Shown: positions 1 to 64,000 of the stretch, piece by piece
Layout of the letters: each line of letters opens with the position of its first letter
Numbering within the stretch: the stretch's first letter is position 1
DNA from: Bacteroidota bacterium
GTDB taxonomy: Bacteria; Bacteroidota; Bacteroidia; B-17B0; Aurantibacillaceae
Assembly: GCA_021156365.1 (NCBI GenBank)
Contig: JAJNDK010000001.1
Coordinates: 620,001-684,000, forward strand
Reading direction: 5' to 3'
DNA: 64,000 nt
Made by a program: the position numbers and the translations under genes
Notes under the pieces: generated by a model
The model's input: only the letters and a program-made list of their open reading frames with translations
Told to the model about the DNA's origin: nothing
Database searches by the model: none

Positions 1-248
1 TTACAATCGCCAGCCGGAAAGTCAATAACAAGGTCATGTTAACCTTTAAAGACAATGGGATCGGGATTGATCTCGCTACACAGGGAAATAAGATCTTTGG
101 TCTTTACAATAAATTCCATTTTCATACAGAAGGTAAGGGAATTGGTTTATACATGACAAAAACGCAGGTTGAAATGCTGGGAGGAAAAATCACCGTGGTA
201 AGCTCAGTAAATAAAGGCACAGAATTTCAGATCGAACTGCAGGAATAA
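1..248 (+). CDS. Sensor histidine kinase, C-terminal fragment (HATPase_c)
   Basis: This is the 3' end of a gene that enters from the left edge; reading frame 3 is open from base 3 to the TAA at 246-248. The visible ~80 residues are the second half of a GHKL ATPase domain: the G1 box DNGIGID, an F-box-like stretch (KIFGLYNKFH), and the G2 box GKGIGLYM, ending with the usual GGKI..S..NKGTEF beta strands. The domain would bind ATP and phosphorylate the kinase's own histidine. The H box, N box and any PAS sensor lie outside the window, so signal and partner cannot be judged. The FGLY..FH wording resembles PAS-containing Bacteroidota kinases. A rho-independent terminator follows directly. Confidence 0.9.
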   Translation, partial: TIASRKVNNKVMLTFKDNGIGIDLATQGNKIFGLYNKFHFHTEGKGIGLYMTKTQVEMLGGKITVVSSVNKGTEFQIELQE

Positions 249-256
249 TAACATTA

Positions 257-293
257 AAAGCCGGGCAATTTTCTGCCTGGCTTTAATTTTTTT
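257..293 (+). terminator. Rho-independent terminator after the histidine kinase
   Basis: An 11-bp stem (257-267 with 274-284, one G:T pair) closes a 6-nt loop and is followed by a run of seven T at 287-293. It lies between convergent genes, 9 bp after the kinase stop codon. Confidence 0.85.
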
Positions 294-294
294 G

Positions 295-753
295 TTAACG
301 GATAGCAACAAAAATATCCACTTCTGCATCCATCGGATTCTGTGCCTTCTCTCCATACACTTCAAAATCGGCAGTAAAAGTACGCGGCAGATCCGCAGCC
401 CATATTTTCAGCCATTCGTTGTACACCAATCCTTCCATAATATTTCCTTTGGCGGTCCGCACATCGTAGGTGCCTCCTTCAAACTGCTTGCCTACCATTC
501 CCTCCGGGATCGTTTCGAGGCTCGAAACCCTGCATCCGAGAATTGTGGTATAGGGACGTGTGTGGTCCTTTTCGTACTCCGTGTAAATACTATAAATGGA
601 CGAATCGATCTTGTTGGGGATCTTTTGGAGAATGCCTTCCGACATAAATTTAGCCCACAGGACAGGAATATCCTGCGCCGCCTGGTTGTTTTCATTGGTG
701 GTACGGATGGAAATGCCAATTACGCTGAATGGCTGAAGTGTTTGTTTGTTCAT
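295..753 (-). CDS. GyrI-like / AraC effector-binding domain protein
   Basis: A 152-residue single-domain protein of the GyrI-like small-molecule-binding superfamily (SHS2 fold; AraC_E_bind, SMART AraC_E_bind-type). Recognisable features are the N-terminal beta strand with FSVIGISIRTTNEN, the central IYSIYTEYEKDHTRPYTTILGC strand pair, the GMVGKQFEGGTYDV segment, and the C-terminal VYGE...DAEVDIFVAIR strand typical of stand-alone family members. No DNA-binding domain is attached, so it is not itself a regulator of AraC type. Members bind hydrophobic or cationic ligands, and some act as gyrase inhibitors or hydrolases; which applies here cannot be told. It is monocistronic, convergent with the kinase and preceded by a TAGCTTTG -7 box. 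Confidence 0.8.
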   Translation of the reverse strand: MNKQTLQPFSVIGISIRTTNENNQAAQDIPVLWAKFMSEGILQKIPNKIDSSIYSIYTEYEKDHTRPYTTILGCRVSSLETIPEGMVGKQFEGGTYDVRTAKGNIMEGLVYNEWLKIWAADLPRTFTADFEVYGEKAQNPMDAEVDIFVAIR

Positions 754-775
754 ATATAGTAGTTTTTGATTAAGG

Positions 776-783
776 CAAAGCTA
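776..783 (-). promoter_or_regulatory. Putative -7 box (TAGCTTTG) of the GyrI-like gene
   Basis: On the minus strand this octamer fits the Bacteroidota -7 consensus TAnnTTTG exactly and lies 22 bp before the ATG. A TTTG lies at 798-801, but its 14-bp spacing is shorter than the usual 19-21, so the -33 element is uncertain. Confidence 0.45.
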
Positions 784-900
784 AATGAGGTGAGTGACAA
801 AGGTATGTCAGCAGAAAGAAAATTACCGGAAATTTAATCGTTTTTTCATTTTTGGCACAGTTTAGTGAATTGTCTCCCATAAAAAGCACTCTGAACTAAT

Positions 901-1670
901 TTTTCATTACTTCGCTTCTATGCTAAGGTAATTAAAAGTGGAAAAACAGTGTCCTTGTGCGATCCTTTAGTTGTCTCTACCTGTTTAAAAGTGGTATCCG
1001 GCAGAAAAAAGGAGAGATGGGATCAGTTTTCAGGATTCTTCACTCATTTAAAAGTAAAATCGGATAAAAAAAAGGCGTTATAAAATCAGTTCCCATTACT
1101 TTTCATCCCTTAAAATATAATATACCCCGGAAAAAAAGCAATACAAAACCAGTTTTCATTACTATAATTTCTCTTTTCAGTAATATGCACCGGAAAAAAA
1201 GTAATATGAAATCAGTTTTCATTACTATAATTCCCCTTTTCAGTAATATACTCTGAAAAAAAAGTAATATGAAATCAGTTTTCATTACTAGAATTACCAT
1301 TTTCAGTAATATGCGCCGGAAATAAAGTAATATGAAACCAGTTTTCATTACTAGAATTCCTCTTTTCAGTAATATACGCCGGAAATAAAGTAATATTAAA
1401 CCAGTTTTCATTGGTAGAATTCCTCTTTTCAGTAATATACTCTGAAAAAAAAGTAATATGAAACCAGTTTTCATTGGTAGAATTCCTCTTTTCAGTAATA
1501 TGCGCCGAAAAAAAAGTAATGAAATCAGTTTTCATTACTCTTCAACCCATTTTAAAGTAATATTTCACCGGAAAAAAAGTAATATAAAATCAGTTTTCAT
1601 TACTATTCGATCATTCAAAATTAATATCCAGGAGAAAAATACCGCTATAAAATGGTCTTTCATTAACAGG
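901..1670. repeat. 63-bp tandem array with 21-bp phased AGTAAT sub-repeats
   Basis: About twelve imperfect 63-bp units fill this 770-bp stretch. The landmark AGTTTTCATT (or close variants) begins at 1025, 1088, 1151, 1214, 1277, 1340, 1403, 1466, 1527 and 1592. Central units are nearly identical and both ends are worn, but the phase can still be followed to about 906 and 1662. Each unit holds three AGTAAT hexamers 21 bp apart, the first inverted (ATTACT), for example at 1158, 1179, 1200, 1221, 1242, 1263, 1284, 1305, 1326 and 1347. Each hexamer sits beside an A or T tract (TTTT or A6-7). Two units carry ATTGGT in place of ATTACT. AGTAATAT-GAAA pairs with TTTCATTACT as an imperfect hairpin. 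No gene is seen between 754 and 1691. The rest of that stretch, 784-900, is AT-rich without clear features. Open frames on the minus strand arise because 63 is divisible by three; differences between units change amino acids freely, so they look non-coding. Confidence 0.95.
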
Positions 1671-1691
1671 TGCAAAAAAAATATTTATCTA

Positions 1692-2132
1692 TTAAAGTCC
1701 GTTATACAGCTTTCTTAGCTCTTTTATCCTGTTTTCCGTTAACTCCGTCAGGCAATACAAATATTCTATGGCTCTCAGGTGACAGCCACCACAATCCTCA
1801 TAACTATCATAAATTATAACACAATGGCTATCCCGAAAATCTCTCCAGTTTTTCTGCATCCGGATGACCTTATATTCCAGACTATCGATAAAGTGCGTTT
1901 TTGCTTTTAAAAGCAAAGAATCATAAACAAGGGTGAGAATGGAATCACTTTTCTGAAAGGCAAGATTGGCGCAGATCCTCGCCGACAAGTTGTCGCCCGG
2001 AGGATTCGAACAGTCGACTTTGTTTTTTAATTTAAGGTATTCCTGATTTTTTATATGGTCGATATGGCCCTGCGAGAACAAAGACATTCCTGTAAATATA
2101 TACAGGATCAGTAGGTTGATTTTTGTTATCAT
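1692..2132 (-). CDS. LprI-like (DUF1311) secreted protein
   Basis: A 146-residue exported protein. An N-terminal signal peptide (residues 1 to about 21, ending FSQG) precedes a DUF1311/LprI domain. Diagnostic features are the paired cysteines, the pattern MQKNWRDFRDSHC, a GGC motif, and the closing YCLTELTENRIKELRKLY helix. The family is named for Mycobacterium LprI, a lipoprotein that inhibits lysozyme; most homologues are untested, so lysozyme inhibition is only a possibility here. It has no lipobox and is likely periplasmic. It starts 24 bp after the SH3-like gene on the same strand, suggesting co-transcription, and its 3' end abuts the tandem array. Confidence 0.8.
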   Translation of the reverse strand: MITKINLLILYIFTGMSLFSQGHIDHIKNQEYLKLKNKVDCSNPPGDNLSARICANLAFQKSDSILTLVYDSLLLKAKTHFIDSLEYKVIRMQKNWRDFRDSHCVIIYDSYEDCGGCHLRAIEYLYCLTELTENRIKELRKLYNGL

Positions 2133-2156
2133 ACTTATTTGTAGTATTGAAATTAG

Positions 2157-3155
2157 TCATTTTATCCGGATCAGCTTCGTCCCGTTCCAGCGGAAATACT
2201 TCGTGGTATTCTTTACTGTCGATCTGTAAGATCCATCAGGTTTCAACAAAGGCTCACCGTTTTTAGCATACAGGCTCTTAATTTCGCTTTCTTTAAACAC
2301 GATCAATTCCGTCGGAGGAATCGTCACCCCCTTCGGAAAGGGATATACATTCAACTGCCCGGAATAGGTATCAAACACCTGTTCTACATCTCCATTGGCA
2401 ATTAACAGTATTTTTCCCTTATTAAATTTAAGAGGCAGCCATACTGTTGAACCATACGCATCAGCACTTCCATCATCGGCATAGGAATCTGTAGATAGCA
2501 GCCCGGATAATTTTCCATTCGCATCTATAATGAATTCATCCCTTGTTCCTCCGCCACAAAAAGCATTGATCCTCGTTACACGAAATAAAATATCCGTATT
2601 CTTCCATCCGGCCGATTCTATTACCCTTACAATATCGCCTCTTAAATGTTCTATCTCAAGCGTATCTGCCCATTTTTTAGTGTTGATATCATACTTTAAG
2701 AGGCGACAACTATTTTCCGTTTGAAAGAAATACTTAAATTTTCCCTTGCTGTCGGTAAATGTATGTGTTGCCACATCCGATGCTCTAATGTAACCGATCC
2801 AATTATCCAGCTCTATTTTATACCATATCAACCGTAAATAGCTTTTGGCCTTGTATGTATGTCCGTCTTCGGCAATTTTTTCAACGACGATTTCCTCTGT
2901 ATCTTCTCCTTTCCCGAGCAAATGGATGTCGGTATTAAACAGGATCGCCCTTAACACTTCACTATTTGTATCCGGCATGGCATATACCTTTCCGGAGTCA
3001 GAGCAAACAGCCGGCTCTACATAATTTGAATAAAAATTATTTTGCAATGAATGTATAGCAATCTTTTTACCTGTTTGCGTATGCTGAGCAACTGCCTCAT
3101 AATAAAATACAGCGAAGAATAGTCCTGCTATTGATCCAATCAGTTTTGTTTTCAT
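2157..3155 (-). CDS. Secreted SH3-like domain protein of unknown function
   Basis: A 332-residue protein with a cleavable signal peptide (cleavage probably after EAVAQ, near residue 24). Residues ~45-130 resemble a bacterial SH3 domain (VCSDSGKVYAMPDTNSEVL, then WYKIELDNWIGYIRASDV), a fold that often binds peptidoglycan or peptides in the envelope. The remainder is beta-rich and ends with a basic FRWNGTKLIRIK strand; I do not recognise a catalytic motif. It lies upstream of the LprI-like gene (24-bp gap) and downstream of the alpha-2-macroglobulin gene. A terminator at 3198-3229 separates it from the latter, so it probably has its own promoter, which I could not identify. Confidence 0.7.
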   Translation of the reverse strand: MKTKLIGSIAGLFFAVFYYEAVAQHTQTGKKIAIHSLQNNFYSNYVEPAVCSDSGKVYAMPDTNSEVLRAILFNTDIHLLGKGEDTEEIVVEKIAEDGHTYKAKSYLRLIWYKIELDNWIGYIRASDVATHTFTDSKGKFKYFFQTENSCRLLKYDINTKKWADTLEIEHLRGDIVRVIESAGWKNTDILFRVTRINAFCGGGTRDEFIIDANGKLSGLLSTDSYADDGSADAYGSTVWLPLKFNKGKILLIANGDVEQVFDTYSGQLNVYPFPKGVTIPPTELIVFKESEIKSLYAKNGEPLLKPDGSYRSTVKNTTKYFRWNGTKLIRIK

Positions 3156-3197
3156 TTTCGTTTTAAAATCGCTAAATACTTACATTCCACGCTACTT

Positions 3198-3229
3198 AAA
3201 AAAACCGGACACTTAAGCGTCCGGCTTTT
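3198..3229 (-). terminator. Rho-independent terminator after the alpha-2-macroglobulin gene
   Basis: Read on the minus strand, the CCGGAC/GTCCGG stem (3205-3210 with 3219-3224) encloses an 8-nt loop and is followed by seven T (complement of A 3198-3204). It sits 63 bp past the macroglobulin stop codon. Confidence 0.85.
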
Positions 3230-3291
3230 AGGTTTAGTCATTGATTTACTTTTTACCATTAACTCATGTTTCATAACAGGATTCCTGCGTC

Positions 3292-6200
3292 CTACTTCTT
3301 CGCTACCGTTGGCAATTCCTTCACCACTTCTACCCACTTGCCCGGTATCTTCGCGTTGATCATATTGTCATACATCGCTTCCGAATATAGAGTCGGCAGG
3401 TAGAACTTTCCAAGATAGGTTGCATTCAGCTGGATTACGAAGGTCTTGCTGTTGTTCTCCGGCAATTCGTAATAGCTGTACACCCGATCGTCACGGATAT
3501 CCTGGTAACGGGCAGAAGTCCCGCTTGCCGTTCCATCCATACGTGTGTTGTGGATCTCCCAGCCACTCGGGAATACCTGATTGAGAGCCATCTCCCGCAG
3601 GAAGCCTTTTTTGCCAGGGTTTGTGATCTTCACTTCTGCAATAAAGTCGGTTCCCTGCACCAGCTTGTCGGGTTGAATTTCTTTTCCTGCCATATCCTTG
3701 TATTTTATCTCCATGTTCAGGTTGCTGAAGCTGGCCGTTTTATCACCGATCAAAGGCACACCTTCTACGATCAGCTTTGCATACAAGGTGCCTGAACCGT
3801 TATTCTTCAGGGAAACCGAAGCAGATTTCGAAATATCCTTATCAGAGAATTTCACCTGGCACATGGATTTTTTCGAGCTTTGATATTTTGCTTCCGCGCC
3901 GTTCAATGCGTAGGAGAAGCTCATATCCCCATTCTGTCCTTTGGCACCTGCGTACTCACACATAGCGAGTAAACTATACGCGGTTTCCTGCGTGCTCAGC
4001 CAGTCTTTGGAATTCAGTGTTTTTGCTACTTCTTTAGCAAGCGGTGCTGCCAGTGTTTTTTCTTTCATCAAACTGAGTGTCTCAAGGATCATGGCCTGAT
4101 CACGTACATTCGAGCCATAGCTATACGAAAGCTCTTTGTAATTTTTAACTTTGGTCGGCAGGCTCTTGATTAAACTCTGCGCTACTTCATTTTGCCCGAT
4201 CAGGTTGTAGGCAGCAGCCAGTCGCCATTTAGCAGTAGGCGACAAGGTTTTTTCTTCACGTAACCTGTTCATAGCTGCGAGCTCTGCATGATCGGCCAGG
4301 GCCAGTACAAACAAGCGGTAAGCCTGGATGCATTCATTGGTTTCATTCCCGTGCGGATGCGTGTATATGCCATTGTTTATCACCCATGCTTTTGCTTGTT
4401 GCTGCTGGTATTTTACCCATTTGGTCTTTAAATTGGCAGGCAGGCTGTATCCTTGTTTCTCCGCCTCTATCATAAAGTGTCCGGCATAATTGCTTCCCCA
4501 ATCGCTGTCGTAGCTCTCACCAGGCCAATATGCAAAACCTCCGTTGGCAGTCTGGAAATACTGCAGGCGTTTCAAACCGGCTTTGATATTTTTGCTGATC
4601 GTTTCTTTTTGTTTTTCACCTAAGTCCAACAAATTGCTTACATACAACTGCGGAAATACGGAAGAAGTGGTTTGCTCTATACAACCATGCGGATACTGGA
4701 TCAGGTAATCCATCCGTTTTTCCAGGCCAAGCGCAGGAATAGTGGAAAATTCGATCGTTGCTTTGTTCGTTCCGGCAATCCCTTTGAACCTGATATCTGT
4801 GTCCCAGGATTTGCCCGGTTCCAGTGTCAGCTCCGTTCCTTCCGCCACTTTCGGATTCGGTGTGCGCACATCTAACTCGATCTCCTGCACTGCTTTTTCT
4901 TTTCCGCAGGTGGCGGTGATCTTCACTCTTGCAATTCCTGTTTTCTCCACCACATTCAGTTTAAAGTTAATGACTTCATCACCGATCTCTGTAAAATGCA
5001 TCACCTGGTTTTTACTTCCTTCTATGGACAAGAGATCATTCACTTCTACTTCGACCTTCACATCCTTCACCTGTTTTTCCATCGCAAAAACATCCACGGG
5101 CAAGCTTACACTTTCCATCGGGCCCAATACCCGTGGCAGGGTTGCCAGGATCATCAATGGTTTCCGAACGGCTACTGTTTTTTCCGCATTCCCGTAAGCT
5201 CCTTCACTTTCAGCAACAACCATCACCCTCACAGAGCCAACATAATTCGGGATCTCTATTTTGTGTGAGCGCGACCCACCTGCTTCTAATGTAAAGGGGC
5301 CAACAAATTTCACCATGGGTTTAAAACGATTGGCCTTTGGTCCTTTATTCGAATTCCCTTCACCATCACCACCTACGCTGAGCAGTTTATCCAGCTTGCC
5401 TGCATAGGCACCGATCACATCATCATACATATCCCAGGTTTGAACCCCTAACGCTTCCCTTGCATAGAAGGTATTCCAGGGCTGTGGTGTTTTAAAACGC
5501 GTGAGATCCAGCAAACCTTCATCCACGATCGCAAGCGTATAATTCATTTTTCTACCGTTTTTCTCCTGCACTTTGATCGTTGTCTGCGATTCCGGCTTCA
5601 CTACATCTTCCGAATGGATCACAGGACTTAAGTGTGTAGCAGGATCATCCACGAGTACGGGCACTACACCGTACATCCGGATCGGCAGATCATTCTTCGT
5701 GCTGGCATGCGGCTGCAGCAATGTAACGTGCAGGTAGGCATTCGGCGCCATATCGGCTGTAGCCGGAAATTCATATTTGGTTTCTCCTTTTTTAGTAGCG
5801 ATCCAGAATTTTTTCACTACCCGTGTACCAGTTTCCACACTCACCAAAGCCATTCCATCTGCCGGGGAAGGAAAAGACAATTTGATGTTTTCACCTGCCG
5901 TGTATTTTTCCTTATCGCAGGCAAAGTTGAGCATGTTTGCATTTTCGTTATTGCTCCGGTTGGCCCTGCTCCAATACGGCCAGTCGATATACAATACTTT
6001 GCCTGTCTGGTGTCCGCCTTCGAGGTCGGTAACAGTAACAAGATAACGACCGTATTCCGGGTAATTGATCCTGAATTTGAAACTGCCTTTTCCATTGCCG
6101 GACTGGATCATGGTATCTTTCACCGTGATCGTGCCGGTGCGTGAAATATAATCCGACATATCTTCGCTTTCTTTTTCATACCACCAGCGCCATTGGATCT

Positions 6201-9012
6201 TGTAGATCTTCACCTGCAGTTTTTTTGCATTTACGGGTTTGCCATCACTGTCCAATGTAGCCACATCAAAATTGTAGTACTGACCGGTCTCATAGGTGTT
6301 ATCATAATTTTTTGTTTCCGGGGTTTGTAATCCTACATAGGTATTATAGGGTGAATATGTAGTGGGAAAACGATCGATACTGAAATCACCACCTTCTTCA
6401 AATACCCGTGTAACATAGATGGCACGGAGTTTTCCGGGTGCGGACTTCCCTATATCAATATTCTTTTTGATCTGCGCCTCCCCTTTTTCATTTAACTGTC
6501 CTGAAAAGACAGATACTGCTTCCGAATAAAAGGTGCGGATCGGTGAATCGAACACATAATTTTTATATCCGGTAAATTGTGTGGTGCCCTGATTCACAGA
6601 AACAGACACAGTTGCTTCGAGATTCTTTGCCACTGCACCATGCAGCCATTTTACTTTTAAGAGCGCATTGGTATCTTTTGCATTCTCTGTTTCAAAATAG
6701 ATCTTCAAACGGTTGGGCTTTACAGTTTCCACTTTCAGGTTTTGGGTAAAAACCCTGTTCCCAACACGGGCAGTAGCAAGGTAATCGCCTGTGATCGCTT
6801 CGTCGCTGGTGGCGGTGCGAAAATCATACATCCCGTTTACATTTTTGGTTTTCGTAGTTTGATAAACGATCTGCCCCTTCGGATCCTGCAATTCAAATTT
6901 CACCGGGTGGTTGGCAGGCAGTCGGTGTTCCTTATCTTCCATAATAAAGGTAAGGTAAAGCGAATCACCCGGACGCCAGACACCCCGTTCGCCATAAATG
7001 TATCCTTTCACACCTTTCTGCACCACTTCTCCTTCCACATCGAATTTGCTCAGCGAATTATTATACCCGTCCAGCAATTTCAAATAGCCACGCTGCTTAC
7101 CGAATTTCGCCAGCATCATGAATGGTTTGCGTTTCAATGGAATATCCAGCATCCCGTTTGCATCCGTGATCCCGGAAGCAATTACCTGTTTGGTGTAATC
7201 AAGGTATTCTACCGTTGCATTGGGAAGCGGTTTGGCAGTGATCATATCGCTTACAAAGGCATGCGACATTTTACCTGTCTGACCGGAGGGCAGGTTTTCA
7301 TCCAACTTATAGATCAGTCCCAGGTCGGAAGCAAGAATATTCCTGCTTACCGCTTTCCCGTAATAATATTCATTGCTGCAGGCAGGTGTGTTTTCTTCAT
7401 AATAATAATCCCAGCTTTCGTATCCGCCATCAAATCCATACCGGTTCCAATCGTTCTCGTTCCAGTGCCTGTCCCTTTGATCGTCTTCCATACTGTTAGC
7501 CGTTTCCTGGTTACCTTCGGGATTCTCCTCCGGATCAGCCGGGCAATCACATACCGCATAACTTTTATTGAATTTGATACTCACCCGGTAGATGGCTCCC
7601 GGGTCAGGCGAAATCAGCTTACCAAGATCGATCACATGGGTGTTCCATTGCTTCAGGTTCGTTTTTTTATCATAATCGAGTGCGATCTTTTTCTCAGCTA
7701 CGATCTTTCCCACACGCGTCAGCCCCTCGTCACCGTCATTCAGGCTGTTTACCTGCAGGTACTGATGTACGTTGTTCTCAAATATCTTAATAATCCGTAC
7801 ATCGACTGCTTTCAGACTGATCGCTTCAAATGGAAACACAAGACCATTCGAATTGGGCAGGATACATCCTTTTCCTTTGATCCGCACAAAGGGTTTGGGC
7901 TCTTCAAAGGTCAGCTGTTGCGAAAAAGCGGCATTCATTTTATAGCCTTTGAAATTTTTGATCCCGGTAGTAACGGTCAGTGTTTTTTCGCCTACCGTAC
8001 GGTTTGGCAAATACACACTGACATAATTCCCTTCGATGGAATACGTTAGGTTATCCATACCTGCAATAGAAATAATTCCCTTCAGGTTCTGCGAAGGATC
8101 GATCGGATCGCTGAAACTCAATTGTACATACTGGTCTTCTTTATCGATCACATTTACATTGCTGACCGTAAAATCACCTAATGCCGGAATGAGCATTTCC
8201 TGTTTGCCGGTCTGGATAGCCTTTACAGGTTCCCCGTTCCATTCTACTATAAGTTTGCCTTGTTTTTCCTTACGTTCGATGCTATCTACATAAAAATAAT
8301 ATTCGCTATTGGTGTTATACCCGGGGTTCCAGTTTATTTTTACCTTTTTCCCGTTCTGGTATATTGTTAGTGTTTTCTTTATCAGCGCCGTATCTTCATA
8401 ATCCGAACAACTGACTTTCCCGCTCAGTTTTTGCCATTCGATATTGTAGTCATCGTAATTGCGGAGCCCATCAACGGTTACATAGAGGTTCTGCGGATAG
8501 GTGGAGAACTGGAATTTGAATTTCCTGAATTCTTTCGGCACATCCCGTACTTTGTTCAGCCGGAACGTTGCATTGTAGAACTGGTTCACCGGCAATACTT
8601 CATCCGGAATGAACTCAATGATCCGGTCGCTGATCCAGACCGCCTTTCCTTTGATAGCAGGCTCAAAAGAAAAGATGTCTTCCAGCAGGGAAGAATCAAG
8701 TGGCACAGCAATGGGTTCCGCTATAGCTGTATTCACCTGTTGTGTCGTATTATCCGAAACGGCGGCAACAGTATCTACAGTCATCAGCGCCCGTAGTTGT
8801 TCTTCAAATTTCTGTTGTTCGGGACTCCCGGATGCCAGCTCGATCCGGATCGGTTTTGCCCGGGACAGCATCCCGGAAGTGAACCCGGAGATATATTTCC
8901 CGAATAGCGGATTGATCGGTTCGATCTGCGGACGCATCTGCATAGCTGAACTGAAAACGGCAACGCATACGATCACGAGGATAGTTGCGGTTAAGATAAT
9001 TTTTGACTTCAT
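3292..9012 (-). CDS. Bacterial alpha-2-macroglobulin family protein, thioester type
   Basis: A 1906-residue envelope protein related to the YfaS/alpha-2-macroglobulin family, which traps attacking proteases. The N-terminus is one hydrophobic segment (residues ~5-25) without a usable lipobox, so it is probably an anchored or cleaved periplasmic form. An MG2-type domain is marked by ERGVWRPGDS near residue 674. The A2M domain (VDEGLLDLTRFKTPQPW region) and the helical thioester domain follow. The thioester motif is PHGCIEQT with Cys1444 and Gln1447, so covalent capture is possible. The alpha/alpha toroid and macroglobulin receptor-like C-terminus complete a full-length family layout. No pbpC neighbour, the usual proteobacterial partner, is present. 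A CAACTTTG box (9030-9037), one base off the -7 consensus, lies 17 bp before the ATG. No frameshift is seen. Confidence 0.93.
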   Translation of the reverse strand: MKSKIILTATILVIVCVAVFSSAMQMRPQIEPINPLFGKYISGFTSGMLSRAKPIRIELASGSPEQQKFEEQLRALMTVDTVAAVSDNTTQQVNTAIAEPIAVPLDSSLLEDIFSFEPAIKGKAVWISDRIIEFIPDEVLPVNQFYNATFRLNKVRDVPKEFRKFKFQFSTYPQNLYVTVDGLRNYDDYNIEWQKLSGKVSCSDYEDTALIKKTLTIYQNGKKVKINWNPGYNTNSEYYFYVDSIERKEKQGKLIVEWNGEPVKAIQTGKQEMLIPALGDFTVSNVNVIDKEDQYVQLSFSDPIDPSQNLKGIISIAGMDNLTYSIEGNYVSVYLPNRTVGEKTLTVTTGIKNFKGYKMNAAFSQQLTFEEPKPFVRIKGKGCILPNSNGLVFPFEAISLKAVDVRIIKIFENNVHQYLQVNSLNDGDEGLTRVGKIVAEKKIALDYDKKTNLKQWNTHVIDLGKLISPDPGAIYRVSIKFNKSYAVCDCPADPEENPEGNQETANSMEDDQRDRHWNENDWNRYGFDGGYESWDYYYEENTPACSNEYYYGKAVSRNILASDLGLIYKLDENLPSGQTGKMSHAFVSDMITAKPLPNATVEYLDYTKQVIASGITDANGMLDIPLKRKPFMMLAKFGKQRGYLKLLDGYNNSLSKFDVEGEVVQKGVKGYIYGERGVWRPGDSLYLTFIMEDKEHRLPANHPVKFELQDPKGQIVYQTTKTKNVNGMYDFRTATSDEAITGDYLATARVGNRVFTQNLKVETVKPNRLKIYFETENAKDTNALLKVKWLHGAVAKNLEATVSVSVNQGTTQFTGYKNYVFDSPIRTFYSEAVSVFSGQLNEKGEAQIKKNIDIGKSAPGKLRAIYVTRVFEEGGDFSIDRFPTTYSPYNTYVGLQTPETKNYDNTYETGQYYNFDVATLDSDGKPVNAKKLQVKIYKIQWRWWYEKESEDMSDYISRTGTITVKDTMIQSGNGKGSFKFRINYPEYGRYLVTVTDLEGGHQTGKVLYIDWPYWSRANRSNNENANMLNFACDKEKYTAGENIKLSFPSPADGMALVSVETGTRVVKKFWIATKKGETKYEFPATADMAPNAYLHVTLLQPHASTKNDLPIRMYGVVPVLVDDPATHLSPVIHSEDVVKPESQTTIKVQEKNGRKMNYTLAIVDEGLLDLTRFKTPQPWNTFYAREALGVQTWDMYDDVIGAYAGKLDKLLSVGGDGEGNSNKGPKANRFKPMVKFVGPFTLEAGGSRSHKIEIPNYVGSVRVMVVAESEGAYGNAEKTVAVRKPLMILATLPRVLGPMESVSLPVDVFAMEKQVKDVKVEVEVNDLLSIEGSKNQVMHFTEIGDEVINFKLNVVEKTGIARVKITATCGKEKAVQEIELDVRTPNPKVAEGTELTLEPGKSWDTDIRFKGIAGTNKATIEFSTIPALGLEKRMDYLIQYPHGCIEQTTSSVFPQLYVSNLLDLGEKQKETISKNIKAGLKRLQYFQTANGGFAYWPGESYDSDWGSNYAGHFMIEAEKQGYSLPANLKTKWVKYQQQQAKAWVINNGIYTHPHGNETNECIQAYRLFVLALADHAELAAMNRLREEKTLSPTAKWRLAAAYNLIGQNEVAQSLIKSLPTKVKNYKELSYSYGSNVRDQAMILETLSLMKEKTLAAPLAKEVAKTLNSKDWLSTQETAYSLLAMCEYAGAKGQNGDMSFSYALNGAEAKYQSSKKSMCQVKFSDKDISKSASVSLKNNGSGTLYAKLIVEGVPLIGDKTASFSNLNMEIKYKDMAGKEIQPDKLVQGTDFIAEVKITNPGKKGFLREMALNQVFPSGWEIHNTRMDGTASGTSARYQDIRDDRVYSYYELPENNSKTFVIQLNATYLGKFYLPTLYSEAMYDNMINAKIPGKWVEVVKELPTVAKK

Positions 9013-9222
9013 GGTGGTTGGTTATGAAGCAAAGTTGCAGTGATTCCGGATCGGAAACCATACTCATTTATAGGCCGCCGGACACCGTTTATTATCTGTG
9101 GTCTTTTCCCGATTATTTGATTAAAGAGCATTAAACTGCTATTCACGAAACTTATTGTTATCTTGTCCGTAGTAATAAAGTATAAATACCTGCCTTGAGC
9201 TTTTTACCTGGAAATAAAATTT

Positions 9223-10443
9223 ATGAGCAAGAACGGTCCGGATCTCAGTACATACATAGCCATCGGCGATTCCATCACCTCGGGATATGCCGACGGAGCC
9301 TTGTATTACAAAGGCCAGCTTAACTCCTACCCTAACCTGCTGGCCGCTCAGTTCCGTTTCTCGGGTGGGAATGGATTCAAACAGGCGCTTTTAGACAAGG
9401 AATCGGAAGGGATTGGTTTTTACGGCAGATCCAGGCTAAGCCTGCGAAAAGAAAGCACCGAAAACGGATCGGCCCGTTTCTATCTCAGCTACCTGTCACC
9501 ACAAGGCGATATAAATGCGCTTAGCTCCAATTGTTTTCAAAGCGCAGGGCCTTTCCACAACCTCGGAATTCCAGGGTTGAAATCAATGACCGCGCTTCTG
9601 CCGGGATATGGCAATCCGGAGAATGGCGCAGGAAATTACAATCCTTTTTTCAGTCGCCAGGCATCCGATCTTCAGAAAGCATCTGTGCTATCCGATGCAT
9701 TATCCCTGAAGCCCAGTTTTTTTTCTCTTTTTATCGGCAACAATGATGTGCTGGCTTATGCACTTTCGGGTTGCACAACGGATGCGATCACACCTGCTTC
9801 AGGACCTGGCCCGGAACCTAACTTCGAAAGCTGCGTTCGCATTATTGTGGAACAGCTTACCGCAACCGGTGCCAAAGGCATTATCTGTGGCATCCCGGAT
9901 ATCAGCGGGATCCCTTATTTCAATACGATTCCCTACAATGGCCTGCTTCCTGACCGGCAAAAAGGAACTCAGGCTTTTGTTATCCATAGTTCGGTAAACG
10001 ATCCGGCAGAGATACGACAAGCAAGGAAAGGCGATCTGATCCTAATGGATATTTTACTCGACCCGGATGCGCTAAGATACTTAGGCGGGGAGATCCCGAT
10101 CCCAAAGTGCCATGTAATTACAGGAGAAGAAGTATCGCTCATACAGGATACTATCGCCCAATACAACCGGATATTGCGATCCATTGCAGCAGAAAAAAAA
10201 CTCGCATTCGTGGATACGGTTACCTTCATTAAAAAACCGGGAAGCGATCGCAATTACGATCCTGTATCTTTCGGGATCCATTTTAAAAAGAACCAGATCT
10301 TTTCGCTGGACGGTATTCATCTTACCCCATTGGGACAAGCACTCCTTGCAAATGAATTCATCAAAGCAATCAACAGGACGTACGGCGCTTTTATTCCAAA
10401 GATCAGCCTCAGCAAATACAGGAAAATATCTTACATTGGCTGA
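9223..10443 (+). CDS. SGNH/GDSL-family hydrolase
   Basis: A 406-residue esterase or lipase-type enzyme. Block I is IAIGDSITSGYADGALY with the nucleophile Ser17, block III is FIGNNDVLAY (Asn), and block V is LDGIHLTPLG with the Asp/His pair near residue 365. It is close to the Bacteroidota lipoprotein SGNH family whose members carry about 35 extra N-terminal residues including a signal peptide and lipobox. Here the frame is closed by a TGA at 9196-9198, and only residues 1-9 precede block I, so the protein appears cytoplasmic or N-terminally truncated. No SD site is seen. The patatin-like gene follows 94 bp downstream and may be co-transcribed. Confidence 0.88.
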   Translation: MSKNGPDLSTYIAIGDSITSGYADGALYYKGQLNSYPNLLAAQFRFSGGNGFKQALLDKESEGIGFYGRSRLSLRKESTENGSARFYLSYLSPQGDINALSSNCFQSAGPFHNLGIPGLKSMTALLPGYGNPENGAGNYNPFFSRQASDLQKASVLSDALSLKPSFFSLFIGNNDVLAYALSGCTTDAITPASGPGPEPNFESCVRIIVEQLTATGAKGIICGIPDISGIPYFNTIPYNGLLPDRQKGTQAFVIHSSVNDPAEIRQARKGDLILMDILLDPDALRYLGGEIPIPKCHVITGEEVSLIQDTIAQYNRILRSIAAEKKLAFVDTVTFIKKPGSDRNYDPVSFGIHFKKNQIFSLDGIHLTPLGQALLANEFIKAINRTYGAFIPKISLSKYRKISYIG

Positions 10444-10537
10444 AGCGATTTAATTTGAATACAGAGGAAACACAATTCCGGAATTGCCGTATAAGAAATA
10501 AGAGAGTAAGGACACACATTATGAACGACTAAGGAGT

Positions 10538-12307
10538 ATGGACAGTAATGAACCAAAAAAAACGTTCCGGCCAAAGACTATTAAAAGGGCGAGGCTTCCG
10601 AAGATCCCTTTCAATAATATTGCTATTTCTCTCTCCGGGGGTGGGTTCAGAGCGGCCGGTTTTCACATGGGCGTACTCTCCTATCTGTCTTCCATAAATG
10701 TATATGATACCAGCGTATTGGAACGGGTGCGTGTACTTTCCACATCCTCGGCAGGAACTTTTGTAGGAGTAAAATACACCGCAACGATCAAAAAAGGCGG
10801 AACGATGCACGATGCCTACAAACAGCTCTATGATTTTATCGGATCACAACACCTCGTAGAAGAAGCGCTCCAATACCTTTCGGATGACAAGAACTGGACA
10901 AACGGGCGGCAGCGTACACTTATCAATTCTTTCGCAGCTGTTTACCACCGCTCTTTCGAGTCGGAGAAATTCGGGCTCCTGTGGGACGAAACACATCCTC
11001 TTCATCTGAAAGAGATCAATTTCAATGCAACTGAATTCAACTTTGCACTTCCCTTCCGTTTTATGAAAACGGAGCGATCCGATAAAACCGGGAATGAAAA
11101 CGAATTTATAGGCAACAATAAGATCCATATACCGGTAGATGTAGCAAAAGATGTAAGGCTGGCGGATATCGTAGCCGCTTCTTCCTGTTTCCCTTTTGGG
11201 TTCGAGCCTATTAATTTCCCGAATGATTTTATTCACCCGGATTCCGTTCAGCTAAGAGACCATTCTCTTTTCCCCGACCGGGTATATGACGGAGATAAGA
11301 TCGAATACCCGATCGGCCTGATGGACGGAGGGATCGATGACAACCAGGGCGTGGATGCCGTAGTGATGTCGGAAGAGCGGATGAAAAATTACCAGGGGGC
11401 CGCAAAAGAATTTCGTTCGGATGATAAAAAAGCGGTGGATCTCTTTATCATTTCCGATGCTTCCATTCCACGGATGGAAAGTTACCGGAGCACGGCAGAA
11501 AAGACTGGCTTTCTTAGTAACCTTAATTTTAAAAAACTGAGAAATTTCGGGATCCTCAGTGCACTCACGGGCACAGCGGCTATAACACTGGCGGCCCTTT
11601 CTCTTTCAAAGACAGCAGTTGTTTTGCTCACTGTATTCGGCACCACCGGTATCCTGATGGCTTTTGTACTGCTGGCATTATCCCTGGGCTTTTCAGGCTT
11701 TGCCAAATTACTGGGTGTGCCGGAATTTTTCTCTAAACGAATGGTGCTGTTTGATAATCTACGTTTCGGATTGTTGTACAACCTGATCGGCAATCGCCGG
11801 AAATCAGCGATGAAGCTGGTAAGTAAAGTATTCATCAAACAAATGAGATGGCATAGTTTCCAACGGGTATACGGAGAAGCAGAATGGAGACCACGACTGA
11901 TCATGAATGCGATCTTTGACATGACGGATGAAGAAGTAGAAAAAAGAAAGAAAAAATATCCTCAGTTCAGTCCTGCCATCCTTGAACCGGGAGAAAAATT
12001 AATTCAGGTAGCCAACAAGGCCAACAGCATGGGAACTACGCTGTGGTTCACCGATCACGAGCTTGAAGGAAAGGACAATATGCTGGACACAGTGATCGCA
12101 TGCGGGCAATTCAACATCTGTTTCAACCTGCTGGAGTATATCGAAAAATTCATCAAAAATCCCAAGTACCAGAACAGCTACGAAAAATACAGTCCGGAGA
12201 TCAAGCAGTCATTGAACGAATTTCACCAAAACTTATTGAAAGATTGGGAAAAATTCAAAAAAGATCCGTACTGGATGGTGAATGAATGGAATGCGAAAGC
12301 TGTTTGA
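10538..12307 (+). CDS. Patatin-like phospholipase with internal membrane segments
   Basis: A 589-residue protein of the patatin acyl-hydrolase family. The oxyanion motif GGGFR is at 34-38. The nucleophile elbow reads TSSAG with Ser71, in which the first glycine of GxSxG is replaced by Thr. The second catalytic residue is in LMDGGIDDNQG near residue 265. Two hydrophobic segments at roughly 335-390 (ITLAALSLSKTAVVLLTVF and ILMAFVLLALSLGF) interrupt the lipase domain and would tether it to the membrane. The C-terminal ~190 residues are helical and unassigned. It would cleave phospholipid or acyl-ester bonds. AAGGAG lies unusually close (1 bp) to the ATG, so it may not serve as a ribosome site. 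It is convergent with the thioesterase gene. Confidence 0.85.
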   Translation: MDSNEPKKTFRPKTIKRARLPKIPFNNIAISLSGGGFRAAGFHMGVLSYLSSINVYDTSVLERVRVLSTSSAGTFVGVKYTATIKKGGTMHDAYKQLYDFIGSQHLVEEALQYLSDDKNWTNGRQRTLINSFAAVYHRSFESEKFGLLWDETHPLHLKEINFNATEFNFALPFRFMKTERSDKTGNENEFIGNNKIHIPVDVAKDVRLADIVAASSCFPFGFEPINFPNDFIHPDSVQLRDHSLFPDRVYDGDKIEYPIGLMDGGIDDNQGVDAVVMSEERMKNYQGAAKEFRSDDKKAVDLFIISDASIPRMESYRSTAEKTGFLSNLNFKKLRNFGILSALTGTAAITLAALSLSKTAVVLLTVFGTTGILMAFVLLALSLGFSGFAKLLGVPEFFSKRMVLFDNLRFGLLYNLIGNRRKSAMKLVSKVFIKQMRWHSFQRVYGEAEWRPRLIMNAIFDMTDEEVEKRKKKYPQFSPAILEPGEKLIQVANKANSMGTTLWFTDHELEGKDNMLDTVIACGQFNICFNLLEYIEKFIKNPKYQNSYEKYSPEIKQSLNEFHQNLLKDWEKFKKDPYWMVNEWNAKAV

Positions 12308-12353
12308 TGGTTTCTTGTTGCTTGTTTCGGGTTTGTTGTTACAACTATTAAAT

Positions 12354-12791
12354 TTATCCTTCCCACGTAAAGTTTTCACTCTTCGGGATCTGCATGAACT
12401 TTTCTGCCCAGTCCGCAGGAAGTGCAACCAGCTTACGTGTCGTACGATCGATCCAGGCACCATCCGTATGAATGATCGCTGCTTCCACATCATCACTCCT
12501 GTATATCTTTTGTACGAACGACCAGCGGGAGCCATCTTTCCGGCCTTTGCTCAGCGCACAGCTTACTTTGATCATGTCATTCGGAAGCACTTCTCTTTTA
12601 TAGATCAGCTCTTCCCGGAACAATACCGGCCCTAAGTTAAGCGTATTCAACACGTGTGCATTAAATCCAAGCGACTCCAGCAATTCGATCCGTGCCTGCG
12701 CTCCAAAATCTGCATAGGCAGAGTGTCGCAGGTGCATGTTTGCATCCACCTGCGACCACAATACTTTTCCGGTATAAAAAACGGGTGCCAT
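12354..12791 (-). CDS. Acyl-CoA thioesterase, hotdog fold (4HBT type)
   Basis: A 145-residue hotdog-fold thioesterase. The N-terminal WSQVDANMHLRHSAYADFGAQARIELL stretch matches the active-site helix region of the 4-hydroxybenzoyl-CoA thioesterase-like family, with the catalytic-type Asp in VDANMH. I place the start at the ATG 12789-12791, which overlaps the acyl-CoA dehydrogenase stop in TGATG (translational coupling). A TTG three codons upstream (12798-12800) is possible but less likely. It is the last gene of the beta-oxidation operon and would release CoA from acyl-CoA intermediates. It ends 46 bp from the convergent patatin gene, and no clear terminator is visible. Confidence 0.85.
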   Translation of the reverse strand: MAPVFYTGKVLWSQVDANMHLRHSAYADFGAQARIELLESLGFNAHVLNTLNLGPVLFREELIYKREVLPNDMIKVSCALSKGRKDGSRWSFVQKIYRSDDVEAAIIHTDGAWIDRTTRKLVALPADWAEKFMQIPKSENFTWEG

Positions 12792-14575
12792 CAGAAACAA
12801 TATTTATTCTCTTCGATCAGCTTTGTTGCGATCAGCTGACGTGCAGCTTTTGGATTGAATGCTTCCTGTTTGGTATAACGTTTCAGTCCCATCAGCATCA
12901 TACGCAACTCATCCCCTTCCGCAAAGCTGTTCAGGGCTTCTTTTCCGTAAAGCCAGATCTTATCACAGGCTTCGTTCACATATACCTGCATCATAGCGAA
13001 CTGTTCTTTGCAGGCCGCTTCTCCTTTCATAGCAGTCATTTTTTCCACGCGCAGCAATACGGATTCTGCCACGTAGGTTTCGATGATCATATCTGCCACA
13101 TTCATCAGGATCTCCTGTTCCTTCGCCATGGTGGCCATCAGCTTCTGAATGGCAGCACCCGCCACCAGGAGGATCGCTTTTTTATAATTGGCGACAAGCT
13201 TTTTTTCGTATGCAAACGGCGCATCATCACTTGCACTCATATCCGGAATACCTACCAGCTCGGCAGCTACATTCTTCGCATGTGTCATCAGGTCGATCTC
13301 TCCTTTCATCGCACGTTTCAGGATCATATCCACTATCAGCAAACGATTGATCTCGTTGGTACCTTCAAAGATCCGGTTGATACGCGAATCACGATAGGTA
13401 CGATCCATCGGAGCTTCAGCACTGTAGCCCATACCTCCGTAGATCTGAACGCCTTCATCCGCAACATAATTCAATGCTTCGGAACCATGAACTTTTAAAA
13501 TAGCTGCTTCCACGGCAAACTGCTCCACTCCTTTCAGCTTTGCTTTTGCTTCGGTCATCCCTTCCTGTATCAAGGCGTGGATAGCATCTTCAATATTCTG
13601 GGAAGCACGGTAAATGGCGCTTTCGGAAGCAAAGGTACGAACCGCCTGTTCTGCGATCTTATACCGGATGGCTCCGTATTTGGAAATGGAACGGCCGAAC
13701 TGCTGACGCTCATTTGCATAGTTAACAGAAGTCGTAATTGTTTTTTTACAGGCTCCGATCGCAGCTCCGGCCAGTTTTACACGACCAAGGTTCAAAATAT
13801 TCACCGCGATCTTAAATCCATTTTCGCGTTCGGATAATAAATTTTCTATCGGCACTTTACAATCGGTGAAAAATACCTGGCGGGTTGAGCTGCCTTTGAT
13901 ACCCATTTTATGCTCTTCAGGGTTCAGTGAAATGCCACCGAATGATTTCTCCACAATAAAAGCAGACAGATTTTTGTCATCATCGATCTTTGCAAACACA
14001 GTAAAGATATCCGCAAAACCGCCATTGGTGATCCACATCTTTTGTCCGTTCAGGATATAGTGTTTTCCATCGGCCGAAAGCTTTGCACTTGTTTTGCCGC
14101 TATTGGCATCGGAGCCACTTTCGGGCTCTGTCAGACAATAACAGGCTTTCCACTCACCGCTTGCGAGTTTTGGAATGTATTTTTGTTTTTGTTCTTCATT
14201 GCCATAATACAAAATAGGGAGGGTACCAATGCCCGTATGTGCCGAAAGCGCCACGGCTACCGAATGTCCTGCACCGATCACTTCCGTTGTGAGCATGGAG
14301 GTAGTAAAATCAAACCCAAGTCCTCCGTATGCTTCGGGAACGGAAATACCAAGGATCCCCAGCTCTCCTGCCTTGTTCAGCAGAGACACCATCAATCCTT
14401 CTTCCTGCTGATCGATCTGATCGAGCTTATGAAATACTTCCTGCTCCAGGAAATCCTCGCAGGTCTTTTTCATCATCAGCTGTTCTTCCGTCCATTGCTC
14501 CGGAATAAAAATATCTTCTGCCTGGGTTTCTTTTATTAGAAATTCACCACCTTTTGTTTTTGCATCTGTTGACAT
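12791..14575 (-). CDS. Acyl-CoA dehydrogenase (long/very-long-chain type)
   Basis: A 594-residue FAD enzyme for the first oxidation step of fatty acyl-CoA. Motifs are CYCLTEPESGSDA and KMWITNGG (FAD/substrate binding), and the helix with RINRIFEGTNEINRL, where the Glu of FEGT corresponds to the catalytic base of MCAD-like enzymes. The C-terminal ~170 residues extend beyond the 380-residue core as in VLCAD-type enzymes. It is co-directional with the rest of the fad operon. A 169-bp T/G-rich gap separates it from the M20 gene, so a second promoter there is possible. It is coupled to the thioesterase by TGATG. Confidence 0.93.
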   Translation of the reverse strand: MSTDAKTKGGEFLIKETQAEDIFIPEQWTEEQLMMKKTCEDFLEQEVFHKLDQIDQQEEGLMVSLLNKAGELGILGISVPEAYGGLGFDFTTSMLTTEVIGAGHSVAVALSAHTGIGTLPILYYGNEEQKQKYIPKLASGEWKACYCLTEPESGSDANSGKTSAKLSADGKHYILNGQKMWITNGGFADIFTVFAKIDDDKNLSAFIVEKSFGGISLNPEEHKMGIKGSSTRQVFFTDCKVPIENLLSERENGFKIAVNILNLGRVKLAGAAIGACKKTITTSVNYANERQQFGRSISKYGAIRYKIAEQAVRTFASESAIYRASQNIEDAIHALIQEGMTEAKAKLKGVEQFAVEAAILKVHGSEALNYVADEGVQIYGGMGYSAEAPMDRTYRDSRINRIFEGTNEINRLLIVDMILKRAMKGEIDLMTHAKNVAAELVGIPDMSASDDAPFAYEKKLVANYKKAILLVAGAAIQKLMATMAKEQEILMNVADMIIETYVAESVLLRVEKMTAMKGEAACKEQFAMMQVYVNEACDKIWLYGKEALNSFAEGDELRMMLMGLKRYTKQEAFNPKAARQLIATKLIEENKYCF

Positions 14576-14744
14576 AGCTTTTATTATTAATTATTTTTTG
14601 TTTCGGGTTTCTTGTTTCGGGAGCATACGCTTCTTATGCAGTGTCCCAAACTTATATATTCTTATATGCCTTATGCTCCGTCGCTGAAGCTTTGGCGCAA
14701 GCGATATGGTTCAACCATTTTTTTGCTTCAGGTTTCTTGTTTGA

Positions 14745-15935
14745 TCATTCTTTCAATAACTTCAATGCTCCTTCTGCCAACAGTTTCGAGCCATATGGAA
14801 TGCATACCTCATTGAACACTACTTTCGGGTGATGAAGGAAATAACACTGTTCCGCCACATCCTGCGCTCCCAGAAAATAAAACATGGAAGGAACTTTTCG
14901 TGTGTAGAATGCAAAATCTTCGGAGCCCAAAATAGCATCCACGGGAACAATATTTCCAGCGCCAAACACATCGCTCAGCACACCTGAAAGATCGTTGTGC
15001 ACATTCTTATCATTCAGGAGACTCGGATAATTCAAATTGTAATCGATCGATATAGTTGCTCCGGAAGCAAGCGCTGTTCCCTGTATCACTTTTTCCATTC
15101 TGGCCTTTACTTCATTGAACACATTCAGGTCCAATGCCCGGATCGTTCCTTCGATCAGTACATTATCCGCAATCACATTGGGAGCTACTCCCCCATGTAT
15201 CTTGGTAAACGCAATAACGATCGCTTCTGAAGGAAAAATATATTTTGGGACCAAAGCAGAGATCGTTTGGATCAACTGGCTTGCTATCAACACGGCATCA
15301 ATGCCAAGATGCGGAGCTATGGCAGCATGCGCCATTTTCCCTTTCACTTCGATCTTAAAATATCCCGAGCAAGCCAGCGCCTGCCCGAGCTTGTAAGCTA
15401 CTTTGCCTACAGGCAATAAAGGGTGCACGTGCAGAGCCAAAGCCGCTTTCACATTCTCTAACTCTCCTGCCTCCACTATATGCTGCCCACCCGATTTATG
15501 TTCCGGATCATCATACACATCTTCCTCAGAAGGTTGAAAAATAAATTTCACACTTCCTTTGAAATCGGAATCCTTCAGCAAAGCAGCCGCTCCAAGAAGC
15601 ATCGCAGTATGTACATCATGTCCGCAGGCATGCATAAGCGGGATCTCCACTCCGCTTGCAGCTTTCATTTTTTTGGTGCTTTTGAAGGAGAAATCGTTCT
15701 CTTCCTTTATCGGCAAAGCATCCATATCGGCACGCAAAACAATACAAGGTCCTTCTCCTTTTTTCAGCAATCCTACGACTCCTGTCTTAGCAATGTGTTC
15801 CCGGTACGGAATACCGAGCTTATCCAGTTCTTTACAAACCAGAGCTGCTGTTTCCGTTTCCTGGTAACCGATCTCCGGATTTGCATGTATCTGCCGGCGG
15901 ATCCTGACCAGGTTTTCAACTAATTCCTTATTCAT
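14745..15935 (-). CDS. M20 family amidohydrolase (hippurate/N-acyl-amino-acid type)
   Basis: A 396-residue zinc-dependent amidohydrolase of the M20D subfamily. Metal-binding motifs are visible: LRADMDALPI, MHACGHDVHTAMLLGAA and FQPSEE, followed by a dimerisation lid and the C-terminal SEDFAFYT motif. Family members split N-acyl-amino acids, hippurate or indole-acetyl amino acids. It starts 8 bp after the thiolase stop, inside the beta-oxidation operon. This suggests, but does not show, that it frees fatty acids from N-acyl-amino acids for oxidation. Confidence 0.9.
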   Translation of the reverse strand: MNKELVENLVRIRRQIHANPEIGYQETETAALVCKELDKLGIPYREHIAKTGVVGLLKKGEGPCIVLRADMDALPIKEENDFSFKSTKKMKAASGVEIPLMHACGHDVHTAMLLGAAALLKDSDFKGSVKFIFQPSEEDVYDDPEHKSGGQHIVEAGELENVKAALALHVHPLLPVGKVAYKLGQALACSGYFKIEVKGKMAHAAIAPHLGIDAVLIASQLIQTISALVPKYIFPSEAIVIAFTKIHGGVAPNVIADNVLIEGTIRALDLNVFNEVKARMEKVIQGTALASGATISIDYNLNYPSLLNDKNVHNDLSGVLSDVFGAGNIVPVDAILGSEDFAFYTRKVPSMFYFLGAQDVAEQCYFLHHPKVVFNEVCIPYGSKLLAEGALKLLKE

Positions 15936-15943
15936 TCTTTTCT

Positions 15944-17119
15944 TTATAATAACTCAAAAACTCCTGCTGCTCCCTGTCCCGTTCCTACACACATGGAAAC
16001 GATGCCGTACTTTTTATTCCTTCTCCGTAATTCATTAAAGATCTGCACCGAAAGTTTAGCGCCACTGCAGCCTAATGGATGCCCCATTGCGATAGCGCCA
16101 CCATTCACATTTACTTTATCGGGATCCAATCCCAGCTTTTTAATTACCGCTAATGACTGGGAGGCAAAGGCCTCATTCAATTCGAAAAGATCAATGTCGT
16201 CCTGTTTTAATCCTGCTTTAGCCAGTGCCTGCGGGATCGCAAGTGCCGGCCCGATACCCATGATGCGTGGAGGAACACCTGCCACTGCATGCGAAACAAG
16301 ACGTGCAATCGGTTTCAGGTTCAATTCATTTACCATCCGTTCGCTCATCACTAATACAAAAGCTGCTCCATCACTGGTCTGTGACGAATTGCCAGCCGTT
16401 ACGCTTCCGCCTTGTGCAAACACGGGTTTCAATTTCGACAAGGCCTCTATGGAAGTATCTCCCCTCGGACCTTCGTCAACATTCACAATATATTCTTTTG
16501 TTTTTCTTTTTTCTTTTTCATCGAGATAGGTTTCCGAAACGGTGATCGGAACAATTTCATCCGTGAATTTGCCGGCGTAAATAGCAGCCAGCGCTTTCTG
16601 ATGAGATTGGTAGCTGAATTCGTCCTGATCCTCTCTCGATACAACAAAGTCATTGGCTACTGCTTCTGCAGTTAATCCCATGCCCCAATACCAATCGGCA
16701 TGTTCTTTTGCCACTTTCGGATTGGGTACAATGCGCCAGCCACCCATCGGGATCAGGCTCATGCTTTCCGCACCGCCGGCAATAATACAATCGGCCATAC
16801 CTGCATTTATTTTTGCCGATGCGATCGCAATGGTTTCCAGACCGGATGCACAATAGCGGTTCACGGTCATACCCGGAACTTTATCAGTATCCAATGCTAG
16901 GAGGGAGATCAGACGTCCCATATTCAAACCCTGCTCCGCTTCCGGCATGGCATTACCAACTATTACATCATCGATCCGGTCTTTGTCCAATTGTGGAACT
17001 GCAGCCATCAAATGACGAATAACGTTTGCTGCGAGATCATCTGTACGTGTAAAACGGAACAAACCTCTCGGTGCTTTGCCTACGGCGCTTCTGAATCCTG
17101 CTACTATATATGCTTTCAT
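15944..17119 (-). CDS. fadA: Acetyl-CoA C-acyltransferase (3-ketoacyl-CoA thiolase)
   Basis: A 391-residue thiolase that cleaves 3-ketoacyl-CoA to acetyl-CoA and a shortened acyl-CoA. The nucleophile Cys90 lies in VNRYCASGLE, His347 in GGAIAMGHPLG, and the second catalytic Cys377 in CVGTGQGAAG. The length matches the family. It is co-directional with the two-domain hydratase/dehydrogenase gene but separated from it by the inserted four-helix-bundle gene, and it lies 8 bp from the M20 gene downstream. The fadA symbol is given by pathway role. Biosynthetic thiolases are very similar, but the operon argues for degradation. Confidence 0.93.
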   Translation of the reverse strand: MKAYIVAGFRSAVGKAPRGLFRFTRTDDLAANVIRHLMAAVPQLDKDRIDDVIVGNAMPEAEQGLNMGRLISLLALDTDKVPGMTVNRYCASGLETIAIASAKINAGMADCIIAGGAESMSLIPMGGWRIVPNPKVAKEHADWYWGMGLTAEAVANDFVVSREDQDEFSYQSHQKALAAIYAGKFTDEIVPITVSETYLDEKEKRKTKEYIVNVDEGPRGDTSIEALSKLKPVFAQGGSVTAGNSSQTSDGAAFVLVMSERMVNELNLKPIARLVSHAVAGVPPRIMGIGPALAIPQALAKAGLKQDDIDLFELNEAFASQSLAVIKKLGLDPDKVNVNGGAIAMGHPLGCSGAKLSVQIFNELRRRNKKYGIVSMCVGTGQGAAGVFELL

Positions 17120-17175
17120 AATGCTTGTATGTTGTAGTTTGTATATTGTACCTTGTTTACAGGACTATTATACAC

Positions 17176-17532
17176 CTAATTAATATTAATTGACTTTATA
17201 AGTTTACTTATCATATTTTGTACATGAACTAATTTCGCCGAATGTTTGCTCAGATCATCCGGTGATATAAAATCCAGCTTTTGACTGATAACTAGCTGTG
17301 ATTCTAATTCACAGGCAGAACCCAAAGCTATACCCAAAAATTGCCTGAACTCCTTTGGGTTATTTCTTCCTGCGCCTTCTGCTATATTGGATGAAACAGA
17401 AACAACGCTTCTATTGATCTGACTCACCAATGCGAATTTTTCATCTGAAGGAAAACGCTTTGTTAGTTTATAAACTTCAACTCCTAAATCAATGGCATCC
17501 TGCCATACTTTTAATTCTTTAAATTGGTTCAT
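17176..17532 (-). CDS. Four-helix bundle protein (23S rRNA IVS/S23-like family)
   Basis: A 118-residue protein of the four-helix-bundle family first met in 23S rRNA intervening sequences and related to the Avd accessory protein of diversity-generating retroelements. Signature features are the N-terminal FKELKVWQDAIDLGVEVYKLTKRFP, SQINRSVVSVSSNIAEGAGR, and EFRQFLGIALGSACELESQL. The family is predicted to form a pentameric barrel; its cellular role is unknown. It sits between fadN-like and thiolase genes in the same direction, with 63- and 56-bp AT/TG-rich gaps on either side carrying TGTACC-type words. Elsewhere in the operon gaps are 8-13 bp, apart from one 169-bp gap, so this looks like a later insertion. 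No reverse transcriptase is nearby. Confidence 0.9.
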   Translation of the reverse strand: MNQFKELKVWQDAIDLGVEVYKLTKRFPSDEKFALVSQINRSVVSVSSNIAEGAGRNNPKEFRQFLGIALGSACELESQLVISQKLDFISPDDLSKHSAKLVHVQNMISKLIKSININ

Positions 17533-17595
17533 ATGTTTTGTTTTTAGTGGTTAGTTCAAGACATTCATACAATTTACAGCGTACATGGTACATTC

Positions 17596-19971
17596 TTAAT
17601 TTCTAAGGACTCTACCTCCGTTTATAATACTATGAATTCGTTCCAGTGTTTTCCGCTCACCGCAAAGCTGAAGGAAGATCTCGCGTTCCAGGTCGAGGAG
17701 ATACTGTTCGGAAACCATTGTGGGCTGTGACAAATTTCCTCCCGCTAAAACAAAGCCTAACTTTTCAGAGATCAGCTTGTCATGATCGCTGATGTAATTT
17801 CCGCTCCGCATGGAATCCGAGCCGGCATACACCAGTCCCATTGCCGAATTACCCAATACACGTACATCTTTTCTTGGCAATGGTTGGGAATACCCTTCCT
17901 CCGCCATGAGCAAACACTCTGCTTTGGCCTCTGTTAACAGGCGGTTCCTGGATACTACCACTTTATCAATTCCTTTCCGGAGTATTCCCAGATCAAATGC
18001 TTCATAGGCAGAAGTAGAAACCTTTGCCTGCCCGATCGTAAGGAATTTATCGCGGAAGGTATTCAATTCTATATCGCCCTCGTGAAAAGAATCACTCAAC
18101 CGCAATGCAAATTCTTTGGTACCACCACCGCCCGGTATCAGGCCAACACCAAATTCCACCAGCCCGATATAGGTTTCGGCATGTGCCACCACCCTGTCGG
18201 CATGCAAACAGATCTCGCAGGCTCCGCCCAATGCCAGTCCATGTGGAGCAGCTATCACCGGGATGGATGAATACCGTAACCGCATCGTTGTATTCTGGAA
18301 TGTGCGCACAGCCCTATCCAGTTCGTCCCAATCCTGCTCTACGGCCATCATATAGATCAAACCGACATTGGCACCCGCAGAAAAATTCGGCGCTTCATTG
18401 CTGATCACCAAACCACGAAAATCCTTTTCAGCGATCTCCACTGCTTTCACAAGTCCACCTAAAATCTCACCACCGATGGTATTCATCTTGGTATGGAATT
18501 CTGCATTGAGGATGCCATCACCGATATCCGTCACCGTCAAGCCACTGTTTTTCCAAACTATTTTGGTGGATCGGATATTGTCCAATACAATAAATGTTTC
18601 CGCGCCTGGAACTGCTTTGTATGTTTTGGAAGGAATATCATAAAATTTACGGATGTTGCCTTCCACTTTATAGAAAGAGGAATTTCCTTTGAGCATTTCA
18701 TACACCCAGTCTGCCGGCTTGTTCCCACTCTGTTCCATCAATGCTACTGCTTCTTTCACACCGATCGCATCCCAGTATTCAAAAGGTCCGAGATCCCATC
18801 CAAACCCTGCTTTCAGGGCATCATCGATACGATAGATTTCATCCGAAATTTCAGGGATACGATTGGAAACATATTGGAACAAACCTGCAAAAGTAGCCCG
18901 ATAAAATTCTCCGGCCTTGTCTTTGCCTGCTACCAATACTTTTAACCGGTCTTTCAGGTTATCGATCGTTTTCGTCATTTCCAGCGTGGCAAATTTTGCT
19001 TTTTGCTGCGGATGATATTCCATCGTCTTCAGATCCAATGCAAGGATCTCCGATTTTCCTTCTACGTTCTTTACTTTTTTATAAAAACCTTGTCCCGTTT
19101 TGTCTCCGAACCATTTGTTCCCCACCATTTTTTCGAGATAGCCGGTAAGACTGAAAATAGAATTGGCCTCGTCATTCGGCAACCCTTTCTTTAATCCATT
19201 GGCCACCATCACTAATGTATCGAGCCCTACCACATCGCAGGTCCGGAAAGTAGCGGACTTCGGTCTTCCCAAAACCGGGCCCGTGAGCTTATCCACTTCT
19301 TCCACGGTCAGTCCCATTTTTTCAACAATATGAAAAAGCGACATAATGCTGTACACCCCTACCCTGTTTGCAATGAAAGCAGGTGTGTCCTTACACAATA
19401 CAGTTGTTTTTCCCAGATGCTGCTCGCCGTACTGCATTAAAAAATCAATTACATCCGGATGCGTATCTTTTGTAGGAATGATCTCAAGTAGACGCAGGTA
19501 ACGCGGGGGGTTAAAAAAATGGGTGCCACAGAAATGTGCTTTAAAATCATCGGAGCGTCCGTCTGTCATTAAATGGATGGGGATACCGGAAGTATTGGAA
19601 CTAATAAGCGTTCCCGGTTTCCGGTATTTCTCCACTTCGGTAAAGATTTTCTTTTTAATATCCAGATTTTCCACCACTACTTCAATGATCCAGTCGCAGG
19701 CAGCGATCTTCGGCATATCATCTTCAAAGTTCCCAATACCGATACGGCTTGCAAATTTTTTATGATAAATGGGTGAAGGATTAGACTTCAGGGCAAAAGT
19801 AAGTGCCTCCTGCGCAATTTTGTTCCGTGATTTTTTTTCACCTTCGGCCTGTTCTTTAGGAACGATGTCGAGCAGCAAAACCTCGCAACCGATGTTTGCA
19901 AAATGGCAGGCGATACGCGAGCCCATCACCCCGGAGCCCAGCACTGCTACTTTTTGAATAGTCCGTTTCAT
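17596..19971 (-). CDS. fadN: 3-hydroxyacyl-CoA dehydrogenase / enoyl-CoA hydratase
   Basis: A 791-residue two-domain beta-oxidation enzyme with the dehydrogenase first, as in Bacillus FadN rather than E. coli FadB. The NAD-binding Rossmann start is VAVLGSGVMGSRIA (residues 8-21), the HFFNPP motif follows near residue 150, and the C-terminal HCDH part has PEISDEIYRIDDALKAGFGWDLGPF. The enoyl-CoA hydratase/isomerase domain occupies about 500-690 with FSAGANVG and GLALGGACEICLHADRVVA. It converts trans-2-enoyl-CoA to 3-ketoacyl-CoA. It lies 13 bp after the MarR gene. The symbol is by domain order and similarity in length. Confidence 0.9.
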   Translation of the reverse strand: MKRTIQKVAVLGSGVMGSRIACHFANIGCEVLLLDIVPKEQAEGEKKSRNKIAQEALTFALKSNPSPIYHKKFASRIGIGNFEDDMPKIAACDWIIEVVVENLDIKKKIFTEVEKYRKPGTLISSNTSGIPIHLMTDGRSDDFKAHFCGTHFFNPPRYLRLLEIIPTKDTHPDVIDFLMQYGEQHLGKTTVLCKDTPAFIANRVGVYSIMSLFHIVEKMGLTVEEVDKLTGPVLGRPKSATFRTCDVVGLDTLVMVANGLKKGLPNDEANSIFSLTGYLEKMVGNKWFGDKTGQGFYKKVKNVEGKSEILALDLKTMEYHPQQKAKFATLEMTKTIDNLKDRLKVLVAGKDKAGEFYRATFAGLFQYVSNRIPEISDEIYRIDDALKAGFGWDLGPFEYWDAIGVKEAVALMEQSGNKPADWVYEMLKGNSSFYKVEGNIRKFYDIPSKTYKAVPGAETFIVLDNIRSTKIVWKNSGLTVTDIGDGILNAEFHTKMNTIGGEILGGLVKAVEIAEKDFRGLVISNEAPNFSAGANVGLIYMMAVEQDWDELDRAVRTFQNTTMRLRYSSIPVIAAPHGLALGGACEICLHADRVVAHAETYIGLVEFGVGLIPGGGGTKEFALRLSDSFHEGDIELNTFRDKFLTIGQAKVSTSAYEAFDLGILRKGIDKVVVSRNRLLTEAKAECLLMAEEGYSQPLPRKDVRVLGNSAMGLVYAGSDSMRSGNYISDHDKLISEKLGFVLAGGNLSQPTMVSEQYLLDLEREIFLQLCGERKTLERIHSIINGGRVLRN

Positions 19972-19984
19972 ACTTTTTTTGATT

Positions 19985-20437
19985 TTAAATATTTTTTAAT
20001 TCCCTGCTTTTTGTTTCTGCCAGCTCAATGATCTCATTGACTGTTTTAAAAAATTCTTCTATCCGCACTTTGCCAATGCGTTCTTCTACCCGTTGATTAA
20101 AATCACGAACATAGGTCTTGGCCAGCTCTTTCTTTTGTTTTCCTTTGGCGGTCAGCATGATCTTTATACGCCGGCGGTCTTCCTTATCCACTTTCCTCGT
20201 GATCAGTTTTTCTCTTTCCAGCGAATCGATGATGCGGGAAAGCGAGGTGCTTTCCGTTCCCAGTCGTGGTGCAATGTCCGAAGCATACGAACCTTCTATG
20301 CTATCCACATTTAAAAGAAAATGCCCGATGGCGATCGTCGCTTTATGACGCGCTGCCTCCAGGTTATACATACGACTGACGATCTGCCAGGCCGTTTTCA
20401 ATTTCGAGTCAATGGTTTCTGTGTGTTTCTTACTCAT
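19985..20437 (-). CDS. MarR-family transcriptional regulator
   Basis: A 150-residue winged-helix protein. The recognition helix region TESTSLSRIIDSLEREKLITRK is followed by the wing with DRRRIKIMLTAKGK, and flanking helices form the MarR dimer interface. It lies inside the operon, 12 bp after the acyl-CoA ligase and 13 bp before the dehydrogenase/hydratase gene, so it is co-expressed with the genes it probably controls. The likely target is the 29-bp palindrome at 22232-22260 upstream of the operon. A fatty-acyl-CoA ligand is plausible by context only. Confidence 0.9.
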   Translation of the reverse strand: MSKKHTETIDSKLKTAWQIVSRMYNLEAARHKATIAIGHFLLNVDSIEGSYASDIAPRLGTESTSLSRIIDSLEREKLITRKVDKEDRRRIKIMLTAKGKQKKELAKTYVRDFNQRVEERIGKVRIEEFFKTVNEIIELAETKSRELKNI

Positions 20438-20449
20438 ACCCTGATGTCC

Positions 20450-22210
20450 TTATTTCCCGTAAATCCTGTTATATGCGTCCTGGTTAGCTGCTAAGATCAC
20501 TTTCCTTTTCATGGAGAGCTTAGGCGTAAGCTCTCCTCTTTCGATGGTCCATTCTTTTGCAAGCATCTCGATCTTTTTTATCTTTTCGTACTGGGCCAGG
20601 TCTTTGTTTGCCTTATCGAGGTCTTCATTTATTTTTCGTAATACTTCCGGATGTTTCAGCATTTCCGCCTCTGTCGTATAGGGTATACCTTTTTTCGCAC
20701 ACCAGTTCTTTATATGTGCAAATGCAGGAACGATAAGGGCTGCAGGGAATTTTTCATTCTCCCCGATCACCATCGCCTGTTCGATAAAACGTCCTTCTTT
20801 TAATTTATTCTCAATGATCTGAGGGGTGATGTATTTTCCTCCGGAAGTTTTGAAGATCTCTTTTTTCCGGTCGACGATCTTCAGGAATTTCCCATCTTCA
20901 AAGGTGCCTATATCACCGGTATGGAGCCAGCCTTCCTCATCGATCACTTCTTTTGTAAGCTCCGGTTTATTGTAATAACCCAGCATGATGTTCGGTCCTT
21001 TTACGAAGATCTCTCCGTCTTCCGCAATTTTCACCTGCACATCTTTTATCACCGGACCTACTGTACCGATCTTGATATTGGAATCATCGTAATTATTTAC
21101 TGCGATCACCGGGGAAGTCTCGGTAAGCCCGTATCCTTCCAGCACTTTGATACGTGCCGCATGGAATACACGTGCAAGACGTGGCTGGAGTGCTGCGCCA
21201 CCGGAAACGATACAGGCAATATTTCCACCCAGTGCTTCCCGCCATTTACTAAAGATCAGCTTGTTCGCCCATTTCAGCTGAAGCTCATACCACCAGCCGT
21301 TTGCCCCATGTTGTTCATATCTCAATCCAAGATTCAATGCCCAGAAAAAGAGTGCTCTTTTTATTCCTTTCAGCTCCGTTCCTTTTGTTACGATCTTCTC
21401 GTATACTTTTTCGAGCAGACGTGGAACTGTAACGAAGATCTGCGGTCGTACTTCTTTCAGATTATCCCCGATCGTATCAAGGCTTTCCGCATAATACACC
21501 GACATGCCGTTCTTTAAATAGAGATAGGACAGCATCCGTTCATATACGTGGTTCAATGGGAGAAAGCTGAGCGCCCGCCAGGTATATTCGAAAGGACAAA
21601 GTGACTGGGTAGCATGTACATTACTGAGAAAATTATTGTGCGACAACATCACTCCTTTGGGATTACCCGTGGTACCGGATGTATAAATGATCGTTGCAAG
21701 GTCGCCATTTTTTATAGAAGCTTTGATCGCTTCCAGTTTTTCTGCCTGTGGATTCTTTTTTCCGTCTTCGATCAATTGATCCAGGTTTTTCTCTGCCGCT
21801 TTATTGAACGAATAAATACCCAGCAAGCCAGTTCCTTCCGAACAGTTCTTTACTTTGGCATACAGCTCATCGTTGGCTACAAAAAAATATTTGATATCGG
21901 CATCCTGCATCACGAATTTCAGATCGTGTTCGCTGATGGTCGGGTATAAAGGTGTATTAATAGCACCGGTCTGAAGGCAGGCGAAGTCGATAAAATTCCA
22001 TTCGGGGCGGTTATTGGAAATAAGACCAATCTTATCTCCGGGGCGGATGCCCATATTAATGAATGCATAACTGATATAATTGACAGTGTCAATATATTCC
22101 TGTGTACTATATGTTCTCCACTTGCCGTTCTCTTTGGCGGCCAGGGCATCCCCTTTGTGAGGGAATTGTTTCAGCTGATACAGCAGATCAAACAAGCGCA
22201 TATTTTCCAT
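20450..22210 (-). CDS. fadD: Long-chain fatty acid-CoA ligase
   Basis: A 586-residue AMP-forming acyl-CoA synthetase. The P-loop-like AMP motif is IIYTSGTTGNPKGV (residues 174-187), followed by GYGLTETSP, GWLHTGDIG and KIVDRKKEIFKTSGGKYITP. It activates long-chain fatty acids to acyl-CoA at the membrane before beta-oxidation. It is the first gene of the leftward operon; the MarR gene follows after 12 bp. Its promoter lies in the 86-bp divergent region with the 29-bp palindrome. No exact TAnnTTTG box is seen on this strand; CAAATTTTA (plus strand 22216-22224) is the closest approximation. Confidence 0.95.
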   Translation of the reverse strand: MENMRLFDLLYQLKQFPHKGDALAAKENGKWRTYSTQEYIDTVNYISYAFINMGIRPGDKIGLISNNRPEWNFIDFACLQTGAINTPLYPTISEHDLKFVMQDADIKYFFVANDELYAKVKNCSEGTGLLGIYSFNKAAEKNLDQLIEDGKKNPQAEKLEAIKASIKNGDLATIIYTSGTTGNPKGVMLSHNNFLSNVHATQSLCPFEYTWRALSFLPLNHVYERMLSYLYLKNGMSVYYAESLDTIGDNLKEVRPQIFVTVPRLLEKVYEKIVTKGTELKGIKRALFFWALNLGLRYEQHGANGWWYELQLKWANKLIFSKWREALGGNIACIVSGGAALQPRLARVFHAARIKVLEGYGLTETSPVIAVNNYDDSNIKIGTVGPVIKDVQVKIAEDGEIFVKGPNIMLGYYNKPELTKEVIDEEGWLHTGDIGTFEDGKFLKIVDRKKEIFKTSGGKYITPQIIENKLKEGRFIEQAMVIGENEKFPAALIVPAFAHIKNWCAKKGIPYTTEAEMLKHPEVLRKINEDLDKANKDLAQYEKIKKIEMLAKEWTIERGELTPKLSMKRKVILAANQDAYNRIYGK

Positions 22211-22231
22211 AGTACCAAATTTTAAATTTTA

Positions 22232-22260
22232 TTATGCACGCATATATTATGTATGCATAA
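22232..22260. promoter_or_regulatory. 29-bp palindromic operator in the fadD/flavin oxidoreductase divergent region
   Basis: TTATGCAcgCATA (22232-22244) and its inverted partner TATGtaTGCATAA (22248-22260) match at 11 of 13 positions around a 3-bp centre. The outer seven bases, TTATGCA/TGCATAA, are a perfect pair. The site ends 8 bp before the TATATTTG box of the rightward gene and lies 22 bp from the fadD start, so one bound dimer could control both directions. A MarR-type dimer encoded in the fad operon is the obvious candidate. Confidence 0.7.
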
Positions 22261-22268
22261 AAATAATG

Positions 22269-22276
22269 TATATTTG
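22269..22276 (+). promoter_or_regulatory. Putative -7 box (TATATTTG) of the flavin oxidoreductase gene
   Basis: An exact TAnnTTTG match 20 bp before the ATG at 22297. The expected -33 position falls within the adjacent palindrome and has no TTTG, which fits a promoter under operator control. Confidence 0.6.
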
Positions 22277-22296
22277 TATAAAATCCAAACAAAAGC

Positions 22297-23298
22297 ATGT
22301 TAAGTTTCGGAAAAAATTTACGGGAGCTGTTAAAGATCGATTTCCCGGTCATTATGGCTCCTATGTTCCTGGTCAGCAACAAAGACATGCTGGAAGCAGG
22401 TATGCGTTCAGGGATCATGGCGACTTTTCCGAGCCTGAACTACCGGAAGGAAGCTGAATTGGGGGCGTTACTGGACGAGCTGAACATGATTCATAAGGCT
22501 TATCCGAATGGAAGTTACGGAATTAATCTGATCGTGCAAAAAACCAACATTTATTTCGAAAAACACCTGAAGATCTGTGTAGAAAAGAAAGTGCCCTTTT
22601 ATATTACTTCCCTTGGAAACCCTGCAGAAGTGATCAAAGCCGCCCGTAGCTACGGAGCGAAAGTTTTTTGCGACATTACCAATATGGAGCATGCAAAAAA
22701 GTGTCATGCAGCCGGCTGTGATGGTTTTATTGCCGTAGGACAAGGAGCGGGAGGACATGCAGGTCCGCATCCTTTGCAGGTACTGATCCCGGCTCTCCGC
22801 AAACAGTTCCCTGATACACCAATCGTGGCGGCTGGCGGTATCACCGGTGGAGAAGCCCTGCTATCCTTACAGATCTTAGGTGCGGAAGGTGTTTCTATGG
22901 GAACCCGCTTCATTGCCAGCACAGAAGCCTCCGTGAGCGATGCCTATAAAACTGCTATTGTAAATGCCGGGATGGATGACATTGTGATGACCAGTAAACT
23001 GTCCGGAACACCTGCCACGATCATCGATACGCCTTCTGCAAAAAAATTAGGTTACGAACAAAATTGGTTCGAGAAATACATGAGCCGGAATCCGCGGGCA
23101 AAAAAGTGGTTCAAGATGCTGGTGCAGGTACGCGGGATGAAAAAACTGGAACAATCCGTATTACCGAATAACTACCTGCAATTATGGTGTGCCGGGAAAT
23201 CGGCGGAATTGATCCATGAGATCCTGTCTTGTGAAGAGATCGTAGCTCAGATAAAGAAAGAGTACACTGATAAATTAGAGGAGATCAATCAGAATTAG
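22297..23298 (+). CDS. Nitronate monooxygenase / FabK-like flavin oxidoreductase
   Basis: A 333-residue FMN-dependent TIM-barrel enzyme of the 2-nitropropane dioxygenase/FabK family. Seen motifs are IMAPMFLVS at the N-terminus, the FMN phosphate-binding GQGAGGHAG, IVAAGGITGG, and GAEGVSMGTRF. Relatives oxidise nitronates or reduce enoyl-ACP; sequence alone does not separate them. It is divergent from fadD and shares its regulatory region, which suggests a lipid-related substrate or co-regulation by the MarR protein (inference). Confidence 0.85.
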   Translation: MLSFGKNLRELLKIDFPVIMAPMFLVSNKDMLEAGMRSGIMATFPSLNYRKEAELGALLDELNMIHKAYPNGSYGINLIVQKTNIYFEKHLKICVEKKVPFYITSLGNPAEVIKAARSYGAKVFCDITNMEHAKKCHAAGCDGFIAVGQGAGGHAGPHPLQVLIPALRKQFPDTPIVAAGGITGGEALLSLQILGAEGVSMGTRFIASTEASVSDAYKTAIVNAGMDDIVMTSKLSGTPATIIDTPSAKKLGYEQNWFEKYMSRNPRAKKWFKMLVQVRGMKKLEQSVLPNNYLQLWCAGKSAELIHEILSCEEIVAQIKKEYTDKLEEINQN

Positions 23299-23308
23299 CA
23301 GGCCAAAT

Positions 23309-23350
23309 GCAGCCGCGGATTTCCGCAGTCGCGAAGCCTCGCGAGCGCAG
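23309..23350. other. GC-rich inverted-repeat element between convergent genes
   Basis: A 42-bp GC-rich block in an otherwise AT-rich gap. It contains GCGGATTTCCGC (5-bp stem) and two TCGCGA palindromes four bases apart, so several short hairpins are possible. TTCTAAAA...TTTTAGAA (23360-23400) follows as a separate 8-bp inverted repeat reaching into the peptidase stop codon. It could act as a bidirectional transcription stop or be a REP-like dispersed element. Confidence 0.5.
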
Positions 23351-23394
23351 ATTTATCTATTCTAAAACTAAGATAATCGGATCAAAAACTATTT

Positions 23395-24666
23395 TTAGAA
23401 TTCCACTTCGAATTCTTTCTCCTTATCCTTGCGCAGCACTTTCACTTTGGCCTTGTCGCCTTTGTTGTATTGTGAAAGCGCTTTCATATACGCATCCATA
23501 CCGTCTACTTTTATTCCACCCAGTTCTATTACCACATCGCCTTTTTCCAGTCCGGCTTTGGCAGCAGGTTTTCCATTGGTAACACCATCAATGCGCAAAC
23601 CTTTTCCTTCAAAAGCATAGTCCGGCATTACACCCAGGGTTACTTTGAATTTAGTGGATTTAGTTTCCTGCATTCTGGTTGGAGTGAATTTTAATTTTGG
23701 CAGTGCTTCCGTTCTCTTTATAAGTTTTGTAATATAATCTAATACTCTTTTCTCTCCAAGATAATTGATCTTCTCCGCATCATCCGTTGGTTTGTGATAG
23801 TCGCTGTGCTGCCCGGTAAAAAAATGCAGTACCGGAATGTCTTTCAGGTAAAAGGAAGTCTGGTCGCTGGGCCCGATGCCGGAGCTGTCTTTCTTAATGG
23901 AGAAGGTAAATTGTTTGTTGGTGCTGTCGATCAGCGGAACAAATTCAGGAGCAGTGCCTACACCGTAGATAATAAGCTTCTCTGTTGTATCATTCAGTCG
24001 TCCGATCATATCCATATTGATCATGTAATTGATCTTGTCCAAAGGATAGCTCGGGTTATCGCACCACTTTTTGGATCCAAGCAATCCTAACTCTTCCCCC
24101 GAAAAGGCTATGAACAGGAAATTGAATTTTTCCTTTTCGTTGTCGGAAGCGTAATACCGTGCAAGCTCTAACATACCTGCTGTTCCGCTGGCATTGTCGT
24201 CGGCACCATTGTGGATCTGGTTTTCCGGGTTCGGATCCAGGGAATTGTGATCGAAGCCCAGGCCTAAATGATCATAATGCGCGCCGATCACGATGGTTGC
24301 AGGAGCTCCATTATCAAGGAACGCCACCACATCTTTTCCTCTCCGCTCTTTTATACCTACAGTAGAAGTATCATGCGGGTTCGTGTTTTTCTTAAAGTAA
24401 AAATCGTAGTAATAATTATAGGTGTCGTATTTTCCTTTTGTGGGTGAAGTAACATTTCCCTTCGGTTCCAGCTGCAGCTTCTTAAAACAATTAGCAATAT
24501 AGTTGGCAGCCTTGTCTTCCCCTGTCGTAGATGTACCGCGTCCTTCCATCTTATCGGATGCGAGGTATTGAATGTGCTTTTTTATGTTGGCCAGATCTGT
24601 TTGCGCCGAAGCAGCAGATGCAAACAGGATGCAGCTACCTGCAAGGATATTTTTAAATACGTTCAT
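23395..24666 (-). CDS. Secreted M28 zinc aminopeptidase with C-terminal PDZ domain
   Basis: A 423-residue exported peptidase. The signal peptide ends near ASAASAQ (residue 21). Metal ligands of the two-zinc M28 site are visible: His130 (GAHYDHLG), Asp156 (GADDNASG), the Glu191-Glu192 pair (SGEELGLLGS), Asp219 (MDMIGRL) and His291 (HSDYHKPTDD). A PDZ domain fills about residues 340-423 (LGVMPDYAFEGKGLRIDGV, then GDVVIELGGIKVDGM). It would remove N-terminal amino acids from peptides in the periplasm or outside. A TATATTTG -7 box lies 5 bp from the ATG, back to back with the CCA-enzyme promoter. Confidence 0.93.
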   Translation of the reverse strand: MNVFKNILAGSCILFASAASAQTDLANIKKHIQYLASDKMEGRGTSTTGEDKAANYIANCFKKLQLEPKGNVTSPTKGKYDTYNYYYDFYFKKNTNPHDTSTVGIKERRGKDVVAFLDNGAPATIVIGAHYDHLGLGFDHNSLDPNPENQIHNGADDNASGTAGMLELARYYASDNEKEKFNFLFIAFSGEELGLLGSKKWCDNPSYPLDKINYMINMDMIGRLNDTTEKLIIYGVGTAPEFVPLIDSTNKQFTFSIKKDSSGIGPSDQTSFYLKDIPVLHFFTGQHSDYHKPTDDAEKINYLGEKRVLDYITKLIKRTEALPKLKFTPTRMQETKSTKFKVTLGVMPDYAFEGKGLRIDGVTNGKPAAKAGLEKGDVVIELGGIKVDGMDAYMKALSQYNKGDKAKVKVLRKDKEKEFEVEF

Positions 24667-24671
24667 ACCTG

Positions 24672-24679
24672 CAAATATA
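24672..24679 (-). promoter_or_regulatory. Putative -7 box (TATATTTG) of the M28 peptidase gene
   Basis: An exact TAnnTTTG match on the minus strand. An ATTG 21 bp upstream (plus strand CAAT, 24701-24704) is one base off the -33 TTTG. The box is so near the ATG that the mRNA would be leaderless or the true start slightly downstream. Confidence 0.5.
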
Positions 24680-24692
24680 GCGGAATAAAAAT

Positions 24693-24700
24693 TATCTTTG
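24693..24700 (+). promoter_or_regulatory. Putative -7 box (TATCTTTG) of the CCA-adding enzyme gene
   Basis: An exact TAnnTTTG match 15 bp before the ATG at 24716. It contains the TTG that could otherwise be read as an upstream start, which favours the ATG. Confidence 0.6.
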
Positions 24701-24715
24701 CAATCGTCAAATTCT

Positions 24716-26110
24716 ATGGAAAAGCATCTCGAAAACCCCGTTTTTAAGCTTATTGCCGACTGCGCCGACCGGCTTGGCGTGGATGCCTATGTGATCGGCG
24801 GTTTTGTACGGGATATTTTTCTGAAACGGGGAAGTAAGGATATTGATGTGGTCACTATCGGAAAAGGCATAGAGCTGGCCGAATTGGTACATAAGAAATT
24901 AGGGAAAGAAGCCAATCTTTCTGTTTTCCGGAATTTCGGGACAGCGCAGGTAAAATTCAAGGACCTCGAAGTGGAATTCGTGGGCGCACGGAAAGAATCA
25001 TACGACAGGGGCTCACGCAAACCTATTGTAGAGAATGGCACACTCGAAGACGACCAGAATCGCAGGGATTTCACGATCAATGCACTGGCAATCGGTCTGA
25101 ACAACGCTAATTTCGGTAAACTGCTCGATCCCTTCGGTGGGCTGCAGGACCTGGAAAACAAGATCATTCGTACACCGCTCAGTCCTGATATTACGTACAG
25201 TGATGATCCGCTGCGGATGATGCGTGCTATCCGTTTTGCGACCCAGCTTGGATTTACAATTGAAGAAAGATCTTTACAGGCCATCACAGATAATAAAGAA
25301 CGGATAAAAATAGTTTCAAAAGAACGGATCACCGAAGAGCTGAACAAGATCATTTGTGCGCCCGTCCCATCCGTTGGTTTCAAGCTGTTGTTCGATACGG
25401 GGCTGTTGCATCTGATCTTTCCGGAGATGGTGAAGCTGCAGGGCGTAGAAACCGTGAAAGGAAAATCACACAAGGATAATTTTTATCATACATTGGAAGT
25501 ACTGGACAACACCGCCCGTAACACCAAAGACCTCTGGTTGCGCTGGGCTGCCATCCTGCACGATATTGCCAAACCTGCAACCAAACGTTTTGAACCCGAT
25601 CATGGCTGGACCTTTCATGGCCACGAAGACAAAGGTGCCCGGATGGTGCCGAAGATCTTTGCGGATCTGAAACTACCGCTGAACGAAAAAATGAAATACG
25701 TTCAGAAGCTCGTACTGCTTCACCTGCGCCCTATTGTGCTGGCAAAAACAGAGATCACTGACAGCGCCGTGCGCCGTGTGATGTATGAAGCCGGCGAAGA
25801 CCTGGATGACCTGATGACATTATGCGAAGCGGATATCACTACCAAAAATCCGAACAAGGTAAAACGTTACCTGCACAATTTTGAGATCGTCCGCCAGAAG
25901 ATGAAAGAGCTGGAAGAAAAAGACAAGATCCGCAATTGGCAGCCACCCGTAAGCGGCGAAGAGATCATGGAGATCTTTAACCTGGAGCCTTCCAAAAAAG
26001 TAGGTGATCTGAAAAATGCTTTGAAAGATGCGATCCTGGACGGGATCATTCCGAATGAACGGGAAGCGGGCATTGGCTTTTTAAAGGAAGCGTTTGAGAA
26101 AATGAAATAA
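24716..26110 (+). CDS. cca: CCA tRNA nucleotidyltransferase with HD domain
   Basis: A 464-residue class II polymerase-beta-fold enzyme that adds or repairs the 3' CCA end of tRNA. Motifs are [12 protein letters not shown] (GGxVRD), SKDIDVV (the DxD metal site), [20 protein letters not shown], and the RNA-binding helix [19 protein letters not shown]-terminal HD phosphohydrolase domain carries [11 protein letters not shown]. The ATG at 24716 is chosen over the TTG at 24698, because that TTG lies inside the -7 box. It is divergent from the M28 peptidase. Close relatives may be poly(A) polymerases, but this arrangement is typical of Bacteroidota CCA enzymes. Confidence 0.92.
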
Positions 26111-26151
26111 GTAACCGCAAAGAAAATTTGTATTAAACTATTCTTGTACAA

Positions 26152-26895
26152 TCAGGCCCGGTGGGGTTTTCTTTGCCACCATTTCTTCTTTTTTACAATT
26201 ATAATTTCTCCGATCATCTGATCCGGTTTCATACGTAATTCAACGGCAGGAAAATTCAAGGCTTCATTCTCCGTATGCAATTTGTTTTTTTGCACAGTAT
26301 AGAATTTTGTATAGTAACCTATATATGAGATCTCAAGCACCAGGCTATCTGTCAATGAACCAGGCGGGACTTTTAAAGTAAATTTCCCATCTATATTCGT
26401 TGTCACTCCGGTATTCGTATTTTTTATCCTGACAGTTGCAAAAACCAATACTTCTTTTGTCTGTACATCAACAATAGTTCCGCTAAAGATATTTTTCAGA
26501 CTGTCTGAAGGATTCCCGACAGGCAATGGATGCCGTGTTTTACTTTGATCAAAAACAGATATCTTGTTCTCTTTATGGAAAGATCCGGAAGCGTTTGTAT
26601 GTTTAATACTGAGTAGCATAAGAATACCTGCCAACCATTTATTTGCCCATGGCCCGACCGTTCGATCAGAATGAACAGTCAAAATTCTATTCAGCTGTGT
26701 TGTATCAAAGCGCCCGCAAGTTTTCCCGGGCTGTTTCTGAATAACCTGCAGTATCTCCTTATCGGAAAGCTTCGTAAAATCCAGTACATTTTTCGAGCAT
26801 TGCAAACAGTATTTACCATTTGCATTGGTTTGCATAGAAGCCCAGTTCTGGGAACAAGGGCTTTCTATTTTAAGTATCCTGCTGTTTGCTTTCAT
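26152..26895 (-). CDS. Carboxypeptidase-regulatory-like domain membrane protein
   Basis: A 247-residue protein of a type frequent in Bacteroidota. The N-terminal part has the conserved pattern SPCSQNWASM...GKYCLQCSKNVLDFTKLSDKEI, with four cysteines that may bind metal. A hydrophobic segment follows near residues 85-100 (WLAGILMLLSI). A CarboxypepD_reg-like beta-sandwich occupies about 135-225 (FSGTIVDVQTKEVLVFATVRI, TNIDGKFTLKVP), and the tail is very basic (KKKKWWQRK). The function is unknown. It starts 5 bp after the VWA gene and is surely co-transcribed. A 10-bp inverted repeat (26117-26126 with 26167-26176) straddles its 3' end and the convergent cca terminus. Confidence 0.75.
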   Translation of the reverse strand: MKANSRILKIESPCSQNWASMQTNANGKYCLQCSKNVLDFTKLSDKEILQVIQKQPGKTCGRFDTTQLNRILTVHSDRTVGPWANKWLAGILMLLSIKHTNASGSFHKENKISVFDQSKTRHPLPVGNPSDSLKNIFSGTIVDVQTKEVLVFATVRIKNTNTGVTTNIDGKFTLKVPPGSLTDSLVLEISYIGYYTKFYTVQKNKLHTENEALNFPAVELRMKPDQMIGEIIIVKKKKWWQRKPHRA

Positions 26896-26900
26896 ATCCG

Positions 26901-28805
26901 TTATTTATTCATTGTTTCCGCTTTCTCAACCAAACTGATAAACTCAGCTCTGTATCCTTCATCATCATCCCCTTTAGCCGCCTTTGCCTGTTTCAATACA
27001 CTTTTATAACTGCTGCTTCCTTTAAATTCCGAATTACGGAGAAGCATTCCGAACTCTGCCACTGCACAGGAGAACTTACAGTTTTCGGAAGTTTCATCAA
27101 AACTTTTTCGTTCGTTCGTTACTACCTGTGAGAGGCGAATAGATTTTAGCTTGCCCGGTTTTTTATAACGGCATTTGATGGTCATCACTTCATCGTTCGC
27201 TGATCCGGCAGACGCCTGCATCGTCTGGTATTTCAAAGGATCCACGGAAGGAAGCGCCTCTGAAGAGCCGGCAGGAATGATCTCGTAAATAGCAGTAACT
27301 GTGTGCCCCGCACCCATATCGCCGGCATCCTTTTTATCGTTGTTGAAATCTTCATCCGCCAGTAAACGATTTTCATATCCCACCAAACGATATGCTTTCA
27401 CTTTAGTGGGATTGAATTCGATCTGCAGCTTCACATCTTTTGCAATGGTATGCAAGGTGGCATTCATTTCTTTCACTAACACTTTTTTCGCTTCGGATAT
27501 ATTATCGATGTAGGCATAATTTCCGTTCCCTTTATCTGCTAACTGCTCCATTTTCGAATCCTTGTAATTGCCCGATCCGAATCCAAGTACAGTAAGATAT
27601 ACACCGCTTTCACGTTCTTCTTCGACCAGCCGTGTAAGCTCTCCGTCACTGCTTACACCTACATTAAAATCACCATCGGTGGCAAGGATCACCCGGTTGT
27701 TGGCACCCTGCAGAAAGTTTTCCTTTGCAATTTTATAAGCGAGCTGAACTCCTGCTCCGCCTGCGGTAGAACCTCCTGCTTCCAGATTTTTTAATGCTTC
27801 CTCTATTTCCTCCTTATGTGTTCCGGATGTGGAATTCAGCACTACTCCTGCAGCACCCGCATACACTACCATTGCAACTCTGTCCTTCGGTTTCAACTGC
27901 CCGATCAGCAAGCTCAGACCCTCCTTGAGCAAAGGGAGCTTATCCGGTTCATCCATCGAACCCGATACATCGATCAGGAACACGAGGTTATTGGCGGGAA
28001 CACTGTCTGCTTTTATTTCCCTGGCGCGCATACCAATATGAACCAGGTTATGCTCCTTGTTCCAGGGACACTCGGTGTATTCGGTAGTGATCGAGAAGGG
28101 CTCATTTTCTTTTGGCTGCGGATAGGTGTAATGAAAATAATTGATCATCTCCTCCACTCGTACTGCATCGGCAGGCGGCAAATTTCCCTGGCTGATGTGC
28201 CTGCGGATATTGCTGTACGAAGCCTTGTCTACATCCACGCTAAAAGTAGAAAGCGGGTTCTTCCCTACTTCTTTGAAGGCATTGTCGTTGATCCGCGCAT
28301 ACTCTTCGGTATTATACACTTTCGCGGGCTTCGGACTCCTGTTCCGGCTCCTGCCTTTTCGTTTTGATCTAATACTTGAGCTGACATTTGCTGTATTATA
28401 TGAAATTTTACTGCAGCTAATGCTTGTGTAACGTGCATGTCTTACCTGGCAGTCAATTACAACCTCTTCCAGCACAATCCCTTCCATTTGCACATCGCAG
28501 GTCGTTTTTTTCCCGGCAACAACTATTACCTGGTTAACTACTGTTTTTTGATATCCTACATAACTTACAATAAGCTTATAGGTTCCCGGCTGCAGATTGT
28601 TTAAGCAGTAATTGCCATCGAGATCCGAAATGGAACCTACTGATGCTCCGGAGGTGTTCTCAAGAAGCACTATGCTTGCACCGATCACAGACTCAGTATT
28701 GAATTTTTCCGACACCTTACCGCAAACTGAGCCGGTAGCAGATTGTGAGAGCAGGGATCCGGAAATGCCGTTGAGCACCAGGATCAGGAAGAATGTTTTT
28801 AGCAT
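26901..28805 (-). CDS. VWA domain protein with CarboxypepD_reg-like N-terminus (YfbK type)
   Basis: A 634-residue secreted protein. The signal peptide (cleavage near GSLLSQS, about residue 22) is followed by a CarboxypepD_reg-like domain (residues ~25-115), a von Willebrand N-terminal region (NTEEYARINDNAFKEV), and the VWA domain with an intact MIDAS (LIDVSGSMDEP) and LATDGDFNVG. The C-terminal DUF3520-type region contains KCRYKKPGKLKSIRLS. The layout is that of YfbK-like surface proteins, whose partner is unknown. It is expressed with the downstream carboxypeptidase-regulatory protein (5-bp gap). Confidence 0.88.
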   Translation of the reverse strand: MLKTFFLILVLNGISGSLLSQSATGSVCGKVSEKFNTESVIGASIVLLENTSGASVGSISDLDGNYCLNNLQPGTYKLIVSYVGYQKTVVNQVIVVAGKKTTCDVQMEGIVLEEVVIDCQVRHARYTSISCSKISYNTANVSSSIRSKRKGRSRNRSPKPAKVYNTEEYARINDNAFKEVGKNPLSTFSVDVDKASYSNIRRHISQGNLPPADAVRVEEMINYFHYTYPQPKENEPFSITTEYTECPWNKEHNLVHIGMRAREIKADSVPANNLVFLIDVSGSMDEPDKLPLLKEGLSLLIGQLKPKDRVAMVVYAGAAGVVLNSTSGTHKEEIEEALKNLEAGGSTAGGAGVQLAYKIAKENFLQGANNRVILATDGDFNVGVSSDGELTRLVEEERESGVYLTVLGFGSGNYKDSKMEQLADKGNGNYAYIDNISEAKKVLVKEMNATLHTIAKDVKLQIEFNPTKVKAYRLVGYENRLLADEDFNNDKKDAGDMGAGHTVTAIYEIIPAGSSEALPSVDPLKYQTMQASAGSANDEVMTIKCRYKKPGKLKSIRLSQVVTNERKSFDETSENCKFSCAVAEFGMLLRNSEFKGSSSYKSVLKQAKAAKGDDDEGYRAEFISLVEKAETMNK

Positions 28806-29125
28806 GACAAACGTTTTTTAGTTTATTAAAAGACGTGCTGATTACCATCTTCCATAAAAAATGATGGCAAAAAAAAGAAAAAGAGCTGCAAGCTAATCTG
28901 ATAAAGGCTACCCTCCCATGCTGCGTACAATTTCAATATATAAAGAGAATGTTACTTGATCTGCTGTCGTTTCTTCAACAATAGACTATACAGGATTCGC
29001 AGCAACCGGCAGGTTCTTTTTAACTTTCTTTAAAAATTATCATTCGTCATAAATCTCTATATTGCGAAATACTACCCCGGTGCACGGCATTTTTCCAGAT
29101 CCTGCCTATTATAAACCTTACGTAT
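28806..29125. other. 320-bp divergent intergenic region
   Basis: No gene or tRNA is visible between the VWA gene and the GNAT-hydrolase gene. It is AT-rich with several A and T runs and must hold both promoters. The closest -7-like words are AACGTTTG before the VWA gene (minus strand) and TATATTGC near 29060 on the plus strand, both imperfect. CCATC...GATGG (near 28840-28865) is a weak inverted repeat. Confidence 0.6.
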
Positions 29126-30646
29126 ATGAAAAAATTAAAACTCCGGAAGCTCCGGCTTCATGATTACGAAACAATAACCCAATTACAACTCGACTGTTTT
29201 CCGGGCATGAAACCCTGGAACAAAGAACAGTTCACCAATCTGATCACTATTTTTCCACAGGGGCAGATCGGTATCGAGCTGAATGGAGAGATCATAGCCT
29301 CTTCCTGCAGTCATATCATTAATTTCGACGAGTATAGTGAAGATCACTCCTGGAATGCACTCACTGCAAATGGCATGATCACCAATCATACAGAAAAAGG
29401 TGATACGCTCTACGGCATAGAGATCATGGTGAATCCCGGCTATAGAGGAATGAAGCTATCGAGAAGACTGTATGAAGCCAGGCAAAAACTGACAAAAGAA
29501 TTGAATCTGAAACGGATTGCCATAGGCGGACGAATACCGAACTACCATAAATATGCTGCCAAAATGAGCGCCGAGCAGTATATTGAGAAAGTAAGGGACA
29601 AAAAGATCTATGACCCTGTGCTTACCGCTCAAATGGCCAATGATTTTGTATTGATCCGGCTGCTTCCTAATTACCTGCCCAACGATAAGGAATCGCTCGG
29701 GTATGCTACTTTTCTGGAATGGACAAATTACATGTACAAACCAAGGACCAGCAGGAAACAGCAATATATAAGAGCCTGCGCTGTTCAATATCAGATGCGG
29801 ATGATAAAGGATTTTGAAGAGTTCGCTCAGAATTGTGAGTATTTTGTCGATGCTGCCTCTGATTACCGCTGCGACATCATACTTTTTCCCGAAATGATCA
29901 CCATGCAATTGCTCTCCTTCCTGCCTAATAAAAATCCCGGAGCTGCAGTAAGGCAATTGACCGAATTTACGCCAAAGTATGAAGAGTTGTTTACCACCCT
30001 GGCCATCAAATACAACATCAATATTATAGGCGGCTCACATTTCACGGTGGAGAACGATAATCTCTATAATATCTCTTATCTATTCAGAAGGAACGGAACC
30101 ATCGAAAAGCAATACAAAATGCATATTACACCTCATGAAAAAAAATGGTGGGGTGTTCAGGCCGGCAATAAAGTGGAAGCGTTCGATACCGACGTAGGCA
30201 AAATTGCCATTATGATCTGTTATGATGTGGAGTTCCCTGAACTCGTTCGCATAGCTGTTTCGAAAGGCGCGCAACTGATCTTTGTTCCTTTTAATACAGA
30301 TGAAAGAAGAAGCTATCTGCGTGTTCGCTATTGTTCGCAGGCAAGAGCTATAGAAAACCAGGTATATATAATCCTCGCAGGTTGTGTCGGTAATTTGCCC
30401 AAGGTGGAAAACCTGGATATACAGTTTGCCCAATCGGCCATTCTCACTCCTTCCGATCTGGAATTCCACCGGGAAGGAATTGCAACGGAAGCACCTATCA
30501 ATACAGAAACACTGATCTTCCAGGATCTCGATCTGCATTCGCTGGAACGGAACAGAGACAATGGAAGCGTACAACCCTGGAAAGACCGGCGGACGGATTT
30601 TTATAAGATCAGCTTTACGGAGAATGGAAAAAGAACGACCTTTTGA
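29126..30646 (+). CDS. GNAT acetyltransferase-carbon-nitrogen hydrolase fusion
   Basis: A 506-residue bifunctional protein like Bacillus YhcX. Residues ~5-185 form a GNAT domain with the acetyl-CoA-binding strand-loop GIEIMVNPGYRGMKLSRRLYEAR. Residues ~213-500 form a nitrilase-superfamily amidohydrolase whose catalytic triad is Glu256 (LFPEM), Lys331 (QYKMHITPHE) and Cys365 (MICYDVEFPE). The hydrolase should cleave a C-N (amide or nitrile) bond. Substrates of both halves are unknown, and the fusion suggests sequential action on one metabolite. It is a single gene, divergent from the VWA operon and convergent with the GldL-like gene. Confidence 0.92.
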   Translation: MKKLKLRKLRLHDYETITQLQLDCFPGMKPWNKEQFTNLITIFPQGQIGIELNGEIIASSCSHIINFDEYSEDHSWNALTANGMITNHTEKGDTLYGIEIMVNPGYRGMKLSRRLYEARQKLTKELNLKRIAIGGRIPNYHKYAAKMSAEQYIEKVRDKKIYDPVLTAQMANDFVLIRLLPNYLPNDKESLGYATFLEWTNYMYKPRTSRKQQYIRACAVQYQMRMIKDFEEFAQNCEYFVDAASDYRCDIILFPEMITMQLLSFLPNKNPGAAVRQLTEFTPKYEELFTTLAIKYNINIIGGSHFTVENDNLYNISYLFRRNGTIEKQYKMHITPHEKKWWGVQAGNKVEAFDTDVGKIAIMICYDVEFPELVRIAVSKGAQLIFVPFNTDERRSYLRVRYCSQARAIENQVYIILAGCVGNLPKVENLDIQFAQSAILTPSDLEFHREGIATEAPINTETLIFQDLDLHSLERNRDNGSVQPWKDRRTDFYKISFTENGKRTTF

Positions 30647-30700
30647 TCAATGCGAAGACAAGGAAAAAATGAGTCGTTACAAGCTGAAGGTCCCTGAGAC

Positions 30701-31243
30701 TTATTCATCCTTATTGGTGAAACTGTCTTTTAAAAACCAGATCACCAATACAGTCATTCCGGCAAATAAAAAGTACAGCGCATAGGGCCAGTGCATTATT
30801 TTAAATACTGCACCGATAAGTATCAATGCAGTAGCAAGTCCTTTTATCCAGCGTGATAAATTTTGCATCCTGTCCTGTTTTTCATCATCCGAACCCTCTT
30901 CGTCTTTATTCCCAAAGTAATTTATTCCTCCCATAAACAGTATAGCAAGAAAGGAGATCAGGGTGATGATCTGAAAAACAAGTTTGCCCGGGAAGTGCAT
31001 AATTGTAAAAACACCATTAAAAGACCAGCACACCACAAAAACGAGCTTCACATGATCCACGGGTTTTTTGGTGTTTTTCCAGGAGAAACGAAACACATAC
31101 AAAATTGCAATAGCAACAAAAGCAGTCACCATGAGCAGATCTCCATAAAGCCAGTGCTGTATCTTAAAGAGTGCGCCTATAAGTAATAACGCGATGGCGA
31201 TCCGGATCGGGCCGGTCAGTATTTTTCGTTCGGGTGGCAACAT
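30701..31243 (-). CDS. GldL-related small membrane protein
   Basis: A 180-residue protein with about five to six transmembrane helices. The hallmark of GldL, the T9SS/gliding motor membrane subunit, is the GALFKIMHWPG motif; here it recurs as GALFKIQHWLYG (residues ~18-30), FTIMHFPG (~79-86) and GAVFKIMHWPYA (~143-154). The periplasmic or cytoplasmic coiled-coil C-terminus of true GldL is absent, and no gldK/M/N genes neighbour it. It is therefore a paralogue family member rather than the motor subunit itself. Its start codon directly abuts a possible TTG of the divergent permease gene. Confidence 0.75.
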   Translation of the reverse strand: MLPPERKILTGPIRIAIALLLIGALFKIQHWLYGDLLMVTAFVAIAILYVFRFSWKNTKKPVDHVKLVFVVCWSFNGVFTIMHFPGKLVFQIITLISFLAILFMGGINYFGNKDEEGSDDEKQDRMQNLSRWIKGLATALILIGAVFKIMHWPYALYFLFAGMTVLVIWFLKDSFTNKDE

Positions 31244-31332
31244 TTGAAAGGTGATCCGAATTTGGACATTTTATCCGGGAAACGCAAACTAATTTCCATA
31301 TTCTGCCATGTTCCTGCAATCCTAATCTTTAG

Positions 31333-31340
31333 TATATTTA
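31333..31340 (+). promoter_or_regulatory. Possible -7 box (TATATTTA) before the PerM-type permease
   Basis: One base off TAnnTTTG, 17 bp before the chosen TTG at 31358. If it is used, the longer reading from the TTG at 31244 would be upstream of the transcript. Confidence 0.35.
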
Positions 31341-31357
31341 CCCGAAATTTTCAGGCA

Positions 31358-32446
31358 TTGAAGCTCCGTACCTATCTCATACCTATTTTATCTATACTGG
31401 CGATCATTGCCTTTGTCTGGATCTTCACCAAAGTGGTTATTTATCTGCTAATAGCTTCTGTACTTACGCTTATCTGCCAGCCGCTCGTTAAGCTCTATTC
31501 CCGCATCAAGATCAACAAATTTCACCTTCCCGATTCGGTTGTTTCCCTGCTTACCATTGCTACGGTTATCAGCAGTGTGATATTTATGACCATGCTGTTT
31601 GCGCCGGTTTTGATAAAAGAAGTGAAATTCCTTTCCACACTTAATTTCAATGATGTATTCAATGACATCCTTTCGCAGTTCCCGCAGGTCAAAGCGCTGC
31701 TGCTGAATTTCGGAACGGAACAGGAGATCTCTGCAGCCGTTACTTCACAGGTAAATGATACGCTTAACGTTAAAAACATCAGTACGTTGCTGAACGATGT
31801 ACTGGATATTGCCAGTTCTTTGTTAGGTGGCACCCTTGCCGTACTGTTCATTACCTTCTTCCTGATCAAGGAAAACAAAATGGCGTTCAAATCTTTGATA
31901 CTGATCACCCCTTCTGCTTATGAAACAGAGATAATAGATATTTTACGGACGACCAAAAGCCTGCTCTCCAAATATTTTGTCGGGCTTTTTATTGATGTGG
32001 TTATCGTAAGTGTGTTGGCAACCGTGAGTATGCTATTACTTGGTGTGAGAAATGCGGTACTTATCGGCGTTTTCACCGGGCTCATGAATATCATTCCCTA
32101 CCTGGGCCCGCTGATCAGTGGTGTATTCGCTATCTTTTTAGGTGTCACCGGCTGCATCGAATACGGGCAGATGGAAGAGATCAGCGCTGTGATCACTAAA
32201 ATATTCTTCACCTTACTGGCGATTAACCTCCTGGACGGTTTTTTCATTCAACCTTACATTTTCAGTAATACCGTAAAAGCACATCCACTCGAAATATTTT
32301 TAGTGATCCTGATGGCTGCTTCGGTAGCCGGTATCTGGGGCATGGTAGTGGCAATCCCTACGTATACGCTCCTGCGAATCATTGCAAAAGAATTTTTAGT
32401 GAATTTCAAATTCTTCAAAAAAATAACCGAAAACATTCCAGAATAA
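31358..32446 (+). CDS. AI-2E family transporter (PerM type)
   Basis: A 362-residue polytopic permease. Paired N-terminal helices, a long amphipathic middle region (residues ~85-150) and a C-terminal bundle with GLMNIIPYLGPLISG and HPLEIFLVILMAASVAGIWGMVVAIP are the family hallmarks. Members export autoinducer-2, sodium/protons or other small solutes, so the substrate is open. No ATG fits. The frame can be opened by TTG at 31244 (400 residues, abutting the divergent gene) or TTG at 31358. I choose 31358 because it gives the usual MKxR-plus-helix N-terminus and lies after a -7-like box. It overlaps the next gene by one base (TAATG). Confidence 0.85.
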   Translation: MKLRTYLIPILSILAIIAFVWIFTKVVIYLLIASVLTLICQPLVKLYSRIKINKFHLPDSVVSLLTIATVISSVIFMTMLFAPVLIKEVKFLSTLNFNDVFNDILSQFPQVKALLLNFGTEQEISAAVTSQVNDTLNVKNISTLLNDVLDIASSLLGGTLAVLFITFFLIKENKMAFKSLILITPSAYETEIIDILRTTKSLLSKYFVGLFIDVVIVSVLATVSMLLLGVRNAVLIGVFTGLMNIIPYLGPLISGVFAIFLGVTGCIEYGQMEEISAVITKIFFTLLAINLLDGFFIQPYIFSNTVKAHPLEIFLVILMAASVAGIWGMVVAIPTYTLLRIIAKEFLVNFKFFKKITENIPE

Positions 32447-33096
32447 TGCAAACTGTATTAAAATTCCTTACTGCCTTAGGCAAGAACAATAATAAAGAAT
32501 GGTTTGATAAGAACAAACCGGCCTACCAGGAAGCCAAACAAGTATTCCAGGCTGAAGTTGCAAAGCTCATTAAAGAGATCGGCAAATCCGATCCTGCTAT
32601 CAGCGACCTCGATGCTTCCAAATGCCTGTTCCGAATCAACCGTGATGTGCGTTTCAGCAAAGACAAAGCGCCTTACAAAACCAATTTCGGTGCAGACATG
32701 AGCCCGGGTGGAAAAGGTTCTATGAATCCGGGCTACTATCTTCATATAGAGCCCGGTAAGTCTTTCCTGGCTTCCGGATGCTGGATGCCGGAGCCCAATT
32801 ACCTGCAGGCCATCCGACAGGAGATCGATTACAATCCTGCAGAGTTCCGGAAGATCGTAAAGGCAAAAGATTTTGTGGCTAACTACAAACAATTATCGCA
32901 GGAAGATGCGCTGAAGACAACACCCAAAGGCTACGAAAAAGACAATCCGAATTTAGAATTCCTTCGTTTGAAACATTTTATCGCTGTTCACGACATGAAA
33001 GACAAAGATGTGACCGATAAAAATTTCGTCTCCAATTGCACAAAAATATATAAAAGTGCAATCCACCTCAACACATTTCTTCGTAGAGTTAAGTAG
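32446..33096 (+). CDS. DUF2461 (TIGR02453) family protein
   Basis: A 216-residue conserved protein of unknown function. Family-specific motifs are FLTALGKNNNKEWFDKNKPAY at the start, FRINRDVRFSKDKAPYKTNFGA, GYYLHIEPGKSFLASGCWMP, and LKHFIAVHDM near the end. It is cytoplasmic with no signal peptide. Its ATG overlaps the permease stop in TAATG, implying translational coupling. The Ppx gene follows 31 bp later. Confidence 0.88.
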   Translation: MQTVLKFLTALGKNNNKEWFDKNKPAYQEAKQVFQAEVAKLIKEIGKSDPAISDLDASKCLFRINRDVRFSKDKAPYKTNFGADMSPGGKGSMNPGYYLHIEPGKSFLASGCWMPEPNYLQAIRQEIDYNPAEFRKIVKAKDFVANYKQLSQEDALKTTPKGYEKDNPNLEFLRLKHFIAVHDMKDKDVTDKNFVSNCTKIYKSAIHLNTFLRRVK

Positions 33097-33127
33097 TAAT
33101 TCTTAAATTTATAGAACACGATTTTTT

Positions 33128-34063
33128 ATGCGGATAGCCGTTATTGATTTAGGCACGAATACATTCAATTTGCTCATTGCAGACATAGGTGCAAAAGGGC
33201 ATGGCCGGATCGTATCCGATCGTATACCCGTAAAATTGGGTGAAGGCACGATCAACAGCGGTTTCATTTCGCCCGGACCTTTTCAACGGGGCCTCGATGC
33301 CCTGAGCCGCTACAGGGAACTGATCGAAAAACACGATGTGGATATTATACGGGCATTTGCCACCTCAGCTATACGAAGCGCTTCTAACGGAGCAGACTTT
33401 GTTCAGCAGGCAAAAGATAAATATGGTATTTGGGTGGAAATAATTGACGGAGACCGCGAAGCCGAGTTGATCCACAAAGGTGTGGCATTGGCCGTGGAAC
33501 TGCAGCAGACACCTTCCCTTATTATGGATATAGGCGGTGGCAGCACCGAATTCATTATCTGCAACAAGCAAAAAGTATTCTGGAAAAAAAGCTTCCAGTT
33601 GGGTGCTGCGCGTTTGCTCGAGAAATTCAATCCGGAAGATCCTATCTCCGAAAGTACACGGGCTGCTCTTCGCAGCTATATAGAAGGATCGGTAAAAGAG
33701 CTTAGTGATGCAGTGGCAGAATACAAACCCACAGAGCTCATCGGCTCATCAGGTGCTTTCGATAGCTTTGTGGAAATGATCGCCTGCGAATACAACACCG
33801 AAGGCTTGTCAGATGAAAAAACCGAATACCAGATCGATCTGAATAATTATAAAAAGGTTTCTGCCCAAACAGTACGTTCCACACTTGCAGAACGTATGCA
33901 AATGAAAGGACTGATCCCCATCCGCGTGGATATGATCGTTCTTTCTTTCCTTTTTGTTGATTTCATCCTGCAACAGTATGCAATCAAAACATTCAAAGTC
34001 TCCACCTATTCTCTGAAAGAAGGTGTTATCTTTGAAACCTTCTCCAAGCTCAGCAACAATTGA
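33128..34063 (+). CDS. Ppx/GppA-family phosphatase
   Basis: A 311-residue ASKHA-fold phosphatase: the phosphate-1 loop is VIDLGTNTFNLLIAD and the phosphate-2 loop MDIGGGSTEFIICN. The family hydrolyses polyphosphate or pppGpp. This protein is the short form (about 300 residues) without the C-terminal HD domain of E. coli Ppx/GppA, so exopolyphosphatase is the more probable activity, but this is not decisive. The next gene is coupled through TGATG. Confidence 0.9.
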   Translation: MRIAVIDLGTNTFNLLIADIGAKGHGRIVSDRIPVKLGEGTINSGFISPGPFQRGLDALSRYRELIEKHDVDIIRAFATSAIRSASNGADFVQQAKDKYGIWVEIIDGDREAELIHKGVALAVELQQTPSLIMDIGGGSTEFIICNKQKVFWKKSFQLGAARLLEKFNPEDPISESTRAALRSYIEGSVKELSDAVAEYKPTELIGSSGAFDSFVEMIACEYNTEGLSDEKTEYQIDLNNYKKVSAQTVRSTLAERMQMKGLIPIRVDMIVLSFLFVDFILQQYAIKTFKVSTYSLKEGVIFETFSKLSNN

Positions 34064-34521
34064 TGCGTCCGAATTTCACTATACGCGTATACGGTATTCT
34101 TATCCAGGAAAATGCCCTGCTGATCTCCGATGAGCTTATCAACGGAAATCATATCACCAAGTTGCCCGGAGGTGGTCTTGAATATGGCGAAAGTACGATC
34201 GAATGCCTGATCCGGGAATTTAAAGAGGAAGCGGATCTGACTATTACGGTAGGCTCCCATTTTTATACCACTGATTTTTTTGTCGCATCTGCCTTCGATC
34301 CTACCTGCCAGGTTATGAGTATCTATTATTTTGTAGAGACGCTGGAAACCATTGTCAATATTACCACTGCACCGCACGACTACAGCAAAAGCACCAATGA
34401 CCATGCCTTTCGCTGGATCCCGATCGGTGAGCTGAAAGAAGAAAATTTCACTTTTCCCATCGACAGGAAGGTGATCGGACTGCTCAAAGAAGTATTGCCG
34501 GCAGGTAGCCAGGTCCGATAA
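34063..34521 (+). CDS. Nudix hydrolase
   Basis: A 152-residue protein with a complete Nudix box starting at GGLEYGESTIECLIREFKEE (Gx5Ex7REUxEExGU, with Ala-Asp in the last positions). It would hydrolyse a nucleoside diphosphate derivative with Mg2+. The start is the ATG overlapping the Ppx stop by one base (TGATG); a TTG one codon earlier (34060) is not needed. The ribF promoter follows immediately, so this ends the transcript or is read through. Confidence 0.88.
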   Translation: MRPNFTIRVYGILIQENALLISDELINGNHITKLPGGGLEYGESTIECLIREFKEEADLTITVGSHFYTTDFFVASAFDPTCQVMSIYYFVETLETIVNITTAPHDYSKSTNDHAFRWIPIGELKEENFTFPIDRKVIGLLKEVLPAGSQVR

Positions 34522-34542
34522 AAACTGAACAGGATCCGCTCC

Positions 34543-34573
34543 TTTGTAATATCAATTGCTAAACGTACCTTTG
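34543..34573 (+). promoter_or_regulatory. Full-consensus promoter TTTG-N19-TACCTTTG before ribF
   Basis: TTTG at 34543-34546 and TACCTTTG at 34566-34573 are separated by exactly 19 bp, the Bacteroidota sigma-factor spacing. The expected transcription start (about 34580) is only a few bases before the ribF ATG at 34584, so the message would be almost leaderless. Confidence 0.75.
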
Positions 34574-34583
34574 CTTACCTTTT

Positions 34584-35516
34584 ATGCCTAAAGTTTATTT
34601 CAATCTCAACGACTTTCCTTCTCTTCAAAATACCATTATCACCATTGGTACATTCGATGGTGTACACAAAGGTCACCGGAAGATCCTGCAGCGGGTGAAT
34701 GAGCTGAAATCGAACACGAATTATCAGAGCCTTGTTTTTACCTTTGATCCGCATCCGCGCAAAGTATTGTTTCCGGAGCAGAAAGACCTGAAGCTGATCA
34801 CCACCACCGATGAAAAGATAGAACTGCTGGCCTCCACGGGGATTGATTATGTGCTGGTGTATCCCTTCAGTAAAGAATTTGCAGACCTCAGCTCGGAAGA
34901 ATATATCGGCAGGATACTGAAAGAAAAATTAGGTGTAAAAAAGATCATCATTGGCTATGACCATCGTTTCGGGCGGAACAGGGAAGGCAATATCGATACG
35001 CTCCGTCAATATGCAGCAAAGCTGGATTTTGAAGTGCACGAGATCTCGGCCGAGGACATTAACAGCATTAACATCAGCTCCAGTCATATCCGTAAGGCAA
35101 TAGACAAGGGAGATGTGGAGATCGCCGCAGATTTCCTGGGTTATCCTTTCTTTATTTCAGGTATCGTAACCGAAGGAAAAAAACTGGGACGTACGATCGG
35201 GTATCCTACTGCAAATATAAAGATCATGGATCCGGACAAGATACTGCCTGCCATCGGCGTATATGCCGTTACAGTGAAAGTGGGGGGATCAGACTACCAG
35301 GGCATGCTGAACATTGGCACCAACCCGACTACAGACACGGATAATAAAATAAAGATCGAAGTGAATATTTTTGATTTTGACAAGACAATATATGGAGAAA
35401 ACATCCGTATAAACTTTGTTAAACGTTTGAGGGATGAAGTAAAATTTGCTAACTTAGAGGAACTAAAAAATCAATTGTACCTGGATAAGGTCAATACCCT
35501 GAAAGCCCTGAATTGA
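34584..35516 (+). CDS. ribF: Bifunctional riboflavin kinase / FAD synthetase
   Basis: A 310-residue enzyme making FMN from riboflavin and FAD from FMN. The N-terminal nucleotidylyl-transferase domain shows ITIGTFDGVHKGHRKIL, FDPHPRKVL and the ISSSHIRKAI motif. The C-terminal flavokinase domain shows GKKLGRTIGYPTANI, GVYAVTV and NIGTNPTTD. The length is typical. It has its own strong promoter, and its TGA stop overlaps the TTG start of the LRR gene by four bases. Confidence 0.96.
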   Translation: MPKVYFNLNDFPSLQNTIITIGTFDGVHKGHRKILQRVNELKSNTNYQSLVFTFDPHPRKVLFPEQKDLKLITTTDEKIELLASTGIDYVLVYPFSKEFADLSSEEYIGRILKEKLGVKKIIIGYDHRFGRNREGNIDTLRQYAAKLDFEVHEISAEDINSINISSSHIRKAIDKGDVEIAADFLGYPFFISGIVTEGKKLGRTIGYPTANIKIMDPDKILPAIGVYAVTVKVGGSDYQGMLNIGTNPTTDTDNKIKIEVNIFDFDKTIYGENIRINFVKRLRDEVKFANLEELKNQLYLDKVNTLKALN

Positions 35517-36106
35517 AAAAACTGATCTGCATATTCCTGTTTTTTTCCTTTGCTTCTGCTAAAGCACAGTTGCTTGATTCGCTTTCACTTGATACACTCA
35601 CCGCATACACATCTATTGCCGAAGGGATGAAAGATCCCGATAAGGTAGTGAAGCTGGTGCTACGCAAACAAAAGCTCAAAACCATCCCGAAAGAAGTTTT
35701 CCTGTTCAAAAATCTGCAATACCTCGATCTGGCGAAGAACAGTATTAAGATCATGCCCGATAGTATCGGAGTGCTCAGGAACCTGCAATACCTGGACATG
35801 AGTAAAAATGAGATCGAACAATTGAGCGGATCGCTTGGAAAACTAACAGAGCTTTTTTACCTCAACTTAAATAACAACGAATTTTCTACACTGCCTGCAC
35901 AGATGGGCAATCTTACCAAACTGCGCACGCTGGATATGTGGAGCAATAACCTGGACAGCTTCCCGGAGAACCTGAAAAATATGAAGAGCCTGCAGGTATT
36001 GGATCTGAGAGCTATCCTGATCCCTGATGATCAGCAAAAATATATTTCCTCGCTTTTTCCGTATACCCGGATCCATTTCTCCCCGAGCTGTAGCTGTAAG
36101 TGGTAA
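35513..36106 (+). CDS. Secreted leucine-rich repeat protein
   Basis: A 197-residue exported protein: signal peptide MKKLICIFLFFSFASAKAQ, then five or so LRRs (LQYLDLAKNSIKIMPDSIG, LFYLNLNNNEFSTLPAQMG and LRTLDMWSNNLDSFPENL types) between residues ~45 and 165, and a Cys-rich end (CSCKW). It probably binds protein or glycan in the periplasm or at the surface. The start must be the TTG at 35513, since the next Met is after the signal peptide. That TTG overlaps the ribF stop (TTGA), so translation is likely coupled. Confidence 0.85.
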   Translation: MKKLICIFLFFSFASAKAQLLDSLSLDTLTAYTSIAEGMKDPDKVVKLVLRKQKLKTIPKEVFLFKNLQYLDLAKNSIKIMPDSIGVLRNLQYLDMSKNEIEQLSGSLGKLTELFYLNLNNNEFSTLPAQMGNLTKLRTLDMWSNNLDSFPENLKNMKSLQVLDLRAILIPDDQQKYISSLFPYTRIHFSPSCSCKW

Positions 36107-36176
36107 ATCAAAAGGATGTTTAAGAAAATCCGGATACTCTTACCTGGTATTCAAACAGGCAAATGATCAATCCCTT

Positions 36177-39100
36177 CTAACGAACCACTGTCACTGTACC
36201 GTTTTTTTCAATTTCGTTTTCCTGGTAATCGATCGCTCTCAGCTTGTATATATATACATCCTGCTGCACTTTTTTTCCCTGGTAGGTTCCGTCCCAGCCG
36301 CCATCGAGTGTATTCCATTTATAGATCTCTTCGCCCCAGCGATTGAAAATGAGAACTTCAATAGACCTGTAGCCGACAAACTCAGGCCTGAATATGGAAT
36401 TGAGCGTACCCGTTCCTCCGGGAGTAAAGGCATTTGGAATATATAATGTCGGGCTTACATTTACTCTTACCGAGTCGCTGTAGCTGCAGCCAAACTGATC
36501 GTAGGCCGTGGCATAATAGATCATGTCCGTGTCCGGTGTGGCAATGGTATAATTACAAAACGAACAGCTCAGATCCCTCGATGGACTCCAATACACGATA
36601 GTATCGGAACTGGCCACCATGTCGATGGGTTCGCCCGGAAGCACGGTGATCTCATTCGGAGAAGCCTCCACATACATGGAAGGTGCAAGCGTAACAAGAA
36701 TAGTATCCGTAAGCAGGCAGGGTCCAACTGCAACACTGACCGTATACTGAGTTGTGAGATCCGGTGATGCAAGCGGATTAAATATATGAGCGTCGTTCAA
36801 CGAACTGGCAGGTGACCAATCATACGTATATCCCTCCACGGTTTGCAGCTGAACGGATCGCCCCGGGCATACGAGTGTGTCGGAGCCAATGAGGTCGGCA
36901 AAAGACAAAAAGCTCACTTCAATACTGTCCCTTGCCCGGCAACCATTAAAATCCGTTGTTTCCACATAATACAATCCCGTTTGGGTAACGGTTATTTCAG
37001 GGCTTGTTTGCCCATTATTCCACAGATAACCTGCATAGATCGTATCCGTGTAGATCTCAGCAGAAGTAGCCGTACAAAATTGAAGCATGTCGATCCCTAT
37101 GGTAACTGAATTCTCATTCACCAGCACGGTCACTGATTCGCTCACCTGGCAAACACTATTGCCTGCAGTCAGAATGTAAGTCTGGGATGATAATGCCGTA
37201 CCGGTCGGATTTGAAATAGCAGGATCACTGAGTCCCGCAGCAGGTACCCAATTTAACGTAAGTGCCCCCGAAGTGGCAGCGTTCAGTTGAAAGGTCTCGT
37301 ATTTACACAGCTCTATCTGCGGCATAGGATCGATACTAACAGGAGGTGTAACAGTGATCACTGTATAGGCCGTATCACGGATATTGCAGGTGGAAGAGTC
37401 GATAGCAATGAATACGACATTGTATGTTCCGGCGCTTGTATACAGGTGAGAAGGTTCTTCCTGCGTAGAGCCGGTGCCATCGCCAAAATCCCATTGATAA
37501 TACGCCGCAGTGGATCCCGGATTAGTGAAATTAACAGTGAGCGGGGCACAACCTGCATCAGCCGGTAAGCCCGTGTTGAGTTCCGCTTCCAGAACATCGA
37601 TCACAAATACCTGCACCGAATCGATCGCTTCACACACACCATTGCTTGCTATGACGGTATAGCTTTGCGATGAAGAAGCCACTCCAAGAGGATTGGAAAC
37701 AGATGGATCATTCAGTCCTGTTGCCGGGCTCCAGGAGTATGTAAGCGCACCGGGAACAACAGCACTGAGCTGAAAGGTGTCATGCTCGCAGATCTGAACA
37801 ACAGGTGTAGTAGTAATAGAGAGGGGGGGCGCTACAATAATTTCCATGAAAGCCGTATCGCTGATATTGCAGGCGGAAGAACTGGAAGCTATCAGCATGG
37901 CCTGGTAAGTTCCGGCTGAAGTATAGGTATGTGTTGGCTCCGCAATAACAGCATTACCACCATCGCCAAAAAACCATTGGTAGGAAGTACTGTTCAGGCT
38001 TGTATTGAGAAAATTAACGGTGAGCGGTGCGCAGCCCGAATTGTTTACTACATCCGTATTGGCCTGCGCTATGATCTCCGGGTTTACCTGCACGTGCACA
38101 GAAGTTGTAGCTTCACAGAATCCGTTGCTTACGGTGACCGAATAGGTTTGTGATGCGATCGCCTGACCAAAAGGATTGAAGACCGCAGTATCATTGAGGC
38201 CCGTTGCCGGTGACCAGGAATAGCTGGTAGCGCCGGGTGCAGAGGCGCTCAGATAAAAGGTGTCCAGTTCACAAAGTGTGATATCCGGCATCGGAGCGAT
38301 CGTAATGCCCGGATGCACAATGATCTCTGCATAAACAGTATCCCGGATATTACAGGTGGAGGAATCGATCGCTATCAGCATTACCTGGTAAGTGCCGGGA
38401 ATTGTATAGGTGTGTGTCGGCTCTTCTAACGTAGAAACAGCACCATCGCCAAATACCCATTCGTATTGAACACTATTGATGCTTGAATTTAAAAAGGCAA
38501 CGGTAAGTGGTGCACATCCGCTCGTACTCAATAGATTGGTAGCGAGGTGTGCTATGGTGATCTCCATATCAAAGCTGAATTTCACCAATGCGTTGTTACA
38601 ATTCGGTCCGTTATTGGTATTGGACCAGACTCCCGGTGTAGTGGGCATTCCGGACTGACCACCACAACCTCCGCAGATCGCCTGGTAAATAACACCTGAT
38701 TTATCAAATCTGCTTGTACCACCATCTACATGCTCGGCGATCGTGGAACCACCGAAAAAAGTAGCATACTTCAATGCGATCGCATTTTTGTCCAGTACAA
38801 GGAAATAGAAATCGTTGTCGTCAGTAGCAGGTTGAAAAGCATCTGCGGTAACCGGCATTCCTGCCATAGAGCTCACTGCAGGATTGTACCCTCCTAATGT
38901 ACCGCCCCAGCCGGAAACATAGATGTTCCCGCAATGATCAACAAGGAATGCAGAAGGAACAATGCTGGGTGTCAAGGATCCTGTACCAAATACAGTAGAA
39001 AATAAAGTCACCGATAAATTGGAATCCAGCTTGTGAATGAACTGCCCGCTGTTCGGATTGGAATATACACCCGGAGTAACCGGGTACACACCATTGGTTT

Positions 39101-40805
39101 GCCCGTAGAGATACACGCCATCGAATTTATCTGTTTGCACAAAATAAGACTGATCGTATTCAGTAGTCCCGACATACGTGGAATGCAGTATAGCAGTTCC
39201 TGCTAAATTCAGATGGCTCACAAAACCATCGATCTGCCCGGCATAAGTAGTATGAAGCGCAGTGGCTGTTACAGGGAAATCGGAGCTTTCGGTTCCACCT
39301 GTCACATACAGGCGGTCCTTGCTATCGAGCGCAATGTTGTATGCAGCGTCGTTCTGCGCTCCACCGAGATAGGTGCTGAAGCTCATCGATCCGAGATCGG
39401 GCGGCATTTTGAAAATACAGGCATCCTGCATACCTGCATTGGAAGGCTGTATACAACCCGCTGTCACCGGAAAATCGGTCGACATCGTACAGGTACCTAC
39501 ATACACATTGTTGGCATTATCCAGCAGGATCCCTCCTCGTCCATCGTCCGCATAATTGTATTTGAGCGAGGCAAGTGTGGGCTCGTAGGCATCAATATTC
39601 ACACCGTCGTCCAGCGAGCCGCCAACAAAAGTAGAATTGGGTAATGCACTGCCATCACTGCTCAGCTTGCTTACGACGATATCCACTCCACCGTTGAAAG
39701 TAACATCATAAGCTCCGGCTGTAACAGGGTAATCGGAAGAGTATGTTTTACCCAGCACGTACAAATTGGAAGCATTATCGGCAACAATACTCACCGGTAA
39801 TTCATTATGTGTGCCGCCAAGATAAGTAGCATACAAAAGATTATTGCCCGCTGCATTGAATTTGGATATGGAAATATCAAAACCACCGAAAGGATAAATA
39901 GCATCTGTTACTCCGCCTGCAAAATTTGCCTGGAAAGAACCGGTTGTGGTCGGATATCCCGCATCGAAGGTGATACCTGCCGTGTAAGCATTTCCGTCCC
40001 CGTCATAAGTTGCTGTCATCCCCCAGTTATCAGCGGTGGATCCCGAAAAAGTGGCAAAAACAAGTGTAGGATCAATAATGAGCGGAAGCTTTTTATCGTA
40101 ATACCCGGTGATCTTAAAGCTCAGTTTGTTCTTGTCCAATATATATTCGCAGCCGACTTCTTTTATTTTTCCTCTCACCACCTGGTAGGCAACAGGAGCT
40201 TTCTGCAGGATCCCGCCCACCGAAGTCCCTATGATCAGTTGGCCGTCACGGATACTCAAACTGTTCTGCCCTTCGAACTTTAATTGTACCTGACTGATAT
40301 CTGCTCCGGGCGCTACGATAAGGTCATAGCGCATATCATTGCCATCACCAAAGGCTTTGACTGAAATTCCTTCATACTTGTTCTTATACTGAACAGCATT
40401 GTATACCGGTACTTTCTTTGCCCATTTGGCCGGGTCCTTTCCTTTGAAATAATTCAGATAATGTGCCTGTTTACCGGAAGCCAGCATCTCCGTTTCCGGA
40501 GCGGCATTTTCGAAGCTCATCCGGACAGTATGGAAGATGGGCGTAGCAGCGGCAGGGGCATGGTGATGAAAAGTGTCTACACCACCTGCAGGATAGAACA
40601 CCCAGGTAAATGCATTTTTTTCGAGGTACACAGTCCCTCCGCGAAAGCCAGCCTGGAAAAGTACATTTTCATGAAACTGGCCTTTGTTCTGAATATAATT
40701 GAGATACGAAACCGTATTGGTATCTATTCCCATGGAGAAAACCTCCGCACTTAGTAAAAAGCAGGACAGGAAAAAAAAACATATGTTCCTGTAAGTACGG
40801 TACAT
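36177..40805 (-). CDS. Giant T9SS type B cargo with SBBP and PKD repeats
   Basis: A 1542-residue surface protein. After a signal peptide (residues 1 to ~25) comes a DUF7948-type N-terminal domain (LNYIQNKGQFHENVLFQA) and a beta-propeller of SBBP repeats (residues ~240-720, recurring YLGG.., DFPVTA words). Three tandem modules of ~160 residues follow; each joins a PKD domain (GCAPLTV..., FGDG, PTHTYT.PGTY) to an Ig-like segment (SYSWSPATGLND). The C-terminus is a CHU_C/type B sorting domain (IPNAFTPGGTGTLNSIF, IFNRWGEEIY, DGGWDGTYQGKKV), which directs secretion by T9SS without cleavable type A KxxK ending. It is likely an adhesin or gliding-associated filament. It is divergent from another type B protein. 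Confidence 0.93.
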   Translation of the reverse strand: MYRTYRNICFFFLSCFLLSAEVFSMGIDTNTVSYLNYIQNKGQFHENVLFQAGFRGGTVYLEKNAFTWVFYPAGGVDTFHHHAPAAATPIFHTVRMSFENAAPETEMLASGKQAHYLNYFKGKDPAKWAKKVPVYNAVQYKNKYEGISVKAFGDGNDMRYDLIVAPGADISQVQLKFEGQNSLSIRDGQLIIGTSVGGILQKAPVAYQVVRGKIKEVGCEYILDKNKLSFKITGYYDKKLPLIIDPTLVFATFSGSTADNWGMTATYDGDGNAYTAGITFDAGYPTTTGSFQANFAGGVTDAIYPFGGFDISISKFNAAGNNLLYATYLGGTHNELPVSIVADNASNLYVLGKTYSSDYPVTAGAYDVTFNGGVDIVVSKLSSDGSALPNSTFVGGSLDDGVNIDAYEPTLASLKYNYADDGRGGILLDNANNVYVGTCTMSTDFPVTAGCIQPSNAGMQDACIFKMPPDLGSMSFSTYLGGAQNDAAYNIALDSKDRLYVTGGTESSDFPVTATALHTTYAGQIDGFVSHLNLAGTAILHSTYVGTTEYDQSYFVQTDKFDGVYLYGQTNGVYPVTPGVYSNPNSGQFIHKLDSNLSVTLFSTVFGTGSLTPSIVPSAFLVDHCGNIYVSGWGGTLGGYNPAVSSMAGMPVTADAFQPATDDNDFYFLVLDKNAIALKYATFFGGSTIAEHVDGGTSRFDKSGVIYQAICGGCGGQSGMPTTPGVWSNTNNGPNCNNALVKFSFDMEITIAHLATNLLSTSGCAPLTVAFLNSSINSVQYEWVFGDGAVSTLEEPTHTYTIPGTYQVMLIAIDSSTCNIRDTVYAEIIVHPGITIAPMPDITLCELDTFYLSASAPGATSYSWSPATGLNDTAVFNPFGQAIASQTYSVTVSNGFCEATTSVHVQVNPEIIAQANTDVVNNSGCAPLTVNFLNTSLNSTSYQWFFGDGGNAVIAEPTHTYTSAGTYQAMLIASSSSACNISDTAFMEIIVAPPLSITTTPVVQICEHDTFQLSAVVPGALTYSWSPATGLNDPSVSNPLGVASSSQSYTVIASNGVCEAIDSVQVFVIDVLEAELNTGLPADAGCAPLTVNFTNPGSTAAYYQWDFGDGTGSTQEEPSHLYTSAGTYNVVFIAIDSSTCNIRDTAYTVITVTPPVSIDPMPQIELCKYETFQLNAATSGALTLNWVPAAGLSDPAISNPTGTALSSQTYILTAGNSVCQVSESVTVLVNENSVTIGIDMLQFCTATSAEIYTDTIYAGYLWNNGQTSPEITVTQTGLYYVETTDFNGCRARDSIEVSFLSFADLIGSDTLVCPGRSVQLQTVEGYTYDWSPASSLNDAHIFNPLASPDLTTQYTVSVAVGPCLLTDTILVTLAPSMYVEASPNEITVLPGEPIDMVASSDTIVYWSPSRDLSCSFCNYTIATPDTDMIYYATAYDQFGCSYSDSVRVNVSPTLYIPNAFTPGGTGTLNSIFRPEFVGYRSIEVLIFNRWGEEIYKWNTLDGGWDGTYQGKKVQQDVYIYKLRAIDYQENEIEKNGTVTVVR

Positions 40806-41130
40806 GGCAATTTGTGCATAGTAAAAATAAAAAATAAAACAGTAAAACCTTTGAATTTCAAATATTTATTTTTAACTTGGATATTCTATAGTAACTGAAT
40901 ACGACCCGTTAAAAGCGCAAACAAACCTGAAAAGAATACTTGTAATTAGTCAGGAGTAGTAGACCGGGAGACTATCAATAAAGGAATGTATACTGTACTT
41001 ATTGAGAATACCGTAAAAAAATAATTAGCCAAAAAGCTAATAATAGAGTAAATCTTATCAGAAAAATTGCTAAAGCCGGCTTATTTTTGTAATATTGATG
41101 GTCAAAATTTAAAAATCCAACCCTAAATCG
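40806..41130. other. 325-bp divergent region between two T9SS type B genes
   Basis: No gene is visible. It is strongly AT-rich near both starts. ATTAGC-caaaaa-GCTAAT (41024-41041) is a 6-bp hairpin-forming inverted repeat, and the -7 box of the rightward gene is at 41082-41089. No convincing TAnnTTTG was found for the leftward gene. Confidence 0.6.
41082..41089 (+). promoter_or_regulatory. Putative -7 box (TATTTTTG) of the 1057-residue T9SS protein
   Basis: An exact TAnnTTTG match 41 bp before the ATG at 41131; no correctly spaced TTTG -33 element is visible. Confidence 0.5.
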
Positions 41131-44100
41131 ATGAAAAAAGTATACGTTTTATTAGCACTTGGTTGCTTTATGGTAACCAGGTCTTTTGGACAGGAGCTTA
41201 AAGTTGTTACCCCACAGGAGTACGACAATCTGAAAGCCAACAAACAACTGCAAAAGAATACCGTTTATTTCCAAAAACCGGGGCCTGAGTTTATATCGGG
41301 TTCGATGGATGTAGCAAAACAGAATGATGCACCTTTTACACAGCGGACAAATGATGCATGTGCATGTATGATCCCGGTAGATGCTACCTTCAGTCTCGTG
41401 CCTATGTCCGGATATACCTCTCCGTTCAGGAATGATGACGGATCCAGTAATTCCATTCCGCTTCCCTTCGATTTCTGCTTTTACGGAACGCAATACTCCG
41501 ATGTATATATCAATAACAACGGAAACGTTTCTTTCGGTAGCTCTTATAGTACATTCAGCTCCTCTCCATTCCCAAGTAACCAGTATGTAATGGTTGCACC
41601 TTTCTGGGGCGATGTGGATACAAGAGGTGCAGGAAGCGGTCTTGTATATTATAAAATGACCGCTGATTACCTCATCGTAAGATGGCAAACCGTAGGATAT
41701 TATTCCAACTACGACGATAAGCTGAATGATTTCCAGCTGATCATTTCCAATGGTAGCGATACGCTTATCCCGGATAATAAGAACGTGGCTTTTTGCTATG
41801 GCGATATGCAATGGACTACCGGTGATGCTTCTTCAGGAACCAATGGTTTTGGTGGAGTTCCTTCTACTGTAGGTGTGAACAAAGGAGATGGTACCAATTT
41901 TATTCAGCTTGGGCGTTTTGACCAGGCAGGTTCGGCATACGATGGGCCTTATGGGAATAACGACGGTATAAGCTGGCTGGATAACAAATCGTTTTCTTTC
42001 GATGCATGTGGTAATGCAGGTAACTTACCTCCTTTGTGTATGTCAAGCTTCAACAGCCAGTGTGCATTTGACACCCTGAAGACCTGTGCAATGGAAGATA
42101 CGCTGATCATTGAAGCGATATTTACAGCCCCTGAACAAAACCAGAATCTTACCTTCCAGGTAAGTGCTCCTACACTCGGCAGTAATGTAAGTATCTACTC
42201 TAATAGCGGAAGTGCCGGTACGGATACGATACGGGCAATTTTAATTGGTAATGCCGGAGCGGTAGGCACACATACAATAACTATCACTGCCACAGATAAT
42301 GGTGTTCCTGCGTTAAGTACAGCTCTTAGTTATATCATTGTTGTACCTAATGTAACTCTTCCACAGCCGGCCCTGAGCCAGACACCGCCACCTATTTGTG
42401 CGGGAGGCGCCGGTTCTACCGTAACACTGAACAATTGTTCGGCCTATTCGAGTATTGTATGGAGCGATGGATCTACAGGATGTACAGCCAACTTCCAGCA
42501 GTCAGGCGAAGTCTTCGTTACTGTTTCTGCTCCATCAGGATGCCAGCGAACCAGTTTTGCCGACATTGTTATTCTTCCTAATCCGCAGCCAACCGTTACG
42601 GGTACACTCAATTTCTGCGGTGCCGGTGGAACAACCTTAGGATATACCGTAAGCGGTTCTACCTCTCCTATTGTTTCCAATGTTTGGACGGGAGTTACGC
42701 CTGCTACCACTCCAACCGTATTTGTAACTGCTCCGGGTACTGAAACCATTACCTTAACAGATGCAAACGGTTGTACAGGAACTGCAACTGTCAATGTATC
42801 CAATGCCGCTCCGGTGGTAATGATCACACCAAGTGTTACAAGCTTCTGCCCTGGTGTTCCGGTTACACTGACTTCTTCTATTTCGAATGGTACGAGCTTC
42901 ACCTGGACATCTTCTGCAGGTGGTTCTTTCCCGAATAGCAATTCGATCGTTGTTACACCTGTTGCTTCAACTACCTATAGCTTATCTGTTTCTGTGAATG
43001 GCTGTGTAAGCAATACACAGATCACACTGAACCCGATCGTGGGTGGAGCTGTTATCAACGGTTTCAACAATCCTCAGTATTGTATCGGCCAGTCGCCGCT
43101 CATTATTGCTAATATTTCTCCGGCAGGAGCCTCAACAACCTGGACACCTGCTTCCGGCGGACCTGTTCTTTCGGGTACAGCTATTGTGCCTGTTCCCGGT
43201 GAAACCTATACCGTACAGGTAACTGTGAGCGGACAGTGTTCCAGTGCTACACAAACAGTAACCGCACACTTCCCTACTCCACTTCCTCTTGCAGAAATTG
43301 CTACGTATTCGCCGGGTAATTCACTGGCACCGGACAACGTCCTGTGTTTCAAAAAAACAAAAGTGCTTACAGCCGATTATGTGAACACCTTCCCTCCTAC
43401 TGTAGACACTACCGGTTATAATTATGCCTGGTCGCCTGCTTCAGGATCTATGGCAGACAGCTGTGCATTGGTTGTGAATACTGCAGGAACCTATATCTTA
43501 ACGGTAACGGATTCTGTTGGCTGTGTGAACAGAGACACAGTGCAGATCATACTTGATATGCCGCTTGTAACGGTAACAGGTACGCCTAACATTTGCCATG
43601 AAGACACAGCATTGATCGTAGTGCACGGGACCGCAACGACTCCGTTCACGATCGATATTATGCAGAATGGCTCCCTTGTTACGCATAATGATTCTTTGAC
43701 CACGAACCAGGCAGGAACGTATAACATCTTTATTACAGACACATACGGATGTATAGCAACTGTAAACTCCACAATAAATTATTATCCGTCCCCGGTTGCC
43801 AATTTCACTGCAGCGCCGGAACCTTCCGAGATCAACCAGGCTGTTGCATTTACAAGTACCTCTACGGTTTCTTCCGGGGCGATCACGCAATGTTACTGGA
43901 ATTTTGGCGATGCCACTACTGCAAGTCCGCAAAGCACGCAGAACCATACCTACACCGTACCGGGCACTTATCCGGTTCAGCTGATAGTGAAATCGAACCG
44001 CGGTTGTTTTGATACGGTACTGATCGATCATGAGGTATATGTGATCATTCCGATCGTTAACATTATCACACCGGACAACGATAATATCAACAATGCCCTG

Positions 44101-44304
44101 CGTTTCAACGGACTCGAGTTCTTCCCGAATTCCACGATCGGTATTTATAACCGTTGGGGTAATAAGATCTATGAATCCAGCAACTATGACAACAAATGGG
44201 ATGGAAACGGCATTGAAGCAGGAACGTATTATTACATTCTTGAAGTTCCGGGCTTAAAACCGCAGGAAAACAAGATCTCCAGCTTCTTTCAGGTGATACG
44301 ATAA
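41131..44304 (+). CDS. T9SS type B cargo with nidogen-like and PKD domains
   Basis: A 1057-residue secreted protein. The signal peptide ends near TRSFGQ (residue 21). Residues ~85-290 look like a nidogen-type extracellular domain (PFDFCFYGTQYSDVYINNNGNVSFG, APFWGDVDTRG, VRWQTVGYY). A long Thr/Ser-rich Ig-like and PKD region follows, with the last PKD at about 905-975 (YWNFGDATTASPQSTQNHTY). The end is a type B sorting domain (NIITPDNDNINNALRF, IYNRWGNKIYESSNYDNKWDG). The domains suggest surface adhesion. It is followed by a strong terminator and is divergent from the 1542-residue cargo. Confidence 0.92.
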   Translation: MKKVYVLLALGCFMVTRSFGQELKVVTPQEYDNLKANKQLQKNTVYFQKPGPEFISGSMDVAKQNDAPFTQRTNDACACMIPVDATFSLVPMSGYTSPFRNDDGSSNSIPLPFDFCFYGTQYSDVYINNNGNVSFGSSYSTFSSSPFPSNQYVMVAPFWGDVDTRGAGSGLVYYKMTADYLIVRWQTVGYYSNYDDKLNDFQLIISNGSDTLIPDNKNVAFCYGDMQWTTGDASSGTNGFGGVPSTVGVNKGDGTNFIQLGRFDQAGSAYDGPYGNNDGISWLDNKSFSFDACGNAGNLPPLCMSSFNSQCAFDTLKTCAMEDTLIIEAIFTAPEQNQNLTFQVSAPTLGSNVSIYSNSGSAGTDTIRAILIGNAGAVGTHTITITATDNGVPALSTALSYIIVVPNVTLPQPALSQTPPPICAGGAGSTVTLNNCSAYSSIVWSDGSTGCTANFQQSGEVFVTVSAPSGCQRTSFADIVILPNPQPTVTGTLNFCGAGGTTLGYTVSGSTSPIVSNVWTGVTPATTPTVFVTAPGTETITLTDANGCTGTATVNVSNAAPVVMITPSVTSFCPGVPVTLTSSISNGTSFTWTSSAGGSFPNSNSIVVTPVASTTYSLSVSVNGCVSNTQITLNPIVGGAVINGFNNPQYCIGQSPLIIANISPAGASTTWTPASGGPVLSGTAIVPVPGETYTVQVTVSGQCSSATQTVTAHFPTPLPLAEIATYSPGNSLAPDNVLCFKKTKVLTADYVNTFPPTVDTTGYNYAWSPASGSMADSCALVVNTAGTYILTVTDSVGCVNRDTVQIILDMPLVTVTGTPNICHEDTALIVVHGTATTPFTIDIMQNGSLVTHNDSLTTNQAGTYNIFITDTYGCIATVNSTINYYPSPVANFTAAPEPSEINQAVAFTSTSTVSSGAITQCYWNFGDATTASPQSTQNHTYTVPGTYPVQLIVKSNRGCFDTVLIDHEVYVIIPIVNIITPDNDNINNALRFNGLEFFPNSTIGIYNRWGNKIYESSNYDNKWDGNGIEAGTYYYILEVPGLKPQENKISSFFQVIR

Positions 44305-44326
44305 TTTCATAATCTATACTTATATA

Positions 44327-44359
44327 AAAAGAGCCACGCTGTAGTGTGGCTCTTTTTTT
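44327..44359 (+). terminator. Rho-independent terminator after the nidogen-like T9SS gene
   Basis: An 11-bp perfect stem (44327-44337 with 44346-44356), an 8-nt loop and a continuing T run to 44359, 22 bp after the stop codon. Confidence 0.9.
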
Positions 44360-44428
44360 GTTTTAGCGACAGATATTGGAAAAGTTTTGAACTATAGAAA
44401 AGGGGAGCCAAAACGGAACGAAATTGAG

Positions 44429-44436
44429 TATCTTTG
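44429..44436 (+). promoter_or_regulatory. Putative -7 box (TATCTTTG) of the TPR gene
   Basis: An exact TAnnTTTG match 11 bp before the ATG at 44448. A TTG at 44424 that could extend the reading frame lies upstream of this box and is rejected as start. Confidence 0.55.
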
Positions 44437-44447
44437 ACAAAAAAACA

Positions 44448-44999
44448 ATGAATCATTTCAGAAACCAGGAACTTCTCGACAATGCCGATATGTGCATTAA
44501 AGAAGGCAGGCTGAATGATGCTTTCACCATCCTGAATGACATCCTGATGGATGATCCCCTGTATGGCAAGGCGCACAATCACCTGGGATACATCTACGAA
44601 ACAAAGATCAGGGATTACAAAAAAGCAGAAGAGCATTACAAGCTCTGCCTGCAGTACTCGCCCGAATATGCCGCAGCGTATTATAACTATGCCATCCTGC
44701 TTTCTACGCTGAAAAACTTCGAAGCGCTTGCGGGCCTGCTGCAAAAGGCAGAATCCGTGCCCGGTATCAATCCGGCAACCATTGCCAACGAATGGGCGAT
44801 CATGTTCGAGGCGCAGGGGAAAATGGAAGAAGCCATTACACATTACCGGAAAGTGATCTCACAATCCTTTGACAATAAAACCGTAGATGTTGCCATGGAA
44901 TCCGTAGCCCGCTGCGAGAAAAAGAAAAATTTCCTGAGTGGAAACACTACCGGGACTTCCGGATCACCTACTCCGCCTCCACCGGGCTGGAGAGGATAA
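44448..44999 (+). CDS. Tetratricopeptide repeat protein
   Basis: A 183-residue soluble protein with three to four TPR helical pairs (residues ~5-150), for example AFTILNDILMDDPLYGKAHNHLGYIY, AEEHYKLCLQYSPEYAAAYYNYAIL and MEEAITHYRKVI. A short Ser/Thr/Pro-rich tail (TPPPPGWRG) closes it. It has no signal peptide, so it is probably a cytoplasmic scaffold for protein contacts; the partner is unknown. The membrane protein gene follows 23 bp downstream, likely in the same transcript. Confidence 0.88.
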   Translation: MNHFRNQELLDNADMCIKEGRLNDAFTILNDILMDDPLYGKAHNHLGYIYETKIRDYKKAEEHYKLCLQYSPEYAAAYYNYAILLSTLKNFEALAGLLQKAESVPGINPATIANEWAIMFEAQGKMEEAITHYRKVISQSFDNKTVDVAMESVARCEKKKNFLSGNTTGTSGSPTPPPPGWRG

Positions 45000-45022
45000 G
45001 CCTGCTTAATTTACCCATTAAA

Positions 45023-45649
45023 ATGAAATTAATCTTAGTCAAATATTCTGTTCTGTTAGCGGCTTTGTGTGTATGTGTGTATGTACTACTGATCAGGAAT
45101 TCGTTTACATGGCCGATGCTGTATCTTGTGTTGGGACTTTCCCTGTTTTACATCCTGATAGCCGTTGCCGGAAATCTTTCCCAGACACAAAAAACAAGTA
45201 AAAAAGCGAATTCATTTGTGTATTACACTCCGGGGCTGCTGACGAAAAAAGCGATCCGGATAGGGGGCTATGCGATCGCTGCAGGGATCCTGCTTTTTTC
45301 AGGAATAAAAGTGCTGCTGTTTGGGATCTTATTGCTGGCTATGTTGTTGAGCGAGCTGGCAGGATTGTGGATCAGCCTGAAAAACGATCTATACTTTCTG
45401 TATTTCGATGGTAAAGCGCTTGTTTTTCAGCAGGACCAGGTAAGCAGGATATTCGCCACCCACATCCGCGAGATCGAATACCGCTACGAGATCTTTTATC
45501 TTACGCTGTCCAATAACCAGGTAAAGATGGTGGAAACACAAAAAGTAAAGGAAAGCAGCCGGGCCGATTTCATCAAAGAATTTGTCAACTGGGCTTTAAC
45601 GAATGATATTCCGTTTACGGAAGAAGCAAAAGGGAAATTAAAAATATAA
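45023..45649 (+). CDS. Uncharacterised membrane protein with C-terminal PH-like region
   Basis: A 208-residue protein: two helices at ~8-50 and two at ~80-118, then a ~90-residue soluble domain (LYFLYFDGKALVFQQDQ, IREIEYRYEIFYLTLSNNQVKMV) whose strand pattern resembles bacterial PH-like domains. I do not recognise a family. It follows the TPR gene by 23 bp and shares a terminator with the convergent lipoamide dehydrogenase gene. Confidence 0.65.
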   Translation: MKLILVKYSVLLAALCVCVYVLLIRNSFTWPMLYLVLGLSLFYILIAVAGNLSQTQKTSKKANSFVYYTPGLLTKKAIRIGGYAIAAGILLFSGIKVLLFGILLLAMLLSELAGLWISLKNDLYFLYFDGKALVFQQDQVSRIFATHIREIEYRYEIFYLTLSNNQVKMVETQKVKESSRADFIKEFVNWALTNDIPFTEEAKGKLKI

Positions 45650-45653
45650 GAAC

Positions 45654-45692
45654 AAAAAAGGCTCCTGACCGTACTGTCAGGAGCCTTTCTTC
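45654..45692. terminator. Bidirectional rho-independent terminator
   Basis: A perfect 13-bp stem (45657-45669 with 45676-45688) and a 6-nt loop. A run of A on the left and T on the right serve the convergent genes on both strands. Confidence 0.9.
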
Positions 45693-45709
45693 AAATGTAC
45701 AATTTGTTC

Positions 45710-47116
45710 TTACATATGTATCGGTCTTTTCGCCGTAGCGTCCAGTGCCGCTTCTTTCAGACTTTCCGTAAAGGTTGGATGCGCATGACAGATCCTGCCG
45801 ATGTCTTCGGCACTTGCCCTGAACTCCATCGCTACTACTGCCTCCATGATCATATCCGCAACCCGCGGCCCGATCATATGAACACCTAATACTTCATCGG
45901 TCTCCGCATCTGCCAGTACTTTGATGAAGCCGTCCGTATCCATGGATGCGCGGGCTCTTCCGCTTGCTTTGAACGGGAAGGATCCGGATTTGTATTTTTT
46001 TCCCTGCTCTTTCAGCTGCTCTTCCGTTAAACCAACGGATGCTACTTCCGGCCATGTATATACCACTCCGGGGATCAGGTTGTAATTGATATGCGGTTTT
46101 TGACCTGCCAGTGATTCGGCTACGTATACACCTTCTTCTTCTGCTTTGTGCGCCAGCATTGCGCCTTTTATCACATCGCCGATCGCATAGATGCCATCTA
46201 CATTGGTTTTTAAATGTGCGTCTACTTCTATTTTTCCGCGAGCATCCACTTTCACACCGGCTTTATCAAGACCTAAGTTATCTGTGTAAGGTCTTCTGCC
46301 CACTGCCACGAGACAATAGTCGCCTTTCAGTTCTACTTTCTCACCGTTCTTGTTCTCTGCCACCACTGTAACTTCTTTTCCTTTACTGCTTACACCCGTT
46401 ACTTTATGATTGAAGAAATATTCGAATCCAAGATCTTTTTTCAGAACGCGTGTCAGCTCTTTCCCCAGACCTTTGTCCATGCTGGCAATAAGGCCATCCA
46501 TAAATTCCACAACCGATACTTTGGAACCCAAACGTCCGTATACAGAACCTAATTCCAGGCCGATCACACCACCACCGATGATGATCAGGTGTTTAGGGAT
46601 CTCAGTCAGTTCCAGCGCTTCCGTAGAAGTGATCACGCGTTTTTTGTCGATCTCGATGCCCGGAAGGGAAGACGGCTTGGAACCTGTTGCTATAATAGTT
46701 TTTGCGCTTTCGATAGTTTCTTTACTACCATCTGCTTTTGCAATTTCAATTGTGTTTTTGGAAGTGAAGCTTCCATGCCCGGTAATAACGGTGATCTTGT
46801 TTTTCTTCATAAGAAAATTGATCCCGTCAACCGTCATTTTTACCACACCTCTTTTTCGTTCGATCATCTTCCCAAGGTTCACTTTTGGTGATTTCACTTC
46901 GATACCGTGTTCCGCAAATGAATGCAGCGCATTGTGATAATGTTCGGAAGAATCGAGCAGCGCTTTGGAAGGAATACAGCCTACATTGAGGCAGGTGCCA
47001 CCGAGACTTGGGTATTTTTCGATAAGAGCTGTTTTGAATCCGAGCTGTGCACAACGAATGGCGGCTACATATCCACCGGGACCTGAACCGATAACGGTAA
47101 CATCATATTTTTCCAT
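45710..47116 (-). CDS. lpdA: Dihydrolipoyl dehydrogenase
   Basis: A 468-residue flavoprotein, the E3 component of pyruvate, 2-oxoglutarate and branched-chain dehydrogenase complexes and of the glycine cleavage system. It shows the FAD-binding VIGSGPGGYVAA, the redox disulfide Cys42/Cys47 (GGTCLNVGCIPSK), the NAD-binding IIIGGGVIGLELGSVY, AIGDVIKGAMLAHKA, and the active-site HAHPTFTESLKEA near the C-terminus. The length is canonical. It stands alone between a shared terminator and the lnt gene; TACCTTCG 27 bp before the ATG is one base off the -7 consensus. Confidence 0.97.
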   Translation of the reverse strand: MEKYDVTVIGSGPGGYVAAIRCAQLGFKTALIEKYPSLGGTCLNVGCIPSKALLDSSEHYHNALHSFAEHGIEVKSPKVNLGKMIERKRGVVKMTVDGINFLMKKNKITVITGHGSFTSKNTIEIAKADGSKETIESAKTIIATGSKPSSLPGIEIDKKRVITSTEALELTEIPKHLIIIGGGVIGLELGSVYGRLGSKVSVVEFMDGLIASMDKGLGKELTRVLKKDLGFEYFFNHKVTGVSSKGKEVTVVAENKNGEKVELKGDYCLVAVGRRPYTDNLGLDKAGVKVDARGKIEVDAHLKTNVDGIYAIGDVIKGAMLAHKAEEEGVYVAESLAGQKPHINYNLIPGVVYTWPEVASVGLTEEQLKEQGKKYKSGSFPFKASGRARASMDTDGFIKVLADAETDEVLGVHMIGPRVADMIMEAVVAMEFRASAEDIGRICHAHPTFTESLKEAALDATAKRPIHM

Positions 47117-47203
47117 AACAAGGGAGTTTAAAAAATAACGTCAACGAAGGTAAACATTTTATTGGTTTTCTATAAAAAGATGCCTGGTTTTTGAGTCTGA
47201 AAA

Positions 47204-48832
47204 TCACCTTTTTGCAAAGCGCTTATACACAGCGAATATCAGCAGAAGAGCCGCTGCGATGAGCGAGCATTTGGCAAAGAGATCGCCGGCCCGCACAAAA
47301 ATAGTCTGGTAGGTATTGGGGCGCAGCGTTGCTTCTATTACGCGGGGTTCCCACCATTTTGTAGCCTTGAATATTTTTCCTCTTTCATCAATAAAACAGG
47401 AGATACCCGTATTAGCGGAGCGGGCCATTGGCTTACGGGTTTCGATAGCACGTAGTGAACCATAAGCCATGTGTTGCTTATAGCCGGGGGTATCGCCCCA
47501 CCAGCCATCGTTCGTTATGATGAACAGCATATTAGCGCCGTTCTTTACATACTCCGTTACATATTCGGGATATATACTTTCGTAACAAATGATCGGCCCT
47601 ATATGAATACCGGAGGTGCTTTTAAAAACACCGCGTTCTTCCTGCAAGCCAAGGCTTCCGCTTGTTCCTCCCATATCAAGGGCATATTGCTCCAGCCAGG
47701 GCGCTATCGATAAAAAAGGCATGATCTCGGCACCCGGTACTAATATTGATTTATGGTACACCTGCACACTATCACTTTTGTCTATCTGAATAGCTGCATT
47801 GTAAGAATCATAGTATGCGTCTTCCTTCAGGAATTTGTGGGCAGTAGCCGATAGCTTTTCACCGCGGGCAAATTGTTTATAGGTGTTGGCGCCGCTAACG
47901 ATCGCTAAATCCGGATACCGGTCGATCAGCTGCTCTTTGAAATAGCGCACTTCCGAAACATCCTTCAGTTGGTCTTCCCACATTTCGGAAGTAAGGAAGG
48001 TCTCCGGAAAAACAAGGTAAGCAGCGCTGTCCAGCTTAATGCTTCTACCAATAAGATCCATTGTTTTCTCGATCTGCACCTGTGGATCGGAGCTGAATTT
48101 TTCATTATACGGATCGATATTCGGCTGGACCACCACCACCTGTTGCTTTTTCAGCTGCGTAGGTGCTATCCTCGAATCTACCGTAACATACAGCACATAG
48201 GAAAGCAGAGCAGGGATCAGCAGCGCCGAAACAATGGCAAGGCTATGCTTTCGGTTCCAACTCCTTTCCCGATTGTCGGGATGCCATCTTTTTTTCAGCA
48301 AAAGATAAATAAGAATGTTCACTGCCCACACCCATGCGCTGCCGCCGGACGTACCGGTGATCTCATACCACTGTACCAACTCACTCTGATGCGCAAATAC
48401 ATTCCCCACAGTAAGCCAGGTCCAGCTCAGGTCCCAATGCTGATGCAGGTATTCGAATGATAACCAGAACGGGATCACAATGAAGTAGGACCAGGAACCT
48501 TTGAAGCGTTTTTTTACCCACCAGGCCGAGCTTATCGTCAAAACCATGAAAAGGGCATTAAGCGTCCAGGCGAGATAAGCTGCCGGGCTTGCATTGTATA
48601 CCCACCAGGTGGTAATAAGGTTCCAGGTAAGGAATAAAAGGTAAAAGAGTCCGAATTTTCTCAGCCCTTTTCGTTTCACCGATTCCGGCTGAGGCCAAAA
48701 ATATTCATCAGCGATAAAAAGCAGTGGAACAAAAGCAATAAATATAAAAACGGTAAAATACGCCTGCCAGGCAAGACTGAGCAGCAGGGCGCTGATCAAA
48801 GCTAAAAGCAACAGACGGAGATTTTTCACCAT
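47204..48832 (-). CDS. lnt: Apolipoprotein N-acyltransferase
   Basis: A 542-residue inner-membrane enzyme that N-acylates the lipid-modified cysteine of lipoproteins. About six N-terminal helices (residues ~5-215) lead to a nitrilase-like periplasmic domain with the triad Glu277 (VFPETF), Lys361 (YHKSILVPGAE) and Cys416 (IICYESIYPE). A last helix near 520-538 ends the protein. It starts 13 bp after bshB1 and is the last gene of a tsdA-bshB1-lnt run. Confidence 0.94.
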   Translation of the reverse strand: MVKNLRLLLLALISALLLSLAWQAYFTVFIFIAFVPLLFIADEYFWPQPESVKRKGLRKFGLFYLLFLTWNLITTWWVYNASPAAYLAWTLNALFMVLTISSAWWVKKRFKGSWSYFIVIPFWLSFEYLHQHWDLSWTWLTVGNVFAHQSELVQWYEITGTSGGSAWVWAVNILIYLLLKKRWHPDNRERSWNRKHSLAIVSALLIPALLSYVLYVTVDSRIAPTQLKKQQVVVVQPNIDPYNEKFSSDPQVQIEKTMDLIGRSIKLDSAAYLVFPETFLTSEMWEDQLKDVSEVRYFKEQLIDRYPDLAIVSGANTYKQFARGEKLSATAHKFLKEDAYYDSYNAAIQIDKSDSVQVYHKSILVPGAEIMPFLSIAPWLEQYALDMGGTSGSLGLQEERGVFKSTSGIHIGPIICYESIYPEYVTEYVKNGANMLFIITNDGWWGDTPGYKQHMAYGSLRAIETRKPMARSANTGISCFIDERGKIFKATKWWEPRVIEATLRPNTYQTIFVRAGDLFAKCSLIAAALLLIFAVYKRFAKR

Positions 48833-48845
48833 ACAAAGCTACGAT

Positions 48846-49565
48846 TTATTGCAGATCAAAGAAGTCCTTCACCCCGGGATAGCGGTTTACGGTAAATCCT
48901 TCTGCATATTTTACTCCGATCGCCCTGCCCCAGAGGCTCATTTTGGCATACAGGCTTTCAAGGAACTCCGGACTGGAAATAGGTGTCTGTGGTTCTTTGG
49001 ATGTGGGATCGAAAAACTGGGAAGAGAAACACATGATGGATGCTCTTTTCTTTTCTGCATAATCCGTTACATCAATTACAAAGTCGGGATGAATAAACTG
49101 ATCCTGAATATAATGATACACCGCCTTCGGACGCCAGGCTTCCTGGTTTTCTCCATTCACTCCGGTTTCTATTTTTGCGAGGCCCGAATAAAAGCAGGCG
49201 TCCGTTATCAGTTTTGCCGCTCTTCCATGATCGGGATGCCGATCCGAAACAGCGTTCGCTAAAACGATCTCCGGCCTGAATTCGCGCAGCACTTTAATGA
49301 TCTCTTTGATATGCGCTTCATCGTTCTGAAAAAATCCGTCTTTGAAATCCAATTGTTTTCGAACTGTTACTCCAAGCAACATCGCTGAGTCGTTAGCTTC
49401 TTTCGTACGTAATTCTGCATTTCCACGGGTTCCGAGCTCACCACGGGTAAGATCAAGGATGCCACAGTGTTTGCCATTGGCAATATGCCTGAGCAGTGTG
49501 CCGCTGCAGGACAGCTCCACATCATCAGGATGAACACCAATCGCAAGGATATCGAGTTTTTGCAT
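48846..49565 (-). CDS. bshB1: Bacillithiol biosynthesis deacetylase BshB1
   Basis: A 239-residue zinc deacetylase of the PIG-L/LmbE family that removes acetate from GlcNAc-malate in bacillithiol synthesis. Zinc ligands are in GVHPDDVELSCSG and the later DRHPDHGRAAKL; LTRGELGTRG is characteristic of the BshB1 subgroup. The other bsh genes are not in the window. It lies 17 bp after the TsdA-like cytochrome gene and 13 bp before lnt. Confidence 0.93.
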   Translation of the reverse strand: MQKLDILAIGVHPDDVELSCSGTLLRHIANGKHCGILDLTRGELGTRGNAELRTKEANDSAMLLGVTVRKQLDFKDGFFQNDEAHIKEIIKVLREFRPEIVLANAVSDRHPDHGRAAKLITDACFYSGLAKIETGVNGENQEAWRPKAVYHYIQDQFIHPDFVIDVTDYAEKKRASIMCFSSQFFDPTSKEPQTPISSPEFLESLYAKMSLWGRAIGVKYAEGFTVNRYPGVKDFFDLQ

Positions 49566-49582
49566 AATTCAGTTTCTAAACG

Positions 49583-50596
49583 TCAGAATTTCGGCTCTTT
49601 GCCTATCTTCTTATAATATTCTATGATCGGCTTGTAAGGACCATACTTATGCTGCAGCATAGGAAAACTATCTATGTAAGGCCCTCCTGCATAATCGATC
49701 GGTTTGTTATTCACATTCGGATAATCCTGTTTGGTTACCGGCTGCGGCCTTTTATGAATATCGTCGTTATTGATGAAAGCACAAACGTCAAAGGCTTCTT
49801 CTATCGTTAATTTAGGATTATCGTAAGTGGCTATTTTGTTTGGCATATTGGCATAAATAAATGCTCCAAGCTTTGTAACACGGTGTACACTGCTGCCAGC
49901 CTGGTAACTATCGTTGCCCCATAAGGGAGGATATTCATAACACACGTTATCCAGGCGCATTTTTCCTTCACCGTTCTTACCGTGGCAACTTTCGCAATCT
50001 CTTTTATACACCAGCTCGCCTTTTACCGGATCTGCCGCCCTTTCGGGATATTCAAACTCTACATGACCATCTCCTTTCACATGTCCGTTTACCGGCACAT
50101 TCTCTCCCAGCCATTTCATATAGCTTATGATGGCCAGCATTTCCTTACTGTTGAGCGGCAAATGTTTTCCGTTATGCGGACGTTCGATGCAGTTATTCAC
50201 GCGGTCGGCCAGGGAGAGTATTTTATTTTCCCGCGCCCGGTATTGCGGATAACGGGCATGCGTACTGAAGTAATTGAATGCATATGGCCGGGTTCCTGCA
50301 TCAAGGTGACAATTGGTGCAGTTCATTTTATTCCCGAGGAACTTTCCTACTTTGCCTTCAGGACCGATATAATAAGCGGTATTCAGGATCAGGTCTCTTC
50401 CGTATCGTACCATATCCCCGAATTCATTATGCGGGATCTCGCTTGTATCGGGAACTTTCCAGATTTCTTCCTCATCGATCGAATCATTTACAACCACATC
50501 TGCCGGAAGATTCGCTTTATTATTTTCGTTATTATTGCAATGAATTAATGCGAACAATAAGATGGGCAAGCCAATACTGAATACTATTTTTTTCAT
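49583..50596 (-). CDS. TsdA-like dihaem cytochrome c (thiosulfate dehydrogenase type)
   Basis: A 337-residue exported cytochrome with two haem c sites, CTNCH (93-97) and CESCH (201-205). The first domain matches TsdA closely: MNCTNCHLDAGTRPYAF, RYPQYRARENKILSLADRVNNCIERPHNGKHLPL. It includes Cys136, the residue that ligates haem 1 in TsdA. A Met in AFIYANMP could ligate haem 2. TsdA interconverts thiosulfate and tetrathionate; related enzymes differ in bias, so direction is not known. The N-terminus (FALIHC at Cys20) may be a lipoprotein signal with a loose lipobox. The ATG at 50596 is chosen; a TTG at 50635 lies in the -7 box. The first 35 bases overlap the divergent arylsulfotransferase gene. 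Confidence 0.87.
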   Translation of the reverse strand: MKKIVFSIGLPILLFALIHCNNNENNKANLPADVVVNDSIDEEEIWKVPDTSEIPHNEFGDMVRYGRDLILNTAYYIGPEGKVGKFLGNKMNCTNCHLDAGTRPYAFNYFSTHARYPQYRARENKILSLADRVNNCIERPHNGKHLPLNSKEMLAIISYMKWLGENVPVNGHVKGDGHVEFEYPERAADPVKGELVYKRDCESCHGKNGEGKMRLDNVCYEYPPLWGNDSYQAGSSVHRVTKLGAFIYANMPNKIATYDNPKLTIEEAFDVCAFINNDDIHKRPQPVTKQDYPNVNNKPIDYAGGPYIDSFPMLQHKYGPYKPIIEYYKKIGKEPKF

Positions 50597-52226
50597 TTTT
50601 ACTCTTAACAGCGCAGTCGCACAATTTGCTCCCAAAGATAACTCTAAACTGAATTATAATCAAATAATGTTTGAGTTCCCTTATGAAGAGAACGCTTCCG
50701 TCTACACTATCTACATAACATACGATTCCATCCTGCAACCGAAGGAAAAAGATTTTATTATTAAAAAACAGGAAAAGTTCCCTGTATCTCTGATCAAAGA
50801 TCTGCGGCTTGGCAAAAACTACAAATGGTATGTGGAAACAACGTTGAAGTCCGGAAAAAAAACAAAATCGGACTATCACTATTTTTCCATTGCTACTACC
50901 CGGATGGTGAACCGCAAATTATACCAGCCCATTCAGCTGTACAATAAAAAAGAGAAGATACAGGACGGGCTGATCTGGTGCGATCAGTACAGATGTGCTG
51001 TTGACAGGAAAGGTAACGTGGTCTGGTTTATGACGGAAGATCACCTGGAGCAGGTGAATGCAAAAGTGGTGAGGGATTTCAGGCTTTACAATGACGGAAA
51101 TATTTCTTTTATTCATCAGCCAAATGCCAGCCGCGTGGACATAGATATGAATGTGCTATGGCAGGCACCGGCGGCAGGCACCATTTCAGGAGCAAAAAAA
51201 GAAGATTATCACCATGCCCTGCTACAATTGCCAAATGGGAACTACATGGTGCTGGGTAATGAAAAGGTGAAATTTGCCAATGAGAATCCGGGTGATACAG
51301 TGACTTCAGAAGAAGTTGATTTTTGTAATATTATCGAGTTTAATGAAAAACGGGAGATCGTTTGGTCATGGAGAATGAAGGATTATTTCCCATACGAATA
51401 CCTTATCAACAGTAAGATCGAAACACGCTCAGGTGTGGTAAATCCTCATGCCAATTCTTTCTGTGTGGATGAAACGAACAATGTGATCTATCTAAGCTTC
51501 CGGGATATCAGCCGGATCATAAAGATCGACAGGAAAAGCAAGAAGATCCTGGCTTCTTACGGACAGCGGCTGAACGATGAGGATGATGTAATGGAAACCG
51601 ATCTGTTCAGACTACAGCACGACATTCAGTTGCTCCCCAACGGAGATATGCTTCTCTTTAATAACAATGATATCGACAATGGAAAGATCTCCTGCGTAGA
51701 GATCATCCGCCTTCCTGCTACAAAAAAGGACACCTTTCAATTGAAGTGGAAATTCGATCTGAATTACGATGCACAAAGCAATGGAAAGATCGACCGGATG
51801 GGCGGAGTGAAAATAATGCCCGATGGAAATTACCTGATCTGTGAAGGAAGCTCGAACCGGGTGGTGGAAATAAGCCCGAAAGGGGAACTGCTATGGGACT
51901 TTGCCCTGCGCCAGAAAGATACAAGCGGCAGGGTGAATGATAAATTTGCGCTCTACCGGGCTAATTTTTCCCGATCGCTCTACCCCAATTATGTAACGTT
52001 CTACCCTACCTCCAAAAATGAGCTCATTGTGCTGAATAAAGGACTGGAAACAGATATCTATACTATAAATATATATGATGCGGATAATAAGGTCGTTTTT
52101 TCGACGCTTAGCCCGGAAATAAAACGTAACAATTCGATAAAGATAAAAACACCTCTGATTAATCTTAAAAATCTGAGGATAGAGCTTGTTTCTTCCAATA
52201 CGAAGCTTTCCAAATCCAATAAGTAA
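50562..52226 (+). CDS. Arylsulfotransferase (ASST)-like secreted protein
   Basis: A 554-residue exported beta-propeller protein of the ASST family. The signal peptide is MGKPILNTIFFIFTLNSAVAQ. Propeller blades follow from residue ~110, with VVWFMTEDHL, NVLWQAPA, the ASST-like NPHANSFCVDE (a candidate for the catalytic His), LQHDIQLLPNGDMLLFNN and EGSSNRVVEISPKGELLWDF. The family moves sulfate from aryl sulfates to phenols in the periplasm, though many members have unproven activity. The signal-peptide codons lie antisense to those of the TsdA-like gene. A TATTTTCG box (50521-50528), one base off consensus and inside that gene, is the best promoter candidate. Confidence 0.83.
   Translation: MGKPILNTIFFIFTLNSAVAQFAPKDNSKLNYNQIMFEFPYEENASVYTIYITYDSILQPKEKDFIIKKQEKFPVSLIKDLRLGKNYKWYVETTLKSGKKTKSDYHYFSIATTRMVNRKLYQPIQLYNKKEKIQDGLIWCDQYRCAVDRKGNVVWFMTEDHLEQVNAKVVRDFRLYNDGNISFIHQPNASRVDIDMNVLWQAPAAGTISGAKKEDYHHALLQLPNGNYMVLGNEKVKFANENPGDTVTSEEVDFCNIIEFNEKREIVWSWRMKDYFPYEYLINSKIETRSGVVNPHANSFCVDETNNVIYLSFRDISRIIKIDRKSKKILASYGQRLNDEDDVMETDLFRLQHDIQLLPNGDMLLFNNNDIDNGKISCVEIIRLPATKKDTFQLKWKFDLNYDAQSNGKIDRMGGVKIMPDGNYLICEGSSNRVVEISPKGELLWDFALRQKDTSGRVNDKFALYRANFSRSLYPNYVTFYPTSKNELIVLNKGLETDIYTINIYDADNKVVFSTLSPEIKRNNSIKIKTPLINLKNLRIELVSSNTKLSKSNK
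50633..50664 (-). promoter_or_regulatory. Full-consensus promoter TTTG-N20-TATCTTTG of the TsdA-like gene
   Basis: On the minus strand, TTTG (50661-50664) and TATCTTTG (50633-50640) are 20 bp apart, within Bacteroidota spacing. The site lies within codons ~24-35 of the divergent arylsulfotransferase-like gene and would start transcription near 50626, about 30 bases before the ATG. Confidence 0.7.
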
Positions 52227-52302
52227 TACGTTAAAACTGTTAATTTCATATCAAGCAATTAACTTTCAATTACTTAAGTTTTCAAAAAAGCCTTCGAATA
52301 GG

Positions 52303-52333
52303 TTTGAAGTAAAAAACCTTCTGATTATATTTG
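52303..52333 (+). promoter_or_regulatory. Full-consensus promoter TTTG-N19-TATATTTG
   Basis: TTTG at 52303-52306 and TATATTTG at 52326-52333 with exactly 19 bp between, upstream of the T9SS type A gene (ATG 52358). It overlaps the TTG at 52331 that would extend the reading frame, excluding that start. Confidence 0.8.
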
Positions 52334-52357
52334 TGCTCATATTATAAACTAAATCAA

Positions 52358-54076
52358 ATGAAAAAAATCTACTTATTAGGATTTGCTTCAATGATTGCTT
52401 TGGGTGTAAACGCTCAAACAACGCTGACAGTAAAAAATCCATTGAAACAAAAGAATGCAGCTCAGGTTGGTGTTGCTAAAACAAGAAACGCTTCTAACGC
52501 TGTAGCAAGAAACATCGGTGGTCCAATGTCTGCTCAGGCAATGACCGGTATCCTGAACTGCCAGACTCAATATGTTCCTGGTACTACTATGGATCTTGTA
52601 TTTGAACTTGAATTAACAAACACAGATGCTGAGTACGGTGATAAATTAGACATCACATTCCCGGCTAATTTCACTATCAACTCCACATTAAATACACCAG
52701 ATCTTGGACCGGATGACGGAGAAGCGTCTTCTGATGGTCCTGAGGCTTTCGTTGGTATCACAGGTCAAACTATTACATGGGGTAATGATGATAACTACTA
52801 CGGTGGTATCGTTCCAAGCTACGATCCGAACGGACCGGGCACATACGTTATTACTATCAACGTAACTATCGGTGCTATGGTAACAGGTATGCAAACTGCT
52901 ACTTTTGCTGTATCCGGTGACGGATTCGGTGCGAACCCTGCTGATTTAACAGGTGGTGTTTGTGCAATGTTCGAGCAAGGTATGACAATCATTGACGGTG
53001 CTGTTTCTGACGGTGGCCCTCAAACAGCTTCTACTTGTGGAAACACATTGGTTCCAATCGGGATCCGTATAAAAAACTACGGTAACGATTCTATCATGAA
53101 CTTCCCGGTATCTTACCAGATCGATGCTCTTACTGCTGTAAACGAAGTAGTTACTGACACGATCCTTCCTGGAGATTCTTTGGATTTCATCTTCTCTGTA
53201 CCTGCTGATTTCACAGCTGAAGCAGACTACGTTGTAAAAATGTGGACTTCCGTTAGCGGAGAATTAGTTCCGGCTAACGATACAATCGCTGTTGATTTCC
53301 AAAACTCAGTTCCTGTGAATCTTTCTACAACACCTTATGTAAATACGTTCGAAGGAACAGGTAACGAATACTTCGCTCTTTACATCGGTGCTAACGCAGG
53401 AAGTACAGTAAACTGGGCTCTTGTTACGAACAGTGCTCCAAACTCTCACGGTGGAGTAAGACATCTTAACCTGCAGGCTGCAGCGGCTATTGGTGATGCA
53501 TGGGTAATGTTCAAATGTATGAACGTTACAATGGGCGAGCAATACGACCTGACCTATTGGACAAAAACATCTGCAGGCGCTAACGGTGGTACTTCTGTAA
53601 ATATTAACCTTACAGGACAAACTGCTGCTGACATGAACGCTGGTGTTGAGATCAAACCTTTCACTGCTAACACAGCAAACAACGTTTACCAGCAAATCTC
53701 TGTACCTCTCGTTGCTCCTGCTTCAGGAACTATCTACGTAGGTATCCGTGGCGCTGGTACAGCTGCTGGTGCAGGTACAAGCGTAAGACTTGATGATATT
53801 AACATCACCATGTCTCCTGTAGGCATCAAAGATAACGCTGCTACTGCAGTAGTTGGTGTATTCCCTAACCCGAACGCAGGTGTATTCACAGTTAGCGCTG
53901 TTGAAAACAACTCTTCAGTTGAAGTGTACAGCGTTCTTGGAGAGAATGTATTTTCTTCCAAACTGGTAAAAGGTTACAACACAGTAGATCTTTCTACAGT
54001 TGCTGCCGGTACTTACGTTGTAAAAGTAAAATCAGCTAACGCTACTACTACAAAACGTATTGTTATCAACAAATAA
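52358..54076 (+). CDS. T9SS type A secreted protein, probably highly expressed
   Basis: A 572-residue exported protein: signal peptide MKKIYLLGFASMIALGVNAQ, then Ig-like/CARDB-type beta domains (DKLDITFPANFTINSTLN; PIGIRIKNYGNDSIMNFPVSYQI), a jelly-roll-like region (~340-480), and a type A sorting domain (VVGVFPNPNAGVFTVSA, EVYSVLGENVF, AAGTYVVKVKSANATTTKRIVINK) that is normally cleaved during T9SS export. The codon use differs from neighbours, strongly favouring GCT, GGT, GTT, AAC, TTC and CGT-type codons, a mark of high expression. Together with a full-consensus promoter and a strong terminator this suggests an abundant surface or secreted protein. Its role is unknown. Confidence 0.88.
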   Translation: MKKIYLLGFASMIALGVNAQTTLTVKNPLKQKNAAQVGVAKTRNASNAVARNIGGPMSAQAMTGILNCQTQYVPGTTMDLVFELELTNTDAEYGDKLDITFPANFTINSTLNTPDLGPDDGEASSDGPEAFVGITGQTITWGNDDNYYGGIVPSYDPNGPGTYVITINVTIGAMVTGMQTATFAVSGDGFGANPADLTGGVCAMFEQGMTIIDGAVSDGGPQTASTCGNTLVPIGIRIKNYGNDSIMNFPVSYQIDALTAVNEVVTDTILPGDSLDFIFSVPADFTAEADYVVKMWTSVSGELVPANDTIAVDFQNSVPVNLSTTPYVNTFEGTGNEYFALYIGANAGSTVNWALVTNSAPNSHGGVRHLNLQAAAAIGDAWVMFKCMNVTMGEQYDLTYWTKTSAGANGGTSVNINLTGQTAADMNAGVEIKPFTANTANNVYQQISVPLVAPASGTIYVGIRGAGTAAGAGTSVRLDDINITMSPVGIKDNAATAVVGVFPNPNAGVFTVSAVENNSSVEVYSVLGENVFSSKLVKGYNTVDLSTVAAGTYVVKVKSANATTTKRIVINK

Positions 54077-54099
54077 TCCGTTTGTATTAAACGAATAAT

Positions 54100-54128
54100 A
54101 AAGGGCTGCGAAATTCGCAGCCCTTTTT
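54100..54128 (+). terminator. Rho-independent terminator after the T9SS type A gene
   Basis: AAAGGGCTGCG-AA pairs perfectly with TT-CGCAGCCCTTT (54100-54112 with 54114-54126; the innermost pairs open to form the loop), followed by T to 54128. Confidence 0.9.
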
Positions 54129-54187
54129 GTTTACCTGCTCTTGCGGCCTGATTTGGATTACCATTCATAGAGATAAAGAAGCAAAAA

Positions 54188-54376
54188 GCACCTTTTACCT
54201 TAATTATTACCGCAAATACAGAGAGAACCGCGGAAAGAAATAAGCAAATAGCAGCAATTCCCTTAATTATCGCCGCAAATAGAAAGCGAATCGCGGAAAG
54301 AAATAAGCGGAAAGCAGCAATTCCCTTATTTCCTGCAAAAAATACAGAGGGAATCGCGCAATGTAAAGAGCGGAAA
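54188..54376. repeat. Second 63-bp tandem array with 21-bp sub-repeats
   Basis: Three imperfect 63-bp units start at 54188, 54251 and 54314. Each divides into 21-bp steps opened by GCNGCAA/GCGGAAA-type words, at 54209, 54230, 54251, 54272, 54293 and 54314; the next (54332) is three bases early, then 54356 is back in phase. The words end in AT-rich runs such as TTCCCTTAATTAT and GAAATAAG. It shares no sequence with the array at 901-1670 but has the same period and threefold subdivision. It fills the gap between the terminator and aroA, which has no gene (54077-54403). Confidence 0.9.
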
Positions 54377-54403
54377 GGAGTATAAAATCACTATTTTTAT
54401 CCA

Positions 54404-55669
54404 TTGGAAAAACAATTGATATACCGCATCTTACATCCTACAAAAGAACTGAAGGGAACACTGAAGCTTTCCTCGTCCAAAAGCATAAGTAACCGTCTGC
54501 TGATCCTGAAACAGGTTGGCCGGCTGGATACAGAAGTCCTGAACCTTTCTACTTCAAAGGATACACAAACACTGCTAAACATTCTCTCCGTTATCAACAC
54601 TCAAACGGTTTTTGATGTGGGCCATGCAGGGACCGCCATGCGTTTTCTTACGGCACTTTTTGCAGCCACAGAAGGCGAACGAATGCTGACAGGATCAACC
54701 CGCATGAAAGAACGTCCGGTGAAAGAATTAGTGGACTCCCTGCGTAAGCTGGGTGCCGATATTCACTACACAGAAAAAGAAGGCTTCCCTCCCCTGCTGA
54801 TAAAAGGCAAAAAATTAAGTGGCGGTAAGATCCATGTCGATAGCGGCATCAGTTCCCAGTATATATCAGCCCTGTTGATGATCGTTCCTTTACTGGATAG
54901 CGGATTGGAAATTGAGCTGGTGGATACGCCCGTCTCGAAACCGTATATTGAAATGACCCTGCGTCTTATGCAGGAATTTGGTGCCCATGTACATTGGACC
55001 GGTAAAGGTATTTCCTGCACGAATGATCCCTACACCGCCACTCATAACAAGTATACCATTGAAGCGGACTGGAGCTCTGCCTCCTATCTGTATAGCCTTA
55101 TCGCTTTAAGTAAGCCCGGATCATCTGTAACAATAGAAGGCCTGAACAGGGATAGCCTGCAAGCCGATGCCGTTTGCCGGGAGATCTTCGCACAATTAGG
55201 AGTGGAAAGCACCTTTGTAAAGGGTGGACAGCTTCAACTGAAAAAACAGGACACACTATTATCTGCCGATTTTGGATACGATTTTTCGGACTGCCCGGAT
55301 ATAGCGCAGACACTGGCCGTTACAACTGCAGCACTTGGAATGAGTGCAACACTTACCGGATTGAGAACCCTGAGAATAAAAGAAACGGACCGTATCCTCG
55401 CATTGCATACGGAACTAAAAAAAGCCGGCATTCAAACAACGATCACGGATGATTCGATCCGTATCATTCAAGGTCCTTTGAATAGCATACCGGACGCACC
55501 ATTTGAAACATACGATGACCATCGCATGGCCCTGGCTTTTGCACCACTGGCCCTCGTATCAGACTATGTGGAAATAAAAGCTCCGGAAGTTATTGAGAAA
55601 TCCTATCCCGAATACTGGGATCATCTGAAGCAACTGGGTTTCAGGATCGAACCAGCTTCTTCTTCATAA
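54404..55669 (+). CDS. aroA: 3-phosphoshikimate 1-carboxyvinyltransferase (EPSP synthase)
   Basis: A 421-residue shikimate-pathway enzyme joining shikimate-3-phosphate and phosphoenolpyruvate. The substrate-binding SSSKSISNRLLIL, HAGTAMRFLTALFA, TGSTRMKERPVKELVDSLRKLGA, DFSDCPDIAQTLAV, IKETDRILAL and YDDHRMALAFAPLAL are all present. No ATG is available near the expected N-terminus. The TTG at 54404 (MEKQLIYRI...) gives the family length, and the TTG at 54416 is an alternative. It is preceded by the 63-bp array, which ends ~28 bp upstream. Its last 29 bases overlap the convergent MATE gene. Confidence 0.93.
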   Translation: MEKQLIYRILHPTKELKGTLKLSSSKSISNRLLILKQVGRLDTEVLNLSTSKDTQTLLNILSVINTQTVFDVGHAGTAMRFLTALFAATEGERMLTGSTRMKERPVKELVDSLRKLGADIHYTEKEGFPPLLIKGKKLSGGKIHVDSGISSQYISALLMIVPLLDSGLEIELVDTPVSKPYIEMTLRLMQEFGAHVHWTGKGISCTNDPYTATHNKYTIEADWSSASYLYSLIALSKPGSSVTIEGLNRDSLQADAVCREIFAQLGVESTFVKGGQLQLKKQDTLLSADFGYDFSDCPDIAQTLAVTTAALGMSATLTGLRTLRIKETDRILALHTELKKAGIQTTITDDSIRIIQGPLNSIPDAPFETYDDHRMALAFAPLALVSDYVEIKAPEVIEKSYPEYWDHLKQLGFRIEPASSS

Positions 55670-56978
55670 GATAATTGTAACGGAAGTATAACGACACCGA
55701 TACAAAAAACAAACCGCACAGAAGTGCACACCAGATCCCGTTTGCCATATATCCCAGGGTAGTTCCGAAGTAATAGCTCAGCGGCAGGCAAATGATCCAA
55801 TAGCCGATCAGCGTAAAAATCGTAGGAAGCTTTACATCTTCCAATCCTCTTAGGATTCCCAGCGCTACTACCTGTATGCCATCAAAGAGTTGAAAGAAAC
55901 CTGCAATGATCAGTAGCTCCGATGCGATCGCCAGGATCTGCGCATCCCTGCTAAAGGCAAGCGGCAGCGATGTATGCAAAACAAAAAATACCAGGGCAAA
56001 GAACAACGTAACCGAAAGTGCCGAAAGCAATGCTGCATTCCCTGCCTTTTTTACATTCTCAAAATCATTCTGCGCACTGAACTTCCCGACACGGATCGTA
56101 GCTGCTCCACCGATGCCACTGCTAAACATATAGGTAAAAGCAGCAATAGACAATGCGATCCCATGTGCATCGATCTGTTCTTTTCCAAACCAGCCTGTCA
56201 TCAGACCTGATATGGCAAAAGCGGCTACTTCGAACGTAAACTGAAGTGCCGAACCGATGCCGATCCTGAACAAATGCAGGCAATGCGAAAGACTGAAGCC
56301 AACCTGCTTCAGAAAAGGGCGCACATCACTGAATAATTTGCTTTTATAGATGATCACAATGAAGCCAAGTCCCATAAAACAACGGGCATAGAAGGTAGCC
56401 CAGCAAGCGCCCATATAGCCCAGCTCAGGGAATCCGAATTTACCGTGTATCAAAAGATAATTGAGGATAATGTTCAGTATATTTCCGGCAACACTTACCA
56501 GCATGGCTGCTACCGTATTATTCAGGCCTTCCGAAAACTGTTTGCCCGTAAAGAATAAGCTGCAGGGCACGATACCAAGGATCAGTACACCAAAATAAGG
56601 AATGGCCAGCTCCACCACATCATCGGGTTGTTGGGCATAATGAAGCAAGGGTGTCATGCCGTACAGGATCCCGCATAAAACCAGGCTGATCACGAAATTC
56701 AGAAGCATCCCGTTCTTCAGGAGGAATGCTTTGTCTTTTGCATCGCCTTTTACATGTGCCTGTGAAACAAGCGGTGTAAGTGCATAGGACATGCCTATAC
56801 TGAATACAAGCAGCAATATAAAAATATTACTTGCAAGGATGCCGGCGGCCTGCTCGGTTTTACCAATACCCCCAAGGAACATATTATCCACCATACCGGT
56901 AACGATATGCCCTACCTGGCTCACGATCAGTGGCAGGGACAAGAGAATAGTTTCGCGGATATGGGTTTTGAAAAGCAT
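55641..56978 (-). CDS. MATE-family efflux transporter
   Basis: A 445-residue exporter with twelve helices in two pseudo-symmetric halves. The N-terminal MLFKTHIRETILLSLPLIVSQ and VDNMFLGGIG mark the first MatE repeat; IGIGSALQFTFEVAAFAISGLMTGWFG marks the second. NorM-like members extrude cationic drugs using Na+ or H+. A GTG at 57002 would add eight residues, but a TATATTTG -7 box lies between it and the ATG at 56978, so I use the ATG. The 3' end overlaps aroA by 29 bp on the opposite strand. Confidence 0.93.
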   Translation of the reverse strand: MLFKTHIRETILLSLPLIVSQVGHIVTGMVDNMFLGGIGKTEQAAGILASNIFILLLVFSIGMSYALTPLVSQAHVKGDAKDKAFLLKNGMLLNFVISLVLCGILYGMTPLLHYAQQPDDVVELAIPYFGVLILGIVPCSLFFTGKQFSEGLNNTVAAMLVSVAGNILNIILNYLLIHGKFGFPELGYMGACWATFYARCFMGLGFIVIIYKSKLFSDVRPFLKQVGFSLSHCLHLFRIGIGSALQFTFEVAAFAISGLMTGWFGKEQIDAHGIALSIAAFTYMFSSGIGGAATIRVGKFSAQNDFENVKKAGNAALLSALSVTLFFALVFFVLHTSLPLAFSRDAQILAIASELLIIAGFFQLFDGIQVVALGILRGLEDVKLPTIFTLIGYWIICLPLSYYFGTTLGYMANGIWCALLCGLFFVSVSLYFRYNYLMKKKLVRS

Positions 56979-56989
56979 AAAAACGGGCA

Positions 56990-56997
56990 CAAATATA
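56990..56997 (-). promoter_or_regulatory. Putative -7 box (TATATTTG) of the MATE gene
   Basis: An exact TAnnTTTG match on the minus strand 11 bp before the ATG at 56978. It leaves a leader of only a few bases and no clear -33 TTTG. Confidence 0.5.
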
Positions 56998-57124
56998 CTC
57001 ACTATTTGTGTGAAGAGTTTAGAAAATTGTTATTGTATGTGAAGAGCGGCCCTGTATGCACATAACATCAGGCCCGGGGAACCCGTGTTTACAATGTGCT
57101 TAGGGGAAATAAGAACAGGTGATA

Positions 57125-57520
57125 TTACTTCAGGAACTTAGAAATATCCGGCTTGAAATACAGGCTGCTTTTGAGAACTTTTCCATCTTCCCTGAAAATA
57201 GGCTGGCCCTGTTCGTCAAGCTTGCTCATATTGCTGCGGTGGATCTCATCAAAGATCGCCTCGATCTTATCCTGCAGTCCATGCTTGAGGATAGTGCCGA
57301 ACAGGATATACAGCTGATCTCCCAATGCATCTGCTATTTCGGTAAGATCTCCTTTTTGGCAGGCCTCCAGGTATTCCTCGTTCTCTTCTTTCTGCAGGTT
57401 ATAACGAAGCATATAGTCTTTTTCGTCTACCAGTTTGGGTTCGGAGGCATTGCCAATGAGGAAGGATTCATGAAACTCATGAACACTCATTATTTTGGTC
57501 AACAGTGTATTGGTATCCAT
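57125..57520 (-). CDS. MazG-like nucleotide pyrophosphohydrolase
   Basis: A 131-residue all-alpha NTP pyrophosphatase of the MazG/PRA-PH superfamily. The metal site reads EENEEYLEACQKGDLTEIADALGDQLY, giving the ExxE...ExxD pattern. It probably hydrolyses (d)NTPs or a nucleotide derivative to the monophosphate; the substrate is unknown. Its ATG overlaps the stop of the OmpH-like gene in TAATG, implying coupled translation. A 122-bp gap with no clear terminator separates it from the MATE promoter. Confidence 0.82.
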   Translation of the reverse strand: MDTNTLLTKIMSVHEFHESFLIGNASEPKLVDEKDYMLRYNLQKEENEEYLEACQKGDLTEIADALGDQLYILFGTILKHGLQDKIEAIFDEIHRSNMSKLDEQGQPIFREDGKVLKSSLYFKPDISKFLK

Positions 57521-58179
57521 TATTTTTTTGCGGCAGCAGCCGTTGCTTTTGTGTTCCTGTACTCTTCATTCAGTCCGTTCACCACTTCCGTTGTGATCTC
57601 CAGGTCAGGCTTTGCATATAGCACAGAGCTGATATTGGACGTATAGGCAAGGATAAAATCGTATTTGCCGTTGTTGAACTTCTCAATGAAAACAGATACG
57701 TTTTTCAGCATATTTCCTTGTGTGCTGGCTACCTCTTCGGCCAGGTTCTGCATTTGTTTTTCTTTGTTGGCAATTTCATATTGCTTTTGCTGAAGGCGGG
57801 CTTCTTCTTTTTTCAGTTCGGCTTCCGGGCGGATACCTGCCTGCGCAGCCTGTTGCAATGCAGCTACATCTTCCTGGAATTTGGCTACCATGCTGTTGTA
57901 TTGTGCTTCAAGGGAAGCCTGGCGGTTCTTGATCTCTTTGGATTTATCATTGATATAATCATATTTCATATCCAGCGTATCGATATTGATATAGGCAATT
58001 TTGGAATTGACCAGTTTGGATGGATCGGTTACCAGTTTCGGTGTAGCTGTTTTGGTGCCGGTGCTGTCCGTTTCCCCGGCTGTTCCGGAGATCTTACCGT
58101 TCAGTGAGCTGTAGAGATAAAAAAGGATAGCCACAGCTATTAGCAATACAACGTTTACTGCAAGAGAGATCTTATTCAT
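57520..58179 (-). CDS. OmpH/Skp-family membrane-anchored protein
   Basis: A 219-residue protein. The N-terminal helix (residues ~5-24) lacks a cleavage site and should anchor it in the inner membrane. The OmpH/Skp-like part follows: SKIAYINIDTLDMKYDYINDKSKEI, then a coiled coil (residues ~85-155, RQASLEAQYNSMVAKFQ to LAEEVASTQGNML), then KYDFILAYTSNISSVLYAKPDLEITTEVVNGLN. Skp chaperones hold outer-membrane proteins in the periplasm; this is a typical Bacteroidota paralogue. It is coupled to the MazG-like gene. Confidence 0.88.
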   Translation of the reverse strand: MNKISLAVNVVLLIAVAILFYLYSSLNGKISGTAGETDSTGTKTATPKLVTDPSKLVNSKIAYINIDTLDMKYDYINDKSKEIKNRQASLEAQYNSMVAKFQEDVAALQQAAQAGIRPEAELKKEEARLQQKQYEIANKEKQMQNLAEEVASTQGNMLKNVSVFIEKFNNGKYDFILAYTSNISSVLYAKPDLEITTEVVNGLNEEYRNTKATAAAAKK

Positions 58180-58310
58180 ATATTTCTGTTTAGAAGCGCT
58201 AATATAGCAAGTACTGATGAAACCAAAGTACCCCGAAACCGGCAGGTTATTAAAAAATTATTAAGAGTCGGATACAGGCCCTCTAATAGCCTGCTATAGT
58301 GGCAGGTGCA

Positions 58311-59471
58311 TCAGACATCCGCCAGCAGGCCTTTCTTTTCATCTACAAAGAGTGTCACTTCATCATCGCAGCAGGTAATAGCCTGGATATGCTTGTACAC
58401 AATATTGAATACCCTTGGCTCCGGGTAGCCGGGAACGCCCATTTCAGCCATGGCCCATTTTTTCAGCTGAAGTGTATACAGCCCGCCGCCGTCATTTTTG
58501 GTGTAGAGCTGAATGTAATACGGCAATTTGTTCTTTGCATTTTCGGTTAAGTAGATCTCTACCCGTGCACTGTTCCCTGAATATAAATTGGCGGAGAGAT
58601 ACGAATCCCATCTGTTGATAAGATTTAACCCCGGCAGAAAAACAGTGAGCAGCACAACAGCAAAGAAGGGTTTAAATTCACTCAGGTAATAAAATTGCTT
58701 GTACCGGCTTTGAGTCTCTCCTGCAAAAAGAAACCATACCAGCAATATCATACAAAGGTTCCAGCCCCATACGGTATGGTTAAAGTTATGAAACAAAGGA
58801 CTGAGCAGGATCAGTATGATCAGGTGCATGGCGATCGCAAGTGGAATAAACACGCGTTTCGCCGGTTCAAAGAAAAGGCCGATGCCTATTCCGATCTCCA
58901 TATACGGAACCAGGTGGCCGAATTTATGTGTCACGATGCATTCCTCTGGGGTAAGTATACGCTCCAACGGTTTTATGAACCATTCCCAGGTAGAAGACAT
59001 GAAATTTGGGTTCAGCTTTTGGATCCCGCTCCAGAAATAAATGGCACCAACCACGATAGTAACGGACATATAAATGCCTACATGTTTCTTGGGCTCGTCC
59101 ACCCGCCAGTTGTAAAATCCAAGAATGCCCAAGATGATCATATACATATAGAACCAGGGCTGCAGCCTGTTCTGATCAAAGATCGCCAGTCCGATCCCCA
59201 ACAAAACCGTAGAAACAATAAACGGACGTGACCTCCGTGCAACAAGGATACCTGCAATGGAAACGATAAAAAGCACGAACAGGATATAATCGAAAGGATG
59301 TGTAACAGAAAAACCTATGTTGAACAAAGGTGCCTGTGGAAAAAGGTGATCGCTTGTCCAGAGCTTCCAGGAACTTGCAATAGACAACAACAGACCTAAA
59401 GAAACGATATTTTTAACTGCCCTTAATCGTGCGGGGATCACTAAGTTGGGATAATACAGGTTCTTTATCAT
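58311..59471 (-). CDS. Polytopic membrane protein, DoxX/HTTM-like (uncertain)
   Basis: A 386-residue protein with about eight helices up to residue ~290, and a soluble C-terminal ~90 residues (VEIYLTENAKNKLPYYIQLY, ITCCDDEVTLFVDE). The segment IYFWSGIQKLNPNF followed by GHLVPYMEIGIGIGLFF resembles MauE/DoxX and HTTM (vitamin-K carboxylase-like) four-helix cores, but I am not certain of the family and find no catalytic residues. The start ATG overlaps the NlpC/P60 stop by four bases (ATGA), so the two are translated together. Confidence 0.7.
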   Translation of the reverse strand: MIKNLYYPNLVIPARLRAVKNIVSLGLLLSIASSWKLWTSDHLFPQAPLFNIGFSVTHPFDYILFVLFIVSIAGILVARRSRPFIVSTVLLGIGLAIFDQNRLQPWFYMYMIILGILGFYNWRVDEPKKHVGIYMSVTIVVGAIYFWSGIQKLNPNFMSSTWEWFIKPLERILTPEECIVTHKFGHLVPYMEIGIGIGLFFEPAKRVFIPLAIAMHLIILILLSPLFHNFNHTVWGWNLCMILLVWFLFAGETQSRYKQFYYLSEFKPFFAVVLLTVFLPGLNLINRWDSYLSANLYSGNSARVEIYLTENAKNKLPYYIQLYTKNDGGGLYTLQLKKWAMAEMGVPGYPEPRVFNIVYKHIQAITCCDDEVTLFVDEKKGLLADV

Positions 59472-60061
59472 ATACTGTTTTTGAGCCTTCCACCTTTGTA
59501 GAAGTATTTTTTGTAATACGTTTCGTTCAGATCGTTGATGATAACACCTCTTTTGGTGCTTGCATGAACAAATTTATTATTGGTGAGATACACGCCTACA
59601 TGCGAAACGTTTTTCGATTCGATCTTAAAGAAAACAAAATCGCCTTCTTTCAGATCATCTGCATCTAACTCCTTGCACGAAGCATAGATATCTCTCGAAG
59701 CGCGGGAGATCTTCTGTCCATATACAGCTTCGTACAACTTGCAGGCAAGGCCCGAACAATCGATTCCGCTTTTATCCAGCCCCGCATATTTGTATGGAAC
59801 AGCGTACCAATCGTCAACAAACGTATAGAGCTTTACATTTTTCAGCTCTTTGCTGCTTACGCCTAATTGAATGGCGTATTTATTTATCAATGCATTATTC
59901 GCTTCTTTTTTAGGTAGAGGATCTTTTTTTGTATCGGAAGTTTTTTTGATATCAGAAGAAGCTGTGGTTTCTTTCCGGCTGTGGCAGGATACAAAAAAGA
60001 TAAGTACGATCATCAGTACGAAGAGCGCACGAAGCAAACGTAAATTTCCTGCCAGTACCAT
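59468..60061 (-). CDS. NlpC/P60-family lipoprotein peptidase
   Basis: A 197-residue cell-wall hydrolase. The N-terminal signal ends in FFVSC (Cys26), a lipobox of the loose Bacteroidota type. A lysine/serine-rich linker leads to the papain-like NlpC/P60 domain with Cys102 (GIDCSGLA), His154 (VSHVGVY) and the third polar position His166 (FVHAST). It should cut peptide cross-links in peptidoglycan, near D-Glu-diamino acid bonds. It is coupled to the membrane protein gene by ATGA. Confidence 0.92.
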   Translation of the reverse strand: MVLAGNLRLLRALFVLMIVLIFFVSCHSRKETTASSDIKKTSDTKKDPLPKKEANNALINKYAIQLGVSSKELKNVKLYTFVDDWYAVPYKYAGLDKSGIDCSGLACKLYEAVYGQKISRASRDIYASCKELDADDLKEGDFVFFKIESKNVSHVGVYLTNNKFVHASTKRGVIINDLNETYYKKYFYKGGRLKNSI

Positions 60062-60090
60062 ACTCTAAAAATACTGGAGCAATGGGCGCA

Positions 60091-60110
60091 AAAACTGCCT
60101 GCCGCAGTTA
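60091..60110 (-). terminator. Probable terminator after the kup-histidine kinase transcript
   Basis: On the minus strand AACTGC/GCAGTT (6 bp, 5-nt loop) is followed by four to five T. It is short but suitably placed, 44 bp past the kinase stop codon. Confidence 0.5.
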
Positions 60111-60153
60111 GTTTGTCTACAAAAGCGTGTTAATAAAGCTGTATTACCGATCT

Positions 60154-61854
60154 TTAAGACCAGGCCACAGGTAATTGAAAGAAGAAGGTGCTGCCTTCTC
60201 CAACGGTACTCGTCAAACCGATATGCCCTTTTTGTGCAACGATGAATTCCTTCGCAATAGCCAGCCCCAGGCCTGTTCCGGCTTTGTTGCTGCCCGGCAC
60301 CCGGAAGAATTGATTGAACAGCTTATCCTGGTATTGTCGTTCAATGCCTGGTCCGAAATCCCGGACAGAGAAGCGTACTTCTCCGCCTTCCCTGTTCACC
60401 GAAAGCAGGATCCGCTCGTTTTCCGGCGAATAACGGATCGCATTGCCAAGCAGGTTCACCAATACCCAAACTGTTTTTTCCAGGTCTGCATTTATTTCCG
60501 GCAGATTTTCCTGCTGCTCTGTATGAATAGTTAATTGCTTTTGATCCGCCTGGAATCTCAGTGAATCGATCGCATACCTGAGCACGGTCTCTGCTTTTAC
60601 ACGCTGAAAATTCAACTGGATCTTTCCCGTTTCCACCTGTGCCATGTTCAGCACTTCGGCAGTCAGCTTCAGCAATCGTTCGGAATCTTCTTTGATCGTA
60701 TGCACCAGTTGCTGCTGTTCATCATTCAAACCTCCTACCCGCGTATCCTCCAATAATTTGGTGCTAAGCTTAATGGAAGCAATAGGTGTCTTCAGCTCAT
60801 GAGAAATGGTGGCAATAAAATTCGTCTTCGCGAGGTCCTGCTCCCGGAAGTGCGTTACATTTTTCAGCAGGATCACTTCCCCGATCGGCTTACCTTCAGA
60901 CTGAACAGAAATACGTTCCCGGCTGAAATAATTCTCTTTGGCATCTATCAGCAGTTTCAGCGGTTGTGAGCCGGCATCAATATCACTCAACAATAGTTGC
61001 ATCAGGGAATTATTAATGGCCAGGTTCCCTGCATATTTTCCCAGCATCCCGGATTCCTGCATGCCAATAAGCTGTGCAGCACGGATATTTGCAAAAAGCA
61101 CCATCCCGTTTTCGTCGAGCCCGATAATGGCATCGTTCATATTATTGATGATCGCTTCAATGCGTTGTTTCTCAAACAGGAGAAGGGCAACATTACTGTT
61201 TTCATAGTATTCCAATCGCTCCGCCATTGCATTGAATGCCTTTGCCAGATCGCCGAACTCATCCTTCGACGTGATTTCCAGTCGCTGATCGTAGTGTTTT
61301 TCGGAGATCTGCCGGATACTCTCTGTTAGTTTTTTTATAGGATTGGCAATGTACCCGGGAAAATTAATGATGAATGTGAATACAATAACAAAACAAAGCG
61401 AGCCGATCAGTCCTATGTATAACAATACCTGTCCTGCATTTGCCTGCACCCGGTCGTTCTTTTTCAGGATCGCCTGCATATTCAGATCGCTGATCTCATA
61501 CAGCATGCGCTTCATCTTTTTTAATTGCACTGCTTTTCTACCGCTGCTTTTCATATCATCGAATGCAGCACGTAATTCACCCGTGTACTCTTTCTCCCCG
61601 GGTTCTGTGATGTTCTTTTCCTGCCGGTGAAGACTGCCTGACATCTGTAAATAAAATGCTGCTGTATCTGTTTCCAGCATATCGATCTGCTTCATCATCG
61701 TTTTGGATAGCTGAACCGATTCGTAATTATCTTTCAGGATCTCTTTCGATTCACTGGCAATACGATGAATATAGATGACTGCAACGCTTCCTATCAGGAT
61801 GATCACAAGGAAGAGAAAACCCAGTCCTATACTCAGTTTGGTTTTTATTTTCAT
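60154..61854 (-). CDS. HAMP-PAS sensor histidine kinase
   Basis: A 566-residue membrane kinase. Two helices (residues ~8-29 and ~142-163) flank a ~110-residue sensor region; a HAMP linker (IANPIKKLTESIRQIS...DEFGDLAKAFNAM) and a PAS domain (~230-335, INNMNDAIIGLDENGMVLFANIRAA) follow. The phosphoacceptor is His352 in ATISHELKTPI. The ATPase shows NLLGNAIRYSP, DFGPGIE and GTGLGLAIAKEF. No response regulator is adjacent. It lies 63 bp after kup on the same strand. In Bacteroidota such kinases accompany potassium-uptake genes, so K+ or osmotic sensing is a reasonable guess. Confidence 0.92.
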   Translation of the reverse strand: MKIKTKLSIGLGFLFLVIILIGSVAVIYIHRIASESKEILKDNYESVQLSKTMMKQIDMLETDTAAFYLQMSGSLHRQEKNITEPGEKEYTGELRAAFDDMKSSGRKAVQLKKMKRMLYEISDLNMQAILKKNDRVQANAGQVLLYIGLIGSLCFVIVFTFIINFPGYIANPIKKLTESIRQISEKHYDQRLEITSKDEFGDLAKAFNAMAERLEYYENSNVALLLFEKQRIEAIINNMNDAIIGLDENGMVLFANIRAAQLIGMQESGMLGKYAGNLAINNSLMQLLLSDIDAGSQPLKLLIDAKENYFSRERISVQSEGKPIGEVILLKNVTHFREQDLAKTNFIATISHELKTPIASIKLSTKLLEDTRVGGLNDEQQQLVHTIKEDSERLLKLTAEVLNMAQVETGKIQLNFQRVKAETVLRYAIDSLRFQADQKQLTIHTEQQENLPEINADLEKTVWVLVNLLGNAIRYSPENERILLSVNREGGEVRFSVRDFGPGIERQYQDKLFNQFFRVPGSNKAGTGLGLAIAKEFIVAQKGHIGLTSTVGEGSTFFFQLPVAWS

Positions 61855-61917
61855 GGTGCGGACTTTTATGTGGTGTCTTTTACCGGATATGAAATTACAT
61901 TTTTATCTCTTTATCTG

Positions 61918-63849
61918 TTATTCCCTTATGAGGTTAATTCCTTTTGGAGCTGTTAGTATCAGCGGAGATTTCTCGATAGTAACATTGCTGTAGTCAAGTC
62001 CGTATTCCTTCTCATCCGGCAACCCCATATTCTTTAAGATAAAGTATGTCTTCAGCAGAAAATTATTCCCTAAGGACAACTCGTTCTCAAAAGAAAGGAA
62101 ACGCTGCATCACTACAAAACGAAAGTCACCGGTTATGTTGTGTTTGTCAAGAGAACAGTACCGGCTTTTTATATTTACTTCTTGATTCTGCACCATTTCC
62201 TCCACCACTTTCCGGAAAAGCAGGTTGATACGTGGCGCTACCCGGAAACCCAGCTTAAAGGTGATCCACACAATATCATTTTCCGCAAGTACTTCTGTCT
62301 TATACGACATCCGATACGGTTCGTCCACTACATCTACATGTACGAACCAATAGATGTCGGCGCGTTTCGGCTGCTTGTTCAGGATAGAATAAATAGTCCT
62401 GTCCTCGATCTGCCCGCTGTTGGCAGAAGAAGTAAGATACACGAGGTTCGTGGCATACTTTGGCACCTGTTCATCTTCGCTCAGCTCTTTCAGTACAGGA
62501 ATGTACGGAGCCAAAGGCACCATGGTCTGAAGCTTCTTTTTTATTTCACTTGCCCGGTGCCAGATGTACATGATCGCAAAAATAATAACTCCCACAAACA
62601 ATGTTACCCATCCGCCATTCATGAATTTTTTCAGGTTCGCTACCAGGAAAGACCCTTCTATTGCAAGAAAGGTTATGAGCAATGCAAACACCGCGATCTT
62701 ATTTACTTTACGGGTGTAGAGGTAAAAAGCGAGCAGAATGGTTGTCATCATCATAGTAAGTGTGATAGATAAACCATAAGCCGCTTCCATATTCTTAGAT
62801 TCCCGGAAATACAATACAATAGCGATGCACCCCGACATCAGCAGCCAGTTGATCGTTGGAATGTATAGCTGCCCTCTTATATCCGAAGGAAAAAGTATTC
62901 TTAATTTAGGCCAGAGATTGAGACGAATGGCTTCGGCTACTAATGTGAACGAGCCGCTGATCAAAGCCTGGCTGGCAATAATAGTAGAAAGAGTGGCAAT
63001 GATGATCATCGGGAAAATGAACCACTCCGGCACCAGCCCGAAGAAAGGCGTGATCTCCCCTAACCTTGTTCCTTCACGTTCCATTAGCCAGGCGGCCTGT
63101 CCGAAATAGCTAAGTAAAAGGCATATTTTTACATACATCCAGCTGATCCGGATATTTTTTTTGCCGCAGTGTCCCATATCCGAATACAACGCTTCTGCCC
63201 CTGTTGTACATAAGAATACGCTTCCCAACAGCCAAAAACCTCCGGGATATTTGGCCAGCAAACAATAAGCATAATAAGGATTAACGGCCTTTAAAATCCC
63301 AATATTCCCAAAAACCGATATGCCTCCGAGTATCCCGATAATGGTGAACCACAGCAGAGTTACCGGACCGAATAGTTTTCCGACAAACGAAGTCCCTTTA
63401 CGCTGGATCATAAATAAAAGCACGATGATCGCAATAACAATGGGCATGGTTTGCAGTTCCGGGAATTTGGGTTTTAAACCTTCTATCGCCGAGGAAACAG
63501 ATACAGGTGGAGTTATAATACTGTCTGCCAGCAAAAAGGCACCTCCTAAGATAGCAGGAAATAAAAGCCATTTGCGGTACTTCCGGACAAGTGTGTAAAG
63601 CGAAAAGATCCCGCCCTCCCCTTTGTTATCAGCCCTGAGTGTAATAAAAACGTATTTAACTGTCGTTTGAAAAAACAAGGTCCAGAAAATGGCCGAAGCA
63701 CTGCCGAGCACCAATAGCTCCGAGATCACGTCTTCGCGGATAATAGCAGAATATACATAAAGAGGAGATGTTCCGATATCCCCGAACACAATGCCAATGG
63801 ATACCAGGAAACCTGCGAAGCTTAATTTTTTCAGATCGATGGAGCTCAT
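61918..63849 (-). CDS. kup: Low-affinity potassium transporter Kup
   Basis: A 643-residue KUP-family K+ uptake protein with about twelve helices up to residue ~430. Family motifs are GIVFGDIGTSPLYV at the start, DNKGEGGIFSLYTLVRKY, LLADSIITPPVSVSSAIEGL and LCTTGAEALYSDMGHCG. A cytoplasmic C-terminal domain (~450-643) ends in NVTIEKSPLILTAPKG. It probably works as a K+/H+ symporter. It begins 33 bp after the stop of the beta-barrel fragment, suggesting an operon of outer-membrane protein, kup and kinase. Confidence 0.96.
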   Translation of the reverse strand: MSSIDLKKLSFAGFLVSIGIVFGDIGTSPLYVYSAIIREDVISELLVLGSASAIFWTLFFQTTVKYVFITLRADNKGEGGIFSLYTLVRKYRKWLLFPAILGGAFLLADSIITPPVSVSSAIEGLKPKFPELQTMPIVIAIIVLLFMIQRKGTSFVGKLFGPVTLLWFTIIGILGGISVFGNIGILKAVNPYYAYCLLAKYPGGFWLLGSVFLCTTGAEALYSDMGHCGKKNIRISWMYVKICLLLSYFGQAAWLMEREGTRLGEITPFFGLVPEWFIFPMIIIATLSTIIASQALISGSFTLVAEAIRLNLWPKLRILFPSDIRGQLYIPTINWLLMSGCIAIVLYFRESKNMEAAYGLSITLTMMMTTILLAFYLYTRKVNKIAVFALLITFLAIEGSFLVANLKKFMNGGWVTLFVGVIIFAIMYIWHRASEIKKKLQTMVPLAPYIPVLKELSEDEQVPKYATNLVYLTSSANSGQIEDRTIYSILNKQPKRADIYWFVHVDVVDEPYRMSYKTEVLAENDIVWITFKLGFRVAPRINLLFRKVVEEMVQNQEVNIKSRYCSLDKHNITGDFRFVVMQRFLSFENELSLGNNFLLKTYFILKNMGLPDEKEYGLDYSNVTIEKSPLILTAPKGINLIRE

Positions 63850-63882
63850 AGTTTATTTTTAAAATTGAAAATGAAATTATTT

Positions 63883-64000
63883 TTATAACCTGAATAACAC
63901 AGCGAAAATGATCCTGTCTTCCGCTTTCACGAGGTCGGGAACCCAGTTAGGTGTCAAAGGCGATGTACTATAACCAGTGGGCGATGTTACACCACCACGG
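63883..64000 (-). CDS. C-terminal fragment of a probable outer-membrane beta-barrel protein
   Basis: The frame is open from the right edge to a TAA at 63883-63885 and encodes the last ~38 residues, including GGVTSPTGYSTSPLTPNWV and ending EDRIIFAVLFRL. A final strand of alternating hydrophobic residues with an aromatic/leucine end is typical of outer-membrane barrels. It is co-directional with kup, 33 bp upstream. Bacteroidota kdp/kup loci often contain a porin-like barrel, which fits, but the fragment is too short for a firm call. Confidence 0.55.
   Translation of the reverse strand, partial: RGGVTSPTGYSTSPLTPNWVPDLVKAEDRIIFAVLFRL

Follow-up and report, generated by a model that had tools for sequence, protein, structure and literature searches.

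The genome of this member of the Bacteroidota carries at least 18 intergenic tandem arrays whose units are mostly unrelated in sequence and which have a 21-bp step in common, as found in about 1.67 Mb of sampled DNA (31% of the genome). These arrays form a dispersed class, and their comparison suggests that DNA spacing, rather than sequence, is what is kept from one array to another. Two turns of B-DNA correspond to 21 bp, and our preferred, though tentative, reading (probability of about 0.4) is that the arrays are spacing-constrained, helically phased platforms for a putative architectural DNA-binding protein. The focal array lies in the first 2 kb of the window, that is, the whole 64-kb stretch of DNA that was analysed.

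Arrays on a common 21-bp step

A tandem-repeat scan of 1.66 Mb of blindly chosen DNA provided 16 of the arrays, and two more, on contigs C2 and C14, were found through matches to related units; gene calls came from a simple script based on codon usage. Roughly 50 arrays of the class are expected in the whole genome. Their periods are 21, 42, 63 or 84 bp, with one of 83 bp, and lag 21 was the best of lags 15–31 in all 18. Among the 21 intergenic arrays examined, the period was an exact multiple of 21 in 17 (binomial probability about 2.5e-19 against uniform lags of 8–130), the eighteenth combined an 83-bp period with a 21-bp sub-period, and the remaining three, with periods of 86, 68 and 114 bp, lacked the 21-bp step. 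No such restriction to multiples of 21 applies to repeats within the genes of this genome, which occur at lags of 24, 30, 72 and 120, among others. Examples of the class are the following:

C7:107461, class array, CTGTAGAAATAGCACAGGCCG
C7:690342, class array, GGTCGGAACGTGAACCCGCAT
C7:347954, class array, CATAGCAGTTATTCCCTTGAT
Contig C14, class array, AAATCGATTTCGATGC...
Window 54175–54384, second class array in the window, period of 63 bp in steps of 21 bp

The last of these has the 21-mer AAGCGAATCGCGGAAAGAAAT in common with the array on contig C2. On contig C16, intergenic 83-bp units that divide into sub-units of 21 bp (lag 21, z 6.3) occupy positions 507000–507640 and correspond to four steps minus one base, and near-identical intergenic 86-bp units at 65540–65950, built of 43-bp half units (TATACCCGTT...), are without a 21-bp step.

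The spacing is held in spite of extensive divergence. Exactly 21 bp separated adjacent units in 268 of 272 steps, against 1,656 mismatches between adjacent units, and four arrays (C7:166k, C7:454k, C7:490k and C16:0) showed zero indels at a mean unit identity of 0.37–0.54. When arrays of similar divergence were simulated with one indel per 20 substitutions, 44% were detected and those carried about 7 indels, so that detection bias does not explain the missing indels. Where indels do occur they are often compensated, as by −2, +1 and +1 in the focal array and by −1 and +1 within one unit at C7:240264. There is a weak tendency for conserved columns to be grouped at one place in each 21 bp (Fisher p=0.028). 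Selection is argued from the scarcity of indels within the arrays of one genome.

The genes adjoining the arrays are varied and include both housekeeping and surface functions (AroA, PurH, glutamine synthetase, GH92, a response regulator, a carboxyltransferase and others), identities outside the window having been judged by eye from the sequence. Arrays were found both 5' and 3' of their neighbours, some at 3' ends only. One 21-bp array adjoins a gene for a predicted secreted protein of 110 aa with DADYKAD/DSDYKA-type repeats (L225:608-940).

The focal array

The focal array is a tandem repeat of 63-bp period with an exact 21-bp sub-period, extending from about 906 to 1661, and its GC content is 29.6% versus 44% for the 64-kb window. 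Its neighbours are Cass2/GyrI-like, LprI and SH3-like genes, and it lies 132 bp 5' of the first of these. The region is organized as follows:

295–753, minus strand, gene for a Cass2/GyrI-like effector-binding protein, with the focal array 5' of it
754–1691 (938 bp), gene-free gap holding the focal array, between the Cass2/GyrI-like and LprI-like genes
885–1115, worn left part with slots in phase (ATTACT at 906 and 1095, one-mismatch hexamers at 927 and 1053)
1116–1514, homogeneous centre of 63-bp units, each of three 21-bp sub-units (AGTAAT, AGTAAT, inverted ATTACT)
1515–1577, phase slip of −2 bp followed by +1 and +1, net drift zero
1578–1661, worn right part, in phase again (hexamers at 1578 and 1599, one-mismatch hexamer at 1620)
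1692–2132, minus strand, gene for an LprI-domain protein, with the focal array 3' of it

In the centre, each 63-bp unit reads AGTAAT plus 15 bp, AGTAAT plus 15 bp and inverted ATTACT plus 15 bp. Autocorrelation over 901–1670 reached 0.689 at lag 63, 0.649 at lag 126, 0.397 at lag 21 and 0.398 at lag 42, and was 0.24 at lags 20 and 22; over 1053–1670, lag 63 had a z of 22.1 and lag 21, the best of lags 15–31, a z of 5.9. A single 21-bp grid from 906 to 1599 holds 20 of the 22 exact AGTAAT/ATTACT hexamers, and the two off the grid, at 1534 and 1556, both fall within the 2-bp phase loss, after which the phase is regained by 1578. A dynamic-programming fit allowing steps of 18–24 bp placed 37 unit slots over 885–1661 with a net drift of 0, including one step of 19 bp and one of 23 bp. 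The autocorrelation and the hexamer grid therefore bear out the original prediction of 63-bp units with three hexamers at 21-bp steps, one inverted and two direct, and the grid and the slot fit agree with its account of a phase running from about 906 to 1662, in which a 2-bp loss near 1520 is undone by two 1-bp gains. The predicted number of about 37 sites holds for the slots, but only 22 contain an exact hexamer; several more are one base off and two read ATTGGT. Inspection of the units likewise showed the near-identical centre and worn edges that had been described, and this arrangement, with its head-to-tail units, is that of a minisatellite under unequal-exchange turnover.

The AGTAAT unit itself is confined to this place. 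The genome-wide search for AGTAAT at 21-bp spacing, which had been suggested as a check, returned no second copy in the genome, so that a genome-wide binder specific for AGTAAT is unlikely. About 40 relatives yielded nothing convincing (weak, short, AT-rich matches, best E 4e-5), 395 Bacteroidia genomes gave one single match, which is unrelated, and among phages and plasmids no convincing relative was found, with no plasmid match at all. The AGTAAT/AGTAAT/ATTACT architecture on 21-bp steps was sought in 84,980 species genomes, where 83 stretches had one or two matches and none lay in a comparable array; many of them sit in 7-bp STRR-like repeats. Viral contigs gave eight single matches. Rfam contained no family matching the focal array at gathering score, the best matches being far below it. 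A description of helically spaced 21-bp intergenic arrays was not found in the open-access literature, which is weak evidence as subscription papers were outside the scope.

Coding capacity, curvature and folding

Seven codons make 21 bp, and genes for heptad-repeat proteins are for that reason a natural rival. Across the intergenic arrays, column variability did not depend on codon position (Fisher p=0.30; p=0.61 for the focal array) and its 3-bp Fourier component was absent (p=0.53), whereas control coding repeats of the same genome showed codon-position dependence at p<0.02 in 9 of 11 cases. These controls included genes with 63-bp coding repeats at C16:238801-241770, the first of them histidine-kinase-like with 21-aa coiled-coil repeats (ELAFQNEEKEKRAAEL). 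By codon score, the best frame of the focal array ranked at the 0.6th percentile of genuine coding DNA, and all six frames of the array contain stops; together with its lack of a mod-3 signal, this rules the focal array out as a translated coding repeat. For the arrays as a whole there was no clear sign of stop avoidance, and the class appears, from its sequences, to be mostly not translated. Three arrays (C7:107k, C7:240k and C22:175k) have coding-like codon scores, and a KRIAEN-type repeat at the protein level is common to window 54175, C16:334456 and C2:61.5k, for which reason a coding origin is retained as a possibility for part of the class. The sequence GIVKSVNG is common to C7:240k and C22:175k, no start codon is seen in the sequence of the open frames of C2 and C22:175k, and a pattern search for the KRIA-type unit in 87 genomes matched only in the array-bearing genome.

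Additive curvature from the A/T tracts had been proposed for the focal array, and there the proposal is supported: the predicted bend has a z of 6.2 against dinucleotide shuffles and lies at the 97th percentile of column-permuted arrays, and it drops if the period is altered to 20 or 22. These values are estimates from a first-order wedge model. Predicted curvature is high also in C7:240k, low in C7:347k and C16:334k, and several sister arrays are predicted to be straight, which rules curvature out as a property of the class.

The original prediction had offered a transcribed hairpin array as its alternative. Each 63-bp focal unit can indeed form the hairpin AGTAATATGAAATCAGTTTTCATTACT on either strand, yet the folding energy of the array does not stand out from that of column-permuted controls (z −1.0 for either strand), and results for the other arrays were mixed. 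A common RNA fold is therefore ruled out for the class, and the hairpin alternative is unsupported as a common principle. No palindrome common to the class units was found. The proposal that did gain was that of a non-coding DNA element with a kept helical phase: since unrelated arrays hold the same 21-bp step, this reading is supported more strongly than from the focal array alone.

Candidate explanations and known systems

On the simplest reading, selection acts on helical phase but not on sequence, in keeping with what an architectural protein would need of its platform. Selection would keep the rotational setting of each array, which would thereby expose, on a single face of the helix, a local core every two turns. 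Because the units differ and have no common palindrome, fold or curvature, a single protein would have to read spacing and not sequence; the putative reader may be an architectural or filament-forming DNA-binding protein, tolerant of a change in sequence and intolerant of a change in phase. Unequal exchange would multiply and homogenise the units in the centre, and the edges would decay. A fuller version, in which about 50 non-coding arrays constitute a lineage-specific system selected for rotational spacing and hardly for sequence, and from which a phase-reading protein or filament that organises the chromosome would follow, is more doubtful and is put forward only as a conjecture.

An unlikely, although serious, rival holds that the arrays have no function and arise as a side effect of lineage-specific duplication, in which about 21 bp, or two turns, are copied at a time and turnover through unequal exchange follows. 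The units that are mostly unrelated and specific to each array, the dispersal beside unrelated genes, the uniform centres with worn edges and the confinement to one genome among those sampled would all be accounted for; strongly diverged arrays nevertheless hold the step without indels, and repeats within genes are not limited to multiples of 21, though such a process should act there too. Small genes for heptad-repeat, coiled-coil-like proteins, or decayed relics of them, seem rather improbable. A reading frame would likewise account for the missing indels, and the KRIAEN-type and GIVKSVNG repeats, the coding-like scores and the coiled-coil repeats of the histidine kinases agree with it, but the flat mod-3 pattern, the codon score and stops of the focal array, the lack of clear stop avoidance and the open frames without a start codon argue the other way.

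It is highly unlikely that the focal array stands by itself as an operator or bent DNA upstream of the Cass2/GyrI-like gene, with a specific regulator bound to AGTAAT on one face. Its position 132 bp 5' of that gene, the single grid that holds 20 of the 22 exact hexamers and the high predicted curvature would suit an operator, although 757 bp and 37 slots far exceed what one needs, the AGTAAT unit occurs nowhere else, and sister arrays adjoin unrelated genes, in some cases at 3' ends only. Very improbable, finally, is an action as RNA through tandem hairpins in a transcript, for although a hairpin is possible in every 63-bp unit on either strand, the folding energy is unexceptional and inconsistent over the class, and no Rfam family reached gathering score.

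Of the systems already known, the iteron arrays at replication origins of plasmids and secondary chromosomes also place direct repeats about two helical turns apart, with bound initiators on one face. Iterons all carry the same sequence, which a neighbouring Rep gene reads, and are present once or twice per replicon, whereas here there are 18 arrays, mostly of different sequences and with up to 37 slots, and no adjoining Rep gene. An iteron-type origin was ruled out for the focal array by its neighbours, which are not Rep, by a unit found nowhere else and by the lack of a plasmid match. Centromere-like partition arrays, of which sopC and parC are examples, are likewise non-coding tandem arrays of some length that serve a DNA-binding protein, here a putative one; they are single sites of one sequence per replicon beside parAB-type genes, unlike the class arrays, which are many per genome and mostly different. 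A CRISPR array was ruled out, as there are no unique spacers within the units and no CRISPR-related Rfam match.

Phased A-tract DNA resembles the focal array, which has A/T tracts in helical phase and a strong predicted curvature above that of composition-matched controls, but the class has no common curvature. Minisatellites (VNTR), too, are tandem repeats of intergenic DNA that are uniform in the centre and worn at the edges; ordinary ones have many unit lengths, whereas here nearly all are multiples of 21 with hardly any indels. Intergenic tandem repeats are usually seen as neutral minisatellites of arbitrary unit length, and a near-universal 21-bp step with few indels points to selection on non-coding helical phase or, alternatively, to duplication machinery with a two-turn measure; each would be new, if true.

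No such array was found when nine members of the family and one further Bacteroidia genome were sampled over about 1.15 Mb, where about 11 would be expected at equal density, the same-genus genomes compared being distant (sampled parts mostly 26–37% GC vs 44%). Among 22 non-coding arrays in 0.64 Mb from a varied set of other genomes, two had their peak at 21, and these are cyanobacterial 7-bp repeats; the contrast has a Fisher p of 4e-7, with a comparison sample that was drawn by the 21-bp pattern and is not neutral. Cyanobacterial STRR, whose 7-bp units also yield a peak at 21, are similarly short intergenic tandem repeats dispersed over a genome, but the present arrays give no signal at lags 7 and 14, and their 21-bp unit is array-specific. 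A heptanucleotide repeat of this type was ruled out, since multiples of 7 other than those of 21 were not among the top lags and the best were 21 and 63. Many intergenic 7-bp repeats resembling cyanobacterial STRR (GGGTTTC/GGGTTTT) are present in a distant Bacteroidia genome (G025; L216 and L217).
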